Assembly (NCBI RefSeq): GCF_009758015.1
Contig: NZ_WSEL01000009.1
Span: forward strand, 372,001-436,000
Source: Ramlibacter pinisoli
GTDB lineage: Bacteria; Pseudomonadota; Gammaproteobacteria; Burkholderiales; Burkholderiaceae_C
Reading direction: 5' to 3'
DNA length: 64,000 nt
A program made the position numbers and the translations under genes. This document shows positions 1 to 64,000 of this stretch, one piece after another. The first letter of the stretch is position 1; each line of letters opens with the position of its first letter. Below the pieces are notes generated by a model. It saw only the letters and a program-made list of their open reading frames with translations, was not told the DNA's origin and searched no databases.

Positions 1-566
1 TTGCGCCCGTCGTCGATGCGGTCCTGCAGCCGCTTTGTCTGTTCCTCCTGGCTCACCTCCAGCCAGTATTTCAGCAGCGTGACGCCCGAGCGCACGATGG
101 CCTGCTCGACCAGCGGAACGACCTTCAGGAACTCCTGCGACTGCTCTTCGGTGCAGAAGCCCATGACCCGCTCGACGCCGGCGCGGTTGTACCAGCTGCG
201 GTCGAAGATCACCACCTCGCCCGCGGCCGGCAGGTGCGGCACGTAGCGCTGCATGTACATCTGGCTGCTCTCGCGTTCGCTGGGCGCCGGCAGCGCCACG
301 ACACGGAACACCCGGGGGCTGACCCGCTCGGTGATGGCCTTGATGGTGCCGCCCTTGCCGGCGCCGTCGCGGCCCTCGAACACCACGCAGACCCTGGCGC
401 GGTGGCGCTGCACCCATTCCTGCAGCTTCACCAGCTCGATGTGCAGCTTGCGCAGTTCCTCCAGGTAGGCGCGGTTGCCCAGCTTCGTCGGGACGGCCTG
501 CGCATCGTCGTGGTGGTCGTCCTTGCCAGCCTTGTCCTTGTGCCCGTTCTTGTGTTCCTTGCCCAT
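1..566 (-). CDS. ppk2: Polyphosphate kinase 2 (PPK2) family, 3' end outside window
   Basis: Reading leftwards from the ATG at 566, the frame stays open to the window edge, giving the first 188 residues. A Walker-A-like loop FEGRDGAGKGG lies near residues 63-73 and the lid/Walker-B region DRSWYNRAGVERVMGF at 122-137; both are hallmarks of PPK2 enzymes, which move phosphate between polyphosphate and nucleotides in the cytoplasm. The first 25 residues are Lys/His/Asp-rich and probably disordered. An AGGAG site stands 8 bases before the ATG. Whether it is class I (NDP kinase) or II/III cannot be told from this part. It is divergent from the YqhA-like gene at 732. Confidence 0.9.
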   Translation of the reverse strand, partial: MGKEHKNGHKDKAGKDDHHDDAQAVPTKLGNRAYLEELRKLHIELVKLQEWVQRHRARVCVVFEGRDGAGKGGTIKAITERVSPRVFRVVALPAPSERESSQMYMQRYVPHLPAAGEVVIFDRSWYNRAGVERVMGFCTEEQSQEFLKVVPLVEQAIVRSGVTLLKYWLEVSQEEQTKRLQDRIDDGR

Positions 567-731
567 TGCCTGTCTCCTAGACGGGGGAGAACCACTGTGG
601 AGCGCAACGGCCGACCTGCCAATGGGACTTTGGGTCAATTCCGTGACCGTCGCGTGACGTGGGACGAAGGTCCCATAGCTGGGCACGCACCTCGGCAGAA
701 GAATGGGCGGCCCAGCGACCGAGAGGCCCCC

Positions 732-1235
732 ATGGATCCATCGAGCACCCTCCCCGAGCCCCCCCACGCCGTACCGCCGGCAACGTCGGTGCTGGGCAGG
801 GCGCTGGCCGGTTGCCGCTTCCTGCTGCTGGGCGCCGTGGTCGGCTCCATCATCCTGGAGGCCGGGCTGGTGGCCGCCGGCATCTCGATGCTGCTGCGCA
901 GCCTGGCCTGCGTCGGCAGCTGCGACGCCAAGGAACTGGCCCTGGTCGCGATCCAGGCGCTGGATCTGTTCCTGCTGGCCACCGTGGCCTGGCTCACCGC
1001 AAGCGGCCTCTACACGCTGTTCATCGACCCCTCGGCGCGCACCTGGCTGCGGGCCGGCGTCGAGAGCCTGGACGACCTCAAGGCCAAGTTGATCGGCGTG
1101 GTGGTGCTGGCGCTGGGCGTGCTGTTCCTGGGCGAGACGTTCGGCTGGTCGGCAGGGCCCGACCTGCTCTATTACGGCGTCGCCATTGCCGCGGTGATCC
1201 TCTCGCTCAGCGTGTTCATCCGCACGCAGAAGTGA
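732..1235 (+). CDS. YqhA/UPF0114 family inner-membrane protein
   Basis: The 167-residue product has a short Pro-rich N-terminus followed by about three or four hydrophobic helices (near residues 28-55, 72-92, 118-137 and 145-162). Conserved-looking features of the UPF0114/YqhA family are the ...FIDPSARTWL... loop and ...LDDLKAKLIGVVVLALGVLFL.... The family has no established biochemical role. The ATG at 732 was chosen because the hydrophobic domain starts about 25 residues later; the same frame is open upstream to 234 but that part runs antisense through the ppk2 gene. Length fits the family (about 160-180). Confidence 0.8.
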   Translation: MDPSSTLPEPPHAVPPATSVLGRALAGCRFLLLGAVVGSIILEAGLVAAGISMLLRSLACVGSCDAKELALVAIQALDLFLLATVAWLTASGLYTLFIDPSARTWLRAGVESLDDLKAKLIGVVVLALGVLFLGETFGWSAGPDLLYYGVAIAAVILSLSVFIRTQK

Positions 1236-1262
1236 CGGCCGGGGCAGGCCGCCAGGGCTGGT

Positions 1263-1439
1263 TCAGGCGTCGTCCTCGTCCGGCCGCGGCATGGGCACGG
1301 TGTCCTGGAAGCCGGTCGGCTCGCCCGGCTTCTGCCGCTGCCGGCGCAGCAGCGCGAAGAAGGCACTGTCGGCCCCCTCGCCCGTGTGGGGGACCGAATC
1401 CTTGTACTTCGGGACGCCCTCGGCGGGAGGCTTGGTCAT
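1263..1439 (-). CDS. Small hypothetical protein (58 aa)
   Basis: A 58-residue polar protein beginning MTKPPAEGVPKYKDSVPHTG, with a basic middle (LLRRQRQK) and an acidic end (PRPDEDDA). Its ATG overlaps the TGA of the upstream small gene (1436-1615) in an ATGA arrangement, which argues that both are translated as a coupled pair. No domain is recognised and no membrane segment is present. It converges with the YqhA-like gene, whose stop is 27 bases away. Confidence 0.55.
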   Translation of the reverse strand: MTKPPAEGVPKYKDSVPHTGEGADSAFFALLRRQRQKPGEPTGFQDTVPMPRPDEDDA

Positions 1440-1615
1440 GAGCGATCCTCGCTGGGCGCCTCCGGCGGGCTTTCCCGCCGCCGTTGCTCGCGCTGGGTCA
1501 TGAACCGGGCCAGGGCGCTGGCCGCGCCCTGCCCGCTGGTCTGCTGGTCGGCCTGGTCGCCGTTGCGGTCCTGCTGCTTCTGGTGGTCCGCACTGCCACG
1601 CGCGTTGGTCCCCAT
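1436..1615 (-). CDS. Small hypothetical protein (59 aa), coupled to the next gene
   Basis: A 59-residue, Gln/Asp/Arg-rich, probably disordered protein (MGTNARGSADHQKQQD...). A GAGG sequence lies just before the ATG at 1615. The last base pairs overlap the start of the 58-residue gene as ATGA. Composition (GDQADQQTSGQG, then RFMTQREQRRRES) gives no functional clue. The support is the spacing and coupling rather than homology, so confidence is moderate. Confidence 0.5.
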   Translation of the reverse strand: MGTNARGSADHQKQQDRNGDQADQQTSGQGAASALARFMTQREQRRRESPPEAPSEDRS

Positions 1616-1737
1616 GTCCTCGGTTCCTCATCCAGTCGGTGCCGGTGGTGCGGAATCTATCGGCTCGACGGTCGCGCAGCGTCTGGTTACACGGATGAGT
1701 TGCGAGGCGACGTCAGCGCCCTGCCGATGGTCGCCGC

Positions 1738-1974
1738 TCAGCGCAATCCCTCGGCCTCGCGCTGCAGCATCTCGACGCGCGAATGGGCCCGGCCGGCCTG
1801 CCGGATGGCGGCGGAGAAATCGGAAAAGGGCGCGCCGCGCAGCCGCAGGCGGGTGACCTGCCGCAAGGCAGCGCGCGCGTCGGACTCGGCCCGGGTCAGT
1901 TCATCGCCGAGCGAGGCCGTCGAGTCGACGAACCGGGGAATCTGCAGGGCGTCGGGCGGCACGTGGTCTGGCAT
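1738..1974 (-). CDS. Small hypothetical helical protein (78 aa)
   Basis: A 78-residue protein (MPDHVPPDALQIPRFVDSTA...) predicted by eye to be mainly amphipathic helix: heptad-like Leu/Val/Ala spacing runs through LGDELTRAESDARAALRQV and the C-terminal SRVEMLQREAEGLR. No signal peptide or known domain is visible. It lies on the same strand as the two small genes to its left, 122 bases upstream of them. Function unknown. Confidence 0.5.
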   Translation of the reverse strand: MPDHVPPDALQIPRFVDSTASLGDELTRAESDARAALRQVTRLRLRGAPFSDFSAAIRQAGRAHSRVEMLQREAEGLR

Positions 1975-2057
1975 GGCCGGCCATGCTAGCGGCGAACGGC
2001 CCGCCGGCCGCGCCCTGGCTCGTCAGTTCTCACAGGGCGGCCACCACCGCCCATCCA

Positions 2058-2384
2058 TCACTTCAACCGGGAGAACGCCGTCGGCGCCAGGATGGTGTTG
2101 GAGATGTTGGCCAGCAGCGGGCCGTCCTTCTCGCTCTCGGCACGCTTGGCCTTCCACTCGGGATCGGCCTGGAACGCGCCCCAGCGCGCCTCGCGCTCGG
2201 CCATCGAGGCCCACGCCAGCAGGTAGGTCAGGTCGTTCGACGACTCGCCCACCACGGTGGTGAAGAAGCCCACCGGCTGGATGCCGTGCTTCTCCCACAG
2301 CGGCAGGGTGTCGGTTTCCATGCGCGCCAGCAGCTTGGGCAGGCGGCCCGGCAGGGCGCGGTAGACGCGCTGTTCGTAGATCAT
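2058..2384 (-). CDS. NIPSNAP family protein
   Basis: The 108-residue product begins MIYEQRVYRALPGRLPKLL and contains ...HGIQPVGFFTTVVGESSNDLTYLLAWASMAEREARWGAF..., the typical single ferredoxin-like dimeric alpha-beta domain of the NIPSNAP family. Bacterial members often sit in catabolic operons but have no agreed reaction. A GGAG site precedes the ATG at 2384. The upstream amidohydrolase gene ends 14 bases before it on the same strand, so the pair is probably co-transcribed with the Bug receptor further upstream. Confidence 0.82.
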   Translation of the reverse strand: MIYEQRVYRALPGRLPKLLARMETDTLPLWEKHGIQPVGFFTTVVGESSNDLTYLLAWASMAEREARWGAFQADPEWKAKRAESEKDGPLLANISNTILAPTAFSRLK

Positions 2385-2398
2385 CGGGAACTCCGGTT

Positions 2399-3301
2399 TC
2401 AGTCGTACCAGTACAGGCGCGTCGGGTTGTCGACCAGCAGCTTGCGCAGCAGCGTCTCGTCGGGCGTGAACTGCTGCAGCAGGTCCACCAGCTTGCCGTC
2501 GTCGGGCATCTCGCGCACGTTGGGATGCGGCCAGTCGGTGCCCCACAGCACGCGGTCGGGCGCGGCCTCGATCAGCTGGCGGGCGAACGGCGCGGCATCG
2601 GCGTAGGGGCCGCCCCGGGCCGCCGACAGGGCGTCGGAGATGCGCTCGGCGCCGCTCACCTTCACCCAGGCCTTCTCGTTGGACTTCACCAGGTCCAGCA
2701 GGAGCTGGAACGGGCGCTGGTCCAGGCCGTTCTTCACCATGGTGCGGCCCATGTGGTCGATGGCGAACGGCACCGGCAGGCCGAGCAGGAACTCGCGGTA
2801 GGTCACCAGGTCCTCGGCGTCCAGGTGCAGCACCAGGTGCCAGCCGAGCGGCTTGATGCGTTCGGCCATGCGCTGCACGGTGGGCAGGTCGGGGGCGCCG
2901 CCCAGGTGCTGCACGAAGTTGAAGCGCACCGAGCGCACGCCGCCGCGGTGCAGTTCCTGCAGCTCGGCGTCGGTGACGCCGGCGCCCACCATGGCCACGC
3001 CGCGGTAGGTGTCGGGCGACTGCGCGATGGCATCGAGCATGGCGCTGTTGTCGTGGCCGTGCACGCTGGCCTGCACCAGCACCACGCGCTCGATGCCCAG
3101 CAGCTGGTGCAGCGCGCGCAGGCCGGCCGCCGGTGCGTCGGGCGGCGTGTAGGTGCGCTTGCCCGAATAGGGGAAGCGGTCGCCGGGGCCGAACACGTGG
3201 CAGTGCGCGTCGCAGGCGCCGGGCGGCAGGCGGAACGCCGGCCGGCTCGGGTTCGGGTGCGGCGGCAGGATGGTGGCGGCGGACTTGTCGGAATTGCTCA
3301 T
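2399..3301 (-). CDS. Amidohydrolase-family lactonase, 2-pyrone-4,6-dicarboxylate lactonase-like
   Basis: A 300-residue TIM-barrel hydrolase. The HxH metal motif of strand 1 is DAHCHVFGP (His33, His35), and the C-terminal GTDWPHPN supplies Asp256, as in the amidohydrolase 2 / LigI (PDC lactonase) group; other residues of this type are in LHLDAED and FAIDHMGR. LigI opens the PDC ring in protocatechuate 4,5-cleavage, but the exact substrate here is uncertain because no other lig genes are near. It lies between a Bug receptor gene (34 bases upstream) and a NIPSNAP gene, consistent with hydrolysis of an imported carboxylate lactone. Confidence 0.8.
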   Translation of the reverse strand: MSNSDKSAATILPPHPNPSRPAFRLPPGACDAHCHVFGPGDRFPYSGKRTYTPPDAPAAGLRALHQLLGIERVVLVQASVHGHDNSAMLDAIAQSPDTYRGVAMVGAGVTDAELQELHRGGVRSVRFNFVQHLGGAPDLPTVQRMAERIKPLGWHLVLHLDAEDLVTYREFLLGLPVPFAIDHMGRTMVKNGLDQRPFQLLLDLVKSNEKAWVKVSGAERISDALSAARGGPYADAAPFARQLIEAAPDRVLWGTDWPHPNVREMPDDGKLVDLLQQFTPDETLLRKLLVDNPTRLYWYD

Positions 3302-3335
3302 GGCGAGGGGATTCGCTGGATGCGGGGTTGGATGC

Positions 3336-4316
3336 TCATTGCTTGGGGATACCGGCCTGCTCGATCACCTGCGACCAGCGCTGGATCTCGCTTTGCAGCA
3401 GTGTCGCCATCTGCTCGGGCGTGCTGCCGCGGGCTTCTACGTACAGGTCGGCCAGCTGCTTGCGCACCTCGGGCGAGGCCAGGGCGGCGTTGGCGGCCTT
3501 GTTCAGCCGCTCGACGACGGCGGGCGGCGTGCCGCCCGTGGTGCCCAGGCCGTTCCAGGCCGACACGCCGAAGCGCGGCACGCCGGCCTCGCCTGCCGTG
3601 GGCACGTCGGGCAGCGCCGACGAGCGCTTCTCGCCCATCAGGGCCAGGGCGCGCACGGCGTTGCCGCGGATCTGCCCGATCAGGGGCCCCACGATCTCGA
3701 CCGCCGCGTCGATGGACCCGCCGCGCAGGGCCGTCACCACCGCGGGCGTGCCGTTGAAGGGCACCACCTGGGCGTCGATGCCGGCGGCGCTCTTGAACAT
3801 CTGGGCCACCAGGTTCTGCGAGCTGCCCACGTTGATGGTGCCGATGTTCAGGCGGCCCGGGTTGGCGCGCGCATAGGCGAGCAGCTCGGGCAGGGACTTG
3901 AAGCGCGAATCGGGCGCGGTGACCAGCGCCATGTCGAAGTAGCCCAGGGTCGTGACCGGCGCCAGGTCCTTCATCGTGTCGTAGGGCAGCGTCTTGAACA
4001 GGCTGGCCGTCACCGCCACCGCGTTGGTCAGCAGCAGCAGGGTCTGGCCGTCGGGCGGGGCCTTGGCCACGGCGCTGTTCGCCACCACGCCGCCGGCGCC
4101 CGGCTTGTTGTCGACCACGATGGGCTGGCCCAGCGACTCCGACATCTTCTGCGCCACGATGCGGGCCGTGAGGTCGCCGGCGCCGCCGGGGCCGAAGGGC
4201 ACCACGAAGCGGATGCTGCGGCCGGCGCTGCTCTGCGCCTGCGCCTGCGCGGGCAGCACGGCGGCTGCGGCCAGCACCAGCGCGAGGGCCGTGCGCAAGA
4301 ACGGGAAGGGGGACAT
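3336..4316 (-). CDS. Bug/TctC-type tripartite tricarboxylate transporter receptor 1
   Basis: A 326-residue secreted binding protein. A Sec signal (MSPFPFLRTALALVLAAAAVLPAQAQAQ) is followed by the Bug signature IRFVVPFGPGGAGDLTARIVAQ, the VVDNKPGAGG strand and PDGQTLLL. These periplasmic receptors bind carboxylates and deliver them to TctAB-type membrane proteins, none of which is in the window. The gene heads a leftward operon with the LigI-like hydrolase and NIPSNAP protein, and is divergent from the TPP enzyme (132-base gap). No strong ribosome site precedes the ATG at 4316. Confidence 0.92.
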   Translation of the reverse strand: MSPFPFLRTALALVLAAAAVLPAQAQAQSSAGRSIRFVVPFGPGGAGDLTARIVAQKMSESLGQPIVVDNKPGAGGVVANSAVAKAPPDGQTLLLLTNAVAVTASLFKTLPYDTMKDLAPVTTLGYFDMALVTAPDSRFKSLPELLAYARANPGRLNIGTINVGSSQNLVAQMFKSAAGIDAQVVPFNGTPAVVTALRGGSIDAAVEIVGPLIGQIRGNAVRALALMGEKRSSALPDVPTAGEAGVPRFGVSAWNGLGTTGGTPPAVVERLNKAANAALASPEVRKQLADLYVEARGSTPEQMATLLQSEIQRWSQVIEQAGIPKQ

Positions 4317-4345
4317 GTCTCTGCTCGTTGTTCGGGGTGGGGGCA

Positions 4346-4398
4346 CTATGGCAAAGCCGATGGTGGGCCACAAGGCCCGGCCCTCCATAGCTGGTATG
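4346..4398. promoter_or_regulatory. Possible LysR-type operator between Bug and TPP genes
   Basis: The divergent gap holds CTATGG (4346-4351) and CCATAG (4385-4390) as separated inverted arms, and a tighter imperfect dyad CATAGCTGGTATG at 4386-4398 whose outer arms CATA/TATG resemble LysR half-sites. The likely regulator would be the LysR gene at 6082-7086. This is pattern evidence only. Confidence 0.3.
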
Positions 4399-4448
4399 CG
4401 CCGGGTGCAGGGCCGCTCCGGCCGCTTGCACCCATCATCGCGCTCGCC

Positions 4449-6113
4449 ATGACACACCCACTTCCCGCCCGCACGGGCGGCCAGATCCTGGTCCAGGCCC
4501 TGGCCACCAACCAGGTCGACCACGTCTACTGCGTCCCCGGCGAGAGCTTCCTGCCGGTGCTGGACGCCCTGCACCAGCATCCCTCGATCCGCACGATCGT
4601 GGCGCGCCACGAAGGCGCCGCCAGCAACATGGCGGAGGCGCACGGCAAGCTCACGCGCCGCCCGGGCATCGCCTTCGTCACCCGCGGGCCCGGTGCCACC
4701 CACGCCGCCAACGGCGTGCACACCGCGATGCAGGATTCGACCCCCATGGTCCTGTTCGTCGGCCAGGTCGACCAGGGCTTCATCGGCCGCGAGGCGTTCC
4801 AGGAGATCGACTACCGCCAGGTCTTCGGCGGGCTGGCGAAGTGGGCGGTCGAGATCGATGCCATCGAGCGCATCCCCGAGATCGTGTCGCGCGCCTTCTC
4901 GGTCGCCCAGTCCGGCCGCCCCGGTCCGGTGGTCGTCGGGCTGCCCGAGGACGTGCTGTTCGGCAGCACAGCGGTCGCCGACGCGCCGCCGGTGCGCATC
5001 GGCCGCTCGGCGCCGGAGCCCGACGCCGTGCGCGAGCTGGCCGAGCGCCTGGGCGCGGCCGCACGCCCGCTGGTCATCGTCGGCGGCGGCGACTGGACCG
5101 ACGCCGGCTGCGCCGACCTGGCCCGTTTCGTCCACGCGCACGACCTGCCGGTGGTGGCCTCGTTCCGCCGCCAGGACCTGTTCGACAACCGCGACCCGCA
5201 CTACGCCGGCCAGCTGGGCCTGGGCGTCTCCCCGCGCCTGGCCGAACGCGTCCGGCAGGCCGACCTGCTGCTGGTGCTGGGCTCGCGCCTGGCCGAGGCC
5301 TCGTCGTCCGGCTACACGCTGGTGGAAAGCCCGGTGCCTCGCCAGGTGCTCGTTCACGCCCACCCCGACCCGCAGGAGCTCGGCCGCGTGTACCACGCCA
5401 CCCTGCCCCTGGCCACCGGCATGCCGGCCCTGGCGGCGGCGCTGGCGGCGCTGCCCGCCACCCCGGCGCCACGCTGGCGCGACTGGACGCGGGCGGCGCG
5501 CGCCGACTACGAAGCGCATTCCACGCCCGCCCCGGCCGACCCGGCGCTGCAGGGCGTCGACCTGGCGGCGGTAGTGGCCCACCTGAACGAGGTGCTGCCC
5601 GAGGACGCGGTGATCAGCAACGGCGCCGGCAACTACACGGTGTGGGTGCACCGCTACTACCGCTACCGCCGCCGCGCCACCGAGCTGGCGCCGGTGAACG
5701 GCGCCATGGGCTACGGGCTGCCGGCAGCCATCGCGGCCAAGCTGCGCTGCCCCGAGCGCACCGTGGTGTGCTTCGCCGGCGACGGCTGCTTCATGATGTA
5801 CCCGCAGGAGCTGGCCACGGCGATGCAGTTCGACGCCCCGGTGGTGGTCATCGTCGTCAACAACGGCATGCTGGCCACCATCCGCATGCACCAGGAACGC
5901 GAGTACCCGGCGCGGGTGTCCGGCACCCGGCTGGCCAACCCCGACTTCATCGCCCTGGCGCGGTCATTCGGCGCCCACGCCGAGCGCGTGGAGCAGACCG
6001 GCGACTTCCCGGCGGCGTTCGAGCGGGCCCGGGCCTGCGGGCGCGCGGCCCTGATCGAGCTGCGGACGGACCCGCTGCAGATCACCCCCCAGTCGCGCCT
6101 GCCGGCTCCCTGA
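4449..6113 (+). CDS. Thiamine-diphosphate enzyme, acetolactate synthase-like
   Basis: A 554-residue enzyme with the three domains of the acetolactate synthase/benzoylformate decarboxylase superfamily: N-terminal pyrimidine-binding domain with the catalytic Glu in RHEGAASNMA (Glu55), a middle FAD-like domain, and a C-terminal diphosphate-binding domain with GDGCFMMYP (near residue 444) ending in VVNN. It joins or cleaves 2-oxo acids; the product cannot be fixed from sequence. There is no accompanying small regulatory subunit (ilvH), so a catabolic role fits better than valine synthesis. The frame is open upstream to 3270 but that part is antisense to the Bug gene; the ATG at 4449 is the natural start. 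It overlaps the convergent LysR gene by 32 bases. Confidence 0.85.
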   Translation: MTHPLPARTGGQILVQALATNQVDHVYCVPGESFLPVLDALHQHPSIRTIVARHEGAASNMAEAHGKLTRRPGIAFVTRGPGATHAANGVHTAMQDSTPMVLFVGQVDQGFIGREAFQEIDYRQVFGGLAKWAVEIDAIERIPEIVSRAFSVAQSGRPGPVVVGLPEDVLFGSTAVADAPPVRIGRSAPEPDAVRELAERLGAAARPLVIVGGGDWTDAGCADLARFVHAHDLPVVASFRRQDLFDNRDPHYAGQLGLGVSPRLAERVRQADLLLVLGSRLAEASSSGYTLVESPVPRQVLVHAHPDPQELGRVYHATLPLATGMPALAAALAALPATPAPRWRDWTRAARADYEAHSTPAPADPALQGVDLAAVVAHLNEVLPEDAVISNGAGNYTVWVHRYYRYRRRATELAPVNGAMGYGLPAAIAAKLRCPERTVVCFAGDGCFMMYPQELATAMQFDAPVVVIVVNNGMLATIRMHQEREYPARVSGTRLANPDFIALARSFGAHAERVEQTGDFPAAFERARACGRAALIELRTDPLQITPQSRLPAP

Positions 6114-7086
6114 GGTCCGGGCCGGCGCCCGGTTGCGCCCCGGCCAGGGCGGCGTCGAGCACCGTGCCGGGCCAGCGGCCCTGCTGCACCTGGCGCACGA
6201 CCAGGTCCTTGACGAGGCGGGTGGCCTCCCACAGGCCCGCCGCGCCGGCCGAATTGCGGCCCAGGACCACGCCGACGGTGCGGCAAACCGGCGGGCTGGC
6301 CAGCGGCCGGCTCAGCAGCTGCCCGGCGCGCACGTCGTCGGCCACCGCCGCCAGCGGCAGCAGCGTGCAGCCGCAGCCCTGCATGACCAGCCGCCGGGTG
6401 ATGGCGACCGAGCCATCGCACTCGAGGGCGATCCGCGGCACGAAGCCGTGCCGCGTGGCCAGCGCCTCCACCAGCACGCGGATGCCGTGGTGCGTGCTGG
6501 GCATGATGAGCGGGACCTCGCCGAGGCGGGCCACCGGGAACGGGCCCTCGCCGACCGGATAGCCGGCCGGCGCCACCAGGTGCATGCCTTCCTGCAGCAG
6601 CGGGTCGTACGTCAGGGCGCCGGGGTGCTCCGGCCGGTACAGCAGGGCCAGGTCGATCTCGCCGTCGTGCAGGTCCTTCAGCAGGTGGCTGGCCAGGCCC
6701 TCGACGAAACGGATGCGGGTGCCGGGAAAGCGCCGGTGCAGGGCGTGCCCCAGCTCGCCGAACATGACCTGCGCGATGGTGGGCTGGGCCGCGATGCGCA
6801 GGCGCACCGGGCCCTGGTCGGCGTGCACGCCCATGGCGCGCGAGGCGGCCTCCAGCGTCCCGGCCACGGTGTCCGCGTACTGCTGCAGCTCGCGTCCGCG
6901 GTCGGTCAGCACCACGCCGCGGCCGCTGCGGTGGAACAGCCGCACGCCCAGCCCCGCTTCGAGCGCCGCGATCTGGCGGCTGATGGTCGACTGGTTGCTG
7001 CCCGACTCGAGGGCCGCCCTGGAGAAGCTGCCGGCGCGCGCCACCAGGGCGAAGCAGGCAAGGTCGTCGGAACTCAGGGCCTTCAT
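6082..7086 (-). CDS. LysR-family transcriptional regulator 1
   Basis: A 334-residue LysR regulator: N-terminal winged helix-turn-helix (FALVARAGSFSRAALESGSNQSTISRQIAALEAGLGVRLFHRSGRGV) followed by a two-lobed effector domain starting around residue 90. Such proteins sense small carboxylates or aromatics and normally act on a divergent or neighbouring operon. It lies tail-to-tail with the TPP enzyme with a 32-base overlap of the 3' ends. The ATG at 7086 was preferred over the TTG immediately before it. The alpha/beta hydrolase gene ends 38 bases upstream on the same strand. Confidence 0.88.
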   Translation of the reverse strand: MKALSSDDLACFALVARAGSFSRAALESGSNQSTISRQIAALEAGLGVRLFHRSGRGVVLTDRGRELQQYADTVAGTLEAASRAMGVHADQGPVRLRIAAQPTIAQVMFGELGHALHRRFPGTRIRFVEGLASHLLKDLHDGEIDLALLYRPEHPGALTYDPLLQEGMHLVAPAGYPVGEGPFPVARLGEVPLIMPSTHHGIRVLVEALATRHGFVPRIALECDGSVAITRRLVMQGCGCTLLPLAAVADDVRAGQLLSRPLASPPVCRTVGVVLGRNSAGAAGLWEATRLVKDLVVRQVQQGRWPGTVLDAALAGAQPGAGPDLREPAGATGG

Positions 7087-7124
7087 CAAGGGGTACCGCG
7101 GGGATGCCCCAGCTTACCGCGGCC

Positions 7125-8228
7125 TCAATACCCCATCCGGACGGTGCCGCGCTCCAGGCCGTTGACCTTGCCGTGGCGCAGCCAGTCGACGGTGGCGTCG
7201 AACAGCACCTTGCGGTTCTTCTCCCACATCGCGTTGTGCGACGAGCAGCCAAGGTCGACCAGCACCTTGCTCGGGCTGCCCAGGTCCTCGTACAGCTCGC
7301 GCACGCGCTCGGGCGGCACCTGCTTGTCGTGGATGCCGGTCACCATCAGGTACGGCGCCTTCACGCCGGCGACGGCCTCCTTGTTGAAGCCCCAGGTGGG
7401 AACGCTGGGCGCGCGACGCACGCCCGTCCCCCACTTCGCGCCGACGGGATCGGACTCCAGCATCTCGTCGAAGATGGTGGTGGCCGCCGCGGGGTCGTAC
7501 TGCGCGGGGCAGCCGACCTGGCGATCCCAGTTGGCGATGAAATCGCGGCGCGACTGGACCGTCATCGCGCCCTCGGGAAAGGCCGGCAGCGGGCTGGGCT
7601 CGCGGGCGATGCCGGTGCGGTTGTAGGCCGGTGCGAGCACCACGATGCGGTCGACCTTGCCGGGATGCAGCGCCGCATACCCGGTCACGCGCGGACCGCC
7701 CTGCGACCAGGCCACCATCGACACGCGCTCGACGCCGCGCACCCGGCGGACGTGCTCGACCACGGCATCGATGTCGTTCCAGTCGGAGGACATGGTGGTG
7801 ATCGGGCCCTGCCAGGTGGGCGCGCACGGCGCGGCGACGTAGCCGGCCTGCTGCGCCTTCGCGATGTTGCACGGCTCCCCCATGGGCACCGGCCGTGTCG
7901 ACCCGCCGTAGCCCGTGAGGCTGACCGAGTAGACGTCGAAGCCGGCCCGCGCCACCTGGCGCATCCAGCTGTAGTCCTCCAGGCGCGAATCGAACGACAC
8001 CTCGGCGGGCGTGCCGGCGCCGTGGACGAACAGCACCACCGGCAGCTTCGCGGCATCGGCGGGAGTCACCTCACGCACGTAGAGCTGTGCGGCCTGTCCT
8101 CGCATGCCCGGCGCGGTGGAGGTCACGGGCACGCGCAGGTCGGTGGACTGCAGGTTGCCGGGACCCGGCATCGCGCAGCCGCCCAAGGCGGCGAGGCAGG
8201 CGCTGGCGAGCAGGTGGCGGATCGGCAT
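7125..8228 (-). CDS. Alpha/beta-hydrolase lipoprotein
   Basis: A 367-residue envelope hydrolase. The N-terminus MPIRHLLASACLAALGGC ends in a lipobox (LGGC), so it is probably a lipoprotein. The alpha/beta-hydrolase triad candidates are the nucleophile Ser in AWSQGG, Asp in TGIHDKQV and His in CSSHNAMW; the oxyanion region is FVHGAG. A GGAG ribosome site favours the ATG at 8228 over an earlier start at 8264, which would bury the lipobox. The substrate is unknown (ester or amide). Confidence 0.8.
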   Translation of the reverse strand: MPIRHLLASACLAALGGCAMPGPGNLQSTDLRVPVTSTAPGMRGQAAQLYVREVTPADAAKLPVVLFVHGAGTPAEVSFDSRLEDYSWMRQVARAGFDVYSVSLTGYGGSTRPVPMGEPCNIAKAQQAGYVAAPCAPTWQGPITTMSSDWNDIDAVVEHVRRVRGVERVSMVAWSQGGPRVTGYAALHPGKVDRIVVLAPAYNRTGIAREPSPLPAFPEGAMTVQSRRDFIANWDRQVGCPAQYDPAAATTIFDEMLESDPVGAKWGTGVRRAPSVPTWGFNKEAVAGVKAPYLMVTGIHDKQVPPERVRELYEDLGSPSKVLVDLGCSSHNAMWEKNRKVLFDATVDWLRHGKVNGLERGTVRMGY

Positions 8229-8301
8229 GCGGGGCTCCGGGTCAGTTGGATGGACCCGGATCATCGAGCCGGGACCCCGCAGCGGGCAGGAGGGAAACCC
8301 G

Positions 8302-8318
8302 GACGGTCGCGGACCGTC
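8302..8318 (-). terminator. Hairpin after the ABC receptor gene
   Basis: GACGGTC and GACCGTC form a perfect 7-base-pair stem with a 3-base loop, 12 bases beyond the stop of the receptor gene at 8331. On the minus strand it is followed by CGGGTTTCC, a weak T run, so it may be an intrinsic terminator or an mRNA-end stabilising stem. Confidence 0.45.
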
Positions 8319-8330
8319 GCGGGCCGCGCG

Positions 8331-9452
8331 TCAGCGCGCGAACGAGCCGTCCTTGCGGATCATGGTCAGGGCCACGAAGCGCGAGCCCAGGTTGCTCTGC
8401 TTGCCGTACGAGACGGCGAAACCGCCCAGGTCCTCGTTGTTCATCGCCTCCAGCGTGGAGATGACCTTGGCGCGCGTGTACGGCGGCTGGATCTTCTGCA
8501 GCGCCTGGGCCACCAGCTTGGCATTGAGGAAGCCCTCCATGCTGTTGTAGCTGTACTTCTTGTCGTCCAGCTGGCCGATGATCTTCTGGTAGTCGCGCAC
8601 CACCGGGGTGCCCAGCTCGGTGAACGGGTACGGCACGACCTGGCTGACGATGACGCCGGCGGCATCCTCGCCCAGGTCGGCGTGCAGGCCCGAGGCCACG
8701 CTCAGCACCATGAACTGCGGCCGCTTGCCCTTGGCGCGCAGGCCCTTGACCAGCGCCGCCGCCGGCTTGGACTGGCCGATGAACAGCACGGCCTGCGGAT
8801 CGGCCGCAGCCAGCGCCTCGACGGCCTTGTCGACGTCGACCGTGCCGCGCGGCACGGGCGCCGCGGCCACCGCCTTGCCGCCACGCTTCTGGATGGCCGC
8901 ATTCAGCGCGTCCAGGCCTTCCTTGCCGAACGCATCGTCCTGGTAGGCCGCGGCGATGCGCGTGACGCCGATGGTCCAGGCGTGGTTGACGGTCGCCTCG
9001 ATCTCGTCGGTGGTGCTGGCGCGCACGTGGAACAGGCCCGGCACGTAGGGGTCGCGCAGCGACTTGGCGCCGCTGGTGTTGCCGATCTCGGCGATGCCCG
9101 CGGCCTGCACCAGGGGCACGATCTTCTGCACGTTGGCGGTGCCGCGGTAGCCCACCAGGGCCAGCACGTTCTGTTCGATCAGGGCCTTGGTGTTCTCGGC
9201 CGTCTTGTCCGGGTTGAAGCCGTCGTCGCGGCTGACCAGCTTGATCTTCTCGCCGCGCACGCCGCCCTTCTTGTTCAGGTCGTCGAAATAGGCGTTCATG
9301 CCGCGCAGGTAGTCCTTGGTGAGCGCGGCGGAAGTGCCCGACAGGTCGCCGGAATGCCCCAGCACGATGTCGGCGAAGGACAGGGTCGGCGCCAGGCAGG
9401 CGGCGATGGCAAGGAGGCGGCCGGCACGGGCCACCGTTGAAGACTTCATCAT
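8331..9452 (-). CDS. Branched-chain-amino-acid-type ABC transporter receptor (LivK-like) 1
   Basis: A 373-residue periplasmic binding protein: signal peptide (cleavage probably after LSFA), then IVLGHSGDLSGTSAALTKDYLRGMNAYF, the Peripla_BP_6/LivK N-terminal lobe, and ...VALVGYRGTANVQKIVPL... In Burkholderiales this family binds branched amino acids but also aromatic acids and amides. There are no permease or ATPase genes next to it, so it is an orphan receptor in this window. AGGGGAA precedes a double ATG (9452/9449), and either could start translation. Confidence 0.88.
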   Translation of the reverse strand: MMKSSTVARAGRLLAIAACLAPTLSFADIVLGHSGDLSGTSAALTKDYLRGMNAYFDDLNKKGGVRGEKIKLVSRDDGFNPDKTAENTKALIEQNVLALVGYRGTANVQKIVPLVQAAGIAEIGNTSGAKSLRDPYVPGLFHVRASTTDEIEATVNHAWTIGVTRIAAAYQDDAFGKEGLDALNAAIQKRGGKAVAAAPVPRGTVDVDKAVEALAAADPQAVLFIGQSKPAAALVKGLRAKGKRPQFMVLSVASGLHADLGEDAAGVIVSQVVPYPFTELGTPVVRDYQKIIGQLDDKKYSYNSMEGFLNAKLVAQALQKIQPPYTRAKVISTLEAMNNEDLGGFAVSYGKQSNLGSRFVALTMIRKDGSFAR

Positions 9453-9616
9453 TTCCCCTATTGGTCTTGTCCGTGGCGAGCGCCACCGGTCGAAGTTACC
9501 CGACCCGCCCCGTTCGCGGAAGCCTGCCGGCGGCGGCGCGTCGGGGAAAAGTCACAGACCCCGCGTCCGCATCGTGCGCCGCAAGGGCGTGGCGCCCCGC
9601 GATCGTCGTCCTGGCG

Positions 9617-10591
9617 TCATTCGGGCGCGATGCCCGCGGCCTTGACCACCCGGCCCCACTTCACGATCTCGGCGCTGATGAAGCCGGCGAAGTCGGACGG
9701 CGAGCTGCCGGCCGGCTCGAAGCCCTGGGCGATCAGCTGCTCGCGCGTGGCGGGCAGCTTCAGGATCTCGTTGATCTCTCGGCTCACCTTCTGCACGATG
9801 TCGGCCGGCGTGCCGCGCGGCGCGAGCAGCCCGTACCAGGTGACCGCGCTGTAGCCGGGCAGGCCCGACTCGGCGATGGTCGGCAGGTCCGGCAGCGTGG
9901 CCGAGCGTTGGCTGGAGGTGACGGCCAGCGGCCGCAGCCGGCCCGACTTCACGAACGGCATCGCCGCCGGCATGGTGGCGAAGAACAGCTGCACCTGGCC
10001 GCCCAGCAGGTCGGTGAAGGCCGGCCCGCCGCCCTTGTACGGCACGTGCACCATGTCGACCCGCGCCATGGTGTTGAACAGCTCGCCGGCCAGGTGCGAC
10101 GAGGTGCCGCGGCCGGCCGAGGGGTAGTTCAGCGAGTGCGGCTGCGACTTCGCCAGCGCGATGAGGTCGGCCACCGACTGCGCCGGCACCGAGGGGTTGA
10201 CCACCAGGATGTTGGGCGTCACCGCCACCAGCGAGATCGGCGCGAAGTCCTTCTCGGGGTCGTACGGCAGGTGCTTGAAGGTGCTGGCGTTGATGGCGTT
10301 CGGGGCGATGTTCCCCATCAGCAGCGTGTAGCCGTCGGGCGCCGCATGGGCCGCGGCGTCGGTGCCGATGTTGCCGCCGGCGCCGCCGCGGTTGTCGATG
10401 GTGATCGGCTGGCCCAGGCGCTGCGACAGCGCCGGCGCCAGCAGGCGCGCCACGATGTCGGTGCCGCCGCCCGGCGGGAAGGCGACGATGAGGCGGATCG
10501 GCCGCTCGGGCCAGGCGGCCCGGGCCGGCAGCAGCGCCGCGCCCAGGAGCAATGCCAGGCCCAGGCGGGCCAGCGGTCGGATGGAGGCCAT
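9617..10591 (-). CDS. Bug/TctC-type receptor 2
   Basis: A 324-residue Bug receptor with signal MASIRPLARLGLALLLGAAL...ARA and the family pattern [55 protein letters not shown]. The gene is 29 bases downstream of the Gfo/Idh oxidoreductase gene on the same strand, so it is the third gene of the acyl-CoA dehydrogenase operon. An AGGGG lies 13 bases upstream of the ATG, rather far for a ribosome site. Confidence 0.92.
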   Translation of the reverse strand: MASIRPLARLGLALLLGAALLPARAAWPERPIRLIVAFPPGGGTDIVARLLAPALSQRLGQPITIDNRGGAGGNIGTDAAAHAAPDGYTLLMGNIAPNAINASTFKHLPYDPEKDFAPISLVAVTPNILVVNPSVPAQSVADLIALAKSQPHSLNYPSAGRGTSSHLAGELFNTMARVDMVHVPYKGGGPAFTDLLGGQVQLFFATMPAAMPFVKSGRLRPLAVTSSQRSATLPDLPTIAESGLPGYSAVTWYGLLAPRGTPADIVQKVSREINEILKLPATREQLIAQGFEPAGSSPSDFAGFISAEIVKWGRVVKAAGIAPE

Positions 10592-10620
10592 GCTGCGTTT
10601 CCCCTCGACGTCGTTGTTCG

Positions 10621-11703
10621 TCACCCGTGCGCCACGGCCACGGAGCGCCCGGTGCGCGCCGACTCCTCGATCGCCAGCGTGACCGCCAGCGTGTGGCGCG
10701 CGTCGGCCGGCGTGGCCAGGTTGCACGGCTTGCCGGTCGACAGGTAGTCGAGCCAGGCGCGGGTCTCGTCGGCGATGGGTCCCAGGAAATCGCCCAGCGC
10801 CCAGTCGCCCGGCGTCGAGCTCTCCAGGAACACCGTCTCGACCTTCTGCCCCGGCAGGTAGACGTGCGGGAAGCCGGCGTTGGTGTGCATGATCTGATCG
10901 GTGTGGTCGTCGTTGACCAGCAGCACGCCGTCGGTGCCCAGCAGTTCGACGCGCGCGCTGTGGCCGACCGAGGGCCACTTCTCCGGCAGCGCGTAGCTCA
11001 CGCCCAGGTTCACCACCGCGCCATCGCGGCAGGTGAGCACCGCCCAGGTCACGTCGTCGACGTCGTGGCCGGCCGCCTGGATCACGCCCTTCTGGCCGCG
11101 GGCGAAGACCTCGGTGACCGGGTTGCCCTCGAGCAGCCAGCCCATGAGGTCGACGTAGTACGTCAGCGCGTCCACCACCGGCGTGGCGTGCGGGTTGCGC
11201 CCCAGCATGGCGAGGCATTGCGCGCGCGAGTTGTACAGGCGGGCGCAGGCCCCGGTGATGGTGCCCAGGCGGCCCTGCTTGAGCTGCTCCTTGGCGAGCA
11301 GGTAGCGGGTCTTGTAGCGCCGGCTGTAGCCCACCCGCAGGTCGCCGCCCAGTTCGGCCACCGTGCGCAGCATCAGGTCGGCCTCCGGCACGGTCAGCGC
11401 GATCGGCTTTTCCACCAGCACCGGGACCTGGCGCCGCAGCCCGGCCAGCACGGGCGCGGTGTGCTCGCCCTCGGCGGACGACACGATGATGGCGTTCACC
11501 TCGGGGTGCGAGACCAGCGCCTCCATGTCGGTGGTGCAGAACGAGGCGTCGATCGTCCTGGCCAGCTTCTGCGCCGCCGCTTCATCGGTGTCCATGACGC
11601 CGATGAAGCGCACCGACGGGTGCATGGCCGCCAGCCGCCCGCGCAGCGTGCCGATGCGGCCGCTGCCGACGATGGCCAGCCCGATGTCCTTCTTCGCTTT
11701 CAT
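10621..11703 (-). CDS. Gfo/Idh/MocA-family NAD(P)-dependent oxidoreductase 1
   Basis: A 360-residue two-domain oxidoreductase. The N-terminal Rossmann fold starts IGLAIVGSGRIGTLRGRLA (GxGxxG) and carries the family VEKPIAL motif (EKP catalytic Lys) near residue 98; the C-terminal domain follows. Members oxidise or reduce sugars, inositols or related polyols, and some act as dechlorinating or opine-type enzymes. It is the middle gene of the operon acyl-CoA dehydrogenase, oxidoreductase, Bug receptor; 16 bases separate it from the dehydrogenase stop. Confidence 0.85.
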   Translation of the reverse strand: MKAKKDIGLAIVGSGRIGTLRGRLAAMHPSVRFIGVMDTDEAAAQKLARTIDASFCTTDMEALVSHPEVNAIIVSSAEGEHTAPVLAGLRRQVPVLVEKPIALTVPEADLMLRTVAELGGDLRVGYSRRYKTRYLLAKEQLKQGRLGTITGACARLYNSRAQCLAMLGRNPHATPVVDALTYYVDLMGWLLEGNPVTEVFARGQKGVIQAAGHDVDDVTWAVLTCRDGAVVNLGVSYALPEKWPSVGHSARVELLGTDGVLLVNDDHTDQIMHTNAGFPHVYLPGQKVETVFLESSTPGDWALGDFLGPIADETRAWLDYLSTGKPCNLATPADARHTLAVTLAIEESARTGRSVAVAHG

Positions 11704-11719
11704 GGCGTCGCAGCTTTCT

Positions 11720-12862
11720 TCACAGGCCCAGGCTGGCCGCGATGATGTTCTTCTGGATCTCCGAGGTGCCGCCGCCGATGGTGGCCAGCCGCGAGTCGCG
11801 GAAGAAGCGCTGCATCGGGTATTCCATGCAGTAGCCGTAGCCGCCCAGGATCTGCAGGCAGACGTCGGAGATGGTCTTGTACGACTCGCCCACGTAGTAC
11901 TTGATGACCGCGGTGTCGGCCCGCTCGGCCTGGCCGTGCTCCATCAGCCAGGCGTAGCGGCGCACCATGGTCTGCGCGGTGTCCAGCATCACCTTCATGT
12001 CGGCGAACTTGTGCTGGGTGACCTGGAAGCTGCCGATGGGCTTGCCGAACTGGGTGCGCGTCTTGGCGTAGTCGAGAGCGAACTCGAACGCGCGCCGGGC
12101 CGCCCCGATGCGCGCCGCCGACAGGCACAGGCGCTCGTAGCGCAGCGTGTCCTCGCAGATCGCCCAGCCCTTGTCCAGCTCGCCCAGCAGGGCGCTGCGC
12201 GGCACCCGCACGTCGGTGTAGGTCACCTCCGTGGTGCCGATGGCGTGCTGGCCCAGCGTCGGGATCTTGCGCACCTCGATGCCGGGCAACTTGGTGTCGA
12301 CCAGGAAGGTGCTGATGCCCAGCTGCTTCTTGCCCAGGTCGCTGGTGCGCAGCGCCACCAGCACGTAGTCGGCGATGTCCATCCCCGAGGTGAACTGCTT
12401 GCGGCCGTTGATGACGAAGTGGTCACCGTCGGCCACCGCCCGCGTCTTCAGCGCAGCGGCGTCGGAGCCGGAGTCGGGCTCGGTGAGCGCGAAGGCGAAC
12501 GAGAGCTCGCCCTGCACGACGCCCGGGACGATGCGCTGCTTCTGCTCCTCGGTGCCGTGCTTGAGGACGGCGTAGCAACCGTAGGTGAAGTTGCGGAACA
12601 GCCAGAGGCCCAGCTCCTCGAAGTGGTTGCCGGTCTCCTCCAGCAGCAGTGCCAGGTCGGTCGGCGAGCCACCCGCGCCGCCGTATTCCTCCGGCGCGAT
12701 CAGGCCCAGCCAGCCGGCACGCGCCAGCGCCTGGAAGGCCTCGCGCGGCGGCTGCATCTGCTCGTCGCAGCGGGCCGCGTAGTCCATGGGACACACGTCG
12801 TCGAGCAGCGTGCGGACGTGGTCGACCAGGGCCTGCTGGTCGGGGGTGATGCCGAAATTCAT
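11720..12862 (-). CDS. Acyl-CoA dehydrogenase
   Basis: A 380-residue flavoenzyme of normal family length. Visible motifs are FAFALTEPDSGSDAAALKT (FAD contact loop), GRKQFTSG, the helix RTQFGKPIGSFQVTQHKFADM and the C-terminal ILGGYGYCMEYPMQRFFRDSRLATIGGGTSEIQKNIIA. It introduces a 2,3 double bond into an acyl-CoA. The ATG at 12862 (MNFGITPDQQ) fits the family start; an earlier in-frame start at 12898 would lie inside the palindromic operator 25 bases upstream. The operator links it to the TetR gene at 14398-15045. Confidence 0.9.
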   Translation of the reverse strand: MNFGITPDQQALVDHVRTLLDDVCPMDYAARCDEQMQPPREAFQALARAGWLGLIAPEEYGGAGGSPTDLALLLEETGNHFEELGLWLFRNFTYGCYAVLKHGTEEQKQRIVPGVVQGELSFAFALTEPDSGSDAAALKTRAVADGDHFVINGRKQFTSGMDIADYVLVALRTSDLGKKQLGISTFLVDTKLPGIEVRKIPTLGQHAIGTTEVTYTDVRVPRSALLGELDKGWAICEDTLRYERLCLSAARIGAARRAFEFALDYAKTRTQFGKPIGSFQVTQHKFADMKVMLDTAQTMVRRYAWLMEHGQAERADTAVIKYYVGESYKTISDVCLQILGGYGYCMEYPMQRFFRDSRLATIGGGTSEIQKNIIAASLGL

Positions 12863-12886
12863 GCGAAGCGGTCTCTCTGTATCAAG

Positions 12887-12910
12887 TGATTCAAGCAACT
12901 GATTGAATCA
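12887..12910. promoter_or_regulatory. TetR-type operator, site 1 (before acyl-CoA dehydrogenase)
   Basis: A 24-base dyad TGATTCAA-N8-TTGAATCA in AT-rich DNA immediately upstream of the acyl-CoA dehydrogenase start. Its reverse complement matches the site beside tetR (15093-15116) at 22 of 24 aligned positions, including the centre, which is far beyond chance in this very GC-rich sequence. The TetR protein encoded between the two sites is the obvious ligand. Confidence 0.75.
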
Positions 12911-12931
12911 TAGGCCGGACAGCCCCGACCG

Positions 12932-13543
12932 TCAATCACGCCGGGCCGCCGCGAGCGAGCCGGCCAGCGCCAGTGCGCGCTCCAGGGGGTCGCCGTCCAC
13001 CACCTCGGTCACCAGGCCCCACGCCTGGGCCCGCTCGGGCGCCAGGGGGCGGCCGGTGAGCGCGGCGTAGGCGATGCCGCGCGGGGCCATCGCATGGACC
13101 GCGGCCTTGACGATCTGCGCCCCCGGCACGAAGCCGAAGTTGATCTCGGGCAGGCCGATGCGGGCGTCGCGGCCGGCGATCACCGCATCCGAGGCGGCCA
13201 GGATGGGCAGCGCCGCCCCGAAGCAGTAGCCCTGCACGGCGGTGACGATGGCCTGCGGCAGCTCGCGCAGCAAGCGCCGCCAGTGCTCGGTGGCGGAGCG
13301 CGCCCGCGCCAGCTGGTCGGGCGGCCGGGTGGAGCTGTCAAAGAAGTCCTTCATGTCCATGCCGGCGCAGAAGTTGCCGCCGATGCCGTGGAACACCAGC
13401 GCGCGCACGGCCGGGTCGGCGCGCGCCGCCAGCAGCGCGGCCTCCATGGCCAGCGTGAGTTCCACCCCGATGGCGTTGCGCTTGGCGGCGCGGTCCAGCC
13501 CGATGGACCGGATGCCGCCCGCGTGGTCGTCGATGCGCAGCAT
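12932..13543 (-). CDS. Short crotonase-fold protein (enoyl-CoA hydratase/isomerase family)
   Basis: A 203-residue crotonase homologue, about 50 residues shorter than usual because the C-terminal helices that help trimerisation are missing. The CoA/oxyanion segment GGNFCAGMDMKDFF is present near residue 58. The first catalytic Glu position of hydratases is replaced (YCFGAALPILAASD), whereas the second is kept (LPEINFGFVPG), a pattern closer to isomerases or other crotonase activities. It starts five bases after the stop of the upstream crotonase-like gene, so it is co-transcribed with it and tetR. Confidence 0.8.
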   Translation of the reverse strand: MLRIDDHAGGIRSIGLDRAAKRNAIGVELTLAMEAALLAARADPAVRALVFHGIGGNFCAGMDMKDFFDSSTRPPDQLARARSATEHWRRLLRELPQAIVTAVQGYCFGAALPILAASDAVIAGRDARIGLPEINFGFVPGAQIVKAAVHAMAPRGIAYAALTGRPLAPERAQAWGLVTEVVDGDPLERALALAGSLAAARRD

Positions 13544-13548
13544 GGCCG

Positions 13549-14382
13549 TCAGCTCCCCAGCCCGGGCTTGCTCTTGCCAGCCAGGAAGCTGGCGACGCCA
13601 GCCGCACGCGATGATGGCCGGCCGGCCTGCAGCTCTTTCAGCTGCGCCACCTTGGCGGCGTTGTAGTCCAGCACGGCGTCCCACGCGATCGCGCCCACCT
13701 CGGCCAGCGTCTCCTTCGTCAGGCGCAGCGCGAGCGGGTCCTTGGCGGCGAGGTCGCGCGCCAGGGCCTGCGTCTCGCGCTCGAGGTCGGCGGCCGGGAA
13801 GGTGCAGGTCACGATCCCGCGGGCCTCCGCCTCGCGGGCGTCGACGACGGTGCCGTCGATGACCACGAAGCGGGCGTCGTGCGCGGCGAAGACGATGTCG
13901 CTCGCGGCGAGGACGGCGACGGTGGCGGCCTCACACGTCCCGCCGGCCATTGCGACCACCGGTTGGGGCAAGGCGCGCAGCAGCGTGGAGGGCGCCATGC
14001 CGGGGTCGCCAAGGCATCCATCGGTCCCCGCCCCTGTCGTCATGCCGGGCTCGACCCTGTCCATCGTCATGCCGGGCTCGACCCGGCATCCATCTCCCGC
14101 GCCGGGTTCGTCCGGGATTTTTCCATCGGTCGCGCGGTCGTCACTTCCCGGAGATGGATTGCGGGTCGAGCCCGCAATGACGGGATCAATGGATGGATTG
14201 CGGGTTGGGCCCGCCATGACGGGATCGAGGGATGGATGGCGGGTCGAGTCCGCCAGGACAAGCACGACCCGCACTTCGTCATCGCCCGCCAGGCCCGCCA
14301 GTCCCGGCAGCACCTGCGCCAACCGGTCCACGGCCACGGTCAGGACGCCGTCGGCCAGCACGGCGCCATCTGGAATCTGCAT
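13549..14382 (-). CDS. Crotonase-like protein interrupted by an in-frame repeat insertion
   Basis: The 277-residue reading frame has crotonase sequence at its start (DDEVRVVLVLAD, to residue 45) and from residue 131 on (STLLRALPQPVVAMAGGTCEAATVAVLAASDIVFAA..., then VVDAREAEARGIV and a C-terminus ending FLAGKSKPGLGS). Residues 46-130 are translated repeat DNA (STRHPSLDPVMAGPTRNPS...GCRVEPGMT). The insertion sits where the oxyanion-hole loop should be, and a second segment (normally about 30 residues with the catalytic Glu) is missing after HDARF. The open frame survives, but enzyme activity of the normal kind is unlikely. It lies 15 bases after tetR. Confidence 0.65.
   Translation of the reverse strand: MQIPDGAVLADGVLTVAVDRLAQVLPGLAGLAGDDEVRVVLVLADSTRHPSLDPVMAGPTRNPSIDPVIAGSTRNPSPGSDDRATDGKIPDEPGAGDGCRVEPGMTMDRVEPGMTTGAGTDGCLGDPGMAPSTLLRALPQPVVAMAGGTCEAATVAVLAASDIVFAAHDARFVVIDGTVVDAREAEARGIVTCTFPAADLERETQALARDLAAKDPLALRLTKETLAEVGAIAWDAVLDYNAAKVAQLKELQAGRPSSRAAGVASFLAGKSKPGLGS
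13993..14247. repeat. Stem-loop intergenic-type repeat cluster inside a coding frame
   Basis: Several copies of a unit around TGCCGGGCTCGACCCGGCATCCATC and its inverse GGATGGATTGCGGGTCGAGCCCGC alternate over 255 bases. The best-formed copy is a large hairpin, 14065-14098 against 14150-14183, with arms that are themselves small hairpins. The length is a multiple of three, and all six codon positions it uses are free of stops in the crotonase frame. The same unit occurs at 29325-29510. Confidence 0.85.
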
Positions 14383-14397
14383 GGGCTGCGCCCCGGG

Positions 14398-15045
14398 TCA
14401 GGCCGCGCGCAGGCCGGCGGCGGCGAAGCGCACCAGGTGCTCGAGGGCGGCTTCGGGGTCGGAGGTGTCGATGTCGCCGTGGCTGATCGACTCGATGCGG
14501 CCGGGCGCGGCCATGGTGTAGACCATCGCGCCCATCACGAAGTGGAAGCGCCAGTACAGCTCCTTGGGCTCGAGCTTGGGCAGCGCCTGGGCCAGCGCCT
14601 GCAGCGCCATCGCGCTGGAGGCGTTGAAGGCCTTGCCCAGTGCGGCGCGCCGCACCTCCTCACGCTCGAAGGCCATGCGGGCGCGCAGCATGGTGAACGC
14701 CACGCCGTTGGGCGTGTGCAGCGCGTCGAAGGCCGGCCGCAGGAAGGCGCGCAGCACGTCCTCCAGCTTGGGGCGTCCGTGCCGGTCGAGCGTGAGGTCG
14801 CGCAGCAGCTGCTCGCGCATCTGCGCGATCGGGCGGGCCCGCAGCGTGAACAGCTCCTCCAGCACCGCTTCCTTGGAACCGAAGTGGTAGTGCGCCGCGG
14901 CGCTGTTGACGCCCGCGGCGGAGGTGATCTCGCGCAGGCTGACGGCGTCGATGCCGCGCTCGCTGAACAGGCGCTCGGCCGCCTGCAGGATGCGCTCGGG
15001 CGTGCTCGCGTTGGAATCGGCGGTGACCTCGGCTTCCCTGGCCAT
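14398..15045 (-). CDS. TetR/AcrR-family transcriptional regulator
   Basis: A 215-residue regulator with an N-terminal TetR helix-turn-helix ([49 protein letters not shown]) and a C-terminal ligand/dimer domain. The ATG at 15045 was chosen; another in-frame ATG at 15078 is possible and lies eight bases from the operator. It is divergent from a Bug-hydratase-lyase-ligase operon, with a palindrome between them (15086-15116), and the same palindrome precedes the acyl-CoA dehydrogenase. Acyl-CoA or free-acid sensing is typical of TetR proteins in such settings; here that is inference. Confidence 0.88.
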
Positions 15046-15085
15046 GGTGGTGCGCTCTGGTTGTGGAGGTGTCCGCATTCTATCC

Positions 15086-15116
15086 AATCAAGCGATTCAA
15101 TCAATTGCTTGATTCA
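15086..15116. promoter_or_regulatory. TetR-type operator, site 2 (tetR / Bug divergent promoter)
   Basis: AATCAAGC (15086-15093) and GCTTGATT (15107-15114) form perfect 8-base arms around a 13-base centre; the part at 15093-15116 is the near copy (22/24) of the reverse complement of site 1. The site lies between the start of tetR and that of the Bug gene at 15187, so binding could repress both directions. Confidence 0.75.
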
Positions 15117-15186
15117 CCCGCCTGCTTCAGATATGCTGCCCGCACACGAGCCGCCATGCGGCCCACCATCCGTTTCCAGGAGACCC

Positions 15187-16158
15187 ATGAAGTACGTCCA
15201 GCGCGCCACCCGATGGCTGCTGCTCGCAGCCGCGGTGGCGGTCGGCAGCACCGGCCAGGCGCAGACCTATCCCAGCAAGCCCATCCGCGTCATCGTCCCC
15301 AGCTCGCCGGGCGGCAGTCCCGACGTGCTCGCACGCCTGATCTCGGCCCCGCTCGGCGAGGAGCTGGGGCAGCCGGTGGTGGTGGAGACCGTGACCGGCG
15401 CCGCCGGCATCATCGGCACCGACAAGGTGGCCAAGTCCACGCCCGACGGCTACACGCTGCTGTACGGCTTCAACCAGGTGGCGACGATGAACCCGCCCCT
15501 GTACAAGAAGCTGCCCTACCAGCCCGAGCGCGACCTGGTCCCCCTGGGGCTGACGCTGAACCTCAGCTACATGTGGATCGCCACCAACGAGTTCGAGGCC
15601 AACAGCATCGCCGACCTCACGCGCATCAACCGCGCCAAGCCGGGCACGGTGAACTACGCGTCCACCGGGCCGGGCTCCGCCGCCCACCTCGGCGGCCTGA
15701 TGCTCGAGCGCATGACCGGCGCGCAGATGGTCCACGTGCCCTACCGCGGCAACACCAACTCCGACCTGATGGCCGGCGTGGTGCAGCTGAAGCTGGATCC
15801 GGTCGCGGCCTCGCTCGGCCTGGTGAAGGCGGGCAAGGTCAAGGTGCTGGCGGTCAGCTCGCCCAAGCGGCTGGCCGTGCTGCCCGACGTGCCCACCGTC
15901 GCCGAGTCCGTGCCGGGCTACGAGATGACCGGCTGGCAGGGCTTCTGGGCGCCGGCCGGCACGCCGCCGGCCATCGTGCAGCGGCTCAATGCCGCCATCG
16001 TGAAGGTGGTGCACAAGCCCGAGATGAACAAGCGCATCCAGGAACTCGGGTACGAGCCCCTGGGATCCACGCCCAAGGAGATGGCCGACCGCATCCACCG
16101 CGAACTCGGGGAGTGGACGGCCATCCTCAAGCAGGCCAACATCACCCTCGAGCCATGA
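15187..16158 (+). CDS. Bug/TctC-type receptor 3
   Basis: A 323-residue Bug receptor: signal MKYVQRATRWLLLAAAVAVGSTGQAQ, then YPSKPIRVIVPSSPGGSPDVLARL and PDGYTLLYGFNQ. A CAGGAGACCC ribosome site is well placed. It is the first gene of a rightward group with enoyl-CoA hydratase, CitE-like lyase and acyl-CoA ligase, suggesting that its carboxylate ligand is the substrate those enzymes activate and cleave. The TetR operator overlaps its promoter region. Confidence 0.92.
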   Translation: MKYVQRATRWLLLAAAVAVGSTGQAQTYPSKPIRVIVPSSPGGSPDVLARLISAPLGEELGQPVVVETVTGAAGIIGTDKVAKSTPDGYTLLYGFNQVATMNPPLYKKLPYQPERDLVPLGLTLNLSYMWIATNEFEANSIADLTRINRAKPGTVNYASTGPGSAAHLGGLMLERMTGAQMVHVPYRGNTNSDLMAGVVQLKLDPVAASLGLVKAGKVKVLAVSSPKRLAVLPDVPTVAESVPGYEMTGWQGFWAPAGTPPAIVQRLNAAIVKVVHKPEMNKRIQELGYEPLGSTPKEMADRIHRELGEWTAILKQANITLEP

Positions 16159-16171
16159 CGGGCAGGCACCC

Positions 16172-16966
16172 TTGAGCGAACCGGTCCACGACACCCTCAT
16201 CCTGACGCGGCAAGGCCGCGTCGCCATCCTCGCGCTCAACCGGCCCGAGGCGATGAACGCCATCAGCATGCGGATGCGCGCCGAGATGCGCCAGGCACTG
16301 GAGGCGCTGCAGGCCGATGCGGACATCGGCGCCGTGGTGCTCACCGGCAGCGGCGACAAGGCCTTCTCCGCCGGCATGGACCTGCGCGAATTCGCCAAGC
16401 TGAGCGCCGACCTGCCGGTGGCCGAGGTCAAGCGGCTGCGCCAGGCCGCCACCGACGGCATCGCCACCTTCGACAAGCCCATCCTGGCGGCGGTGAACGG
16501 GCTGGCCATCGGCGGCGGTGTCGAACTGGCACTGCTGTGCGACCTGGTGTTCGCCGCCGACACGGCCAGCTTCGCCTTCGGCGAGATCAAGCGCGGGCTG
16601 ATGCCCGGCAACGGCGGCACGCAGCGCCTGTCGCGCCGCATCGGCATGCCGCGGGCGCTGGAGATGGTGCTCACCGGCCGCACGGTCGACGCGCAGGAAG
16701 CGCTGGCCATCGGCCTGGTCGAGTACGTGGTGCCCGGGCCGGACCTGCTGGCGCGGGCCGTGGCCCTGGCCGAGCAGATGGCCGCCAACGCACCCATCGC
16801 ATTGCGCACCGCCAAGGCCGCCATCGTGCGCGGCGCCGAGATGCCGCTGCAGGACGGCCTCCGCCTCGAGCAGGACCTGGCCGCCTTCCTCTACACCACC
16901 GAAGACGCCCAGGAGGGCCCGCGCGCCTTCCTGGAGAAGCGCCCGCCCGTCTGGCGCGGCCGCTGA
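16172..16966 (+). CDS. Enoyl-CoA hydratase
   Basis: A 264-residue crotonase with both hydratase glutamates: GGGVELALLCDLVFAAD and FGEIKRGLMPGNGGTQRL, plus the oxyanion loop KAFSAGMDLREF. It should add water across a 2,3-enoyl-CoA double bond. The only plausible start is TTG at 16172, 14 bases after the Bug stop; no in-frame ATG occurs before the conserved RQGRVAILALNRPEAMNAIS. It completes the chain dehydrogenase (divergent operon), hydratase, CitE-like lyase. Confidence 0.9.
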   Translation: MSEPVHDTLILTRQGRVAILALNRPEAMNAISMRMRAEMRQALEALQADADIGAVVLTGSGDKAFSAGMDLREFAKLSADLPVAEVKRLRQAATDGIATFDKPILAAVNGLAIGGGVELALLCDLVFAADTASFAFGEIKRGLMPGNGGTQRLSRRIGMPRALEMVLTGRTVDAQEALAIGLVEYVVPGPDLLARAVALAEQMAANAPIALRTAKAAIVRGAEMPLQDGLRLEQDLAAFLYTTEDAQEGPRAFLEKRPPVWRGR

Positions 16967-16995
16967 ACCCCACCGACACCCCTCGCACCGATCCC

Positions 16996-17877
16996 ATGAA
17001 GTTGTTCCGCACCCTGCTGTTCGCCCCGGCCACCCGGCCCGAGTTGCTGTCCAAGGCGCAGGCCGGCGCCGCCGACGCGCTGATCTTCGACCTCGAGGAC
17101 TCCGTTCCCGCCAACGCCAAGGACGAGGCCCGCCGCAACGTGGGCGAGGCGCTGGCCGCCGGCCTGCGCAAGCCCATGTACCTGCGCATCAACAACCCGC
17201 GCGCCGGCGACTTCAGGGCCGACCTGGCCGTGCTGCGCGCCGGCCACGGCGGTGCCGCCGTGAAGGGCGTCATCCTGCCCAAGGCCGACGACGCCGCCGA
17301 CGTGCAGGCCGTCGCGAAGGAACTCGAAGCCGTCGAGGCGGCCTCGGGCCGCGCCGCCGGCAGCCTGTCGATCCTGCCGCTCGTCGAGACCTGCCTGGGC
17401 CTGCGCAACACCTACGACATCGCCAAGGCCTCGCCGCGCATCTGCGGCATGGCGCTGGCCAGCGCCGAGGAAGGCGACTTCATGGTCGACCTGGGCGGCC
17501 GCTGGACCCCGCAGAGCCTGGCCCTGGCCTACCCGCGCAGCAAGATGGTGGTGGATGCACGTGCCGCCGGCCTGCACTGGCTGGTCGACGGCGTGTTCAT
17601 GAACCTCAAGGACACGCAGGCGCTGCGCACCGAATGCGCCATCGCCCGCGAGCTCGGCTTCGTCGGCAAGATGGCCATCCACCCGACCCAGGTCGACGTG
17701 ATGCACGAGGTCTTCTCGCCCACGGCGCAGGAGGTCGAGTACGCCCAGGGCCTGCTGGCCGCCTACCGCGAGGGCGAGGCACGCGGCATCGGCGCCGTGA
17801 AGTTCCGCGGGATGATGGTCGACCAGGCCAACGTGCGCCTGGCCGAGCGCACCCTGTCGCTGGCGGGCGCGGCATGA
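16996..17877 (+). CDS. HpcH/HpaI-type CitE-like acyl-CoA lyase
   Basis: A 293-residue TIM-barrel protein of the CitE family: RTLLFAPATRPELLSKAQAGAADALIFDLEDSVP at the start, the metal Glu in LPLVETCLGLRN, the metal Asp region EEGDFMVDLGGRW and the C-terminal GKMAIHPTQVDVMHEVFSPT. Relatives split malyl-, citramalyl- or beta-methylmalyl-CoA or act as thioesterases. Placed after an enoyl-CoA hydratase and before a CoA ligase, it probably cleaves the 3-hydroxyacyl-CoA made by the hydratase. Its TGA overlaps the next ATG. Confidence 0.88.
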   Translation: MKLFRTLLFAPATRPELLSKAQAGAADALIFDLEDSVPANAKDEARRNVGEALAAGLRKPMYLRINNPRAGDFRADLAVLRAGHGGAAVKGVILPKADDAADVQAVAKELEAVEAASGRAAGSLSILPLVETCLGLRNTYDIAKASPRICGMALASAEEGDFMVDLGGRWTPQSLALAYPRSKMVVDARAAGLHWLVDGVFMNLKDTQALRTECAIARELGFVGKMAIHPTQVDVMHEVFSPTAQEVEYAQGLLAAYREGEARGIGAVKFRGMMVDQANVRLAERTLSLAGAA

Positions 17878-19814
17878 GCGGCGCCCTCACCCAGCGCCCG
17901 GCGTCGGTCACGCCCGACATCGGCCCGCACGGCAGCGTGCCGCCCCTGCAACACCCGCCCCTGTGCACGCTGGCCGACGTCCACGCGCTGGAGCAGGTGC
18001 CCATCGAGCAGCGCATCACGCGCTGGGACTTCGCGCAGAACCTGCTCGACGGCTGCCGCCATGCGCCGCAGCGCGCGGCCCTGCACGCCACCGACAACGG
18101 CGACCTCGACGGCCAGGTCATCACCTGGTCGTTCGCCGAGCTGGAGCAGCAGGCGCTGCGCATCGCCAACCTGCTGCGCGCGCAAGGCGTCGGCGCGCAG
18201 GACGCCGTGGCCCTGGTCAGCCCCACGGTCCCGGCGATGTTCGCCGCCCTGATCGGCGGCCTGCTGGCCTGCCGGCCGTTCCCGATCAACTGGATGCTGG
18301 ACACCAACGCGCTGGCCAGCCTGATCGGGCTGACCAAGGCCAGGGTCGTCATCGCGCTCGGTCCCACGCCGGGCTTTTCCATCCACGAGAACGTCACGGC
18401 GGCGCTGGCCCGGCTCGAGCAGCCGCCGCGCCTGTTCACGCTGCACGATCCGTTCGCGCCGGCCCATCCCGGCGACCTGCTCACCGCCGCGGCCGCCCAC
18501 CCGGGCGACCGGCTGGCCTTCGACCGGCCCACCGCGAAGCGCTTCGACGTGGCGTGCTACGTCCACTCGGGCGGCACCACCGGCCATCCCAAGGTGGTGA
18601 AGATCCTGCACGGCGGCATGGTCTACCGGCAGTGGGCGGCCAACACCTGCATGGCGTTCTCGCCCGACGACGTGGTGCTGTCGGACACGCCGCTGTTCCA
18701 CATCGGCGGCCTGCTGGTGCGCGGCCTGGTGTCCACGGCCGACGGCCACACAACCGTCATCCCCAGCATGCACGGCGCGCGCGACAAGCGCTACATCGCC
18801 AACTACTGGCGCTACGTCGAGCGCTTCGGCGTGACGCAGATCTCCGGCGTGCCGACCACGCTCTCGGTGCTGGCCAAGAACCCGCCCACCACCGAGGACA
18901 TCTCCTCGCTGCGGCCCTACTTCGCCACCGGCTCCACGGCCATGGCGCCGGCGGTGCAGACCCGCATCGGCGAGATCACCGGCGCCCGCGCCCTGCAGAG
19001 CTACGGCCTGACCGAGAACACCAGCCACGTCTCGGTCGACCCGCGCGACGGCGAGATCCGGCGCGGCTACTCGGGCCTGCGCGTTGCCTACATGAAGGTG
19101 CGCGTGGTGCGGCTGGCGGCCGACGGCTCGGTGGAGCGCGAGTGCGCCCCGGGCGAGGACGGCATGGTGCTGGTCGGCGGGCCCGGCGTGGCCGGCGGTT
19201 ACCTCGACCCGGCACAGGACAAGGGCTCGTTCCTGCCCGACGGGTTCTTCGTCACCGGCGACCTGGGCAGCATCGACGCCGACGGCTACATCAAGATCAC
19301 CGGCCGCCAGAAGGACCTCATCATCCGCGGAGGCCACAACATCGAGCCGCGCCTGATCGAGGACGCCCTGCTGCAGTCGCCCTGGGTCGCCCAGGCCGCC
19401 GCCGTCGGCCGCCCCGACGCCCACGCGGGCGAGCTGCCGGTGGCCTATGTCGAACTGCACCCCGGTGCCCAGGTCACCGCCGACGAGCTGCTGCGGTACG
19501 CCGCCGAACGCATTCCCGAGCGGCCCGCCGTGCCCAAGGAAATCATCTTCCTGGACAAGCTGCCGCTCACCGCGGTGGGCAAGCCGGTCAAGCACCTGCT
19601 GCAGGTCGACGCGGCCAAGCGCGTGTTCCGCGAGGCCCTGAGCGCGCTGCCCGCCTCGTGGGACCTGGAGGTGGTCAACACCGGCGGCAGCGGCATGCGC
19701 ACCACGCTCACCCTGCGCGGCGAGGCACGGGGTGCGCGGGAGCAGGCCGACGCCATCCTGTCGGCGTTCCCGGTTCCCTACGTGATCCAGCTGGAGGACC
19801 AGCCCGCCGGATAG
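17874..19814 (+). CDS. AMP-forming acyl-CoA synthetase/ligase
   Basis: A 646-residue ligase of the ANL superfamily. The P-loop is VHSGGTTGHPKVVK (near residue 229), the Tyr/Glu motif is SYGLTENT, the hinge is GRQKDLIIRGGHNIEP (near 476) and the A10 Lys is in LTAVGKPVKH (near 569). It adenylates a carboxylic acid and transfers it to CoA. The N-terminal 50 residues and about 70 residues after the A10 Lys (including ...WDLEVVNTGGSG...TTLTLRGEA) extend beyond a minimal ligase. Translation is coupled to the CitE-like gene by ATGA. It is the likely entry enzyme for the acid bound by Bug receptor 3. Confidence 0.9.
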   Translation: MSGALTQRPASVTPDIGPHGSVPPLQHPPLCTLADVHALEQVPIEQRITRWDFAQNLLDGCRHAPQRAALHATDNGDLDGQVITWSFAELEQQALRIANLLRAQGVGAQDAVALVSPTVPAMFAALIGGLLACRPFPINWMLDTNALASLIGLTKARVVIALGPTPGFSIHENVTAALARLEQPPRLFTLHDPFAPAHPGDLLTAAAAHPGDRLAFDRPTAKRFDVACYVHSGGTTGHPKVVKILHGGMVYRQWAANTCMAFSPDDVVLSDTPLFHIGGLLVRGLVSTADGHTTVIPSMHGARDKRYIANYWRYVERFGVTQISGVPTTLSVLAKNPPTTEDISSLRPYFATGSTAMAPAVQTRIGEITGARALQSYGLTENTSHVSVDPRDGEIRRGYSGLRVAYMKVRVVRLAADGSVERECAPGEDGMVLVGGPGVAGGYLDPAQDKGSFLPDGFFVTGDLGSIDADGYIKITGRQKDLIIRGGHNIEPRLIEDALLQSPWVAQAAAVGRPDAHAGELPVAYVELHPGAQVTADELLRYAAERIPERPAVPKEIIFLDKLPLTAVGKPVKHLLQVDAAKRVFREALSALPASWDLEVVNTGGSGMRTTLTLRGEARGAREQADAILSAFPVPYVIQLEDQPAG

Positions 19815-19903
19815 CGTCCCAGTCGTTCCAGACGCGGCCGCCTCGCCAGGGGCCGCGCCTCCCGAGTTCCATCGCATCCACAACACCAACCAAGGAGACA
19901 AGC

Positions 19904-21010
19904 ATGCGTGATCGGAGATCGTTTCTGGCCAGTACTTCCGGCTCCCTCGCCGGACTGATGTTCTGCGGCTGCGGCCTGCTGCATGCCCGCCAGGCGGCGG
20001 CGCAGACGACGGCGCCGCCCAAGCCCGCCGCACCCGCGGTGCGCCGCTCGCGGGTCAAGACCATCGACACCCACACCCATTGCTACTTCCAGGAGGCGCT
20101 CGACCTGCTGGGACCGGAGGGCGCCAAGGCCGCGCTGCCGCCGGTGAAAGGCCAGGCCGAGCACTTCGACTCCATCGACAAGCGGCTGGCCTCGATGGAC
20201 GCGCAGGGCGTGGACATGCAGGTGCTCAGCATCAACCCGTTCTGGTACGGCCGCGACCCCGACCTCGCGCGCGCCATCACCAAGGTGAACAACGAGAAGC
20301 TGGCCGAGCTGTGCGCCCGGAAGAAGGACCGCTTCGCCGCCTTCGCCAGCCTGCCGCTGCAGAACACCGAGCTGTCGGTGCAGATGCTGGAGGAGGCGGT
20401 GAAGAAGCAGGGCCTGGTGGGCGCGGCCATCGGCGGCAGCCTGCAGGGCGAGGACTTCTCCGCCGCCCGCTTCCACCCGATCTGGGCCAAGGCGCAGGAG
20501 CTGGGCGCCGTGCTCTTCATCCACCCGCAGAGCACGCCCGAGCTGGGCAAGCGCTTCAAGGGCAACGGCTGGCTGTCCAACGTGATCGGCAACCCGCTGG
20601 ACACCACCATCGCGCTGAACAAGCTGATCTTCGAGGGCACGCTCGACAAGTTCCCGGGCCTGAAGGTCCTGGCCGCGCACGGTGGCGGCTACTTCGGCTC
20701 CTACGCGCCGCGCTCCGACCACAGCTGCTTCGTGGCGCCCGCCAACTGCGACCCGTCCATCGTGCTGAAGAAGAAGCCGACCGAGTACCTGTCGCAGCTG
20801 TGGTTCGACTCGCTGGTGTTCACCGACGAGGGCATCCGCCACCTGGTGGCCGAGGTCGGCGCCGATCGCGTCGTCATCGGCTCCGACTCGCCCATCCCCT
20901 GGAACGAGCAGCCGGTCAAGCTGATCCGCGATGCCAAGACGCTGACCCCGCAGCAGAAGGACGCCATCCTGGGCCACAACGCGGCCCGCCTGTTCGGCTT
21001 CCATGCCTGA
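19904..21010 (+). CDS. Tat-exported amidohydrolase-2 family protein (ACMSD-like)
   Basis: A 368-residue TIM-barrel metal enzyme. The start MRDRRSFLAS followed by a hydrophobic stretch and AAAQ is a twin-arginine signal, unusual for this mostly cytoplasmic family. Metal motifs are THTHCYF (HxH), LFIHPQ, LAAHGGGYFGSY and GSDSPIPW. Relatives are decarboxylases or hydrolases of aromatic or semialdehyde acids. AAGGAGACAAGC is a good ribosome site; the 89-base gap before it has a CGCGGCC/GGCCGCG stem at 19833-19857, so it may begin a separate unit. Confidence 0.85.
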   Translation: MRDRRSFLASTSGSLAGLMFCGCGLLHARQAAAQTTAPPKPAAPAVRRSRVKTIDTHTHCYFQEALDLLGPEGAKAALPPVKGQAEHFDSIDKRLASMDAQGVDMQVLSINPFWYGRDPDLARAITKVNNEKLAELCARKKDRFAAFASLPLQNTELSVQMLEEAVKKQGLVGAAIGGSLQGEDFSAARFHPIWAKAQELGAVLFIHPQSTPELGKRFKGNGWLSNVIGNPLDTTIALNKLIFEGTLDKFPGLKVLAAHGGGYFGSYAPRSDHSCFVAPANCDPSIVLKKKPTEYLSQLWFDSLVFTDEGIRHLVAEVGADRVVIGSDSPIPWNEQPVKLIRDAKTLTPQQKDAILGHNAARLFGFHA

Positions 21011-21035
21011 GCCCGCCATGACGAGGACATCCACC

Positions 21036-22574
21036 ATGATCGCCAGCTCCTTCCTCCCGCGCGCCCGCGCCCTCCCCGCCCGCTGGGCGGCGGCCGCCCT
21101 GTGGTGCTCCCTCGCGGCGGCGCCCTGGGCGCTGGCCCAGACGCCGCCCAAGGCGCCGTCCGACGGCGTGCCCGACAAACAGGTCGCCGAAGGCAAGGCC
21201 GAATCGCTCAACATGCGCCTGGTGGGCGCCGAGCCCCTGCAGGGCCGCACCGCCTACCAGCCCACCATCCAGCACCAGGGCAACCGCTGGATCGCCTACG
21301 TGGGCCACCACGGCGACAAGAAGATGAATCCGCTGACCGGCAAGATGGAGGACAACGGCACCTCCGTCGTCGACGTCACCGATCCGAAGAAGCCCAAGTA
21401 CCTCACCCACATCCCGGGCGAGGAAGGCAAGGCCGAACAGGGTGGCGCGCAGATGGTGCGCGTGTGCGCCGGCGCCGACCTGCCCAAGGGCGACAAGAGC
21501 AAGTTCTACATGCTGCGCGTGTTCGGCAACCAGGCGCACGAGATCTGGGACGTCACCGCGCCCGAGAAGCCCACGCTGCTCACCACCATCGGGCGCGGCC
21601 TGAAGGGCACGCACAAGAACTTCTGGGAGTGCGACACGGGCATCGCCTACCTGGTGTCCGGCCATCCCCAGTGGCGCACCAACCGGATGACGCAGATCTA
21701 CGACCTGTCCGATCCCGCCAAGCCGGTGTTCATCCGCGACTTCGGCCTGGTCGGCCAGCAGCCCGGCGCCGGCGGCCCGGTGCCGATCTCGCTGCACGGC
21801 CCGATCTCCAGCGGCCCCAAGGGCAACCGCGTCTACTTCGGCTACGGCACCAACACCGACGGCGTGCTGCAGATCGTCGACCGCGACAAGCTGCTCAACG
21901 GCCCCAAGGAGCCCACGCCCGAGAACCTGCTGGCGCCCCAGGTCGCGCGGCTGGACCTGCCGCCGATGCATGGCGCGCACACGGTGTTCCCGCTGTTCGG
22001 CGTCGAGATCCCCGAGTTCTCCAAGAACCTGCTGGGCAAGAAGCGCGACTTCATCGTGGTGACCGACGAGGCGATCCAGAAGGAATGCCTGGAAGGCCGG
22101 CAGATGGTGTGGGTGGTCGACGTCACCACCGAGACCAAGCCGTTCGGCGTCTCCAGCTGGACCGTGCCCGAGGCCAGCGGCAACTTCTGCACCCGCGGCG
22201 GGCGCTTCGGCACCCACTCGTCGAACGAGAGCACGGCGCCGGTGTTCCACAAGAAGCTGATGTTCTTCGCCCACTTCAACGCCGGCGTGCGGGTGCTGGA
22301 CGTGCGCAACCCGATGAACCTCAAGGAAGTGGCCTGGTACATCCCGGCCATGACCAAGGAGACGGTGGTGCTGGAGACGCCGGCCAGCATGGCGGCGTCG
22401 GGCCTGCCCTTCACCGAGGCCTCGAAGCGGCGCGCCATCCAGACCAACAACGTCGAGGTCGACGAGCGCGGCTACGTCTACATCGTCGACCGCGCCAACA
22501 CCGGCCTGCACATCCTCGAGCTCACCGGTCCGGCGCGCAACATCGCCGACTGGAGTGCGGCGGTCAAGAACTGA
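21036..22574 (+). CDS. Secreted LVIVD-repeat beta-propeller protein
   Basis: About 512 residues. After a signal peptide (MIASSFLPRARALPARWAAAAL...ALAQ) come repeats of the LVIVD type: GTSVVDVTDPKKPKYLTHI, HEIWDVTAPEKPTLLTTI, TQIYDLSDPAKPVFIRDF, ...GVRVLDVRNPMNLKEVAWY, GYVYIVDRANTGLHILEL. These build a propeller seen in surface and periplasmic proteins of unknown role. The ATG at 21036 has GAGG nine bases upstream; earlier in-frame ATGs at 21003 and 21018 are possible. Two small downstream genes follow with 8-base and overlapping spacing. Confidence 0.8.
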   Translation: MIASSFLPRARALPARWAAAALWCSLAAAPWALAQTPPKAPSDGVPDKQVAEGKAESLNMRLVGAEPLQGRTAYQPTIQHQGNRWIAYVGHHGDKKMNPLTGKMEDNGTSVVDVTDPKKPKYLTHIPGEEGKAEQGGAQMVRVCAGADLPKGDKSKFYMLRVFGNQAHEIWDVTAPEKPTLLTTIGRGLKGTHKNFWECDTGIAYLVSGHPQWRTNRMTQIYDLSDPAKPVFIRDFGLVGQQPGAGGPVPISLHGPISSGPKGNRVYFGYGTNTDGVLQIVDRDKLLNGPKEPTPENLLAPQVARLDLPPMHGAHTVFPLFGVEIPEFSKNLLGKKRDFIVVTDEAIQKECLEGRQMVWVVDVTTETKPFGVSSWTVPEASGNFCTRGGRFGTHSSNESTAPVFHKKLMFFAHFNAGVRVLDVRNPMNLKEVAWYIPAMTKETVVLETPASMAASGLPFTEASKRRAIQTNNVEVDERGYVYIVDRANTGLHILELTGPARNIADWSAAVKN

Positions 22575-22582
22575 CGCCGACC

Positions 22583-22951
22583 GTGCACCGGCGCGCTGTC
22601 CTGGCCGGCTCGGGCGCGGCCCTCGCGCTGTGGGCCGGCGGGGCGCCGGCCCAGGCTGCCGAAACCGTCCACGAACTGGCCATCGCGGCCGGCGTGCTGC
22701 CGGCCGGCCAGCGCCTGCAGCGCGCGGTCAAGGGCGACCGCCTGCGCTGGCGCATCACCAGCGACACCGCCGGCGAGCTGCACCTTCATGCCTATCGGCT
22801 GGCAGTGGCGGTGCAGCCCGGCCGGATCGCCGAACTGGCCTTCACCGCCAATGCCAGCGGCCGCTTCCGCGCCAGCTGGCATCCGGCCGGCGCGACGAAC
22901 ACGGACCGCCACGACGCGCCCCTGCTGGTGCTGGAAGTGCAGCCGCGGTGA
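22583..22951 (+). CDS. Small secreted protein, cupredoxin-like fold
   Basis: A 122-residue exported protein starting at GTG 22583 (MHRRAVLAGSGAALALWAGG...QAA), a twin-arginine-like signal. The mature part (GDRLRWRITSDTAGELHLHAYRLAVAVQPGRIAELAFTANASGRF) has the strand pattern of cupredoxin domains, including a late ASWHP, but a full His/Cys/His/Met copper site is not visible, so metal binding is uncertain. It overlaps the next gene as GTGA and follows the LVIVD gene by eight bases. Confidence 0.7.
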   Translation: MHRRAVLAGSGAALALWAGGAPAQAAETVHELAIAAGVLPAGQRLQRAVKGDRLRWRITSDTAGELHLHAYRLAVAVQPGRIAELAFTANASGRFRASWHPAGATNTDRHDAPLLVLEVQPR

Positions 22952-24300
22952 GGGCCTGCGCGCGCGCCGTCCTCTCCCTGACTGCCCTGCTCGCGGCGGG
23001 CGCGACCCGCGCCCATGCGCTGCAGGAGCGCTACGACCTGCCGCTGCCGCTGGCCTACGTGGTGGCCGGCGGCTGCCTGGCGGTGGTGCTGACGTTCGCG
23101 GCCGCCGCGCTGTTCGCCCGCCGCGGTGCCGGCGCCCCGCGCGAGGCCCGCGCGCTGGCTGTGCCGGCGCCGCTGCTGGCCGTCACCCGCACGCTCGGCC
23201 TGGTCCTGTTCCTGCTCGCGGTGGCCAGTGCGCTCTGGGGCACGCGCGACCCCCTCATGAACCTCACGCCCACGCTGGTCTGGATCGTCGCCTGGCTGGG
23301 GCTCTCGCTCACCTGCGCCTTCGTCGCCGACGTCTGGCCGCTGCTGGATCCGTGGCGCACGCTGCACGCCGGCTGGCAGGCGCTGTGGCGACGGCCGGCG
23401 CCTACTCCTCGGCGGCACTGGCCGGCCCGCATCGGCGTCTGGCCGGCCGTGCTGCTGCTGCTGGCCTGGAGCTGGATGGAGGTGGTCGACCCGCGCGCCA
23501 GCTCGCCGGCCCGTCTCGGCGCGCTGCTGCTGGCGTGGACCGCCGTCAACCTGGGCGGCATGGCGGCGTTCGGCCGCGCCGCCTGGCAGGCGCACGCCGA
23601 CCTGTTCGCGGTGGTCTTCGCCACCTTCGGCCGGATGGCGCCCTGGCGCCTGGCCAGCGGACCGGCGGCACCGCCGGCGGCCGGCCTGGCCGCCCTGGTG
23701 ATGGCGCTGCTGGCCACCGTCATCTTCGACGGCCTGCACGGCGCCGCCGCCTGGGAGCTGGTCGACCGCCTGGTGCGCACGGTGGTACCGGCGCAGGCCG
23801 ATCCGAACGGCTTCATCGCCGGCGCCGCCGGACTGGTCGCCGTGTGGCTGGCCTTCCTGCTGCTCTACCAGGCGGCGCTGCACGCGAGCCTGGCGCTGCT
23901 GGGGCCATCCGGCCGCGACCCCGCACTGCCCCCGCGCATCGCCCTGACGCTGGTGCCGATCGCCGCCGCCTACCACCTCGCCCACAACTTCTCGACGCTG
24001 GTGCTGCAGGGGCAACGCATCGTCGCCCTGCTGTCCGATCCGTTCGGGCTGCAGTGGGACCTGTTCGGCACCGCCCGCTACTACCCCGACATCGCCTGGC
24101 TGGATGCGCGCATCACCTGGTTCGTGGCCACCGGCGCCATCCTGGCCGGCCACGCCGCCTCGATCTGGTGGTCGCACCGCGTCGTGCTGGCGACCGGCGT
24201 GCCGCGGCGCCGGGCCGCCGCCGCCCTGGTGCCGCTGACGCTGCTGATGGTGGCCTTCACGGCCTCGAGCCTGGTCCTGCTGGCCGCCGCACAGGAATGA
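22948..24300 (+). CDS. Polytopic membrane protein, fenitrothion hydrolase (FedA/FedB)-like
   Basis: A 450-residue protein with about ten hydrophobic helices. A signal-like start is followed by LQERYDLPLPLAYVVAGGCLAVVLTFAAAALF; this DLPLPL-plus-helix start recalls proteins annotated as fenitrothion hydrolase subunits, an assignment I hold loosely. Charged and aromatic residues recur at helix edges (DPWRTLHAGW, YHLAHNFSTLVLQGQ). GTG at 22948 overlaps the cupredoxin-like stop. The three genes 21036-24300 look like one transcription unit for an envelope complex of unknown function. Confidence 0.7.
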   Translation: MRACARAVLSLTALLAAGATRAHALQERYDLPLPLAYVVAGGCLAVVLTFAAAALFARRGAGAPREARALAVPAPLLAVTRTLGLVLFLLAVASALWGTRDPLMNLTPTLVWIVAWLGLSLTCAFVADVWPLLDPWRTLHAGWQALWRRPAPTPRRHWPARIGVWPAVLLLLAWSWMEVVDPRASSPARLGALLLAWTAVNLGGMAAFGRAAWQAHADLFAVVFATFGRMAPWRLASGPAAPPAAGLAALVMALLATVIFDGLHGAAAWELVDRLVRTVVPAQADPNGFIAGAAGLVAVWLAFLLLYQAALHASLALLGPSGRDPALPPRIALTLVPIAAAYHLAHNFSTLVLQGQRIVALLSDPFGLQWDLFGTARYYPDIAWLDARITWFVATGAILAGHAASIWWSHRVVLATGVPRRRAAAALVPLTLLMVAFTASSLVLLAAAQE

Positions 24301-24414
24301 CGGCACCGCAAAGACCCATCGGGCTCGTCCTGGCAGCCCGGGAAAACCCGGATGCCCGGGTCAGGAACCGGTCAGAACCCGTCCCGAGAATCTGGAAGCT
24401 CATCGGCACGCCCC

Positions 24415-24738
24415 GTGGACGACCATTCCAGCCTCGACTTCCCCACCACCAGTGCGCTGGACGCGTACGTGGTGCAGGAGGAGATCCGTGGCCCGATCCA
24501 CGGCCACTGGCTGGCGTGCTACGCGATCGAACGCTCGCGCGGCTTCCATGCCTACGGCAAGCTGTGCCGGGATCGTCCGGTCTCGGTCTGGGACACGCCC
24601 AGCGCCTTCCTGAAGATCTCCCTCGGCCCCCGGCCCACGGCCGATGCCGCGCTCGACGCGATCGCCACGGCCATCGAGGCCCGCCTGCAGCGCCGGCTCG
24701 GCAACCAGGCCATTCCCGCACCACCGCCGGCGGATTGA
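24415..24738 (+). CDS. Hypothetical protein (about 107 aa)
   Basis: The frame encodes a compact domain SALDAYVVQEEIRGPIHGHWLACYAIERSRGFHAYGKLCRDRP...FLKISLGPRPTADAALDAIATAIEARLQRRL with mixed strands and a final amphipathic helix; no family is recognised. Either GTG at 24415 or ATG at 24352 could start it; the 21 residues between are Ser/Gly-rich and look non-conserved. No signal or membrane segment. It is isolated between the membrane protein and the next oxidoreductase gene. Confidence 0.6.
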   Translation: MDDHSSLDFPTTSALDAYVVQEEIRGPIHGHWLACYAIERSRGFHAYGKLCRDRPVSVWDTPSAFLKISLGPRPTADAALDAIATAIEARLQRRLGNQAIPAPPPAD

Positions 24739-24829
24739 ACCCCACCGGTGGGCCGCGCAGCCACGCCCTTGTCGCTGGCAGCGCGGCATGGTCCTCGCTA
24801 CAGTCTTTCGCAACCCTTAGCCACCATCC

Positions 24830-25840
24830 ATGATCCGTGCCGCCATCATCGGCCTGGGCACCTGGGGACAGAACCTCGTCCGCAGCGTCCAGGGCCACAG
24901 TTCCTCGATCCAGTTCACCACTGCCGCGACGCGCGACGTCGACAAGGGCCGCGCCGTGGCGCAGGCGCACGGGCTGCGCCTGCTGGCCAGCTACGACGAC
25001 GTGCTGCGCGACCCCGACGTCGACGCCGTCGTGCTGGCCACGCCGCACTCGCTGCACACCGACCAGATCGTGGCCGCGGCCCGCGCCGGCAAGCACGTCT
25101 TCAGCGAGAAGCCGCTGGGGCTGGACGCGGAAAGCGCCCAGCGCGCCGCCACCGCCTGCGCCGACCACGGCGTGACGCTGGGCGTGGGCTACAACTGGCG
25201 CCACCAGCCGGCGCTGCAGCGCATCCGCCAGCTGCTCGACGACGGCACGCTGGGGCGGGTGCTGCACATCGAGGGCAATTTCTGCGGCCCCAGCGCCTAC
25301 CGCTTCCCGCGCGGCCACTGGCGGCACGACCGCGAGGAGGTGCCGGCCGGCGGCATGACCGGCCGCGGCGTGCACGTGATCGACGCCATGCTGTACCTGG
25401 CCGGCCCCATCGGCCAGGTCACCGCGCAGAGCTACCGGCTGGCGCAGGACTTCGGCGTCGACGACACCACCTCCATGCTGCTGCGCTTCGACAGCGGCGC
25501 CACCGGCTACCTGGGCACCGTCATCGCCACCGCCGAGACCTGGCGGCTGCAGGTGTTCGGCAGCAACGGCTGGGCCGAAGTGGGCGACGTCGAGCACCTG
25601 CACACCTGGGAGCTGAAGGTGTGCCTGGTCGATCGCGCCAACGTCACGGTCAAGCAGCGCCCGCAGGTGCACACCTTCCCGGTCACCAGCACCGAGCGGG
25701 CCGAACTCGAGCACTTCGCGCAGGCCGCCGCCGCGCGCCGGCCGCTTTCCGTGCCGGGCGGCGACGCGGTGCACAACGTGGCGGTGCTGCAGGCCATCCT
25801 GCAGTCCGCGCAGACGCAGCAGCCGGTGCGGCTGGCCTGA
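24830..25840 (+). CDS. Gfo/Idh/MocA-family oxidoreductase 2
   Basis: A 336-residue enzyme with N-terminal Rossmann motif IRAAIIGLGTWGQNLVRSV and the EKPLG catalytic-Lys motif (VFSEKPLGLDAESA) near residue 95, then the C-terminal substrate domain (GMTGRGVHVIDAMLYLAG carries the conserved Asp/His-type residues). It should be an NAD(P)-dependent sugar, polyol or amino-sugar oxidoreductase. It begins a four-gene rightward group with Bug receptor, deacetylase-like hydrolase and gamma-glutamyltransferase. Confidence 0.87.
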   Translation: MIRAAIIGLGTWGQNLVRSVQGHSSSIQFTTAATRDVDKGRAVAQAHGLRLLASYDDVLRDPDVDAVVLATPHSLHTDQIVAAARAGKHVFSEKPLGLDAESAQRAATACADHGVTLGVGYNWRHQPALQRIRQLLDDGTLGRVLHIEGNFCGPSAYRFPRGHWRHDREEVPAGGMTGRGVHVIDAMLYLAGPIGQVTAQSYRLAQDFGVDDTTSMLLRFDSGATGYLGTVIATAETWRLQVFGSNGWAEVGDVEHLHTWELKVCLVDRANVTVKQRPQVHTFPVTSTERAELEHFAQAAAARRPLSVPGGDAVHNVAVLQAILQSAQTQQPVRLA

Positions 25841-25867
25841 CCCCATCCCCGAAGGAGGACGAGCGAT

Positions 25868-26830
25868 ATGAACCGACGTTTCTGGATCGCCGCGCTGGCC
25901 GCGCTGCTGGCATCCGCGGCAGGCCTGGCGCAGGCGCAGGGCTTCCCGAACAAGCCGATCAAGGTGGTGGTGCCCTCGCCGCCCGGCGGCCCGCCCGACC
26001 TGATCCTGCGCGCCATCATCCCGAAGATGACGGCCGCCCTCGGCCAGCCCATCGTGGTGGAGAACCGCGCCGGCGCCGGCGGCCTGATCGGCACGGCCTT
26101 CGTCGCGGGGCAGCCGGCCGACGGCTACACCTGGCTGTTCACGACCGCCTCGCACGTGAACATCCCGCCGTTCAACGAGAACGCCAAGTACGACCCGGTG
26201 AAGGATTTCACCCACGTGACGCTGGCGGCGCAGAACTTCGGCCAGGCGCTGGTGGTCAACCCCGAGCTGCCGGCGAAGTCCGTGCAGGAGCTGATCGCGC
26301 TGGCGAAGAAGAGCCCCGGCAAGCTCACCTACGGCAACGCCGGCGACGGCACCGCCAGCCACATCCCGGCCGAGGTGATGAAGTCCATGGCCGGCCTGGA
26401 CATCCTGTCGATCCCCTACAAGGGCGTGGCCGAGGCCACCACCGACGTGATGGCCGGCCGCATCGACATGTTCTTCGTCGGCACGCAGATCGCCGTGCAG
26501 CACGTGCAGAGCGGCAGGCTGCGCGCCCTGGCCCTGACCGGCAGCAAGCGGTGGAAGGGCATGCCCGACGTGCCGACCATGGACGAGCAGGGCCTCAAGG
26601 GCTTCAACAAGGTGAACTGGTTCGGCCTGTGGCTGCCGGCCGGCGCGGCGCCCGACATCGTCAACCGCATCCACGCCGCCGTCGCCACCGCCGTGAACGA
26701 CCCCGAGGTGAAGCAGCAGTTCGACGGCCTCGGCCTCGAAGGCGTGGCCATGCCGCCGGCGCCGTTCGCCCGCTTCGTCGCCGACGAGGCGCGCGCGGCC
26801 CAGGACATCGCCCGGAGCATCAAGAAATGA
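25868..26830 (+). CDS. Bug/TctC-type receptor 4
   Basis: A 320-residue Bug receptor: signal MNRRFWIAALAALLASAAGLAQAQG, then FPNKPIKVVVPSPPGGPPDLILRA, VVENRAGAGGLIGTAFVAG, ADGYTWLFTT. AAGGAGGACGAGCGAT gives a strong ribosome site. Its TGA overlaps the ATG of the deacetylase-like gene, so receptor and hydrolase are translationally coupled and the imported ligand is probably the hydrolase's substrate or product. Confidence 0.92.
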   Translation: MNRRFWIAALAALLASAAGLAQAQGFPNKPIKVVVPSPPGGPPDLILRAIIPKMTAALGQPIVVENRAGAGGLIGTAFVAGQPADGYTWLFTTASHVNIPPFNENAKYDPVKDFTHVTLAAQNFGQALVVNPELPAKSVQELIALAKKSPGKLTYGNAGDGTASHIPAEVMKSMAGLDILSIPYKGVAEATTDVMAGRIDMFFVGTQIAVQHVQSGRLRALALTGSKRWKGMPDVPTMDEQGLKGFNKVNWFGLWLPAGAAPDIVNRIHAAVATAVNDPEVKQQFDGLGLEGVAMPPAPFARFVADEARAAQDIARSIKK

Positions 26831-27717
26831 GCGAGCCACTGCAACCCTGGCAATGGCCGGACGACCACTGGCGCCGCATCGTCGGCCACGTGCGGGCCGG
26901 CCGCCCGTACAAGCCCGCCGCCTGGCCGGGCGGCGCCCGCTGCGCCATCGCGCTGTCGTTCGACTCCGATCACGAGACCAACGAGCTGCGCGAGGGCGGC
27001 GAATCGATCGGCAAGCTGTCGCAGGGCCAGTACGGCAACCGCCAGGGCATCCCGCGCATCCTGGACATCCTGCGCCGGCACGACGTCCGCGCCAGCTTCT
27101 ACGTGCCGGCCGTCACTGCCCTGCTCTACCCCGACGAGCAGCGGCAGGTGGCCGCCGAAGGGCACGAGGTGGCGCTGCACGGCTGGATCCACGAGCGCAA
27201 CTCGGTACTGCCCGAAGCCGCCGAACGCGACCTGATGCTGCGCGCCGCCGACGTCCTGGAGCGCACGGCGGGCGTGCGGCCGGTGGGCATCCGCACGCCG
27301 TCCTGGGACTTCAGCCCGTCGACGCTGAAGGTCACGCGCGAGATGGGCCTGCTGTACGACTCCTCGCTGATGGCCGACGTCGACTGCTACGAGCTGCTGC
27401 TGGACGGCGAGCCCACCGGCGTGGTGGAGCTGCCGGTGGAGTGGATCCGCGACGACGCGGTGTACTTCAACATGAACCGCTTCGCCGGCCTGCGGCCGTA
27501 CACGCCGCCCGGCGACGTGTTCGACATCTTCCGGCGCGAGCTGGAGGCGGCGCATGCCGAGGGCGGCATCTTCCAGCTGACGATGCACCCGCACATCAGC
27601 GGCTACCGTTCGCGCGCCTGGATCCTCGAGGAGCTGATCCGGCACGCCCGGAGCCTGGGCGACGTGTGGTTCGCCACCCATGCCGACGTGGTGCGGCACG
27701 CGAAGGAGCACGGGTGA
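26827..27717 (+). CDS. Polysaccharide deacetylase-family hydrolase (imidase/allantoinase-like branch)
   Basis: A 296-residue NodB-fold enzyme without signal peptide. Motif 1 is ALSFDSDHETNE (metal Asp), motif 2 is HEVALHGWIHERN (HxxxH), motif 3 is RTPSWDFSP, and the C-terminal His is in FQLTMHPHISG. Cytoplasmic members of this branch hydrolyse ring imides or purine-derived amides rather than polysaccharide, which suits a small-molecule operon. It overlaps both neighbours (ATGA and GTGA), so it is tightly coupled to the Bug receptor and the gamma-glutamyltransferase. Confidence 0.85.
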   Translation: MSEPLQPWQWPDDHWRRIVGHVRAGRPYKPAAWPGGARCAIALSFDSDHETNELREGGESIGKLSQGQYGNRQGIPRILDILRRHDVRASFYVPAVTALLYPDEQRQVAAEGHEVALHGWIHERNSVLPEAAERDLMLRAADVLERTAGVRPVGIRTPSWDFSPSTLKVTREMGLLYDSSLMADVDCYELLLDGEPTGVVELPVEWIRDDAVYFNMNRFAGLRPYTPPGDVFDIFRRELEAAHAEGGIFQLTMHPHISGYRSRAWILEELIRHARSLGDVWFATHADVVRHAKEHG

Positions 27718-29288
27718 CCCTGGACGACAACCTCTCCAACGCGCAGGTGGTGCGCAAGACCGTCATCGCGACGGAGGCCGGCGTGGTCGCCTCGCAGCAC
27801 AAGCGTGCGGCGCAGGTCGGTGCCGCGGTGCTGGCCGCCGGCGGCGACGCCGTCGATGCGGCGGTGGCCACCTCGTTCGCCCTCGGCGTGGTCGAGCCCT
27901 GGATGAGCGGCGCCATGGCCGGCGGCTGCATGGTGCTGTGGCGCGCCGGCGAGCGCCGGGCGCAGGTGGTCGACTACGGCATGCGCTCGCCGCGCGGGCT
28001 CGACCCGGCCGACTACCCGCTCAGCGGCGACGGCCGCAGCTCCGACCTGTTCCCCTGGAAGGCGGTGGTGGGCGACCGCAACGTGCAGGGCGCGACCGCG
28101 GTGGCGGTGCCGGGCGTGGTGGCGGGCATGGGCCTGGCGCACGCGCGCTACGGCACCAGACCCTGGCGCGAGCTGGTGATGCCGGCGGTGGAACTGGCCC
28201 GGCAGGGGCTGCTGGTCGACTGGTACTCGGGGCTGGTCACGGCGTCGAGCGCCAAGGCCCTGTCGCAGGACTCGGACGCGGCAGCCCTGTTCCTCGACGA
28301 GGGCACCTGGCCCATCCTGGGCTCGTGGACCGGCAGCGCCGAGCGCCACCTCGACCAGCGGCAGCTGGCCGCGACGCTGCAGCAGATCGCCGAGGGCGGG
28401 CCGCGCGCGCTGTACGAAGGCCCGATCGCGCGGGCGCTGGCGCGCGACATCCAGGCCAAGGGCGGCTGCCTGGCCGAGGAGGACCTGGCCGCCTACCAGG
28501 CCGAGTGGGCGGAGCCGCTCACGGTGGACTACCGCGGCGGCCAGGTCCATGCCGCTCCGGGCCTGACCGGCGGTCCCACGTTCGCGCAGGCCCTGCAGGC
28601 GCTCGAAAAGGAACTGCAGCCGGGCCGGGGCGCCGACGCACGCGCCTACCAGGCCATGGCGCGCACGCTGGCCGCCGCGTTCCAGACCCGCCTGACGGCC
28701 ATGGGCGACCACGAGAGCCCGAAGGCGCCGCCCTGCACCACCCACTTCAGCGTGGTCGACCGGCACGGCAACATGGTCGCGGTGACGCAGACCCTGCTGT
28801 CCATCTTCGGCTCGCGCGTGGTGTCGCCCTCCACCGGGCTGCTGCTCAACAACGGGATCATGTGGTTCGACCCCGAGCCCGGCAAGCCCAACTCGCTGGC
28901 GCCGGCCCGGCGCGTGCTGGCCAACTACTGCCCGGTGGTGGGCGTGGGCGCCGACGGCCGCCAGTTCGCCATCGGCGCCTCCGGCGGCCGCAAGATCCTG
29001 GGCGCGGTGATGCAGCTGAGCTCCTTCCTGCTCGACCACGGCATGTCGCTGGAGCAGGCCTTCCACCAGCCGCGCATCGACGTCAGCGGCGGCGGCCAGG
29101 TGACGGCCGACCAGGCGCTGGGTCCCGAGATCCTCGCCGCGCTGGCGGAGGTGATGCCGGTGGCGCCGGGTCGCCGGATGGTGTTCCCCTACCTGTTCGC
29201 CTGCCCGGCCGGGGTGATGCGGCACGAGGGCCGCAACATGGGCTGCACCGAGATCATGTCGCCGTGGGGGGATGCGGTGGCGGGCTGA
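27714..29288 (+). CDS. Gamma-glutamyltransferase family protein
   Basis: A 524-residue Ntn-hydrolase starting at GTG 27714. The self-processing site is CTTHFSVVDRHGNMVAVT, where Thr342 would become the N-terminal nucleophile of the small subunit; GASGGRKIL is the oxyanion segment near the end. N-terminal VVASQHKRAAQVGAAVLAAGGDAVDAAVA is typical. No signal peptide is visible, so unlike classic GGT it may act in the cytoplasm, as do acylase or gamma-glutamyl-amide hydrolase relatives. It is the last gene of the group and is followed by a repeat cluster. Confidence 0.85.
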   Translation: MTLDDNLSNAQVVRKTVIATEAGVVASQHKRAAQVGAAVLAAGGDAVDAAVATSFALGVVEPWMSGAMAGGCMVLWRAGERRAQVVDYGMRSPRGLDPADYPLSGDGRSSDLFPWKAVVGDRNVQGATAVAVPGVVAGMGLAHARYGTRPWRELVMPAVELARQGLLVDWYSGLVTASSAKALSQDSDAAALFLDEGTWPILGSWTGSAERHLDQRQLAATLQQIAEGGPRALYEGPIARALARDIQAKGGCLAEEDLAAYQAEWAEPLTVDYRGGQVHAAPGLTGGPTFAQALQALEKELQPGRGADARAYQAMARTLAAAFQTRLTAMGDHESPKAPPCTTHFSVVDRHGNMVAVTQTLLSIFGSRVVSPSTGLLLNNGIMWFDPEPGKPNSLAPARRVLANYCPVVGVGADGRQFAIGASGGRKILGAVMQLSSFLLDHGMSLEQAFHQPRIDVSGGGQVTADQALGPEILAALAEVMPVAPGRRMVFPYLFACPAGVMRHEGRNMGCTEIMSPWGDAVAG

Positions 29289-29324
29289 GGGCGGCACGCC
29301 GCGCACCGAACTTCCGCCGCTCAC

Positions 29325-29510
29325 TGTCGCCATGCGGGGCCGGGCACCCGCGAGTCGTCATGCCGGGCCCGGGCCCGAGAGTCGCCGTGCCGGGCATGAC
29401 CCAGAGTGTCGTCATGCCGGGCTTGACCCGGCATCCATCTCCGGAACGCGAACGCGCCCAGGCTTCGCACGGGAGATGGATTGCGGGTCGAAGCCCGCAA
29501 TGACGTGGGG
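29325..29510. repeat. Stem-loop repeat cluster after the gamma-glutamyltransferase gene
   Basis: This lies in the 321-base gap 29289-29609, the only gene-free stretch above 300 bases. Shorter degenerate copies (CATGCCGGGC...) precede a full unit: left arm 29409-29442 (...CATGCCGGGCTTGACCCGGC...CATCTCC) pairs with right arm 29471-29504 (GGAGATGGATTGCGGGTCG...). It is the same family as 13993-14247; the arms are near-identical but the loop sequence differs. The rest of the gap (29511-29609) is the leader of the next Bug gene, with nothing else visible. Confidence 0.85.
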
Positions 29511-29609
29511 AAGCGCGGCGCCGCCTAGCTGCGGCGTCCCGCCTTCACCGTGCCACCCGCCGGCCGGCCCCGGTATGCTCCGGCGCTTCGACCATCCACA
29601 GGACACCCG

Positions 29610-30569
29610 ATGCAGAGAAGGACCGTGACCTTCCTGGTCGCGGCGGCATGCTTCAGCGCAGCCGCTTCGGCCGCCTACCCCGACCGCCCCATCAAGCTCA
29701 TCGTCCCTTTCCCCGCCGGCCAGGCGACCGACCTGTTCGCCCGGGTCTTCGCGGAGCGGCTGTCGCAGTCGCTCAAGCAGCCGGTCGTCGTCGACAACCG
29801 CGCCGGGGCGGGCAGCACGATCGGAACCGAGGCCGTCGCGCGCTCGGCCCCGGACGGCTACACCTTGCTGCTGGGCGCCAGCGCGATGGCAATCAACCAG
29901 ACGCTCTACAAGAGCATCCGCTATGACGTCCGCAAGGACCTGGCCGCCATCACGCCCGTGTTCTCGGTCCCGCTGGTGCTGCTGGCCACGCCCCAGTCGG
30001 GCATCCACACCCTGGGCGACCTGGTCAAGCAGGCGAAGGACAAGCCGGGCAGCCTGAGCTATGCCAGCGCCGGCATCGGCGGCTCGCAGCACCTGGCCTT
30101 CGAGATGTTCAAGGCCCAGGCCGGCATCTCCGTGGTGCACGTCGCGTACAAGGGCAGCGGCCCCGCCCAGGCCGACTTCCTCGGCAACCAGCTCCCGCTG
30201 ATGGCGGACTCCGTGACGGCCGCCCTGCCCAACATCCGGGCCAAAAAGGCCGTTCCCCTCGCCGTCACGTCAGGCAAGCGGATCGCCCAGCTGCCCGAGG
30301 TGCCCACGGTCGCCGAGTCCGGCGTCCCGGGCTTCGAGGCCATCGGATGGGCGCTGCTGATGGCGCCGCGCGACTCGCCGGCCGAGATCCTCGACCTGCT
30401 GAACAAGGAGGCGCTTGCCGCCCTGGAGACGCCGCAGGTGCGGGCCTGGCTCGAGAGCAACGGCGCCCAGGCCCTGCCGAAGTCCCGGCCGGACGCCACC
30501 CGGTTCGTCGCGACCGAAGTCGACAAATGGGGCAAGGCCGTGGCGGCGTCGGGCGCCACCGTCGACTGA
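29610..30569 (+). CDS. Bug/TctC-type receptor 5
   Basis: A 319-residue Bug receptor: short signal [21 protein letters not shown], then [26 protein letters not shown] (the usual PGG is PAGQ here), [29 protein letters not shown]. An AGGA lies before the ATG. It is a single-gene unit converging on the LysR gene at 30573, whose stop is only 3 bases away. It stands apart from enzyme genes, so its ligand cannot be guessed. Confidence 0.92.
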
Positions 30570-30572
30570 CGC

Positions 30573-31487
30573 CTATTTGCGGCGGCCCGCTTTCGCCGTG
30601 CCGCGGCCCGACGCCGTCAGCAGCTGCGCGAAGGCCGCGGCCGCCGGCGACAGGCTGCGGCCGCGCCGCTTCACGATCGCCAGCGTGCGGCCGATCGCCG
30701 GGTCCTCCAGCCGCACCCCGACGATGGACGCCGGCTGCAGCGGCAGCGTGAGCTGGGGCACCACCGCCAGCCCGAGCCCGCTCTCCACGATGCCGATCAG
30801 CGTGGAGACATGGCGCACCTCGATGATGGGCCGCGGCAGCGGCGGCAGTTCGGCCAGGGCCTGGTCGATCAGCAGCCGGTTGCGCGAGGCGTGCGACACC
30901 CGCGCGTGCGGGTAACCCGCCAGCTCCGACCACTTCACCGAGCGGCGCCGGGCCAGCGGGTGGTCGGCCGGGCAGGCCAGCACGTAGGGCTCCTTGAGCA
31001 GCGGCGTGAACTCAAGGTCGGGGTCCTGCATGCCGATGTAGTTGACGGCGAAGTCGGCCTCGCCGTGCTTGACGCTGGCCAGCACCTCGTCGGCGCCCTC
31101 CTCGATGATGCGCACCAGCACGTGCGGGTGGCGCTCGCCGAAAGCCCGGATCACCGGCGGCAGGAAGTGGTGCACGGCGGAGAACACGCAGCCGATGGTG
31201 ACGTCGCCGGCCTCCAGCTCGGCCGCATCGCGCAGGCTGACGACCGACCGGTCGAGGTCTTCCACCAGCCCGCGCATCTCGCCCAGGAAGCGGCGGCCCA
31301 GCGCCGTCAGCGCCACGCTGCGCGTGGTCCGGTCGAACAGCCGCACGCCCAGCAGCTCTTCCAGGTGGGTGATGCGGCGCGACAGCGCGGGCTGCGACAG
31401 GTGCAGGGCCTTGGCGGCGGCGGCGAAGCTCTGCAGTTCGCCGACGAGGACGAAGGCGCGCAGGTCGGCCAGGGAGGGCTTGAGCAT
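30573..31487 (-). CDS. LysR-family transcriptional regulator 2
   Basis: A 304-residue LysR protein: MLKPSLADLRAFVLVGELQSFAAAAKALHLSQPALSRRITHLEELLGVRLFDRTTRSV is the DNA-binding domain, followed by a two-lobe sensor (IGCVFSAVHHFLPPVIRAF...). The ATG at 31487 gives the standard family start; an earlier frame start at 31535 would run through the likely operator. It is divergent from Bug receptor 6 and the catabolic island and is the probable activator of that island. Confidence 0.9.
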   Translation of the reverse strand: MLKPSLADLRAFVLVGELQSFAAAAKALHLSQPALSRRITHLEELLGVRLFDRTTRSVALTALGRRFLGEMRGLVEDLDRSVVSLRDAAELEAGDVTIGCVFSAVHHFLPPVIRAFGERHPHVLVRIIEEGADEVLASVKHGEADFAVNYIGMQDPDLEFTPLLKEPYVLACPADHPLARRRSVKWSELAGYPHARVSHASRNRLLIDQALAELPPLPRPIIEVRHVSTLIGIVESGLGLAVVPQLTLPLQPASIVGVRLEDPAIGRTLAIVKRRGRSLSPAAAAFAQLLTASGRGTAKAGRRK

Positions 31488-31503
31488 GGGGTCGCATTCT
31501 TGC

Positions 31504-31522
31504 AGGCTTTGCAACAAAGCCT
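31504..31522. promoter_or_regulatory. Palindromic operator between LysR 2 and Bug receptor 6
   Basis: AGGCTTTG and CAAAGCCT form a perfect 8-base inverted repeat with a 3-base spacer, starting 17 bases before the lysR ATG and 70 bases before the Bug start. A second TTGCAA lies at 31530-31535. This position suits LysR autoregulation and divergent activation. Confidence 0.5.
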
Positions 31523-31591
31523 CAGAACATTGCAATTTACAACGGTTGCGGCGGCGTGGAAGATCGCGCCCAGAACTCAGGAGACACCCCG

Positions 31592-32560
31592 ATGAAGCGA
31601 CGCCACCTGCTCCAGGCAGCCTCGGCTGCGATCGCCCTGCCGCGCCTCGCGCTGGCCCAGAGCTATCCCACCAAACCCATTCGCTACATCTGCCCGGTCG
31701 CAGCCGGCGGCGGCAACGACATGATCTCGCGCGTCGTGACCGAACGCTGGGGCCGCCTGCTCGGCCAGACCTTCGTGGTCGACAACCAGAGCGGCGGCGG
31801 CGGCGTGGTCGCCTGCCAGATCACGGCGCGCGCGCCGGCCGACGGCTACACCCTGATGCAGGGCTACGTCGCCACCCACGGCACCACGCCGGCCACGCGC
31901 AAGGTGAGCTACGACGCGATCAAGGACTTCACGCCCATCGGCATGATCGGCGCCACGCCCAACGTGCTGGCCATCAACGACGCGGTGCCGGCCAAAACCG
32001 TCAAGGAATTCATCGACTACGTGAAGAAGAACCCGGGCAAGGTGAGCTACGGCTCGGCCGGCGCGGGATCGCTGACGCACCTGACGATGGAGCTGTTCAA
32101 GCAGGAGACCGGCGCCTTCATGCTGCACATCCCCTACCGCGGCATCGCACCGGCCATCAACGACGTGCTGGGCGGACAGACCCAGGCCATGTTCCCGGGC
32201 CTGGCCGCCGCCCTGCCGCACCTGCGCTCGGGCCGCATGCGCGCCCTGGCCGTCACCGGCAAGCAGCGCAGCCCCCAGCTCAAGGACGTGCCCACCATGG
32301 AGGAGATCGGCTTCAAGGGCTTCGACGCCATGCAGTGGTACGGCTCGGTCGGACCGGCGAACCTGCCGGCCGACATCGTCAAGCGCCTGAACGAGACCCA
32401 GGTGGCCGTGCTGAAGGCGCCCGACCTGGCCGAGAAGCTGGCCGGCGAGGCCGTCGAGCCCTGGCCCATGACGCCCGAGCAGTTCGGCGAGTACATCCGC
32501 GCCGACATCGCGCGCTGGACCAGGCTGGCCAAGGCCCGCAACATCCGGCTCGACGAATAG
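31592..32560 (+). CDS. Bug/TctC-type receptor 6
   Basis: A 322-residue Bug receptor with a twin-arginine-looking signal (MKRRHLLQAASAAIALPRLALAQ), then SYPTKPIRYICPVAAGGGNDMISRVV, FVVDNQSGGGGVVACQ and ADGYTLMQGY. CAGGAGACACCCCG precedes the ATG; the earlier in-frame ATG at 31556 lacks this site. It is the first gene of the 31592-43182 catabolic island, read away from LysR 2. Confidence 0.92.
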   Translation: MKRRHLLQAASAAIALPRLALAQSYPTKPIRYICPVAAGGGNDMISRVVTERWGRLLGQTFVVDNQSGGGGVVACQITARAPADGYTLMQGYVATHGTTPATRKVSYDAIKDFTPIGMIGATPNVLAINDAVPAKTVKEFIDYVKKNPGKVSYGSAGAGSLTHLTMELFKQETGAFMLHIPYRGIAPAINDVLGGQTQAMFPGLAAALPHLRSGRMRALAVTGKQRSPQLKDVPTMEEIGFKGFDAMQWYGSVGPANLPADIVKRLNETQVAVLKAPDLAEKLAGEAVEPWPMTPEQFGEYIRADIARWTRLAKARNIRLDE

Positions 32561-32640
32561 CACCCGGCCGCAGGCCCGCCTTTTCCCGCGCCTGGAGCGA
32601 AAGCAGACGCGGAAATCCCGGGGCTTGCGGCGTCGACACT

Positions 32641-32652
32641 CCCCTTTTCTTT
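32641..32652 (+). other. Pyrimidine tract shared with 37246-37257
   Basis: The 12-base string CCCCTTTTCTTT occurs here, upstream of the MmgE/PrpD start, and again exactly at 37246-37257, between the crotonase stop and the oxidoreductase start. Both lie in short intergenic gaps of the same island. No role is known; a processing or leader element is possible. Confidence 0.35.
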
Positions 32653-32674
32653 TCCCCCCATCCAGGACAACCCA

Positions 32675-34045
32675 GTGGCTCGCAATACCCACGTCGCCGC
32701 CGACACCGCGGCGCCCCCCATCACCTCCACCCTCGCGACCTTCGTCGCCGGCCATCCGGCCCGCGGGTGGAGCGACGCCGTCGAGCGCGAAGCCCACCGC
32801 ACCTTCTACAACTGGCTGGGCTGCGCCATCGGCGCCGCCCACCACGAGGCGGCCGTTGCCGCGCTCGGCGCCGTGCAGGTGCTGGAGCCGGCCGCGCAGG
32901 CCACCGTGCTGGGCCGCCAGGAGAAGGTCGACATCGCCAGCGCCGCGCTGGTCAACGGCATCACCTCGCACACCTTCGACTTCGACGACACCCATCTCAA
33001 GACCATCATCCACCCCGCCGGCCCGGTGGCCTCGGCGGCGCTGGCGCTGGCCGAGCTGCGCGGCTCCAGCGGCCGCGACGTGATCGACGCGCTGGTGCTG
33101 GGCATCGACGTGGCCTGCCGCATCGGCAACGTCATGTACCCCGACCACTACGACCGCGGCTGGCACATCACCGGCTCCACCGGCATGCTGGGCGCGGCCG
33201 CCGCCTGCGCCCGCCTGCTGCACCTCGATGTGCAGCAGACCCAGATGGCGCTGGGCATCGCGGCGTCGCAGCCGGTCGGCCTGCGCGAGCAGTTCGGCAC
33301 CATGACCAAGCCGTTCCACCCGGGCGGCGCCGCGCGTGCCGGCCTGATGTCGGCGCTGCTGGCCAGCAAGGGCTTCACGTCCAGCCCGCGCGCGCTGGAG
33401 GCGCCGCGCGGCTTCGTGCAGGTGGCATCGGACAAGCGGGCCTGGAACGAGGCCACCGACGAACTCGGCCAGCGCTTCGAGATCTCGTTCAACACCTACA
33501 AGCCGTTCGCCTGCGGCATCGTCATCCATCCCAGCATCGACGCCTGCGTGCAGCTGCGCGAGCGGGGCGTCCAGGCCGACCAGGTCGAGCGCATCGAGCT
33601 GCGCGTGCACTCGCTGGTGCTGGAACTCACTGGCAAGAAGGAGCCCAAGGACGGACTGCAGGGCAAGTTCAGCGTCTACCACGGCTGCGCCGTCGGCCTG
33701 ATCTACGGCCGTGCCGGCGAGGAGGAGTTCTCCGATGCGGTGGTGAACGACCCGGCGGTCGTGGCGCTGCGCAACAAGGTGCAGGCGACGGTGGACGACT
33801 CCATCGCGGAAGAGGCCGTGCAGGTGACCGCGGTGCTCAAGGACGGCCGCCGCATCGACGTGCGGGTCGACAACGCCATCGGCTCGATGCACAACCCGCT
33901 GTCCGACGCCCAGCTGGAAGCCAAGTTCGCCGCCCTGGTGGTCCCGGTGCTGGGCGAGGCCCGCTGCCGCGACATCACCGGCCAGTGGAAGAACCTGGCC
34001 GCCCTCTCCGACATCCGCAGCTTCGTGGCCCTGTGCCGGCCCTGA
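32675..34045 (+). CDS. MmgE/PrpD family protein (2-methylcitrate dehydratase / cis-aconitate decarboxylase fold)
   Basis: A 456-residue member: the GTG at 32675 is preceded by AGGA. Typical sequence includes LVNGITSHTFDFDDTHLKTIIHPAGPVASAALALAE (active-site Asp/His region), HITGSTGMLGAAAACARLL, MTKPFHPGGAARAGLMSALLASKGFTS and FNTYKPFACGIVIHPSIDA. Family members dehydrate or decarboxylate tri- and dicarboxylic acids. Beside a decarboxylating dehydrogenase and a CoA-transferase it probably acts on a branched polycarboxylate brought in by the Bug receptors. Confidence 0.88.
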   Translation: MARNTHVAADTAAPPITSTLATFVAGHPARGWSDAVEREAHRTFYNWLGCAIGAAHHEAAVAALGAVQVLEPAAQATVLGRQEKVDIASAALVNGITSHTFDFDDTHLKTIIHPAGPVASAALALAELRGSSGRDVIDALVLGIDVACRIGNVMYPDHYDRGWHITGSTGMLGAAAACARLLHLDVQQTQMALGIAASQPVGLREQFGTMTKPFHPGGAARAGLMSALLASKGFTSSPRALEAPRGFVQVASDKRAWNEATDELGQRFEISFNTYKPFACGIVIHPSIDACVQLRERGVQADQVERIELRVHSLVLELTGKKEPKDGLQGKFSVYHGCAVGLIYGRAGEEEFSDAVVNDPAVVALRNKVQATVDDSIAEEAVQVTAVLKDGRRIDVRVDNAIGSMHNPLSDAQLEAKFAALVVPVLGEARCRDITGQWKNLAALSDIRSFVALCRP

Positions 34046-34074
34046 AGCCTCCCGTGCGCCACCGGTCCACCACC

Positions 34075-34101
34075 CCCGCGAAGGCGTCCCGCCGTCGCGG
34101 G
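34075..34101. other. Strong intergenic stem-loop
   Basis: CCCGCGA-A-GGCG-TCC-CGCC-G-TCGCGGG folds into an 11-base-pair stem with one A/G mismatch and a 3-base loop in the gap between the MmgE/PrpD and dehydrogenase genes. It has no T run, so it is more likely an mRNA stability or attenuation element than a full terminator. Confidence 0.5.
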
Positions 34102-34156
34102 CCCCAGGACTGAGCGCGCGGAAACGTCGACCGACCCAAGAGAACCTCCCGACCCC

Positions 34157-35230
34157 ATGACTGCCCCCCTCCGCATCGGCATCCTCGACGGCGACGACAT
34201 CGGCCTCGAGATCGTGCCGGCCTCCGTGGCCATCGCCCGCGCCGCCGCCGAACTGCACGGCGTGGCCATCGACTGGCACCCCCTGCCCGTCGGTGCCCGC
34301 GCCCTCGAATCCCACGGCCACACGCTGCCGCCCGAGACGATGGCGGCGCTCAAGACCCTGGACGGCTGGATCCTGGGCCCGATCGGCCACCGCGCCTATC
34401 CCAAGGGCCCGAACGCGATCAACCCGCACCCCATCCTGCGCAAGTCGTTCAACCTGTTCGCCAACGTGCGGCCGACCCGCTCGTACCCGGACATCGGCTG
34501 CCTGCACGACGGTGTCGACCTGGTGATCGTGCGCGAGAACAACGAGGGCTTCCAGCCCGACCGCAACATGCTGGTGGGCAACGCGGAGTTCCGCCCCAAC
34601 GACGAGGTGACGCTGTCGATGCGCGTCATCACGCGCACCGGCAGCCGCAGCGTCGCGCGCGCGGCCTTCGAGCTGGCGCGCCAGCGCCGCAAGCACCTGA
34701 CCTACGTGCACAAGGACACCGTGTTCAAGCTCGGCTGCGGCATGTTCGTCGAGGAATGCAAACGGCTCGCGCCCGAGTACCCGGACGTGCTGGTCGACGA
34801 CGTGATCGTCGACACCATGGCGATGCGGCTGGTGCGCGACCCGCAGAGCTTCGACGTCATCGTCACCACCAACATGTTCGGCGACATCCTGTCCGACGAG
34901 GCCGCCGGCCTGGTGGGCGGACTGGGCATGGCGCCGGGCCTGTGCATCGGCGACGGCAACATCGCCATGGCGCAGGCCACCCACGGCTCGGCACCCGACA
35001 TCGCGGGCAAGGGCATCGCCAACCCGTACGCGATGGTCGAATCGACCCGCATGCTGTTCGACTGGCTGGGTCACAGCCGCGACAACCCCGGCGCGGTGCG
35101 CCTGGCGGCGTCCATGTCGCGCGCCATCACGGCGGCCCTGGCCGACCCGCAGGCGCGCACCGGCGACATCCGCGGCAAGGGCAACACCGCGACGTTCACG
35201 CAGGCGGTGCTGCGCAACCTGACCAAGTAG
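34157..35230 (+). CDS. Isocitrate/isopropylmalate dehydrogenase-family decarboxylating dehydrogenase
   Basis: A 357-residue beta-hydroxyacid oxidative decarboxylase. Recognisable motifs are VRENNEGFQPDRNM, THVHKD-like LTYVHKDTVFKLGCGMF, the metal-binding TTNMFGDILSDEAAGLVGGLGMAPG and the adenine loop HGSAPDIAGKGIANP. The usual N-terminal GDGIGPE is GDDIGLE here, and the substrate loop reads LRKSFNLFANVRPTRSYP. Related tartrate or tricarballylate-type dehydrogenases accept hydroxy-di/tricarboxylates. It sits between the MmgE/PrpD gene and a CoA-transferase. Confidence 0.87.
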   Translation: MTAPLRIGILDGDDIGLEIVPASVAIARAAAELHGVAIDWHPLPVGARALESHGHTLPPETMAALKTLDGWILGPIGHRAYPKGPNAINPHPILRKSFNLFANVRPTRSYPDIGCLHDGVDLVIVRENNEGFQPDRNMLVGNAEFRPNDEVTLSMRVITRTGSRSVARAAFELARQRRKHLTYVHKDTVFKLGCGMFVEECKRLAPEYPDVLVDDVIVDTMAMRLVRDPQSFDVIVTTNMFGDILSDEAAGLVGGLGMAPGLCIGDGNIAMAQATHGSAPDIAGKGIANPYAMVESTRMLFDWLGHSRDNPGAVRLAASMSRAITAALADPQARTGDIRGKGNTATFTQAVLRNLTK

Positions 35231-35240
35231 GAGCTTCCCC

Positions 35241-36431
35241 ATGCCCCACCTGCCTGCTTCCGCCGCCCTCGCGCGCTTCCGCGTCATCGACCTCACCCAG
35301 GTGCGCGCCGGCCCCACGGCCTGCCGCCAGCTGGCCGACTGGGGCGCCGACGTCATCCAGGTGCAGATGCCCGAGCACATGCGCGGCGACGACACCCTGG
35401 GCGGACAGGACGGCTCCGACTACCAGTACACGCACCGCAACAAGCGCTCGATCACGCTCGACCTCAAGCAGGCCGAGGGCATCGCCACGCTCAAGCGGCT
35501 GATCGCCGGCGCCGACGTGGTGGTGGAGAACTTCCGCCCCGACGTGAAGCACCGGCTGGGCATCGACTACGCCTCGCTGGCTGCCGACAACCCCGGCCTG
35601 GTCTACGCCAGCATCTCCGGCTTCGGCCAGACCGGTCCGCTGGCCCAGCGCCCCGGCTTCGACCAGATCGCCCAGGGCATGGGCGGGCTGATGTCGGTCA
35701 CCGGCATCCCCGGCGACGGCCCGGTGCGGGTGGGCATCCCCATCGCCGACCTGTGCGCCGGCATCTTCTGCGCCCAGGGCATCCTGGTGGCGCTGCTGGA
35801 GCGGCAGTCATCCGGCAAGGGCCAGTTCCTGCACACCTCGCTGCTGGAGTCCATGGTCTACATGATGGACTTCCAGACCTCGCGCTACCTGATCGAGGGC
35901 GAAGTGGCCACGCAGGCCGGCAACTTCCACCCGACCAGCATCCCGACCGGCGTCTACAAGGCCCGCGACGGCTACATGAACATCGCGGTGTTCGGCTCCA
36001 AGATCTGGGAGCGCTTCTGCGCCATCCTGGGCGCGCCCGAGTGGGTGGCCGACCCGCGCTACCACGACAAGGCCGCACGCTCGGTCAACCGCGACGCGCT
36101 CAACGCCGAGATCAACAGGCGGCTGGCCGCCCAGGACCGCGAGTACTGGGTCAAGCAGTTCAACGAGGGCGGCGTCGCCTGCGGCCTGATCAACGACATG
36201 CGCGGCGTGTTCCAGGAGCCGCAGATCCAGCACCTGGGCATGGTCAAGGAGGTGGTCTCCAAGTGGCACGGCCCGCAGAAGCTGGTGGGCCAGCCGATGC
36301 AGCTGGAGCGCACGCCCAGCACCATCGCCCGCGCGGCGCCCAAGCGCGGCGAGCACTCCGAGGAGATCCTGCTCGAACTCGGGCTCACCCGCGAGGACCT
36401 CACGCGCATGAAATCGAACGGAGTCTTCTGA
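35241..36431 (+). CDS. Type III (CaiB/BaiF) CoA-transferase
   Basis: A 396-residue family III CoA-transferase: FRVIDLTQVRAGPTACRQLADWGADVIQVQ, NKRSITLDLKQAEGIATLKRL, and VGIPIADLCAGIFCAQGILVAL with the likely catalytic Asp in PIADL. It moves CoA between carboxylates, usually from succinyl- or acetyl-CoA. The gene starts ten bases after the dehydrogenase stop, and its TGA touches the next ATG (TGATG), so it is coupled to the crotonase gene. Confidence 0.92.
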   Translation: MPHLPASAALARFRVIDLTQVRAGPTACRQLADWGADVIQVQMPEHMRGDDTLGGQDGSDYQYTHRNKRSITLDLKQAEGIATLKRLIAGADVVVENFRPDVKHRLGIDYASLAADNPGLVYASISGFGQTGPLAQRPGFDQIAQGMGGLMSVTGIPGDGPVRVGIPIADLCAGIFCAQGILVALLERQSSGKGQFLHTSLLESMVYMMDFQTSRYLIEGEVATQAGNFHPTSIPTGVYKARDGYMNIAVFGSKIWERFCAILGAPEWVADPRYHDKAARSVNRDALNAEINRRLAAQDREYWVKQFNEGGVACGLINDMRGVFQEPQIQHLGMVKEVVSKWHGPQKLVGQPMQLERTPSTIARAAPKRGEHSEEILLELGLTREDLTRMKSNGVF

Positions 36432-37243
36432 TGGCCACCGAACCCACCTACACCTCCAGCACCGAGCGCGTGCAGACCTGGCTGGACGGCCGCACGCTGC
36501 ACATCCGCTTCAACAACCCGGCACGCCACAACGCGCTGTCGGTCGACATGTGGGAGGCGGTGCCGCCGCTGCTGGACATCGCCAGGAACGACGACCGCGT
36601 GCGCCTGGTCGCTTTCTCGGGCGCCGGCGAGAAGGCCTTCGTGTCGGGCGCCGACATCTCGCAGTTCGAGGACATGCGGGCCGCCCGCGAGGCCGTGGCG
36701 TACTACGAGAAGATGGCCGAGGCCACGCTGATGGGGATCTACGACTTCCCCAAGCCGACCATCGCGGCCATCCGCGGCTACTGCATCGGCGGCGGCGTCA
36801 ACGTGGCCATCAGCTGCGACATCCGCATCGCCGCCACCGACTCAGTGTTCTCCATCCCGGCCGCCCGGCTGGGCCTGGGCTACCGCTACTCGGCGATGAA
36901 GAACCTGGTCGACCTGATCGGCCCCGGCGCCGCCCAGGACCTGTTCTTCACCGCGCGCCGCATCGATGCCGCCGAGGCCAAGGCGCTCGGCCTGGTCTCG
37001 CGCACCGCCGCCCCCGAGGCACTGGACGCCCTGCTGGCCGAGTACTCGGCGGCGCTGGCCGAGAACGCGCCGCTGACCGTCATGGCCGGCAAGGCGATCA
37101 CGCGCCAGATCCTCAAGCCCTCGCCCGAGCTGGACATGGCGCTGTGCGCGTCGCTCATCCGCGGCTGCTTCGAAAGCGCCGACTACGCCGAGGGCCGCAC
37201 CGCCTTCATGCAGAAGCGCAAGCCGGTCTTCACGGGCCGCTAA
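36431..37243 (+). CDS. Crotonase-family protein lacking both hydratase glutamates
   Basis: A 270-residue crotonase: PARHNALSVDMW and the CoA loop KAFVSGADISQF are normal. The two general acid/base Glu positions of enoyl-CoA hydratase are altered: GYCIGGGVNVAISCD has Asn in place of Glu, and the second region is ARLGLGYRYSAM. The protein may be an isomerase, hydrolase, decarboxylase or ring-cleaving member. It is translationally coupled to the CoA-transferase, whose product is the likely substrate. Confidence 0.87.
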   Translation: MATEPTYTSSTERVQTWLDGRTLHIRFNNPARHNALSVDMWEAVPPLLDIARNDDRVRLVAFSGAGEKAFVSGADISQFEDMRAAREAVAYYEKMAEATLMGIYDFPKPTIAAIRGYCIGGGVNVAISCDIRIAATDSVFSIPAARLGLGYRYSAMKNLVDLIGPGAAQDLFFTARRIDAAEAKALGLVSRTAAPEALDALLAEYSAALAENAPLTVMAGKAITRQILKPSPELDMALCASLIRGCFESADYAEGRTAFMQKRKPVFTGR

Positions 37244-37292
37244 GTCCCCTTTTCTTTCCCTGACAGGCCGCCAAGCCGGCCAAGGAGCCACG

Positions 37293-38279
37293 ATGCAATC
37301 CTGGTGGATGCAGATGACCGACACCGACACGGTCCTGGAGTTGCGCGACAGCCCGACGCCCACGCCCGGCCCCGGCCAGCTGCTGGTGCGCGTCGCCGCG
37401 GCGGGACTGAACCGCGGCGAGTTCCTGCTCGGCCACGGGCTGCACGGCAAGCCCGGCAGCTGGAAGGCGATCGGCGGCGAGGGCGCGGGCGAGGTGGTGG
37501 CCGTGGGCGCGCAGGTGCAGGGCTTGCGGCCCGGCGACCGCGTCATGGGCCGCTGCGCCGGTGCCTTCTCCGAGTTCGCGCTGATGGAGGCCGCCGAGGC
37601 CATCCCGATGCCGGCCTCGCTGTCCTGGGAGCAGGCTGCGGGCATCCCGCTCACCTTCCTGGTCACCTACGACATGCTGGTGCTACAGGGCAGGCTCCAG
37701 GCCGGCGAGTGGCTGCTGGTCAACGGCGTCTCCTCCGGCGTGGGCGTCGCCTCGCTGCAGCTGGGCAAGGCGCTGGGCGCGCGCGTCATCGGCACCTCCG
37801 GCTCCAGCGCCAAGCTGGACGCGCTCAAGCCGCTGGGCCTGGACGTCGCGCTGTGCACCCGCGGGCCCGACTTCGCGCCGGCCGTGATGGAGGCCACCGG
37901 CCAGAAGGGCGCCAACCTGGTGGTCAACACCGTGGGCGGCACGGTGTTCCCCGAGAACATCCGCTGCATGGCCTTCGAGGGCCGCCACGCCACCGTCGGC
38001 TACGTCGACGGCGTCGTGAAGGCCGAGATCGACCTGGAGGCGGTGCATGCGAAGCGGCTGACGCTGTTCGGCGTCTCCAACAAGCTGCGCACCAAGCAGC
38101 AGCGGGCCGCGGCGGTGCCGCGCTTCGTGGCCGAGGTCATGCCGCACTTCGCCTCGGGCCGCATCCAGCCGCAGGTCGACCGGGTGGTCGACTTCGCCCA
38201 GCTCGAGCAGGCCAAGGCGCGCATGGAACTGGGCGCGCACGTCGGCAAGATCATTTTGCGCGGCCCGTCGGCCGCCTGA
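37293..38279 (+). CDS. Zinc-independent quinone oxidoreductase-like MDR enzyme
   Basis: A 328-residue medium-chain reductase: GroES-like N-terminal half (GQLLVRVAAAGLNRGEFLLGHG, GGEGAGEVVAVGAQV) and NADPH domain with NGVSSGVGVASLQLGKALGARVIGTSGS. The cysteine-rich zinc sites are absent, as in quinone oxidoreductases and enoyl reductases. A GGAG lies before the ATG. It may reduce an enone or enoyl thioester in the island's pathway. Confidence 0.87.
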   Translation: MQSWWMQMTDTDTVLELRDSPTPTPGPGQLLVRVAAAGLNRGEFLLGHGLHGKPGSWKAIGGEGAGEVVAVGAQVQGLRPGDRVMGRCAGAFSEFALMEAAEAIPMPASLSWEQAAGIPLTFLVTYDMLVLQGRLQAGEWLLVNGVSSGVGVASLQLGKALGARVIGTSGSSAKLDALKPLGLDVALCTRGPDFAPAVMEATGQKGANLVVNTVGGTVFPENIRCMAFEGRHATVGYVDGVVKAEIDLEAVHAKRLTLFGVSNKLRTKQQRAAAVPRFVAEVMPHFASGRIQPQVDRVVDFAQLEQAKARMELGAHVGKIILRGPSAA

Positions 38280-38305
38280 CCCGCACAACAACGAGGAGAC
38301 AAGCG

Positions 38306-39274
38306 ATGAACAGCAAGCACCTGGTCACCGCCTTCGCGCTGGCCGTCCTGGCCGGCACGGCGGGCGCGCAGGCACCCTATCCCTCCAAGCCGATCCGGCT
38401 GGTGATCGGCTTCGCCCCCGGCGGCGCCGCCGACATCGTGGCGCGCTCCATGAGCGATGCCTTCGGCAAGGCCCTGGGCCAGCCGGTGGTGGTGGACAAC
38501 AAGCCGGGCAACGGCTCCAGCATCGCCGCCGACATCACGGCCAAGGCGGCGCCGGACGGCTACACCCTGCTGATCGCCAGCCCGAGCAGCATCTCGGTCA
38601 ACCCGGCGCTCAACCCCAGGCTGACGTACAAGCCGGAAGAGCTGCTGCCGGTGACCAAGATGACCACCTCGCCGCTGGTGCTGGCCGTCAACCCGGGCAC
38701 GGGCATCCGCACGGTGCCCGAACTGATCGCGGCGGCGAAGAAGGATCCGGGCAAGCTGAACTACTCGACCTCCGGCAACGGCTCCGCGCCCCACCTGGGC
38801 GCAGCCTTGTTCAGCCTCATCACCAAGACCGAGATGACGCACGTGCCGTACAAGGGCGGCGCGCTGGCCATCCAGTCGGTGATGGCCGGCGACACGCAGG
38901 TGACCTTCGGCACCTCGCCGTCCGTGCTGCCGCAGGCCAGCGGCGGACGGCTGCGCCCGATCGCCGTCAGCACGCGCGAGCGCTCGCCGCTGGTGCCCGA
39001 CCTGCCCGGCATGAAGGAAGCCGGCCTGCCCGAATACAACCTGGAGTTCTGGTACGGGATGTTCGTGCCCGCCGGCACACCGCCCGCGATCGTGAAGAAG
39101 ATCTTCGACGCCACCACCACCGCCATGCAGCAGCCGTCGGTGAAGGCGGCCCTGGCACGCGACGGCACCGAGGTGTCGCTGTCCAGGTCGCCCGAGCAGT
39201 TCGCCAGTTTCCTGGTCGACGACGGCAAGTTCTGGGTCGATCTCGTCAAGAACGCCAAGGTCAAGGTCGACTGA
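38306..39274 (+). CDS. Bug/TctC-type receptor 7
   Basis: A 322-residue Bug receptor: signal MNSKHLVTAFALAVLAGTAGAQ, then [68 protein letters not shown] is a strong ribosome site. It is the second receptor of the same island, so the island either handles two ligands or uses one receptor as a sensor. Confidence 0.92.
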   Translation: MNSKHLVTAFALAVLAGTAGAQAPYPSKPIRLVIGFAPGGAADIVARSMSDAFGKALGQPVVVDNKPGNGSSIAADITAKAAPDGYTLLIASPSSISVNPALNPRLTYKPEELLPVTKMTTSPLVLAVNPGTGIRTVPELIAAAKKDPGKLNYSTSGNGSAPHLGAALFSLITKTEMTHVPYKGGALAIQSVMAGDTQVTFGTSPSVLPQASGGRLRPIAVSTRERSPLVPDLPGMKEAGLPEYNLEFWYGMFVPAGTPPAIVKKIFDATTTAMQQPSVKAALARDGTEVSLSRSPEQFASFLVDDGKFWVDLVKNAKVKVD

Positions 39275-39382
39275 GTCCCGGCGGGTCCGGGCCGGCCGGC
39301 GGAGCGCCCGGACTGCGCGTTTGCCCTGCATCGGCGATGGGGGCGCTTCGGTAAGCTCCGCCTTCACTTTCCGGAGACCCGC

Positions 39383-40282
39383 ATGCCGCCTCGCCTGACA
39401 GCCCAGGATTTCGACCAGGACCTGCTGATCCTCTTCGACGCGTACGTGCACGGCGCCGTCGACCGGCGCGGCTTCCTCGACCAGGCCCAGCGCTTCGCCA
39501 AGGCGGGCGTCACCGCCGCCGGCCTGCTGGCCGCCCTCAGCCCCAACTTCGCCGCCGGCCAGCAGGTCAAGCCGGAGGACGCGCGCCTGAAGACCGAATG
39601 GGTCACGCTGCCCTCGCCCCAGGGCAACGGCACCGTGCGCGGCTACCTGGCCCGCCCGGCGGGCTCCGGCGCGGCCAAACTGCCCACGGTCCTGGTCATC
39701 CACGAGAACCGCGGCCTGAATCCCCACATCGAGGACATCACGCGCCGGCTGGCGCTGGACGGCTTCATGGCCTTCGCCCCGGACGCGCTCACGCCCCTGG
39801 GCGGCTATCCGGGCGACGAGGACAAGGCGCGCGAAGCCTTCGCCAAGCTCGACCAGGCCAAGACCCGGCAGGACTTCCTGGCCGCCGTCGGCTGGCTGAA
39901 GGCCCGCCCGGACACCAACGGCCGCCTGGGCGCGGTGGGCTTCTGCTACGGCGGCGGCGTGGTGCACTGGCTGGCCACGCAGCTGCCGGACCTCGCCGCG
40001 GGCGTGCCCTTCTACGGCAACACGCCGGCGCCGGAGGAAGCCGCCAAGGTGAAGGCGCCGCTGCTGGTGCAGCTGGCGGGCGTGGACGAGCGCATCAACG
40101 CCGCCTGGCCCGCCTACGAGGCGGCGCTCAAGTCGGCGGGCGTGAAGTACCAGATGGTCCAGTACGCGGGCACCCAGCACGGCTTCAACAACGACACCAC
40201 GCCGCGCTACGACGCGGCCGCCGCCAAGCTGGCCTGGGACCGCACCATCGCCTTCTTCAAGCTCAACCTGGCGTCGGCGTGA
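39383..40282 (+). CDS. Dienelactone hydrolase family protein
   Basis: A 299-residue alpha/beta hydrolase with a 70-residue N-terminal extension before the DLH domain. The nucleophile is Cys in VGFCYGGGVVHW, as in carboxymethylenebutenolidases; Asp is in AGVDERIN and His in TQHGFNNDT. The extension contains DRRGFLDQAQRFAKAGVTAAGLLAALSPNFAAGQ, which resembles an internal Tat-type signal, so the enzyme may be exported. It opens enol-lactones. Its TGA overlaps the next ATG. Confidence 0.88.
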   Translation: MPPRLTAQDFDQDLLILFDAYVHGAVDRRGFLDQAQRFAKAGVTAAGLLAALSPNFAAGQQVKPEDARLKTEWVTLPSPQGNGTVRGYLARPAGSGAAKLPTVLVIHENRGLNPHIEDITRRLALDGFMAFAPDALTPLGGYPGDEDKAREAFAKLDQAKTRQDFLAAVGWLKARPDTNGRLGAVGFCYGGGVVHWLATQLPDLAAGVPFYGNTPAPEEAAKVKAPLLVQLAGVDERINAAWPAYEAALKSAGVKYQMVQYAGTQHGFNNDTTPRYDAAAAKLAWDRTIAFFKLNLASA

Positions 40283-41136
40283 TGGCCATCAGCGGCAGCA
40301 CCCGGGTCTTCTACATCCTGGGCGACCCGGTGGCCCAGGTGAAGGCGCCGACGGTCTACAACCACCTGTTCCAGCAGCACGGCATCGATGCCGTGCTGGT
40401 GCCGCTGAAGCTGCCGGCGGGGGCCGTGCGGGGCTTCCTGCAGGACGGCGGCATGGCGGCCGAGAACATCGGCGGCTTCTGGGTCACCATCCCGCACAAG
40501 GGCGCGCTGGCCGACCTGCTGCCCGCCAAGGACCCGGTGGCGACGGTCGCCAACGCGGTGAACGCGGTGCGCCGGCGGCCGGACGGCACGCTCGAAGGCG
40601 CGCTGTTCGACGGCATCGGCTTCGTCAAGGGCCTCGACCACTTCGGCATCCCGGTCACCGGCCGCCGCGTGCTGGTGGTCGGCGCGGGCGGCGGCGGCCA
40701 CGCGGTCGCGGCGGCACTGGCGCAGCGCCAGCCGGCGGCGCTGGCCGTGTACAACCGCACCACCGAACGCGCCGCGTCGCTGGTGCGCCGCCTGCAACCC
40801 CTGGTGGGCGCGGCGGCCACCGTGGCGGCCAGCAACGACCCGGCCGGCTACGACCTGGTCGTCAACTGCACCTCGCAGGGCCTCCAGCCCGGCGACGCCC
40901 TGCCCTTCGACCCGGCCCGCGCCGGCGCCGGCACGGCCGTCCTCGACATCATCATGACCAGGGAACCCACGCCGCTGCTCAAGGCCGCGCGGGCCCGCGG
41001 CCTGCGCGCCGAGCCCGGCTTCGAGATGCTGGTGCAGCAGGTGCCGGAATACCTGCGCTTCTTCGGCTTCGACAGCCTGGCCGCCACGCTGCAGGCCGAC
41101 CTGGCGCCGATCCGCGCGCTGCTGGCGCCGAAGTAG
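40282..41136 (+). CDS. Shikimate/quinate dehydrogenase-like oxidoreductase
   Basis: A 284-residue AroE-fold protein: VFYILGDPVAQVKAPTVYNHLFQQHGIDAVLVPL is the substrate domain, FWVTIPHKGALADLL holds the catalytic Lys (VTIPHK), and VLVVGAGGGGHAVAAAL is the nucleotide loop with NRTTERA (NADP-type) after it. The first Ser motif (SxS) of true AroE, normally HSLSP, is QVKAP here, so the substrate probably differs from shikimate. Located after a lactone hydrolase, it may act on a ring hydroxy-acid. Confidence 0.85.
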   Translation: MAISGSTRVFYILGDPVAQVKAPTVYNHLFQQHGIDAVLVPLKLPAGAVRGFLQDGGMAAENIGGFWVTIPHKGALADLLPAKDPVATVANAVNAVRRRPDGTLEGALFDGIGFVKGLDHFGIPVTGRRVLVVGAGGGGHAVAAALAQRQPAALAVYNRTTERAASLVRRLQPLVGAAATVAASNDPAGYDLVVNCTSQGLQPGDALPFDPARAGAGTAVLDIIMTREPTPLLKAARARGLRAEPGFEMLVQQVPEYLRFFGFDSLAATLQADLAPIRALLAPK

Positions 41137-41180
41137 CCAGGCCGGCATTCCGTCGAACGAGAAACCACGAGGAGACACCC

Positions 41181-42326
41181 ATGGCCCCCACCCTGCCCCG
41201 CCTGCTGGCCGCCGCCGGCCTCGCCCTGCTGCTCCAGGCCCCCGCCTGGGCCCAGCCGATCAAGATCGCCAACATCGTCGAGCTGTCGGGTGCCGGCGCC
41301 ACCTCGGGCACCAACTTCAAGGACGGCGTGCTGCTGGCCGTCAAGGAGATCAACGCCGCCGGCGGCATCCTCGGGCGCAAGATCGAGACCAGCACCGCCG
41401 ACACCCAGAGCAACCCCGGCGTCGCCAAGGGCCTGGCCCAGAAGGCGGTCGACGACGGCGTGGTGGCCGTGTTCGGCCCGGTGTTCTCGGGCTCCATCAT
41501 GGTGAGCATGGCCGAGACCCGGCGCGCCGAACTGCCCAACTTCACCGGCGGCGAGGCGGCGGCCATCACCAAGCAGGGCAACCCCTACATCTTCCGCACC
41601 AGCTTCACGCAGGACACCGCGATGCCCAAGATCGCGCGCTACATCGCCAGCAACCTGAAGGCGAAGAGCGTGGCGCTGATCTACGTGAACAACGACTACG
41701 GCAAGGGCGGCCGCGAGTCGCTGATGAAGGCGCTGGAGCCGCTGGGCGTGAAGGTCACGGCCGACATCTCGACCGACCAGAACCAGGTCGACTTCTCGGC
41801 GCCGGTGCTCAAGGCCAAGCAGAGCAACGCCGACATCGTGTTCGTCTACACCAACGAGGAAGAGTCGGCGCGCGCCCTGCGCGAGCTGCGCAAGCAGGGC
41901 GTCAGCAAGCCCATCGTGGGCGAGACCACGCTGGTGGGCCAGAAGGTGATCGAGCTGGCCGGCGACGCCGCCAACGGCGCCGTCGCCCACGTGGGCCTGA
42001 CCGTCGACGCCCCGATGCCGGCCATGCGCGCCTTCCGCGCCCGCTTCGAGAAGGAATACCGCTACACGCCGGACCACAACGGCATCAAGGGCTACACCGG
42101 TGTCTACGTGCTGAAGGCGGCCATCGAGAAGGCCGGCAAGGTCGACCGCAAAGCCATCGCGCAGGCGATGCACGGCCTGAGCGTGGCGGTGGCAAAGGAG
42201 CAGAACGTCATCCTGGACGTCGCCTTCGACAACAACGGCGACCTCGACCGCGACAGCTTCCTGGTCGAGGTGCGCGGCGGCAAGCAGGAGATCAAGGAGA
42301 TCCTGCCGGCGCTGGGCCGCAAGTGA
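41181..42326 (+). CDS. LivK-like ABC transporter receptor 2
   Basis: A 381-residue Peripla_BP_6 protein: signal MAPTLPRLLAAAGLALLLQAPAWAQ, then PIKIANIVELSGAGATSGTNFKDGVLLAVKEINAAGGILGRKIE. GAGGAGACACCC precedes the ATG. No permease or ATPase genes accompany it, as with the receptor at 8331. In related islands such proteins bind aromatic or cyclic acids as well as amino acids. Confidence 0.9.
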   Translation: MAPTLPRLLAAAGLALLLQAPAWAQPIKIANIVELSGAGATSGTNFKDGVLLAVKEINAAGGILGRKIETSTADTQSNPGVAKGLAQKAVDDGVVAVFGPVFSGSIMVSMAETRRAELPNFTGGEAAAITKQGNPYIFRTSFTQDTAMPKIARYIASNLKAKSVALIYVNNDYGKGGRESLMKALEPLGVKVTADISTDQNQVDFSAPVLKAKQSNADIVFVYTNEEESARALRELRKQGVSKPIVGETTLVGQKVIELAGDAANGAVAHVGLTVDAPMPAMRAFRARFEKEYRYTPDHNGIKGYTGVYVLKAAIEKAGKVDRKAIAQAMHGLSVAVAKEQNVILDVAFDNNGDLDRDSFLVEVRGGKQEIKEILPALGRK

Positions 42327-42348
42327 CACTCTCGCGGGCGGCGCAGCC

Positions 42349-43182
42349 ATGAGCGTGTTCGACGAACCCAAGATCGACACGCACTGCCACGTGCTCGACC
42401 CGGCGCGTTTCCCGTACGCGCCCGACGTCGCCTACCGCCCGGCCGGCCAGGAAGCCGGCACGCTGGCCCAGTACCTGCAGGTGATGGACGCCTACGGCAT
42501 CCGCCATGCGCTGCTGGTGGGCCCCAATTCCGGCTACGGCCTGGACAACCGCTGCCTGCTGGACGCCGTGCGCCAGGGCGCCGGCAGGTTCCGCGGCATC
42601 GCCGTGGTGCGCAACGACATCGCCCGCCAGGAACTGCTGGCCCTGCGCGAGGCCGGGATCATCGGCGTCGCCTTCAACGCCACCCTGCTCGGGATCGAGC
42701 ACTACGCCGCCGCCGGCCCGCTGCTGCGGCTGCTGGCCGACCTGGACATGCTGGTGTCGCTGCAGGTCGAGCACGACCAGCTGCCGGCCCTGTGGTCGGT
42801 GCTCCAGGCCAGCGGCGTGCGCGTCCTGATCGACCACTGCGGGCGGCCGGCGGCCGGCGCCGGGATCGGGCAGCCCGGCTTCCAGGCCCTGCTGGCGCTG
42901 GCCCGCAGCGGCCGGGTGGCGGTGAAGCTGTCCGGCCTGCAGAAGTTCTCGGCCGAACCGCCGCCCTACGCCGACGCCCGCCCCTTCGTGCGGGCGCTGC
43001 TCGACGCCTTCACCCCCGACGCCTGCCTGTGGGCGTCCGACTGGCCCTTCCTCAAGGCGCCCCAGCGGCTGGACGTCGGCCCGCTGCTGCGCGACCTGGA
43101 GCGGCTGCTGCCCGATGCCGCCGACCGTCGCCGGGTGCTGTGGGACACCCCGCGGCGCTGGCTGGGGTTCGGCGCCGCCTGA
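42349..43182 (+). CDS. Amidohydrolase-2 family lactonase
   Basis: A 277-residue TIM-barrel hydrolase of the same broad group as 2399-3301: KIDTHCHVLDPARFPYAPDV holds the HxH, VLIDHCGRP follows, and SDWPFLKAPQR near residue 228 supplies the C-terminal Asp. It ends the catabolic island. It probably hydrolyses a lactone made upstream; the dienelactone hydrolase in the same unit suggests cyclic intermediates. Confidence 0.85.
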   Translation: MSVFDEPKIDTHCHVLDPARFPYAPDVAYRPAGQEAGTLAQYLQVMDAYGIRHALLVGPNSGYGLDNRCLLDAVRQGAGRFRGIAVVRNDIARQELLALREAGIIGVAFNATLLGIEHYAAAGPLLRLLADLDMLVSLQVEHDQLPALWSVLQASGVRVLIDHCGRPAAGAGIGQPGFQALLALARSGRVAVKLSGLQKFSAEPPPYADARPFVRALLDAFTPDACLWASDWPFLKAPQRLDVGPLLRDLERLLPDAADRRRVLWDTPRRWLGFGAA

Positions 43183-43319
43183 GCGCTCGCCCAGGCCTGC
43201 TGGGCCAGCCGGCCGCCCCGGTTCCCGTGTCCGGGAAAGCCGTGTCCTACGCCGATTCCCGCCGACTGGCCGCAGAACTGCGCCGCGCAGCGGCCATGCT
43301 GCTGTCCAGGAGTCCCTTC

Positions 43320-43487
43320 ATGGCCACCATCCAGTCCCCCGACCCCGATCCCGGCGCCGACGAGCCGCCAGATGCCCCTCCCCCGATGCCGGACGAGGAC
43401 GGCCCGCACGACGTGCCCGACGCCACCGTGATCGAGAAGACGCTGCCGTCGCGGCCGGTGCACGGCGACGACACGCCCACCGGCTGA
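43320..43487 (+). CDS. Small acidic, proline-rich protein (55 aa)
   Basis: A 55-residue protein, MATIQSPDPDPGADEPPDAP..., rich in Pro and Asp, probably disordered. AGGAG seven bases before the ATG is a well-formed ribosome site, the main reason for calling it. It lies between the island and the nitrite reductase leader. No function can be proposed. Confidence 0.55.
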   Translation: MATIQSPDPDPGADEPPDAPPPMPDEDGPHDVPDATVIEKTLPSRPVHGDDTPTG

Positions 43488-43500
43488 CCCCGGACCCGTC

Positions 43501-43517
43501 CGCACCGTCTTGGCGCG
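43501..43517. promoter_or_regulatory. Possible NtrC-binding site
   Basis: CGCACC-N5-GGCGCG matches the dyad layout of NtrC sites (GCACC-N5-GGTGC) with one core difference and lies about 93 bases upstream of the sigma-54 -24 element, a usual enhancer distance. A single site with a mismatch is weak evidence. Confidence 0.35.
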
Positions 43518-43609
43518 CCCGTGCACGGCACGCGCGTCAACGGTGCCCGGTCCCGCCGCCAAGCGCACGCTTCGGTGGCGCGGCCGCGTTCCGCTGCATC
43601 CCCAGGCAC

Positions 43610-43625
43610 TGGCACGGTGCTTGCG
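43610..43625 (+). promoter_or_regulatory. Sigma-54 promoter of the nirBD operon
   Basis: TGGCACGGTGCTTGC matches the -24/-12 consensus TGGCACG-N4-TTGC at every fixed base with correct spacing. It lies 160-170 bases before nirB, and transcription would begin near 43636, upstream of the two-hairpin leader. Nitrogen-limited activation through NtrC would be expected. Confidence 0.75.
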
Positions 43626-43674
43626 TACCCCTTCGCACCTGACGGCGCGCCTTCCGGCGTGCCCCTAGCCTCCC

Positions 43675-43719
43675 GGCGCACAACGACGTGCGTCCCTGGT
43701 GCGCACTGCAGCACACCGG
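43675..43719 (+). promoter_or_regulatory. Two-hairpin ANTAR (NasT/NasR-type) RNA leader
   Basis: Two adjacent hairpins carry six-base loops. Hairpin 1: GGCGCAC-[AACGAC]-GTGCG(T)CC, loop 43682-43687. Hairpin 2: GGTGCGC-[ACTGCA]-GCACACC, loop 43705-43710, with one C/A mismatch and possible extension to 43696/43719. Both loops have A at position 1 and G at position 4, the recognised ANTAR-protein signature, and only about two bases separate the stems. This is the arrangement bound by NasR/NasT antiterminators upstream of nitrate and nitrite assimilation genes. Confidence 0.7.
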
Positions 43720-43736
43720 AAGTGAATCAGGCCCTC

Positions 43737-43764
43737 CGCCCGCGCTCGGCCGCGGCGTGTGTTT
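43737..43764 (+). terminator. Leader terminator before nirB
   Basis: CGC-(C)-CGCG-[CTCGGC]-CGCG-GCG forms a 7-base-pair GC stem with one bulge, followed by TGTGTTT. It lies 18 bases before the nirB ATG and just after the second ANTAR hairpin, so it is well placed as the conditional terminator that NasT binding would overcome. The T run is poor. Confidence 0.5.
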
Positions 43765-43782
43765 GGGATCACGAACCGGGTC

Positions 43783-46308
43783 ATGCAATTGAAGATCGTC
43801 CTCATCGGCCACGGCATGGTTGGCCACAAGTTCCTCGAAAGCCTGGAGGCCTGCGGCCTGCAGGCCCACGTCACCGTCCTGTGCGAGGAGCCGCGCCCCG
43901 CCTATGACCGGGTGCACCTGTCCGAATTCTTCGCCGGCCGCAGCGCCGACGACCTGTCGCTGGTGGCGCCGGGCTTCTTCGACCGCCCCGGCCGCGTGCT
44001 GCGCCTGAACGAGCGCGCGGTGGCCATCGACCGCGCCGCCCGCACCGTCACCGGCAGCTCCGGCGAGGTGTTCCCCTACGACAAGCTGGTGCTGGCCACC
44101 GGCTCGGCGCCCTTCGTGCCCGCAATGGAGGGCAGCGACCGGCCCGACTGCTTCGTCTACCGCACCATCGAGGACCTGGAGGCCATGCAGGCCGCCGGGC
44201 GTCGCTCGCGCAGCGGGGTCGTCATCGGCGGCGGCCTGCTCGGCCTGGAATGCGGCAAGGCCCTGCGCGACATGCAGCTGCAGACCCACGTGGTCGAATT
44301 CGCCCCGCGGCTGATGGCCCTGCAGGTCGACGAGGGCGGCGGCCGCATGCTGCGCAGCCACATCGAGGCACTGGGCGTCAGCGTGCACGCGCAGAAGCAC
44401 ACCCTGCGCATCGTCGACGGCCACGAGGCGCGCCACCGGCTCGAGTTCGCCGACGGCAGCCACCTGGAGACCGACATGGTGGTGTTCTCGGCCGGCATCC
44501 GGCCGCGCGACGCGCTGGCGCGCGAGGCCGGCCTGGCCCTGGGCCCGCGCGGTGGCATCGCCGTCGACGAGCAGGTGCGCACCAGCGACCCCGACATCCT
44601 GGCGATCGGCGAATGCGCGGCCTACGAGGGCATGGTCTACGGCCTGGTGGCGCCCGGCTACGACATGGCCCGGACCGCGGCGGCGCAGCTGGCCGGCAAG
44701 GACCAGCGTTTCCGCGGTGCCGACATGAGCACCAAGCTCAAGCTGATGGGCGTCGACGTGGCCAGCATCGGCGAGGTGCACGGCCGCACCGAGGGCGCGC
44801 GCGCCTTCCAGTTCAGCGACGAGCGCAAGCAGGTCTACAAGAAGATCGTCGTCTCGGCCTGCGGCAAGAAGCTGGTCGGGGCGGTGATGGTGGGCGACGC
44901 CGCCGAGTACGGCACCCTGCTGCAGACCATGCTCAACGGGCTGGACCTGCCGGTCGCCCCCGAGGCGCTGATCCTGCCGGCCAGCGACGGCCAGGCACGG
45001 CCGGCCCTAGGCGTGGACGCTCTGCCCGACGCGGCCCAGATCTGCTCCTGCAACGACGTCTCCAAGGGCGCGCTGTGCGCCGCGGTGCGCGACGGCGCCA
45101 CCACGGTGGCCGCGCTCAAGGCCTGCACCCGGGCCGGCACCGCCTGCGGCGGCTGCGTGCCCCTGGTCACCCAGGTGATGAAGGCCGAGATGAAGAAGAA
45201 CGGCGTGGCGGTGAACAACCACCTGTGCGAGCACTTCGCCCACTCGCGCCAGGAGCTGTTCCACCTGGTCAAGGTCGAGGGCATCCGGAGCTTCGACGAC
45301 CTGCTGGCGCGCCACGGCAAGGGCCGGGGCTGCGACATCTGCAAGCCGGTGGCCGCGAGCATCTTCGCCTCCTGCTGGAACGACTTCGTCCTGGCGCGCG
45401 ACCGGGCCGCCCTGCAGGACTCCAACGACTACTTCCTGGGCAACATCCAGAAGGACGGCACCTACTCGGTGGTGCCGCGCATGCCGGCCGGCGAGGTGAC
45501 GCCCGACGGGCTGATGGCGGTGGCCATGGTCGCCAAGAAGTACGGGCTGTACACCAAGATCACCGGCGGCCAGCGGGTCGACCTGTTCGGCGCGCGGCTG
45601 GAGCAGCTGCCCGCGATCTGGGAGGAGCTGATCGCCGCCGGCTTCGAGTCCGGCCATGCCTATGGCAAGTCGCTGCGCACTGTGAAATCGTGCGTGGGCT
45701 CCACCTGGTGCCGCTACGGCGTGGGCGACAGCGTCGGCCTCGCGATCGAGCTGGAGAACCGCTACAAGGGCCTGCGTGCGCCGCACAAGATCAAGTTCGG
45801 CGTCTCCGGCTGCACCCGCGAATGCGCCGAGGCGCAAGGCAAGGACGTCGGCGTCATCGCCACCGAGCGCGGCTGGAACCTGTACGTCTGCGGCAACGGC
45901 GGCATGAAGCCGCGCCACGCCGAACTGCTGGCGGCCGACCTCAGCAAGGAGCGGCTGGTCGCCCTGATCGACCGCTTCCTGATGTTCTACGTGCGCACCG
46001 CCGACCGGCTGCAGCGCACCAGCGTGTGGCGCGAGAACCTGGAAGGCGGCCTCGACTACCTCAAGGCCGTGGTCGTCGACGACAGCCTGGGGCTGGGCGC
46101 CGAGCTGGAGGCCGACATGCAGCAGCTGGTGGACAGCTATGCCTGCGAGTGGAAGGCCGCCGTCGAGGACCCCGAGACCCGCAAGCGCTTCCGCCCCTTC
46201 GTCAACACCGACCGGCCCGATCCGCTCGTGATGTTCGTGCCGGAACGCCGCCAGATCCGCCCCGCCACCGCCCAGGAGCGGAGCCCCGAGACCGAAACCA
46301 CCGCCTGA
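43783..46308 (+). CDS. nirB: Assimilatory nitrite reductase [NAD(P)H], large subunit
   Basis: An 841-residue cytoplasmic enzyme reducing nitrite to ammonium. Order: FAD/NAD domains (LKIVLIGHGMVGHKF; VVIGGGLLGLECGKAL), BFD-type [2Fe-2S] domain with CSCNDV and CTRAGTACGGC (near residues 422-460), then sulfite/nitrite reductase repeats with siroheme-[4Fe-4S] cysteines in SCVGSTWC (near 637) and SGCTREC. The ATG at 43783 gives the standard start; a GTG at 43759 in frame is in the terminator. A sigma-54 promoter and ANTAR leader precede it. Length is normal for NirB. Confidence 0.95.
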   Translation: MQLKIVLIGHGMVGHKFLESLEACGLQAHVTVLCEEPRPAYDRVHLSEFFAGRSADDLSLVAPGFFDRPGRVLRLNERAVAIDRAARTVTGSSGEVFPYDKLVLATGSAPFVPAMEGSDRPDCFVYRTIEDLEAMQAAGRRSRSGVVIGGGLLGLECGKALRDMQLQTHVVEFAPRLMALQVDEGGGRMLRSHIEALGVSVHAQKHTLRIVDGHEARHRLEFADGSHLETDMVVFSAGIRPRDALAREAGLALGPRGGIAVDEQVRTSDPDILAIGECAAYEGMVYGLVAPGYDMARTAAAQLAGKDQRFRGADMSTKLKLMGVDVASIGEVHGRTEGARAFQFSDERKQVYKKIVVSACGKKLVGAVMVGDAAEYGTLLQTMLNGLDLPVAPEALILPASDGQARPALGVDALPDAAQICSCNDVSKGALCAAVRDGATTVAALKACTRAGTACGGCVPLVTQVMKAEMKKNGVAVNNHLCEHFAHSRQELFHLVKVEGIRSFDDLLARHGKGRGCDICKPVAASIFASCWNDFVLARDRAALQDSNDYFLGNIQKDGTYSVVPRMPAGEVTPDGLMAVAMVAKKYGLYTKITGGQRVDLFGARLEQLPAIWEELIAAGFESGHAYGKSLRTVKSCVGSTWCRYGVGDSVGLAIELENRYKGLRAPHKIKFGVSGCTRECAEAQGKDVGVIATERGWNLYVCGNGGMKPRHAELLAADLSKERLVALIDRFLMFYVRTADRLQRTSVWRENLEGGLDYLKAVVVDDSLGLGAELEADMQQLVDSYACEWKAAVEDPETRKRFRPFVNTDRPDPLVMFVPERRQIRPATAQERSPETETTA

Positions 46309-46315
46309 AGACCCC

Positions 46316-46651
46316 ATGAACCGACACGACCTGCACTGGAACCCCGTCTGCCGGCTGGACGACATCGTCCCCGACACCGGCGTCTGCGCCCTGCTGGACG
46401 AGCGCCACGTCGCCATCTTCCGGGTCGGCGACGACGAGCTGTACGCCATCGACAACGTCGACCCGAACGCCCGCGCCAGCGTGCTGTCGCGCGGCCTGGT
46501 GGGCAACCTGGGCGAGCGCATCGTCGTCGCCTCGCCGCTCTACAAGCACCACTTCGACCTGCGCAGCGGCGAGTGCCTGGAGGTGCCCGAGCACTCGGTG
46601 GGCACCTACGCGGTGCGCGTCGAAGACGACACCGTCCTCGTGGCCATCTGA
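46316..46651 (+). CDS. nirD: Nitrite reductase [NAD(P)H], small subunit
   Basis: A 111-residue Rieske-fold subunit. As in other NirD proteins the iron-sulfur ligands are absent: the region reads DNVDPNARASVLSRGLVGNLGERIVVASPLYKHHFDLRSGECLEV, with no CxH pairs. It stabilises or completes NirB. It starts seven bases after the nirB stop. Confidence 0.93.
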   Translation: MNRHDLHWNPVCRLDDIVPDTGVCALLDERHVAIFRVGDDELYAIDNVDPNARASVLSRGLVGNLGERIVVASPLYKHHFDLRSGECLEVPEHSVGTYAVRVEDDTVLVAI

Positions 46652-46685
46652 CCGCCCTCCCCCCATCCCCTTCAAGAGAACCTCC

Positions 46686-47498
46686 ATGGCCTACCTCGTC
46701 CCTTCCGAATTCGTCGCCAAGATGGTCGACGCCGGTGAATCCAAGATCCACATGAGCACGCGCGACACGCTCATCCGCTCCTACATGGCCGGCGCCATCC
46801 TGGCGCTGGCGGCCTGGTTCGCGATCACGATCAACGTGCAGACCGGCCAGCCGCTGGCCGGCGCCGTGCTGTTCCCGGTCGGCTTCTGCATCCTGTACCT
46901 GCTGGGCTTCGACCTGCTCACCGGGGTGTTCGTGCTGGCGCCGCTGGCCCTGATCGACAAGCGCCCGGGCGTCACGGCCGCCGGCGTGCTGCGCAACTGG
47001 GGCCTGGTGTTCACCGGCAACTTCGCCGGCGCCTTCACGGTGGCCGCGATGATGGCCATCGTCACCACCTTCGGCTTCTCCACCGAGCCCAACGCGGTCG
47101 GCAAGGCGATCGGGGTGATCGGCGAGTCGCGCACGCTGGGCTACGCGCACTACGGCGCGGCCGGCATGCTGACCCTGTTCGTGCGCGGCATGCTGTGCAA
47201 CTGGATGGTGTCCACCGGCGTCGTCGGCGCGATGATCTCGACCACCGTGGGTGGCAAGGTGCTGGCCATGTGGATGCCCATCATGCTGTTCTTCTACATG
47301 ACCTTCGAGCACTCCATCGTCAACATGTTCCTGTTCCCCTCGGGCCTGCTGCTGGGTGGACACTTCACGATCATGGACTACCTGATCTGGAACGAGATCC
47401 CCACCGTGCTGGGCAACCTGGTGGGCGGCCTGTCGTTCACCGGCCTGACCCTGTACGCCACCCACGTCAAGACGGCCCGCAAGCGCGCCATCGCCTGA
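46686..47498 (+). CDS. Formate/nitrite transporter (FNT) family channel
   Basis: A 270-residue inner-membrane protein with the six-helix FNT pattern: MAGAILALAAWFAITINV, GFCILYLLGFDLLTGVFVLAPLALIDKRPG, NWGLVFTGNFAGAF, GMLCNWMVSTGV, FFYMTFEHSIVNMFLFPSGLLLGG. The FEHSIVNMF helix contains the conserved central His region. Its place after nirBD points to nitrite uptake or export (NirC-like) rather than formate. AAGAGAACCTCC lies before the ATG. Confidence 0.92.
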   Translation: MAYLVPSEFVAKMVDAGESKIHMSTRDTLIRSYMAGAILALAAWFAITINVQTGQPLAGAVLFPVGFCILYLLGFDLLTGVFVLAPLALIDKRPGVTAAGVLRNWGLVFTGNFAGAFTVAAMMAIVTTFGFSTEPNAVGKAIGVIGESRTLGYAHYGAAGMLTLFVRGMLCNWMVSTGVVGAMISTTVGGKVLAMWMPIMLFFYMTFEHSIVNMFLFPSGLLLGGHFTIMDYLIWNEIPTVLGNLVGGLSFTGLTLYATHVKTARKRAIA

Positions 47499-47502
47499 CA
47501 CC

Positions 47503-49221
47503 GTGCCGCTGCGGATCGCCGTCGGACAGCATTCCAGCGCGGGCCGCAAGCCGGCCAACCAGGACTTCCACGGCATCTGCCTGCCCGAGGGCGCCACCCT
47601 GGCCGCCAAGGGCGCCGCCGTCGCGCTGGCCGACGGCATCAGCAGCAGCGACAGCGCCGGCCAGGCCAGCCAGGTGGCGGTCGCGAGCCTGCTGCAGGAC
47701 TACTACTGCACCCCCGACGCCTGGTCGGTCCGGCAATCGGTCGATCGGGTGCTGGCAGCCGCCAACTCGTGGCTGTACGCGCAGACGCAGCGCGGCGCCG
47801 GCCGCTACGACAAGGACCGCGGCTGGGTCTGCACCCTCAGCGCCCTGGTGCTCAAGGGCCGCACCGCCCACCTGTTCCACGTCGGCGACACCCGTGTCTG
47901 GCAGCTGCAGGGCCGCGCGCTCGAGCAGCTGACCCACGACCACCGGGTGCACGTGGGCGGCGAGACCTACCTGGGGCGCGCCCTGGGCATCGCCCCGCAG
48001 GTGGAGATCGACTACCGGCGGCTGCCGCTGGAGGCGGGCGACGCCTTCGTGCTGGCCACCGACGGCGTCTACGACCACGTGCCGGCCGCCTTCCTGGCCG
48101 CCAGCCTGGAGCAGCACGGCGGTGACCTGGACGCGGCCGCGCGCGCCATCGTCGACGAGGCGCTGCGCCACGGCAGCAACGACAACCTCACCGTCCAGCT
48201 GCTGCGGGTGGAGGGCGTGGCGGACGGCGACGCGCTGGAGGCCGTGGGCGGCGCGGGCGCGCTGCCGCTGCCGCCACCGCTCGCGCCGCGCCTGCTGCTG
48301 GACGGCCTGCGCATCGTGCGCGAGCTGCACGCCAGCAGCCGCAGCCACGCCTGGCTGGCGCTCGACGAGGCCAGCGGCCGGCCGGTCGTCGTCAAGGTGC
48401 CGGCCACCGAGCAGCGCGAGGACCCGCGCGCCCTCGAACGGCTGCTGCTGGAGGAGTGGGTGGCGCGCCGCCTGGACAACGCCCATGTCCTGAAGGCCTT
48501 CCCGCCTTCCGGCCGGCGCAGCTCGCTCTACACGGTGATGGAGTTCGTCGACGGCCAGACGCTGGCGCAGTGGATGGTCGACCACCCGCGGCCCCCGCTG
48601 CAGGAGGTGCGCGCCATCGTCGCCCAGATCGCGCGCGGCCTGCGCGCCCTGCACCGGGCCGAGATGGTCCACCAGGACCTGCGGCCGGAGAACGTGATGC
48701 TCGATGCCACCGGCAGCGCAAAGCTGATCGACTTCGGCGCCGTGCGCGTGGCCGGCATCGAGGAGCGCGACACCAGCGAACGGCTGGCCCTGCCGGGGAT
48801 GGCGCAGTACATGGCGCCCGAGCTGTTCCTGGGCGAGGCGGGCACCCCGGCCTCCGACCTGTTCTCGCTGGCGGTGCTGACCTATCAGCTGCTCACCGGC
48901 CGCCTGCCCTATGGCCTGGACCTGCCCCGTTGCCACAGCCTGGCCGAGCAGCGACGCCTGCGCTACCGCTCGCTGCACGCCATGCGCCGCGACGTGCCGG
49001 CCTGGGTCGACGACACCCTGCTGCAGGCGCTGCACCCGGAGCCCGGGCGCCGGCACGCCGACGTGGCGGAATTCGTGCACGCGCTCGAGCACCCGGTGGC
49101 CGGGCGGCGCGCCACCCTGCCCCTGGCCGAGCGCGACCCGCTGACGTTCTGGCGCACCCTGGCCGTGCTGCTCGGGCTGTGCTGCGTCGGCCTGCTGGGC
49201 CTGCTGGCGGCGCGCGGCTGA
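47503..49221 (+). CDS. Fused PP2C phosphatase - Ser/Thr protein kinase, membrane-anchored
   Basis: A 572-residue fusion beginning at GTG, four bases after the FNT stop. Residues 1-245 are a PP2C phosphatase (NQDF, ADGIS, HVGDTRVWQL, ATDGVYDHV, SNDNLTV metal and core motifs). Residues about 270-530 are a Hanks-type kinase: VVVKVP Lys near 299, HQDLRPENVM catalytic loop near 391, IDFGAV at about 410, MAPE. The last 20 residues are a membrane helix. A similar kinase-phosphatase is found beside nirB in Pseudomonas aeruginosa (PA1782). Its target is unknown; the operon position suggests control of nitrate/nitrite uptake. Confidence 0.9.
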   Translation: MPLRIAVGQHSSAGRKPANQDFHGICLPEGATLAAKGAAVALADGISSSDSAGQASQVAVASLLQDYYCTPDAWSVRQSVDRVLAAANSWLYAQTQRGAGRYDKDRGWVCTLSALVLKGRTAHLFHVGDTRVWQLQGRALEQLTHDHRVHVGGETYLGRALGIAPQVEIDYRRLPLEAGDAFVLATDGVYDHVPAAFLAASLEQHGGDLDAAARAIVDEALRHGSNDNLTVQLLRVEGVADGDALEAVGGAGALPLPPPLAPRLLLDGLRIVRELHASSRSHAWLALDEASGRPVVVKVPATEQREDPRALERLLLEEWVARRLDNAHVLKAFPPSGRRSSLYTVMEFVDGQTLAQWMVDHPRPPLQEVRAIVAQIARGLRALHRAEMVHQDLRPENVMLDATGSAKLIDFGAVRVAGIEERDTSERLALPGMAQYMAPELFLGEAGTPASDLFSLAVLTYQLLTGRLPYGLDLPRCHSLAEQRRLRYRSLHAMRRDVPAWVDDTLLQALHPEPGRRHADVAEFVHALEHPVAGRRATLPLAERDPLTFWRTLAVLLGLCCVGLLGLLAARG

Positions 49222-49230
49222 ACCTGCGGC

Positions 49231-49713
49231 TCAGGCGTCGTCGGCCGCCTCGAGGTTGCGGCGCACCCGCTCCAGGAGGTCGGCCAGCTGCGCCCGCTCG
49301 GCGTCGCTGAAGCCCTGCACCGCCACGCCCGACAGGCGCCGCGCCTGCCGCCGCAAGGCCTGGTCGGCCGCCTGCCCCTGCGCGGTCAGCTGCAGGCGCA
49401 GCACGCGCCGGTCGGCCTCGTCGGGCCGGGCGTCCAGCAGGCCGCGCTCCTTCAGGCCGCCCACCAGCCGGGCCAGCTGGCCCTTGTCGCGCCCGGACTG
49501 TGCGACCAGCTCGCTCTGCGTGGCGCCGGGGTGGCGGGCGACGAAGCCCAGCACCTTGCTTTCCATGTGGGTGACGGCCTGGGGCGAGTCGCGCAGCACC
49601 CGGTACTGGCGCGAGCGGTACAGGTGCATGACGCCATGGATGGCTTCCAGCACGTCCTCGCGCGCGCCGGGGGCACGCCGCACTTGGTTGACAACATCAA
49701 CTGATTTGGACAT
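49231..49713 (-). CDS. MarR-family transcriptional regulator
   Basis: A 160-residue MarR protein: YRVLRDSPQAVTHMESKVLGFVARHPGATQSELVAQSGRDKGQLARLVGGLKERGLLDARPDEADRRVLRLQLTAQG is the winged helix. ATG at 49713 or 49725 can start it. It is divergent from the ferric-siderophore reductase, with inverted repeats in the short start region, so it probably represses both genes. PadR-like regulators are more usual next to SIP-family genes, so a MarR here is mildly unusual. Confidence 0.87.
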   Translation of the reverse strand: MSKSVDVVNQVRRAPGAREDVLEAIHGVMHLYRSRQYRVLRDSPQAVTHMESKVLGFVARHPGATQSELVAQSGRDKGQLARLVGGLKERGLLDARPDEADRRVLRLQLTAQGQAADQALRRQARRLSGVAVQGFSDAERAQLADLLERVRRNLEAADDA

Positions 49714-49735
49714 GATGGATGACATTATCAACCAA
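49684..49735. promoter_or_regulatory. MarR operator overlapping both divergent starts
   Basis: TTGGTTGACAA (49684-49694) and TTATCAACCAA (49725-49735) are inverted copies matching at 10 of 11 positions. The left copy also has its own dyad GTTGA-N5-TCAAC (49687-49701). The sites lie across the start codons of the MarR gene and the upstream alternative starts of the reductase gene. Confidence 0.6.
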
Positions 49736-49744
49736 TCATCCCGC

Positions 49745-50485
49745 ATGGACATTCCTGCCACCACCCGCCGCGTCCAGCGCGTGCGACACGAACTGCGCCG
49801 GCGCGAGCTCGCGGTCGTGCGCGTCGAGCGGCCCAGCCCGCAGTTCGCCCGCGTGACCCTCGCCGGCGACGAACTCGCCGGCTTCGTCTCGGCCTCGTTC
49901 GACGACCATCTCAAGTTCATGCCCGGCGACGACGCCGGCGGCGAACCGATCCGGCGCGACTACACGCCGCGCCACTACGACGCCGCCGCCGGCGAACTGG
50001 CCATCGAGTTCGCGCTGCACGGCCACGGCGCGGCGTCGGACTGGGCGCGCCACGCGGCCGTGGGCCAGCGGGTGGTGATCGGCGGCCCGCGTGGCTCCTT
50101 CATCGTTCCGCTCGACTACGACTGGCACCTGCTGGCCGGCGACGCGACGGCGCTGCCCGCCATCCGCCGCCGGCTGGAGGAACTGCCGGCCGGCGCCCGC
50201 GCCATCGTGCTCGCCCAGCTGGACGCTGCCGACCGCCTGCCGTTCACGACCGCAGCCCGGCTCGACCTGCACTGGATCGACCCGGCGGCCGACCTGGCCG
50301 AGGCCCTGCGCGGCCTCGCGCTGCCGCCCGGCGACGGCTACGCCTGGGCGGCCGGCGAAGCGGCGGCCATGGCTCGGCTGCGCCGGGTGCTGGTGGACGA
50401 GAAGGGGCTGGCGAAGGAGGCGATGCGCGTGGCGGCGTACTGGAAGCGCGGCGCCAGCGGCCACCACGAGAACCTGGAGGACTGA
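49745..50485 (+). CDS. Siderophore-interacting protein (FAD-dependent ferric-siderophore reductase)
   Basis: A 246-residue SIP/ViuB-type reductase: the flavin motif RRDYTPRHYD near residues 69-78, ...EFALHGHGAASDWARHAAVGQRVVIGGPRGSF, and the C-terminal NAD(P)H-binding part ending AMRVAAYWKRGASGHHENLED. It reduces Fe(III) in siderophores in the cytoplasm. The ATG at 49745 places the operator upstream; in-frame ATGs at 49712/49715 overlap the regulator's start. No siderophore uptake genes are beside it. Confidence 0.9.
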   Translation: MDIPATTRRVQRVRHELRRRELAVVRVERPSPQFARVTLAGDELAGFVSASFDDHLKFMPGDDAGGEPIRRDYTPRHYDAAAGELAIEFALHGHGAASDWARHAAVGQRVVIGGPRGSFIVPLDYDWHLLAGDATALPAIRRRLEELPAGARAIVLAQLDAADRLPFTTAARLDLHWIDPAADLAEALRGLALPPGDGYAWAAGEAAAMARLRRVLVDEKGLAKEAMRVAAYWKRGASGHHENLED

Positions 50486-50541
50486 GCAGTCCCGGGTCCG
50501 CGCCGGCGCACTTTGCAGCAGCGACACAGGGGCGCGGCAGA

Positions 50542-51132
50542 ATGGACCGGACCATGGACCGTCGCCTGTTGCTCGCCGCCCTCGCCTGCCTGCCGGCCGC
50601 CCGCCTGCGCGCCCAGGACGAAGCCCAGCGGCCGCGGCTGAAGATCTCGGCCCGCCAGCTGCACGAGTCGCTGTCGGCCCGCTTTCCGGTGCGCATGGGC
50701 GTGCCCGGCCTGCTCGCACTGGAGGTGAGCGCGCCCAGCCTGCACCTGCTGCCGTCGCGCAACCGGCTCGGCGCCGGCCTGCAGCTACAGGCCACCGGCC
50801 GCCAGCTGCAGCCCATGCCGCCCGGCGAGCTGGACGTGGTGTTCGCGCTGCGCTACGAGCCGTCCGACCGCAGCATCCGCGCCTTCAACCCCGAAGTGCT
50901 GGACGTCGCCTGGCCGGGACTGCCGCCGGAGATCCTGCCGACCCTGCGCGGCATGCTGCCGGCCATGGCCCGCGAGGCTGTCGGCGAGGTCGTCCTGCAC
51001 AAGTTCAGCGATCGCGACCTCGCCCTTGCCGACACCATGGGGGTCGAGCCGCGCGAGCTCACCGTGCTGGACGACGGGCTGCTGGTGGTGTTCGGGGACA
51101 AGCGGCCGCCGCGTCCGCCCGCCGAGCGCTAG
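50542..51132 (+). CDS. DUF1439-family envelope protein
   Basis: A 196-residue exported protein: signal MDRRLLLAALACLPAARLRAQ (a second ATG at 50554 starts it more compactly), then LKISARQLHESLSARFPVRMGVPGLLALEVSAPSLHLLPSRNRLGAGLQLQATG, the lipid-binding-like (LBP/BPI-related) beta-domain of DUF1439/YceB proteins. The first lipobox Cys is absent, so it is periplasmic rather than a lipoprotein. It converges with the GAF gene and their stop codons overlap by four bases. Confidence 0.75.
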   Translation: MDRTMDRRLLLAALACLPAARLRAQDEAQRPRLKISARQLHESLSARFPVRMGVPGLLALEVSAPSLHLLPSRNRLGAGLQLQATGRQLQPMPPGELDVVFALRYEPSDRSIRAFNPEVLDVAWPGLPPEILPTLRGMLPAMAREAVGEVVLHKFSDRDLALADTMGVEPRELTVLDDGLLVVFGDKRPPRPPAER

Positions 51133-51680
51133 CGCCAGGCCGGCTCGCCGGGTGCGGCCTCGCCGCGCTCCACGCCGGCCGCGATCGCATCGGCGATCGA
51201 CTGCAGCGCCTCGCCATCTGCCTCCACGAGGTCGGGCCGGGTCTGGTGGCTGAAGCAGCAGAGGGTGCCGAACACCTCGCCCGAGGACAGCAGCACGCGG
51301 GCACTGAGATAGCTGCGGATGTCCAGGGCCCGCGTGATCGGCAGCGCGGCGGCGCGCGGAAAGTCGGCGACGTCGCGGATGACGGGCGGCAGCTCGCCGT
51401 CGACCACCAGCTTGCAATACGTGTCGACCAGGGCGTCGGACTGCCCGGCGGCGATCGGCTCCGGGCCGCTGGTGGCTGCGCTCACCACCTCGAAGCGCCG
51501 CCGGCCGGCGACGATCTGCGAGATGAAGGCAACGTCCATCCCCAGCGCCTGGCGGATGTCGTGCAGGAACTGGTGGATGGTCCCCAGCGCCGGTGCGGTC
51601 GCGTAGCTGGCCGTCGCGACGGCGATGTCATTGGCGATGCACAGCAGGTGGCCAACGTCGTGGTGGCGGGTCGAACTCAT
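51129..51680 (-). CDS. GAF-domain protein
   Basis: A 183-residue single GAF domain: TIHQFLHDIRQALGMDVAFISQIVAGRRRFEVVSAA, then YCKLVVDGELPPVIRDV and IRSYLSARVLLSSGEVFGTLCCFSHQTRPDLVEADGEALQSIADAIAAGVE. The Cys in GTLCCF is the position that in some GAF proteins binds bilin or NO, but no cofactor can be asserted. GGAGGT before the ATG at 51680 is strong. A stand-alone sensor with no output domain. Confidence 0.82.
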   Translation of the reverse strand: MSSTRHHDVGHLLCIANDIAVATASYATAPALGTIHQFLHDIRQALGMDVAFISQIVAGRRRFEVVSAATSGPEPIAAGQSDALVDTYCKLVVDGELPPVIRDVADFPRAAALPITRALDIRSYLSARVLLSSGEVFGTLCCFSHQTRPDLVEADGEALQSIADAIAAGVERGEAAPGEPAWR

Positions 51681-51816
51681 CGCTTGCACCTCCCGAGTGG
51701 GCAATCTAGGCCGCCTGCCGCGATCACGGCATAGGCATTTGGCCCGTTCGCGGGCCGGACCGGGACCCGGTCGCAGCGCCCCGGCCGGGCTGCCCGGGCG
51801 CGGCCGAGCAGCGACC

Positions 51817-53265
51817 TCAGGCGCGTTCGAAGTCGATGTGGCCCTGCGCCTCGTCCAGGGCCACCAGCCGCACCGCCAGTGCGTCGCCCACGTCGGCGCC
51901 CTCGGTGCCGCGCACCAGCCGGCCTTCGAGCAGCGGGCGGGCGATGCGCACGTAGGTGCCCCGCGGCGAGGCGCCGGTGACGATGGCGTCGAAGGTGTCG
52001 CCGATGCGGCCCTGTAGCAGCGCCGTCGCGGCCGCCTTGAGCACCTGGCGCTCGACGCGGTTGGCGTTGTCCTCCTGCGCCGTGCAATGGCGGGCGATCG
52101 CCTGCAACTCGTCCAGGGTGTAGGGACAGGGCGCGCCGGCGATCGCCGCCTTGATCAGGCGCTGCGTGACGAGGTCGGGATAGCGGCGGTTCGGCGCCGT
52201 CGAGTGCGCGTAGTTGCTCACGGCGAGCCCGAAGTGCCCGAGCTCCTCGCCATCCGGTGCCGCGGCCACGTAGACGCCCGGGCCCAGCATCTTGACGACG
52301 CGCAGCGACAGGTCGGCAAAGCCCTGCGGGTCGGCCTCGCGCCGCGCGCCGAGGAAGCGGTGCAGCGCCACGGCATCCGGCTCGGCAGGCAAGGTGGTGC
52401 CGTAGCCGGCCGCGAGCGCCTCGATGCGGTCCCAGCGGCGCGGCGACTCGAGAAAGCGGCGCAGCGAGGGAAATCGCCGGGCCGTGAGAAAGCGCGCCAC
52501 CGCCGTGTTGGCCGCGATCATCAGGTCGGCGATCAGGTCCTTGGCCCGCACCCGCTCGTCGGCGCGCAGGTCCACCAGCCGGCCGTCCTGCATGACCGGC
52601 CGCGCCGAGATGGTGTCGACGTCGAGCGCACCGCGCTCGTGCCGCCAGCGCCGCAAGGCGCCGGCCACCGCATCGTGCAGGCGCAGCTGCTCCGCGAGGC
52701 CCGGCACGGCGGCCAGCTGGGGCAGCGCGGCCCCGCCGTCCAGCCATGCCGACACCGCGTCGTAGGCCAGCCTGGCGCGGTTGCGGACCAGGGCCCGCTC
52801 GAAGTGCGCGGTGCCCATGCTGCCGTCGGCCTGGACCTCCATGTCGACCACCACGGCCAGGCGCTCCTGCCCCTCGTGCAGCGAGGTCAGGCCGGTCGAC
52901 AGCACCTCCGGCAGCATCGGGAACACGCCCGCCGCCGTGTAGACCGACGTCGTGTTCGCGGCCGCATGGCGATCGACCGGCCCATCGCGGGGCACCAGCG
53001 CATCGACGTCGGCCACCGCGACGCGCAGCCGCACCGCACCGCCGGCCAGCGGCTCGGCCACGCTCAGCTGGTCGAGGTCGCGCGTGTCGTCGTTGTCGAT
53101 CGAGAACCAGCACAGGCCGCGCAGGTCCCGCACCGCCCCGCCCGCCCGCTGCGGCGTGGCGCCGGCCGCCTCGGCTGCTGCGAGCACCTCGGCAGGAAAT
53201 TCGGGCAGGAGGCCGCGCGAGCGCATCGCCTCGACGGCGAGCGCGTGCAGGTGGGACGTTTCCAT
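51817..53265 (-). CDS. RNase II/R-type exoribonuclease (RNB domain)
   Basis: A 482-residue protein dominated by an RNB catalytic domain: metal aspartates in SIDNDDTRDLDQL, and YAHSTAPNRRYPDLVTQRL, the equivalent of the family YAHxTSPIRRYxDL. No N-terminal cold-shock domains are present, and only a short S1-like end follows (TGASPRGTYVRIARPLLEGRLVRG). It degrades RNA 3' to 5'. The short form resembles the stand-alone RNB proteins of Betaproteobacteria. METSHLH at 53265 was chosen over a start at 53313; neither has a clear ribosome site. Confidence 0.88.
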   Translation of the reverse strand: METSHLHALAVEAMRSRGLLPEFPAEVLAAAEAAGATPQRAGGAVRDLRGLCWFSIDNDDTRDLDQLSVAEPLAGGAVRLRVAVADVDALVPRDGPVDRHAAANTTSVYTAAGVFPMLPEVLSTGLTSLHEGQERLAVVVDMEVQADGSMGTAHFERALVRNRARLAYDAVSAWLDGGAALPQLAAVPGLAEQLRLHDAVAGALRRWRHERGALDVDTISARPVMQDGRLVDLRADERVRAKDLIADLMIAANTAVARFLTARRFPSLRRFLESPRRWDRIEALAAGYGTTLPAEPDAVALHRFLGARREADPQGFADLSLRVVKMLGPGVYVAAAPDGEELGHFGLAVSNYAHSTAPNRRYPDLVTQRLIKAAIAGAPCPYTLDELQAIARHCTAQEDNANRVERQVLKAAATALLQGRIGDTFDAIVTGASPRGTYVRIARPLLEGRLVRGTEGADVGDALAVRLVALDEAQGHIDFERA

Positions 53266-53310
53266 GCGGCGACTGTAGGGGGACGCGGCAGTTCGCGGGG
53301 GCGTCTCCGA

Positions 53311-53424
53311 CATGCCGGTTCAGGTCGGGCCTGGTGCCGGAGAGGGGTGCCGGGTCGAGCCCGGCAGGACGCGGTCAGGAATCCGTCCGCCTTCGGCAAC
53401 CCGTCAAGGCGGGCTCGACCCTCA
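53311..53424. repeat. Degenerate member of the stem-loop repeat family
   Basis: Between the RNase and DapA-like genes lie CATGCCGG...GGTCGGGCCTGG, GTGCCGGGTCGAGCCCGGCAGGAC and AAGGCGGGCTCGACCC, recalling the units at 13993-14247 and 29325-29510 but without the GGAGATGG arms. GCCGGGTCGAGCCCGGC forms a short hairpin. Confidence 0.6.
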
Positions 53425-54351
53425 ACGGCCCCAGCGCAACACCATGGCATCCAGGCGCCGTGCCGTCTCGATGAGCAGCGAGCGGCTGGCCGGGTGCAGC
53501 GGCGGCCACGGATGGCGCGGCGCCTCGCAGGCGATCACGCCGCCTTCCTTCATCAGCGCCTTGGCCGCCAGGAAGCCGCACTGGCGGTTTTCCAGGTTGA
53601 TCAGGGGCAGCCAGCGCTCGTAGGCGGCGATGGCCTCGTCGCGGCGGCCGGCCCGGTACGCCTTCAGGATGGGCTGGATGCCGTCGGGGAAGCCGCCGCC
53701 GGTCATGGCGCCGGTGGCGCCCGCTTCCAGATCGGGCAGCAGCGTGATCGCCTCCTCGCCGTCCCACGGGCCCTCGATGGCCTCGCCGCCCAGGCGGATC
53801 AGCTCGCGCAGCTTGGCGGCGGCGCCGGCCGTCTCGATCTTGAAGTAGGCGACGTGCTCGATCTCGCGCGCCATGCGGGCCAGGAAGTCGGCCGACAGCG
53901 GCGTGCCGGCGGCCGGCGCGTCCTGGACCATGATGGGGATGCCGACCGCGTCGGACAGGCGCTGGTAGAACTCGAAGACCTGCCGCTCGGGCACGCGGAA
54001 GGTGGCCCCGTGGTAGGGCGGCATCACCATCAGCATCGCCGCGCCCATCTCCTGGGCCTGGCGCGAGCGCGCGGCGCACACCGCGGTGCTGAAGTGCGTG
54101 GTCGTGACGATGACGGGCACGCGGCCGTTCACGTGCTCGAGGATGGTGCGGGTGAGCACCTCGCGTTCGGCGTCCGCCAGCAGGAACTGCTCGGAGAAGT
54201 TGGCCAGGATGGCCAGGCCGTCGGAGCCGGCCTCGATCATGAAGTCGACGCAGCGCTTCTGGCTGGCCAGGTCGAGCTCGCCGCTCTCGGTGAACGTGGT
54301 GGGCACCACCGGGAACAGGCCGCGGTAGCGGGGATTGGAAAGAGTGCTCAT
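53422..54351 (-). CDS. Dihydrodipicolinate synthase/N-acetylneuraminate lyase superfamily dehydratase or aldolase
   Basis: A 309-residue class I aldolase-fold enzyme. The Schiff-base Lys is in VAYFKIETAG (Lys171). The Tyr normally seen in PIILYNVP is replaced in PIMVQDAP (Gln143), as I recall for some 2-keto-3-deoxy sugar acid dehydratases, so lysine synthesis is unlikely. It is last in a five-gene operon, 17 bases after the UxaA-type gene, and probably finishes breakdown of a 2-keto-3-deoxy acid. Confidence 0.87.
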   Translation of the reverse strand: MSTLSNPRYRGLFPVVPTTFTESGELDLASQKRCVDFMIEAGSDGLAILANFSEQFLLADAEREVLTRTILEHVNGRVPVIVTTTHFSTAVCAARSRQAQEMGAAMLMVMPPYHGATFRVPERQVFEFYQRLSDAVGIPIMVQDAPAAGTPLSADFLARMAREIEHVAYFKIETAGAAAKLRELIRLGGEAIEGPWDGEEAITLLPDLEAGATGAMTGGGFPDGIQPILKAYRAGRRDEAIAAYERWLPLINLENRQCGFLAAKALMKEGGVIACEAPRHPWPPLHPASRSLLIETARRLDAMVLRWGR

Positions 54352-54368
54352 GGAAGGAATGATGCGCT

Positions 54369-55898
54369 TCAGGTGATGACGCTGGTCTGCCAGGGAACGA
54401 ATTCCTGCTGGCCGTAGCCGTGCACTTCGCTGCGCGAACGCACGCCGGAGGCGGCCTGCAGCATGCGCAAGAAGAAGCGCTCGCCCAGCTCGTCGATGGT
54501 GGCGGTGCCGTCCAGGACCTCGCCGCAGTTGAAATCCATGTCGTCCGCCTGCCGCTGCCACAGGGCGGTGTTGGTGGCCAGCTTGAGCGACGGCGTGGGC
54601 GCGCAGCCATATGCCGAACCACGGCCGGTGGTGAAGCAGATCAAATTGGCGCCGCCCGCCACCTGGCCGGTGGCCGAGATCGGGTCGTAGCCGGGCGTGT
54701 CCATGAAGACCAGGCCGCGCGCCGTCACCGGCTGGGCGTACTCGTACACCTCCACCAGGTCGGTCGAGCCTGCCTTGGCGATGCCGCCCAGCGACTTCTC
54801 CAGCACGGTGGTGAGGCCGCCCGCCTTGTTGCCGGCCGACGGGTTGTTGTCGAGCGAGGCGCCGTTGCGGGCGCAGTGCTCTTCCCACCAGCGGATGCGT
54901 GCCAGCAGCTTGTGGCCGATGGCCGGCGTGCGGGCTCGCCGCGTCAGCAGGTGTTCGGCGCCGTAGATCTCGGGCGTCTCGGACAGGATGGCCGTGCCGC
55001 CGTGCGCCACCAGCCGGTCGACCGCGGCGCCCAGAACCGGGTTGGCCGAGATGCCGGAGTAGCCGTCGGAGCCACCGCACTGCAGGCCCACCACCAGGTG
55101 GCTGGCCGGCACGGGCACGCGCTGCACCGCATTGGCCTGCGTCAGCAACGCCTCGACCTGCTCGATGCCCAGCTGGATGGCGCGCGTGGTGCCGGCGCTC
55201 TCCTGGATGGTGAAGGTCCGCAGGTTGGGCGCGCCGGCCAGGCCCTGGGCGGCGACCAGATCCTGCACCTGGTTGGTCTCGCAACCCAGGCCGATGACCA
55301 GCACGCCGGCGAAGTTCGGATGGCAGGCATAGCCGCCCAGCGTGCGGCGCAGCAGGGCCAGGCCCTCGCCCTGCGAGTCGATGGCGCAGCCGGCGCCATG
55401 GGTGAGCGCGACGACGCCGTCGACGTTGGGGAAGCCCGCCAGCCGCTGCGGATGGATGTCGCGCCGGAAGTGGTCGGCGATGGCACGCGCCACCGTGGCC
55501 GAGCAGTTCACGGTGGTGAGGATGCCGATGTAGTTGCGCGTTGCGACGCGGCCGTCGGCGCGCACGATGCCGTCGAAGGTGGCCGGTGCGGCCGCCGGCG
55601 GCGTCGGCCGCGCGTCGACGCCGAACGCGTGGTCGCGTGCGAACTCCGCGATCGCCAGGTTGTGCGTGTGCACGTGCTGGCCCGGCAGGATGGTGCGCGT
55701 GGCCGCGCCGATCACCTGGCCATAGCGGCGCACCGGCGCGCCGGCCTCGACCCGCCGCACGGCGACCTTGTGCCCGGGCGGCACCAGGCCGGCCACGGAG
55801 ACGCCTTCGATGCCGAGGCCGGCACCGGAGACCAGTTGTTCCAGGGCCACCACCACGTCGTCGTCGTGGTGCAGCCGGACGACGCGGGGGCCGGCCAT
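54369..55898 (-). CDS. UxaA-family hydrolyase (altronate/galactarate dehydratase type)
   Basis: A 509-residue protein with both UxaA parts in one chain: an N-terminal SAF-like domain (RVVRLHHDDDVVVALEQLVSGAGL...) and the C-terminal catalytic domain (GRVATRNYIGILTTVNCSATVARAIADHF, LTHGAGCAIDSQGEGLALLRRTLGGYACHPNFAGVLVIGLGCETNQV, GLQCGGSDGYSGISANPVLG, TTGRGSAYGCAPTPSLKLATNT). It dehydrates an aldonic or aldaric acid with iron. It follows the enolase-superfamily gene by five bases. Confidence 0.92.
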   Translation of the reverse strand: MAGPRVVRLHHDDDVVVALEQLVSGAGLGIEGVSVAGLVPPGHKVAVRRVEAGAPVRRYGQVIGAATRTILPGQHVHTHNLAIAEFARDHAFGVDARPTPPAAAPATFDGIVRADGRVATRNYIGILTTVNCSATVARAIADHFRRDIHPQRLAGFPNVDGVVALTHGAGCAIDSQGEGLALLRRTLGGYACHPNFAGVLVIGLGCETNQVQDLVAAQGLAGAPNLRTFTIQESAGTTRAIQLGIEQVEALLTQANAVQRVPVPASHLVVGLQCGGSDGYSGISANPVLGAAVDRLVAHGGTAILSETPEIYGAEHLLTRRARTPAIGHKLLARIRWWEEHCARNGASLDNNPSAGNKAGGLTTVLEKSLGGIAKAGSTDLVEVYEYAQPVTARGLVFMDTPGYDPISATGQVAGGANLICFTTGRGSAYGCAPTPSLKLATNTALWQRQADDMDFNCGEVLDGTATIDELGERFFLRMLQAASGVRSRSEVHGYGQQEFVPWQTSVIT

Positions 55899-55903
55899 GG
55901 TGG

Positions 55904-57100
55904 TCACTCGATGATGTTGAACTGCTGCAGGTAGTCGGTGCGCAGCGTCAGGCCCAGGCCCGGCTTGTCGTCGTCCAGCTGCAGGAAGCCGTCCTGCGCG
56001 ACCGGCTCGCCCTCGAAGATGTAATAGAACAGCTCGTTGCCCACCTCGACGTCGAACATCGGGAAGTACTCGCTCATGGGGCAGTTCAGGCTGCTCATGG
56101 TGAGGTGGTAGTTGTGCATCTGGCCGGCATGCGGGATCACCGGCACGGAATAGGCTTCGCACAGCGCGTTGATCTTGTGCGCCATGGTGATGCCGCCGAC
56201 CCGGTTGGTGTCGTACTGCACCACCGACACCGCCTTGCGGTCGAGCAGCTGCTTGAAGCCGTAGAGCGAGAACTCGTGCTCGCCGCCCGAGATCGGAATG
56301 CTGGTCAGCGCATTGAGTTCCGCGTAACCGTCGATGTCGTCGGCGACCACCGGCTCCTCGAGCCAGCGCGGCTGGAACTTCTCCAGCTTGGGCAGGATGC
56401 GCCTGGCGTACTCGACGTTCCATCCCATGTAGCACTCGAGCATGAGGTCGTTGTCGTAGCCGATCACCTCGCGCACGGCCTCCACCGACTTCAGGTTCTC
56501 CACCACGCCCTGCTGCAGGTGCTGGGGGCCGTAGCCGAAGCGCATCTTGAAGGCGCGGAAGCCCTGCTTCAGGTAGGTCTCGGCCTCCTTCTGCATCTCC
56601 TTCAGGTCGGTGCGATACAGCTTGCTGTAGTAGCAGGGGATCTTTTCCTTGGTGCGCCCGCCCAGCAGCTTGAACACCGGCTTGTCGACCGACTTGCCCA
56701 GGATGTCCCAGATGGCGATGTCGACGGCGGAGATCGCCGCCATGCCCACGCCCTTGCGGCCCCAGGCGTGGGTGGCGCGGTACATGCGCTGGTTCAGGTA
56801 CTCGTAGTCCCAGGGGTCCTGGCCCACCACCAGCGGCGCCAGGTACTCGTCGATGATGGCCTTGGCGATCCGGGGCGCCAGCGCCACGTTGCCCAGGCCG
56901 ACGATGCCGTCGTCGGTCTCCACTTCGACCACGGTCCACTGGTGGAACCGGAACGTGTTCATGGTGTCCTTGCCGGCGGCATGCTGGCTGGCCGGGTTCT
57001 TGTAGACCAGGTCCATCGCGTTGGAGCAGAAGTTGCCCTGCGGCGGGACGGTCTTGCCCTTCCATTCGAAGACGCGGGCGCGGACGGATTTGATTTTCAT
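55904..57100 (-). CDS. Mandelate racemase/enolase-superfamily dehydratase, L-rhamnonate dehydratase-like
   Basis: A 398-residue enolase-superfamily enzyme with N-terminal capping domain and barrel. The KxR pair is [12 protein letters not shown], metal ligands are expected at Glu222 (LECYMGW, where most relatives have Asp), Glu248 (RWLEEP) and Glu274 (SGGEHEF), and the acid/base His is His324 in [11 protein letters not shown]. Overall layout resembles RhmD, so a sugar-acid dehydratase is likely. It overlaps the PdxA-like gene as ATGA. Confidence 0.88.
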
Positions 57101-58158
57101 GCGAAGGCTTTCCGGGTGTCGTTGGTCGAGGAGTCGCGGTACGCGCGACCCATGCGGGCGGCGATGGCGAAGGCGTTGGCGGTCGCCGTGACGTCCGCCT
57201 TGCCCTTGCCGGCGATGTCGTAGGCGGTGCCGTGGGCCGGCGTGGTGATCGGGATCGGCAGGCCGCCCTGCACCGTCACGCCGCGCGAGAAGCCCATCAG
57301 CTTGATCGCGATCTGGCCCTGGTCGTGGTACATGGTCACGATGGCGTCGAGCGCGCCGTCGCGGGCCTTCAGGAAGATGGTGTCGGCGGAGAACGGCCCC
57401 ACCACCGGGAAGCCCTGCGCGTTGAGCTCGCGCACGGCCGGCGCGATGACGTCGACCTCCTGCCGGCCGCACAGGCCGCCTTCGCCGTTGTGCGGGTTGA
57501 GGCCGGCGACCGCCACCCGCGGGCTCGCGAAGCCGTTGGCCTGCAGCGACCGCACCATCAGCTTGGCCGCCTCCATCACCCGCTCGCGGGTGATGTACTT
57601 GGGCACGTCCTCCAGCGGCACGTGCGAGGAGATGCGCGAGGTCCACAGGCCGTCCAGCGTGTTGAACTCGCAGAAGTAGCCGGTGACGCCCAGGAACTCG
57701 GCGAAATGGTGCAGCTCGTCCTCGTGGCGCAGGCCGCCCAGCTTCATGGCCTGCTTGTTCAGCGGCGCGAAGCAGATGGCGTCGATGTCGCGCGCCTGCG
57801 CCGCGCCCATGCACAGGTCCAGCACGCGCAGCACCGAGGCGCCGCCCGCGGCCCGCGACTCGGAGCGCACCACCGCGCCCGGCGCCACGGTGTCCACCGG
57901 CAGGAACGCCGCCACCGAGGTGTCGCCGCGGCCGCGCACGTCGGCCAGGCTGGCCACGCGCCGGGTGGGAATCTCCAGGCCGGCGACCTTCTGGCCGTCG
58001 ACCCACAGCCAGGGGTCGCCCACCAGCACCACGTTGGCCTGCGCCAGCGTCTCGGGCCGTGCCAGCAAGCGGGCGATGAGTTCGGCGCCGATGCCGGCCG
58101 GGTCGCCCAGCGTGAGGGCCACCACGGGCTTGTCGTCGTTCGTTCGGGTCATGTTCAT
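57097..58158 (-). CDS. PdxA2-type 4-phospho-hydroxyacid dehydrogenase
   Basis: A 353-residue PdxA-family protein: [81 protein letters not shown], and [18 protein letters not shown] carry the metal His residues. Catabolic PdxA2 proteins oxidise D-threonate or D-erythronate 4-phosphate after a DUF1537 kinase; no such kinase is in this operon, so its substrate or partner differs or is encoded elsewhere. It overlaps genes on both sides by four bases. Confidence 0.9.
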
Positions 58159-59120
58159 TCCATGCGGATGTCGCGGCGCTGGATCAGCTCGGCGTAGCGC
58201 TTGTTCTCGGCGTTGTGGAACGCCACGAACTGGGCCTGCGTCATCGGCGTGATCTCGGCGCCGATGGCGTCCAGGCGGGAGCGGGTCTCGGGCAGCAGGA
58301 GCAGCTTGGCCACTTCCTGCTGCACCCGGTCCTGCACCGCCCGCGGCGTGGCCGACGGCATGTAGATGCCGTACCAGGCGCCCATCTCGACACCCTTGAC
58401 GCCGGCCTCGGCCAGGGTGGGCACGTCGGGCAGGCGCGGATTGCGCCGGGCGCTGGCGACGGCCAGGGCCTTGACCTTGCCGGACTGGATGTGCGGGAGC
58501 ACGGAAGCCAGCGTGTCGAAGCTCATCTGCACCTGGCCGGACATCAGGTCCATCAGGGCCGGGCCGCTGCCCTTGTAGGGGATGTGGGTGATGAAGGTGC
58601 CGGTCGCTTCCTTGAACAGCTCGGCGGCGATGTGCTGGGTGCTGCCGGAGCCGCTGGAGGCGAAGTTCAGCTTGCCCGGCGCCTTCCTGGCCATCGCCAC
58701 CAGCTCGGCGACGCTGTTCACGCCCAGGCTGTTGCTGACCACCAGCACGTTGGGCACCGAGCCGACGAAGGCCACGGGCACCAGGTCCTTGTTGTTGTCG
58801 TAGTTGAGCTTGAGCAGGTTGGGCGCGATGGCGTGGGCGGTCGACACGCCCATCACCATGGTGTGGCCGTCGGTCGACTTGGCCGTCACGTCGGCGGCCA
58901 GCGTGTTGGACGCGCCCGGGCGGTTGTCGACCACCACCGGCACCTTCAGCGCGGGGCCGAGCCGGTCGGCCACGGCACGCGCCATGGCGTCGGTGCCGCC
59001 GCCGGGAGCGGAGCCGACCAGGATCTTCACCGGCCGGGCCGGCCAGTCGGTGGTCTGGGCGGCGGCAGTGCCGGCGGCCAGGGCCGCGGCCGCACAGGCC
59101 AGCAGCAGTCGTCGTTGCAT
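58155..59120 (-). CDS. Bug/TctC-type receptor 8
   Basis: A 321-residue Bug receptor: signal [22 protein letters not shown], then [58 protein letters not shown] precedes the ATG at 59120, better than the earlier frame start at 59144. It heads the operon Bug, PdxA2, RhmD-like, UxaA, DapA-like; overlap with pdxA2 links its ligand (probably a sugar acid) to these enzymes. Confidence 0.92.
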
Positions 59121-59183
59121 GGTTGTCTCCTTCGGGTACAGCAAGTGGCCCGGATGCTAGGGATGGGATCCATGCCCGTAAAC

Positions 59184-59196
59184 TGAAAGAACTTCA
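59184..59196. promoter_or_regulatory. LysR box between Bug receptor 8 and LysR 3
   Basis: TGAA-N5-TTCA, an imperfect dyad that fits the T-N11-A LysR rule, lies 21 bases before the LysR start in the 96-base divergent gap. It would permit autoregulation and control of the sugar-acid operon. Confidence 0.5.
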
Positions 59197-59216
59197 TCAA
59201 ACGATAGCCACAGGTA

Positions 59217-60149
59217 ATGGGATCCATCGACCGCCAGCACACCACGCCCCAGCTGATGAATCGCCTGCGCATGCGGCAGGTGGCGCTGCTGCTGGCGCTG
59301 GACGAGCTGGGCACGCTGAGCGCAGCCGCCGGCCAGCTGGGCCTGACCCAGCCGGCGGCCACCAAGATGCTCAACGAACTGGAGACCTCGCTCGGCCAGC
59401 GGCTGTTCGACCGCGTGGGGCGCGGCCTGCAGCGCAACGCGGCGGGCGCCCGAGTGACCGGCTTCTTCCGCAGCATCCGCGGCAGCATGGAAGCGCTCAA
59501 CCAGGAGCTGGAGGCGCTGCGCCAGGGTGGCGCCGGCAAGCTGGCGATCGGCAGCATCATGGCCGCCTCGCCCGGCCGGCTCACCCGCGCCCTGCTGCAG
59601 CTCAAGGCCGAGTTCCCGATGCTCTCGATGGAGGTGGCGGTCGACACCAGCGACCGCCTGCTGGCCCAGCTGCGCGAGGGCGTGCTGGAGGTGGTGGTCG
59701 GCCGCCTGGCCAGCGTGCCGGGCGTGGCCTGCACCTTCACCCCCATCGCCGACGAGGCACTGGCGGTGGTGGCCGGCAACGACCACCCGCTCGCGCGCCG
59801 GCGCACGCTGGCCTTCGAGGCGCTGCTGGACTATCCCTGGATCCTGCAGCCGCAGGGCAGCCCGATGCGCGACCTGATCGAGCGCGAGTTCCGCCGCCAC
59901 CACGTCGACCTGCCGCGCGGGCTGATCGAGACCGGCTCCATCCTCACCACGATCAACCTGGTGCGCGGCTCGCAGTTGCTGGGCGTGATCCCTCAGGCGG
60001 TGGCGGCCGGCCACGCCGAGCACGGCATGCTGCGCATGCTGCCCTACCGCTTCGGCCATGCGCTGGAGGCGTACGGCAGCCTGGTGCCGCGCGACCGGCC
60101 CCTGAGCGCGCCGGCGGCGCGGCTGGTGGAGCTTCTGCACGCGGACTGA
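59217..60149 (+). CDS. LysR-family transcriptional regulator 3
   Basis: A 310-residue LysR protein. The DNA-binding part is RMRQVALLLALDELGTLSAAAGQLGLTQPAATKMLNELETSLGQRLFDRVGRGL, with GbpR/CbdR-like features; the sensor domain follows (IGSIMAASPGRLTRALLQLKAEFP). It faces away from the Bug-PdxA2-RhmD-UxaA-DapA operon and is its likely regulator. Confidence 0.9.
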   Translation: MGSIDRQHTTPQLMNRLRMRQVALLLALDELGTLSAAAGQLGLTQPAATKMLNELETSLGQRLFDRVGRGLQRNAAGARVTGFFRSIRGSMEALNQELEALRQGGAGKLAIGSIMAASPGRLTRALLQLKAEFPMLSMEVAVDTSDRLLAQLREGVLEVVVGRLASVPGVACTFTPIADEALAVVAGNDHPLARRRTLAFEALLDYPWILQPQGSPMRDLIEREFRRHHVDLPRGLIETGSILTTINLVRGSQLLGVIPQAVAAGHAEHGMLRMLPYRFGHALEAYGSLVPRDRPLSAPAARLVELLHAD

Positions 60150-60222
60150 GGGAGCGGGCGCGGGCTGCCCGGCGCGGCCGGCCGGTGCCATACTGGCCGC
60201 CCCGATGCTTCACGGAGCGGCG

Positions 60223-61614
60223 ATGCGTCACCCCCGACCGACCCTTCGCACCTTCGCAGCCGCCTGGCTGCTGGCCATTGCCGGTGCCGCCGCGGCGGCG
60301 ACACCCGCGGCCAGCGACGAGGAAGCGATCACCGCCCTGCAGGACGCCTACGCACGGGCCGTGGTGCCCGGCGAGCAGGCCGACCTGCACCGCGAGCTGC
60401 TGGCCACGGTGCTCCAGCGCATCAAGCGCAGCCATGCCACGGTGGTCGACCTGCCGGCCTTCGCCTCCGCCGCGGCGACGGTGGTCGAGGAACTGCCGGC
60501 CGGCACCGGCGACCCGGCGGACGTGTTCCGCAAGGCGATCAACACGGCCCTGCGCCCGCTCGATCCCTACGCCCGCTACATCGACCCGCGGGCGCTTGCC
60601 GGCGAGCGCGGCGAGGCCACCGGCAGCTTCGTCGGCGTCGGCATCGAGGTGCAGGCCAGCGAGGGCCTGGTGCAGATCGTGAATCCCATTCCCGGCGGCC
60701 CAGCGGCGCGCGCCGGCCTGCGGCCCGGCGACCTGATCGTGCGGGTGGACGACCAGCCGGTGCAGGGCGTTCCGCTGGCCGACGCGCTGGCGCGCATCCG
60801 CGGCGAGCCCGGCACGCCGATCGCCATCACCCTGCGGCGCGCCGGCCTGCCGGGCGACTTCACGGTCGCCCTCACCCGCGACACCATCCGCCGCGAACTG
60901 CTGCGCTGGTCGATGGAACAGGACGTCCTGGTGCTGCGCCTGTCCAGCTTCAGCGGCTCGGCCTCCGGGGCCGTGGCCCAGGCGGTCGCCGAGGCCAGCG
61001 CCAGCCGCACGCCGCGGGCCGTGGTGCTCGACCTGCGCGGCAACCCCGGCGGGCTGCTGCGCGAGGGCATCCGGGTCGCCGACGCCTTCCTGTCCCAGGG
61101 CGACATCGTGTCCCTGCGCGGCAGCGGGTCGGTGCTGCAGCGCACCTGGCAGGCCGATCCCGACGAGCTGCTGCCGGGCGTGCCCATGGTGGTGCTGGTC
61201 GACCGCCGCTCGGCCTCGGCCGCCGAACTCGTCGCCGATGCGCTGCAGTTCCACGGCCGCGCCACCGTGCTGGGCCAGCGCAGCTACGGCAAGGGCAGCG
61301 TCCAGTCCACCTACTCGCTCGGCGAGAACAAGGGCGGACTGAAGCTGACCACCTCGCTGTACCACGGGCCATCGGGCGAGACGGTGCAGCGGGCCGGCGT
61401 GGCGCCCGACATCGAGCTGCTGCCACCCGCCGGCGGCGCGGCGGCGCCGGTGCGTGACGACCTCGCCCCGGCGGTGCAGCCCGGCCGCACCCGGGCGCAC
61501 GTGCCCACCAGCCGCTGCGCGCCGGCGCCGGCCAGCGACCCGGTGCTGGCCTGCGCGGTGGCCTACCTGCTGGCCGGCGGCGCGCCGGCGTTCGCGGCCG
61601 CCGGCACGGACTGA
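60223..61614 (+). CDS. S41-family C-terminal processing protease
   Basis: A 463-residue exported protease: signal peptide, helical N-domain, PDZ domain (FVGVGIEVQASEGLVQIVNPIPGGPAARAGLRPGDLIVRVDD near residues 135-180) and peptidase S41 domain (VVLDLRGNPGGLL). The catalytic dyad is Ser332 in RRSASAAEL and Lys357 in YGKGSVQ, 25 residues apart as expected. It trims or degrades periplasmic proteins. GGAG favours the ATG at 60223 over 60205. A Cys pair near the C-terminus (RCAPAPASDPVLACA) could form a disulfide. Confidence 0.9.
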   Translation: MRHPRPTLRTFAAAWLLAIAGAAAAATPAASDEEAITALQDAYARAVVPGEQADLHRELLATVLQRIKRSHATVVDLPAFASAAATVVEELPAGTGDPADVFRKAINTALRPLDPYARYIDPRALAGERGEATGSFVGVGIEVQASEGLVQIVNPIPGGPAARAGLRPGDLIVRVDDQPVQGVPLADALARIRGEPGTPIAITLRRAGLPGDFTVALTRDTIRRELLRWSMEQDVLVLRLSSFSGSASGAVAQAVAEASASRTPRAVVLDLRGNPGGLLREGIRVADAFLSQGDIVSLRGSGSVLQRTWQADPDELLPGVPMVVLVDRRSASAAELVADALQFHGRATVLGQRSYGKGSVQSTYSLGENKGGLKLTTSLYHGPSGETVQRAGVAPDIELLPPAGGAAAPVRDDLAPAVQPGRTRAHVPTSRCAPAPASDPVLACAVAYLLAGGAPAFAAAGTD

Positions 61615-61623
61615 CGGCGCCCC

Positions 61624-63159
61624 ATGCGGCCCCGCCTGCTGTCCCTGCTGCCCGTGCTGCTGGCAACCTGGATGGCAGGCTGCGGCGCTGCGGCCGCGGC
61701 CGACCGCCTGGTGGTCGGCTCCAAGCGCTTCACCGAGAGCTACATCCTGGGCGAGATCGTCGCGCGCACCGCGCAGCAGGCCGGCGCCGAGGCCGTGCAC
61801 CGCCAGGGACTGGGCAGCACGGCCGTCGTGCTGGAGGCGCTGAAGACCGGCTCGATCGACGTCTACCCGGAATACATCGGCACCATCGAGTCGGAAATCC
61901 TGAAGCTGCCGGCCGGCAGCAGCGACGAAGTGATCCGGCGCGAGCTCGGGAAGATGGGCCTGTCGTTCGGCGTGCCGTTGGGCTTCGCGAACAGCTACGC
62001 GCTGGCCACGACCGCCCAGCGCGCCCGCGAGCTGTCGCTGCGCACCATCGGCGACCTGCGCCGGCAGCCGGCGCTGCCGGTCGCGCTGTCGCAGGAATTC
62101 CTGGGCCGCGTCGACGGCTGGCCCGGCCTCGCCCAGCGCTACCGCCTGCCGCACCAGCCCACCGGCATCGACCACGGCGTGGCCTACGAGGCACTCGCCA
62201 GCGGCCGCATCGCCGTCACCGACATCTACACCACCGACGCCAAGATCGCCGAGCTGGGCCTGGCCGTGCTGCAGGACGACCAGCACTACTTCCCGCGCTA
62301 CGACTCCGTGCTCCTGTACCGCAGCGACCTGCCGGCGCGCGCGCCCGCTGCCTGGAAGGCGGTGGCGGGCCTGGAGGGCCGGATCGACACCGCCCGCATG
62401 ATCGCCCTGAACGGCGACGCGGAACTGCGCGGCCGCTCCTTCTCCGCCATCGCCGCCGACTTCGTCCAGGGCGCGGCCGCCGCGGCCACGCCCGCCGGCC
62501 GCGCCGGCCTGGGCGAGCGCCTGTTCGGGCCGGACCTGGGCCGCCTCACGCGCGAGCACATCGGCCTGGTGGCGATCTCGCTGGCCGTCGCCGTCGTCCT
62601 GGGCGTGCCGCTGGGCGCGGCCGCGGCGGCACGCCACGGCCTGGGCCACTGGATCTTCGGCGCCACCGGCCTGCTGCAGACCATCCCCTCGCTGGCCCTG
62701 CTGGCCGCCCTGATCCCGCTGCTGGGCAGGATCGGCACGGTGCCGGCCGTGATCGCCCTGTCGCTCTACGCGCTGCTGCCCATCGTGCGCAACACGGCCA
62801 CCGGCCTGGACCAGGTGCCGGCCGGCCTGAAGCAGGCGGGCGTGGCGCTCGGCATGACGCCGGCACAGCGCTGGCGCAGCGTCGACCTCCCGCTGGCCCT
62901 GCCCGTGATCCTGGCCGGCGTGAAGACGGCCGCGGTGCTCACCGTGGGCACCGCCACCATCGCCGCCTTCATCGGCGCCGGCGGCTACGGCGAGCGCATC
63001 GCGCAGGGCCTGGCCCTGAACGACGGCGCGACCCTGCTCGCCGGCGCGATTCCCGCGGCCGCCCTGGCCCTGGTGACGCAGGCCGTGTTCGAGGTCCTGG
63101 AGCGCTGGACCGGCCGGCGGCGCTGGCGTGCCGAGCACGAGGACCCGCGCCGGGCCTGA
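61624..63159 (+). CDS. Fused glycine-betaine/choline-type ABC receptor and permease
   Basis: A 511-residue fusion. Residues 1-27 are a signal, residues about 28-285 an OpuAC-type binding domain (LVVGSKRFTESYILGEIVA, GSTAVVLEALKTGSIDVYPEYIGTI, TDIYTTDAKIAELGLAVLQDD), and residues about 310-495 a binding-protein-dependent permease with several helices (IGLVAISLAVAVVLGVPLG, ...LGMTPAQRWRSVDLPLALPVILAGVKTA, the EAA-type loop). Such proteins import osmolytes or related quaternary amines and need an ATPase, which is not in the window. Confidence 0.9.
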   Translation: MRPRLLSLLPVLLATWMAGCGAAAAADRLVVGSKRFTESYILGEIVARTAQQAGAEAVHRQGLGSTAVVLEALKTGSIDVYPEYIGTIESEILKLPAGSSDEVIRRELGKMGLSFGVPLGFANSYALATTAQRARELSLRTIGDLRRQPALPVALSQEFLGRVDGWPGLAQRYRLPHQPTGIDHGVAYEALASGRIAVTDIYTTDAKIAELGLAVLQDDQHYFPRYDSVLLYRSDLPARAPAAWKAVAGLEGRIDTARMIALNGDAELRGRSFSAIAADFVQGAAAAATPAGRAGLGERLFGPDLGRLTREHIGLVAISLAVAVVLGVPLGAAAAARHGLGHWIFGATGLLQTIPSLALLAALIPLLGRIGTVPAVIALSLYALLPIVRNTATGLDQVPAGLKQAGVALGMTPAQRWRSVDLPLALPVILAGVKTAAVLTVGTATIAAFIGAGGYGERIAQGLALNDGATLLAGAIPAAALALVTQAVFEVLERWTGRRRWRAEHEDPRRA

Positions 63160-63233
63160 GCGCAGCCGCGCCCGCGCGCCGCTGGCCAGTTGCCGCTAGA
63201 GTGCAGCCCCGCCCCACCCGCACCGCCGATCCC

Positions 63234-64000
63234 ATGAACCGACTGCAAGCCGAGCTGCAACGCCTCTACGTCCTGCCCGACGAGCCGCCGGGCGCGGACG
63301 CCGGTCGCGTGCTCCTCGTCGGCAGCGACGGCCGGGTCCGCACGCTGGTGCTCCAGGCGGCCCTGCCGGCCGGCTGGCAGGCCCTGTCGGCGGCCTGGGC
63401 CGGCGTGCAGGCCGACCTCGAGCTGCCCCCGCCGGCGATCGCGGTCACCGGGGTCGACGCCTACCAGCTCTGGCTCTCGCTGGCCCAGCCCGTGCCGCTG
63501 GCCGACGCCCTGGCCTTCCTCGAGGGCCTGTGCGCGCGCTACCTCGGGCAGGTCCGGCCGGACCGTGTCGCGACCTTTCCCGCAGCCGACGCGGCGACGC
63601 AGCGCATGCCGCTGGTGCCCAGCCTGCAGGCGGACGCCGGGCGCTGGTCGGCGTTCGTCACGCCGGACCTGGCCGCGCTGTTCGCCGACGAGCCCTGGGT
63701 CGACCTGCCGCCCAGCGCCGATGCGCAGGCCAACGTGCTGGGCGGGCTGGGCTGCATCCGGACCGACGCCTTCGTCCGGGCGCTGGCGCAGCTGCGGAGC
63801 GCCGACGCCGCGACCTCGGAACCACAGGCGCACGCGGCAACGCGCACGCCGGCCGGCGCGGGCGGGGCCACGATCACCGAGACGGATCCCCGGCGCTTCC
63901 TGCTGGCGGTGATGAACGACGGCACGCTGGACCTGCGCCTGCGCATCGAGGCGGCGAAGGCCCTGCTCGCGGCGCCGTCCGGTCCGGACACCAGCGCCGG
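63234..64000 (+). CDS. Hypothetical protein, 3' end outside window
   Basis: The frame from ATG 63234 (MNRLQAELQRLYVLPDEPP) is open to the window end, 255 codons. The sequence contains RVLLVGSDGRVRTLVLQAALPAGWQALSAAWAGVQADLELPPPAIAVTGVDAYQLWLSLAQPVPLADALAFLEGLCARYL and later FVTPDLAALFADEPWVDLPPSADAQANVLGGL; a possible second part starts at RRFLLAVMNDGTLDLRLRIEAAKALL. No known family recognised; no signal or membrane segment. Confidence 0.75.
   Translation, partial: MNRLQAELQRLYVLPDEPPGADAGRVLLVGSDGRVRTLVLQAALPAGWQALSAAWAGVQADLELPPPAIAVTGVDAYQLWLSLAQPVPLADALAFLEGLCARYLGQVRPDRVATFPAADAATQRMPLVPSLQADAGRWSAFVTPDLAALFADEPWVDLPPSADAQANVLGGLGCIRTDAFVRALAQLRSADAATSEPQAHAATRTPAGAGGATITETDPRRFLLAVMNDGTLDLRLRIEAAKALLAAPSGPDTSA

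Follow-up and report, generated by a model that had tools for sequence, protein, structure and literature searches.

Whether the nirBD operon of Ramlibacter pinisoli is controlled at two levels, by a sigma-54 promoter and by an ANTAR protein acting on its leader RNA, and whether the second level depends on a terminator, is the question raised by this locus. The window is the whole 64-kb stretch of DNA analysed (contig NZ_WSEL01000009.1, positions 372,001 to 436,000), and all positions without a locus label refer to it. The original prediction had assigned to this leader the full two-level architecture, in which nitrogen limitation starts transcription and a NasT/NasR protein permits read-through. 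The following features were identified.

43501..43517, + strand: weak NtrC-like dyad CGCACCGTCTTGGCGCG, 109 nt upstream of the -24 element
43610..43625, + strand: sigma-54 -24/-12 promoter TGGCACGGTGCTTGCG, the sole perfect site in 64 kb
43675..43694, + strand: hairpin P1, GGCGCAC[AACGAC]GTGCGTC, loop AACGAC at 43682-43687
43696..43719, + strand: hairpin P2, CTGGTGCGC[ACTGCA]GCACACCGG, loop ACTGCA at 43705-43710, one C-A mismatch
43740..43765, + strand: weak terminator-like GC stem CCGCG[CTCGGC]CGCGG (43740-43755), then CGTGTGTTTG; no overlap with P2
43789..46308, + strand: nirB, E. coli-type nitrite reductase large subunit (NF011565, 1325.9 bits, over cut-off)
46316..46651, + strand: nirD, nitrite reductase small subunit (TIGR02378, over cut-off)
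46686..47498, + strand: formate/nitrite transporter, FNT family (PF01226, 205 bits)
47503..49221, + strand: PP2C phosphatase - Ser/Thr kinase fusion (PF13672 and PF00069)

Sigma-54 promoter and nirB operon

The perfect -24/-12 element that had been claimed was confirmed at 43610-43625, and genes for both RpoN and NtrC are present in the genome. On both strands of the window, TGGCAC-N5-TTGC occurs only once, with a Markov expectation of 0.18 per window, and transcription is predicted to start near 43636. Among the corresponding leaders of relatives, the core was found unchanged in L043, L048, and L263, while L047 differs by one base and the -24 element of L044 (Caldimonas mangrovi) reads TGGCAT rather than TGGCAC. 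Two RpoN proteins lie over the family cut-off (G000:C7:51919-53442 and G000:C9:1648565-1649914), as does NtrC (677 bits). A candidate NtrC site before the promoter is only weakly visible, with the dyad agreeing at 10 of 14 consensus positions (nominal single-test shuffle P 0.023). The same consensus gave shuffle P values of 0.010-0.013 in L043, L048, L044, and L045, and of 0.35 in L047.

The start of nirB was placed at the TTG at 43789 by alignment with relatives; an ATG at 43783 is also possible. The phosphatase-kinase fusion is presumed to be the last gene of the operon, as the spacing of the genes suggests co-transcription. A second NirB, 38% identical to the window NirB, and a nasA-like gene are both encoded on contig C3 of the genome. 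It was noted that a small open frame (MATIQSPDPDPGADEPPDAPPPMPDEDGPHDVPDATVIEKTLPSRPVHGDDTPTG) occupies 43320-43487, between the upstream amidohydrolase-like gene and the promoter.

A pair of hexaloop hairpins in the leader

Two adjacent hairpins whose hexaloops, AACGAC and ACTGCA, share A1 and G4 had been described for this leader, and the pair was found to be as described. Both loops are closed by C:G, and the loop starts lie 23 nt apart. A scan of both strands of the 64 kb for C:G-closed A1/G4 hexaloops (at least 6 pairs, no more than 1 mismatch, loop distance 17-45) returned no other pair; because 0.47 are expected per window, the pair alone is not significant. The case rests on the combination of promoter, pair, and nirB, together with conservation. 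The pair follows the promoter by approximately 70 nt, and both are situated just upstream of nirB. With its end at 43719, P2 stops approximately 70 nt short of the start codon (43783 or 43789), which leaves the hairpins clear of the ribosome site. Rfam gave no relevant match, whether gathering cut-offs were applied or E values up to 10 were allowed.

Conservation across relatives

We found the window-type NirB to be uncommon in the genus, as it was detected in 2 of 36 other Ramlibacter genomes (80 and 82% identity); G838 (the source of L047) and G829 (L263) were later additions to the set. The -24/-12 site followed by two hexaloop hairpins was encountered in the Ramlibacter nirB leaders L043, L047, L048, and L263, and also in L044 and in L045 from an Aquabacterium. 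A four-leader alignment shows some of its strongest conservation at P1 and P2. When six sequences were aligned, 85.1% of cells pair, compared with 12-48% for slid structures, and 6 pairs change on both sides, a count reached by 13 of 500 shuffles. For ten elements from nirB and transporter leaders, 83.8% pair (3/500 shuffles; slid structures 12-57%). The covariation score was matched by none of 500 shuffles with either six or ten sequences. The number of pairs with a double change is reached by 48/500 shuffles in the ten-element set, so this measure alone is not decisive there. MAFFT alignments mixing nrtA and nirB leaders (A1, A3, A4), P2 of L043 in A5, and P2 in the long alignment A8 were misregistered and left out of the pair counts.

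All 20 loops of the ten elements carry G4, which is partly by construction given that G4 was a search criterion, and the C:G closing pair is kept in 10/10 elements for P1 and P2 alike. Loop position 1 is A in 11/20 and G in 9/20 loops and is thus relaxed to a purine. The loop starts are 21-24 nt apart in 10/10 elements, which span two gene contexts and three genera; the loop distance of the nrtA leaders described below is 28-43 nt, with a value of 21 in the nrtA leader L138, outside that set. The leader alignment that the original prediction had proposed as a check therefore upholds the stems, with compensating changes, and G4, while the expected A at loop position 1 proved to be a purine.

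A search of 399 order-level genomes with the leader DNA recovered only four short weak matches besides the own genome. A covariance model, R1, was built from L047, L048, L044, and L045, with the window excluded. Across the 5.5 Mb genome, R1 ranked the window site first (43674-43718; 33.8 bits, E 0.0198, next match 27.3 bits), although its E-values are rough. Over 59 Ramlibacter genomes at E 0.05, there were nine matches, comprising two training sequences, the window, three new sites, and three (L243, L245, L246) at which no adjacent upstream sigma-54 site was seen and which look coding by eye. R1 failed to detect two real elements, L043 and L263.

At each of the new sites (L241, L242, L244), a perfect sigma-54 site is followed by the element and then directly by a formate/nitrite transporter gene. 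These transporters share 94, 86, and 91% identity with the third gene of the window operon, respectively; BLASTP gave 87% (L242) and 92% (L244), and a PF01226 search supports the identity of the genes behind L242 and L244. As the element precedes the transporter in three congeners, it appears to serve nitrite handling also at loci where nirBD does not follow directly. The window-type transporter was recorded in 16 of 59 Ramlibacter genomes, three of which have the element immediately before it. At other loci, the gene stands behind nirBD or other sequence, and 5 of 15 read loci had no pattern-recognised start codon. Four congeners' transporter genes (L253, L254, L255, L258) were seen by eye to have a sigma-54-like promoter nearby and no dual hairpin. 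Taken from sequence comparison, the conservation supports the reading of the window leader as a putative ANTAR-type dual-hexaloop element.

The likely regulator

A genome-wide ANTAR search gave two matches, both on contig C3. The statement that no nasS or nasT gene lies in the window was borne out, and a regulator acting from elsewhere gains support from a NasR beside the nitrate-transporter genes of C3. This is a NasR-like protein of 407 aa with NIT and ANTAR domains, encoded directly upstream of the nitrate ABC transporter genes. Between the two regulator types that had been named, the genome speaks for NasR (NIT+ANTAR), and NasT is not the likely type. The absence of any nasT-type gene from the genome had been put forward as grounds for refutation; a nitrate-type ANTAR gene is present, so these grounds do not apply. 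One NIT-domain match was found in each of the 8/8 Ramlibacter genomes carrying the element. G009, G018, and G025 have a single ANTAR match each, adjoining the NIT match on the same strand, and Pfam places NIT and ANTAR within one protein in G000, G018, and G034 (the ANTAR search covered all of the eight but G829 and G838). From this co-occurrence, NasR is most likely the partner of the nirB leader, to which it is predicted to bind.

The second ANTAR protein of the nas cluster on C3 has a weak receiver match, an ANTAR domain, and two PilJ stretches. In the same cluster (L003:11437-15921, G000:C3), PilJ-Hpt-HATPase (CheA-like) and CheY-like proteins are encoded on the opposite strand to it. These proteins possibly form a second nitrate-sensing route to RNA.

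Terminators and predicted folding

We compared the nirB and transporter leaders with the nrtA leaders of the genus. A terminator consensus scan of the window gave one match, at the GC stem, with 0.1 expected. The best local hairpin there has about -12 kcal/mol (-12.2 in the lenient scan), with 5 T in 8 and a longest T run of 3. The lenient scan also accepted a stem in L043 (-26.6 kcal/mol, 5 T in 8) and none in L047, L048, L044, or L045. The T content behind P2 does not exceed 3 in 8 in L241, L244, and L263 and reaches 5 in 8 in L242; none of the ten nirB/transporter leaders has a T run longer than 3 in this part. The GC stem with a T-rich tail that had been predicted before nirB is thus present at 43740-43765, but it is weak and not conserved.

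Strong terminators (-32.7 to -50.8 kcal/mol, followed by 5-8 T in 8) enclose P2 in the nrtA leaders of the genus, including that of the same genome. A canonical switch of P2 versus terminator was recognised in 16/16 counted (the own genome and 15 congeners). Two further nrtA leaders, L138 and L144, fall outside the 16 because the pattern failed, and both look canonical by eye; L130 shows no such nrtA leader. Once at least 65 nt follow P2, forcing P2 costs 7.4-20.2 kcal/mol in 16/16 nrtA leaders, compared with no more than 3.5 kcal/mol among the ten nirB/transporter leaders over all lengths tested. By fold prediction, no terminator locking P2 was found among these ten.

Some of the predicted folds run against this picture. 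The stability of P2 in the window folds varies with context, and its predicted probability falls to 0.03 in the full leader. With three forced pairs, the cost of P2 in L043 is 5.5 kcal/mol. In L241, P1 and P2 each have a probability of approximately 0.01 beyond +25, with a cost of 2.8 kcal/mol, and the predicted folds of L241 and L244 are unsteady. It was also observed that in L242:1501-1600, P1 rather than P2 is displaced, as AACGGCGTGCG is able to pair with CGCACGCCGTT immediately ahead of a stretch that is weakly T-rich. L131, the leader of a second nirB in G025 (G025:C12) directly behind nasR, has a sigma-54-like site, two hexaloop hairpins, and no T tract; it was left out of the class of ten, as the fold displaces its P2 (3.1-9.5 kcal/mol from +45 onward).

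A start was recognised at 143 of 150 nirB loci, and a sigma-54 site at 48 of the 143 (duplicates included). The lenient terminator scan passed 17/43 distinct sigma-54 nirB leaders, including 7/7 Paraburkholderia leaders. When stems overlapping P2 were sought in other nirB leaders, there was no consistent partner. Because no terminator was found to lock P2 and the GC stem is not conserved, read-through by a classical refolding switch is not supported for the window. The sigma-54 promoter and the ANTAR element of the claimed two-level architecture stand, and its terminator part is not supported in the form proposed.

Proposed mechanism and alternative explanations

We consider it probable that the nirB-nirD-transporter-kinase operon has a leader that is transcribed by sigma-54 polymerase and serves as an ANTAR target RNA, with NasR docking at its self-folding hairpins. 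Under nitrogen limitation, sigma-54 polymerase and an activator, most likely NtrC, would start transcription near 43636, and the nascent RNA would fold P1 and P2 with their purine-1/G4 hexaloops. NasR, having sensed nitrate or nitrite, would then bind the hexaloops, as may be expected from what is known of NasR. In contrast to the nrtA leader of this genome, no competing terminator appears to hold P2, so that the docking site of NasR would most likely be a double hairpin able to form unaided. Docking would raise expression by blocking another premature stop, either Rho or the weak downstream hairpin, and not by refolding P2. Taken alone, this relief of a non-canonical stop is a tentative proposal that we hold with some doubt. 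A Rho-type C/G bubble did not separate the nirB/transporter leaders from the nrtA leaders, and the C/G content gives no Rho support. It is conceivable, if somewhat speculative, that in Ramlibacter and near relatives one sensor, NasR, has two RNA outputs, with a refolding switch at nrtA and, at nirB and the transporter, closely spaced self-folding hairpins whose loop position 1 is relaxed to a purine and which would work without an intrinsic terminator. If true, a two-output NasR would represent a second ANTAR control mode outside the actinobacteria, located away from the ribosome site.

Several other readings were weighed against NasR docking on self-folding hairpins. Classical antitermination, in which the 43740-43765 stem is an intrinsic terminator and NasR on P1/P2 allows read-through, is unlikely. 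In its favour, the terminator-like match lies in the right place with 0.1 expected, L043 has a stem with 5 T in 8, and strong P2-overlapping terminators occur in same-genus nrtA leaders and in Paraburkholderia nirB leaders. However, the window stem reaches only about -12 kcal/mol with a longest T run of 3, no such stem was found in L047, L048, L044, or L045, and the T content after P2 is no higher than 3 in 8 in L241, L244, and L263. The stem is also separate from P2, and without overlap hairpin binding has no evident means of undoing it. The ten leaders in which no P2-competing terminator was found would also suit a post-transcriptional role of NasR, either in ribosome access or in mRNA stability, of the kind suggested for many ANTAR RNAs of actinobacteria; terminator-less ANTAR RNAs exist there, and about 37% overlap the ribosome site or start codon according to the account in PMC8164766. 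We regard this as distinctly improbable for the window, given that forcing P1 and P2 leaves the accessibility of the ribosome site essentially unchanged in 6/6 leaders and that P2 ends approximately 70 nt upstream of the start codon.

It is very unlikely that the second nas-cluster ANTAR protein, with its weak receiver, ANTAR, and two PilJ stretches, is the regulator in place of NasR. Although this genome encodes it, as do several congeners judging by position and frame length, the element-bearing genomes G009, G018, and G025 have one ANTAR match, with the NIT domain adjoining. That the double hairpin is a functionless inherited or chance remnant and the promoter alone matters is hardly credible to us. 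An expectation of 0.47 pairs per window for the pair alone speaks for a remnant, as do four other Ramlibacter FNT genes that by eye have a sigma-54-like promoter and no dual hairpin. Against it stand the compensating changes and the loop distance of 21-24 in 10/10 elements across two gene contexts and three genera, with P1 and P2 among the best conserved parts of the four-leader alignment.

Relation to known systems

Among the closest known arrangements is the Pseudomonas nirBD leader (NalA), described in a review as combining an NtrC/sigma-54 start with NasT antitermination (PMC12830290). As far as that description goes, it shares with Ramlibacter the nirBD operon, the sigma-54 promoter, an ANTAR protein on the leader RNA, and the same two-level logic; it differs in having NasS/NasT and a terminator hairpin, whereas NasR and no P2-competing terminator were found in Ramlibacter. 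Sigma-54 plus ANTAR control of nirBD is thus already established in Pseudomonas, and the basic idea is not new. The new part is a NasR-associated nirBD form in which no P2-competing terminator was found. Sigma-54 promoters are reported to be enriched at NAD(P)H-nitrite reductase genes in Pseudomonadota (PMC12316311), and the genes behind predicted ANTAR RNAs are reported to include nitrite reductase and nitrate/nitrite transporters (PMC3369931).

As presented in PMC3369931 and PMC7496416, the Klebsiella oxytoca nasF leader and NasR share the NIT+ANTAR regulator, the A1/G4 dual hexaloop, and the terminal C:G. The second hairpin of nasF overlaps the terminator, which the Ramlibacter nrtA leader resembles and the nirB leader does not. 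Actinobacterial ANTAR target RNAs, by the account in PMC8164766, also have a dual hexaloop and mostly no predicted intrinsic terminator; many overlap the ribosome site or start codon, unlike the Ramlibacter leader, where P2 lies approximately 70 nt upstream and a sigma-54 promoter precedes. The same source cautions that, where a genome is GC-rich, the prediction of terminators may fail, and this caveat extends to the Ramlibacter leaders. The EutV RNAs of Enterococcus faecalis are described with two close hexaloop hairpins, an invariant G4, and a C:G closing pair (PMC3369931, PMC8934654), but with terminator overlap and A at position 1, while the nirB/transporter elements have G1 in 9/20 loops. 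The account of the EutV-RNA structure gives G4 as the sole base-specific contact (PMC8934654), which fits these G1 loops; for EutV, loop position 1 (A1) is reported to have mattered in vivo and in binding (PMC3369931).

No publication combining "Ramlibacter" and "ANTAR domain" was found, and among the titles and abstract openings returned by literature searches, no terminator-less ANTAR leader in beta-proteobacteria was seen. One genome here sets side by side, under the same presumed sensor, a classical terminator switch (nrtA) and a leader in which no P2-competing terminator was found (nirB). This comparison makes it testable whether ANTAR proteins can do without the refolding of a terminator. 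Should NasR prove to act on the nirB leader, searches that rely on terminators would have missed part of the ANTAR regulon.

Hexaloop hairpins in other leaders

Many other sigma-54 nirB leaders of the family (L174, L183, L190, L195, L196, and similar) were observed to carry a conserved hairpin like tccgccAACGGTggcgga. These leaders often have a second hexaloop hairpin upstream and no T tract, and by eye a later stem starting GGAAC may overlap the 3' arm of the hairpin. Eight leaders behind Ramlibacter ANTAR genes (L141, L147, L151-L154, L156, L157) possess a third hexaloop hairpin after P1 and P2, GGAC[GAAGGC]GTCC, which has G at position 1 and by eye overlaps a terminator. Three hexaloops and a terminator were likewise noted in L150, from a Burkholderiales relative.
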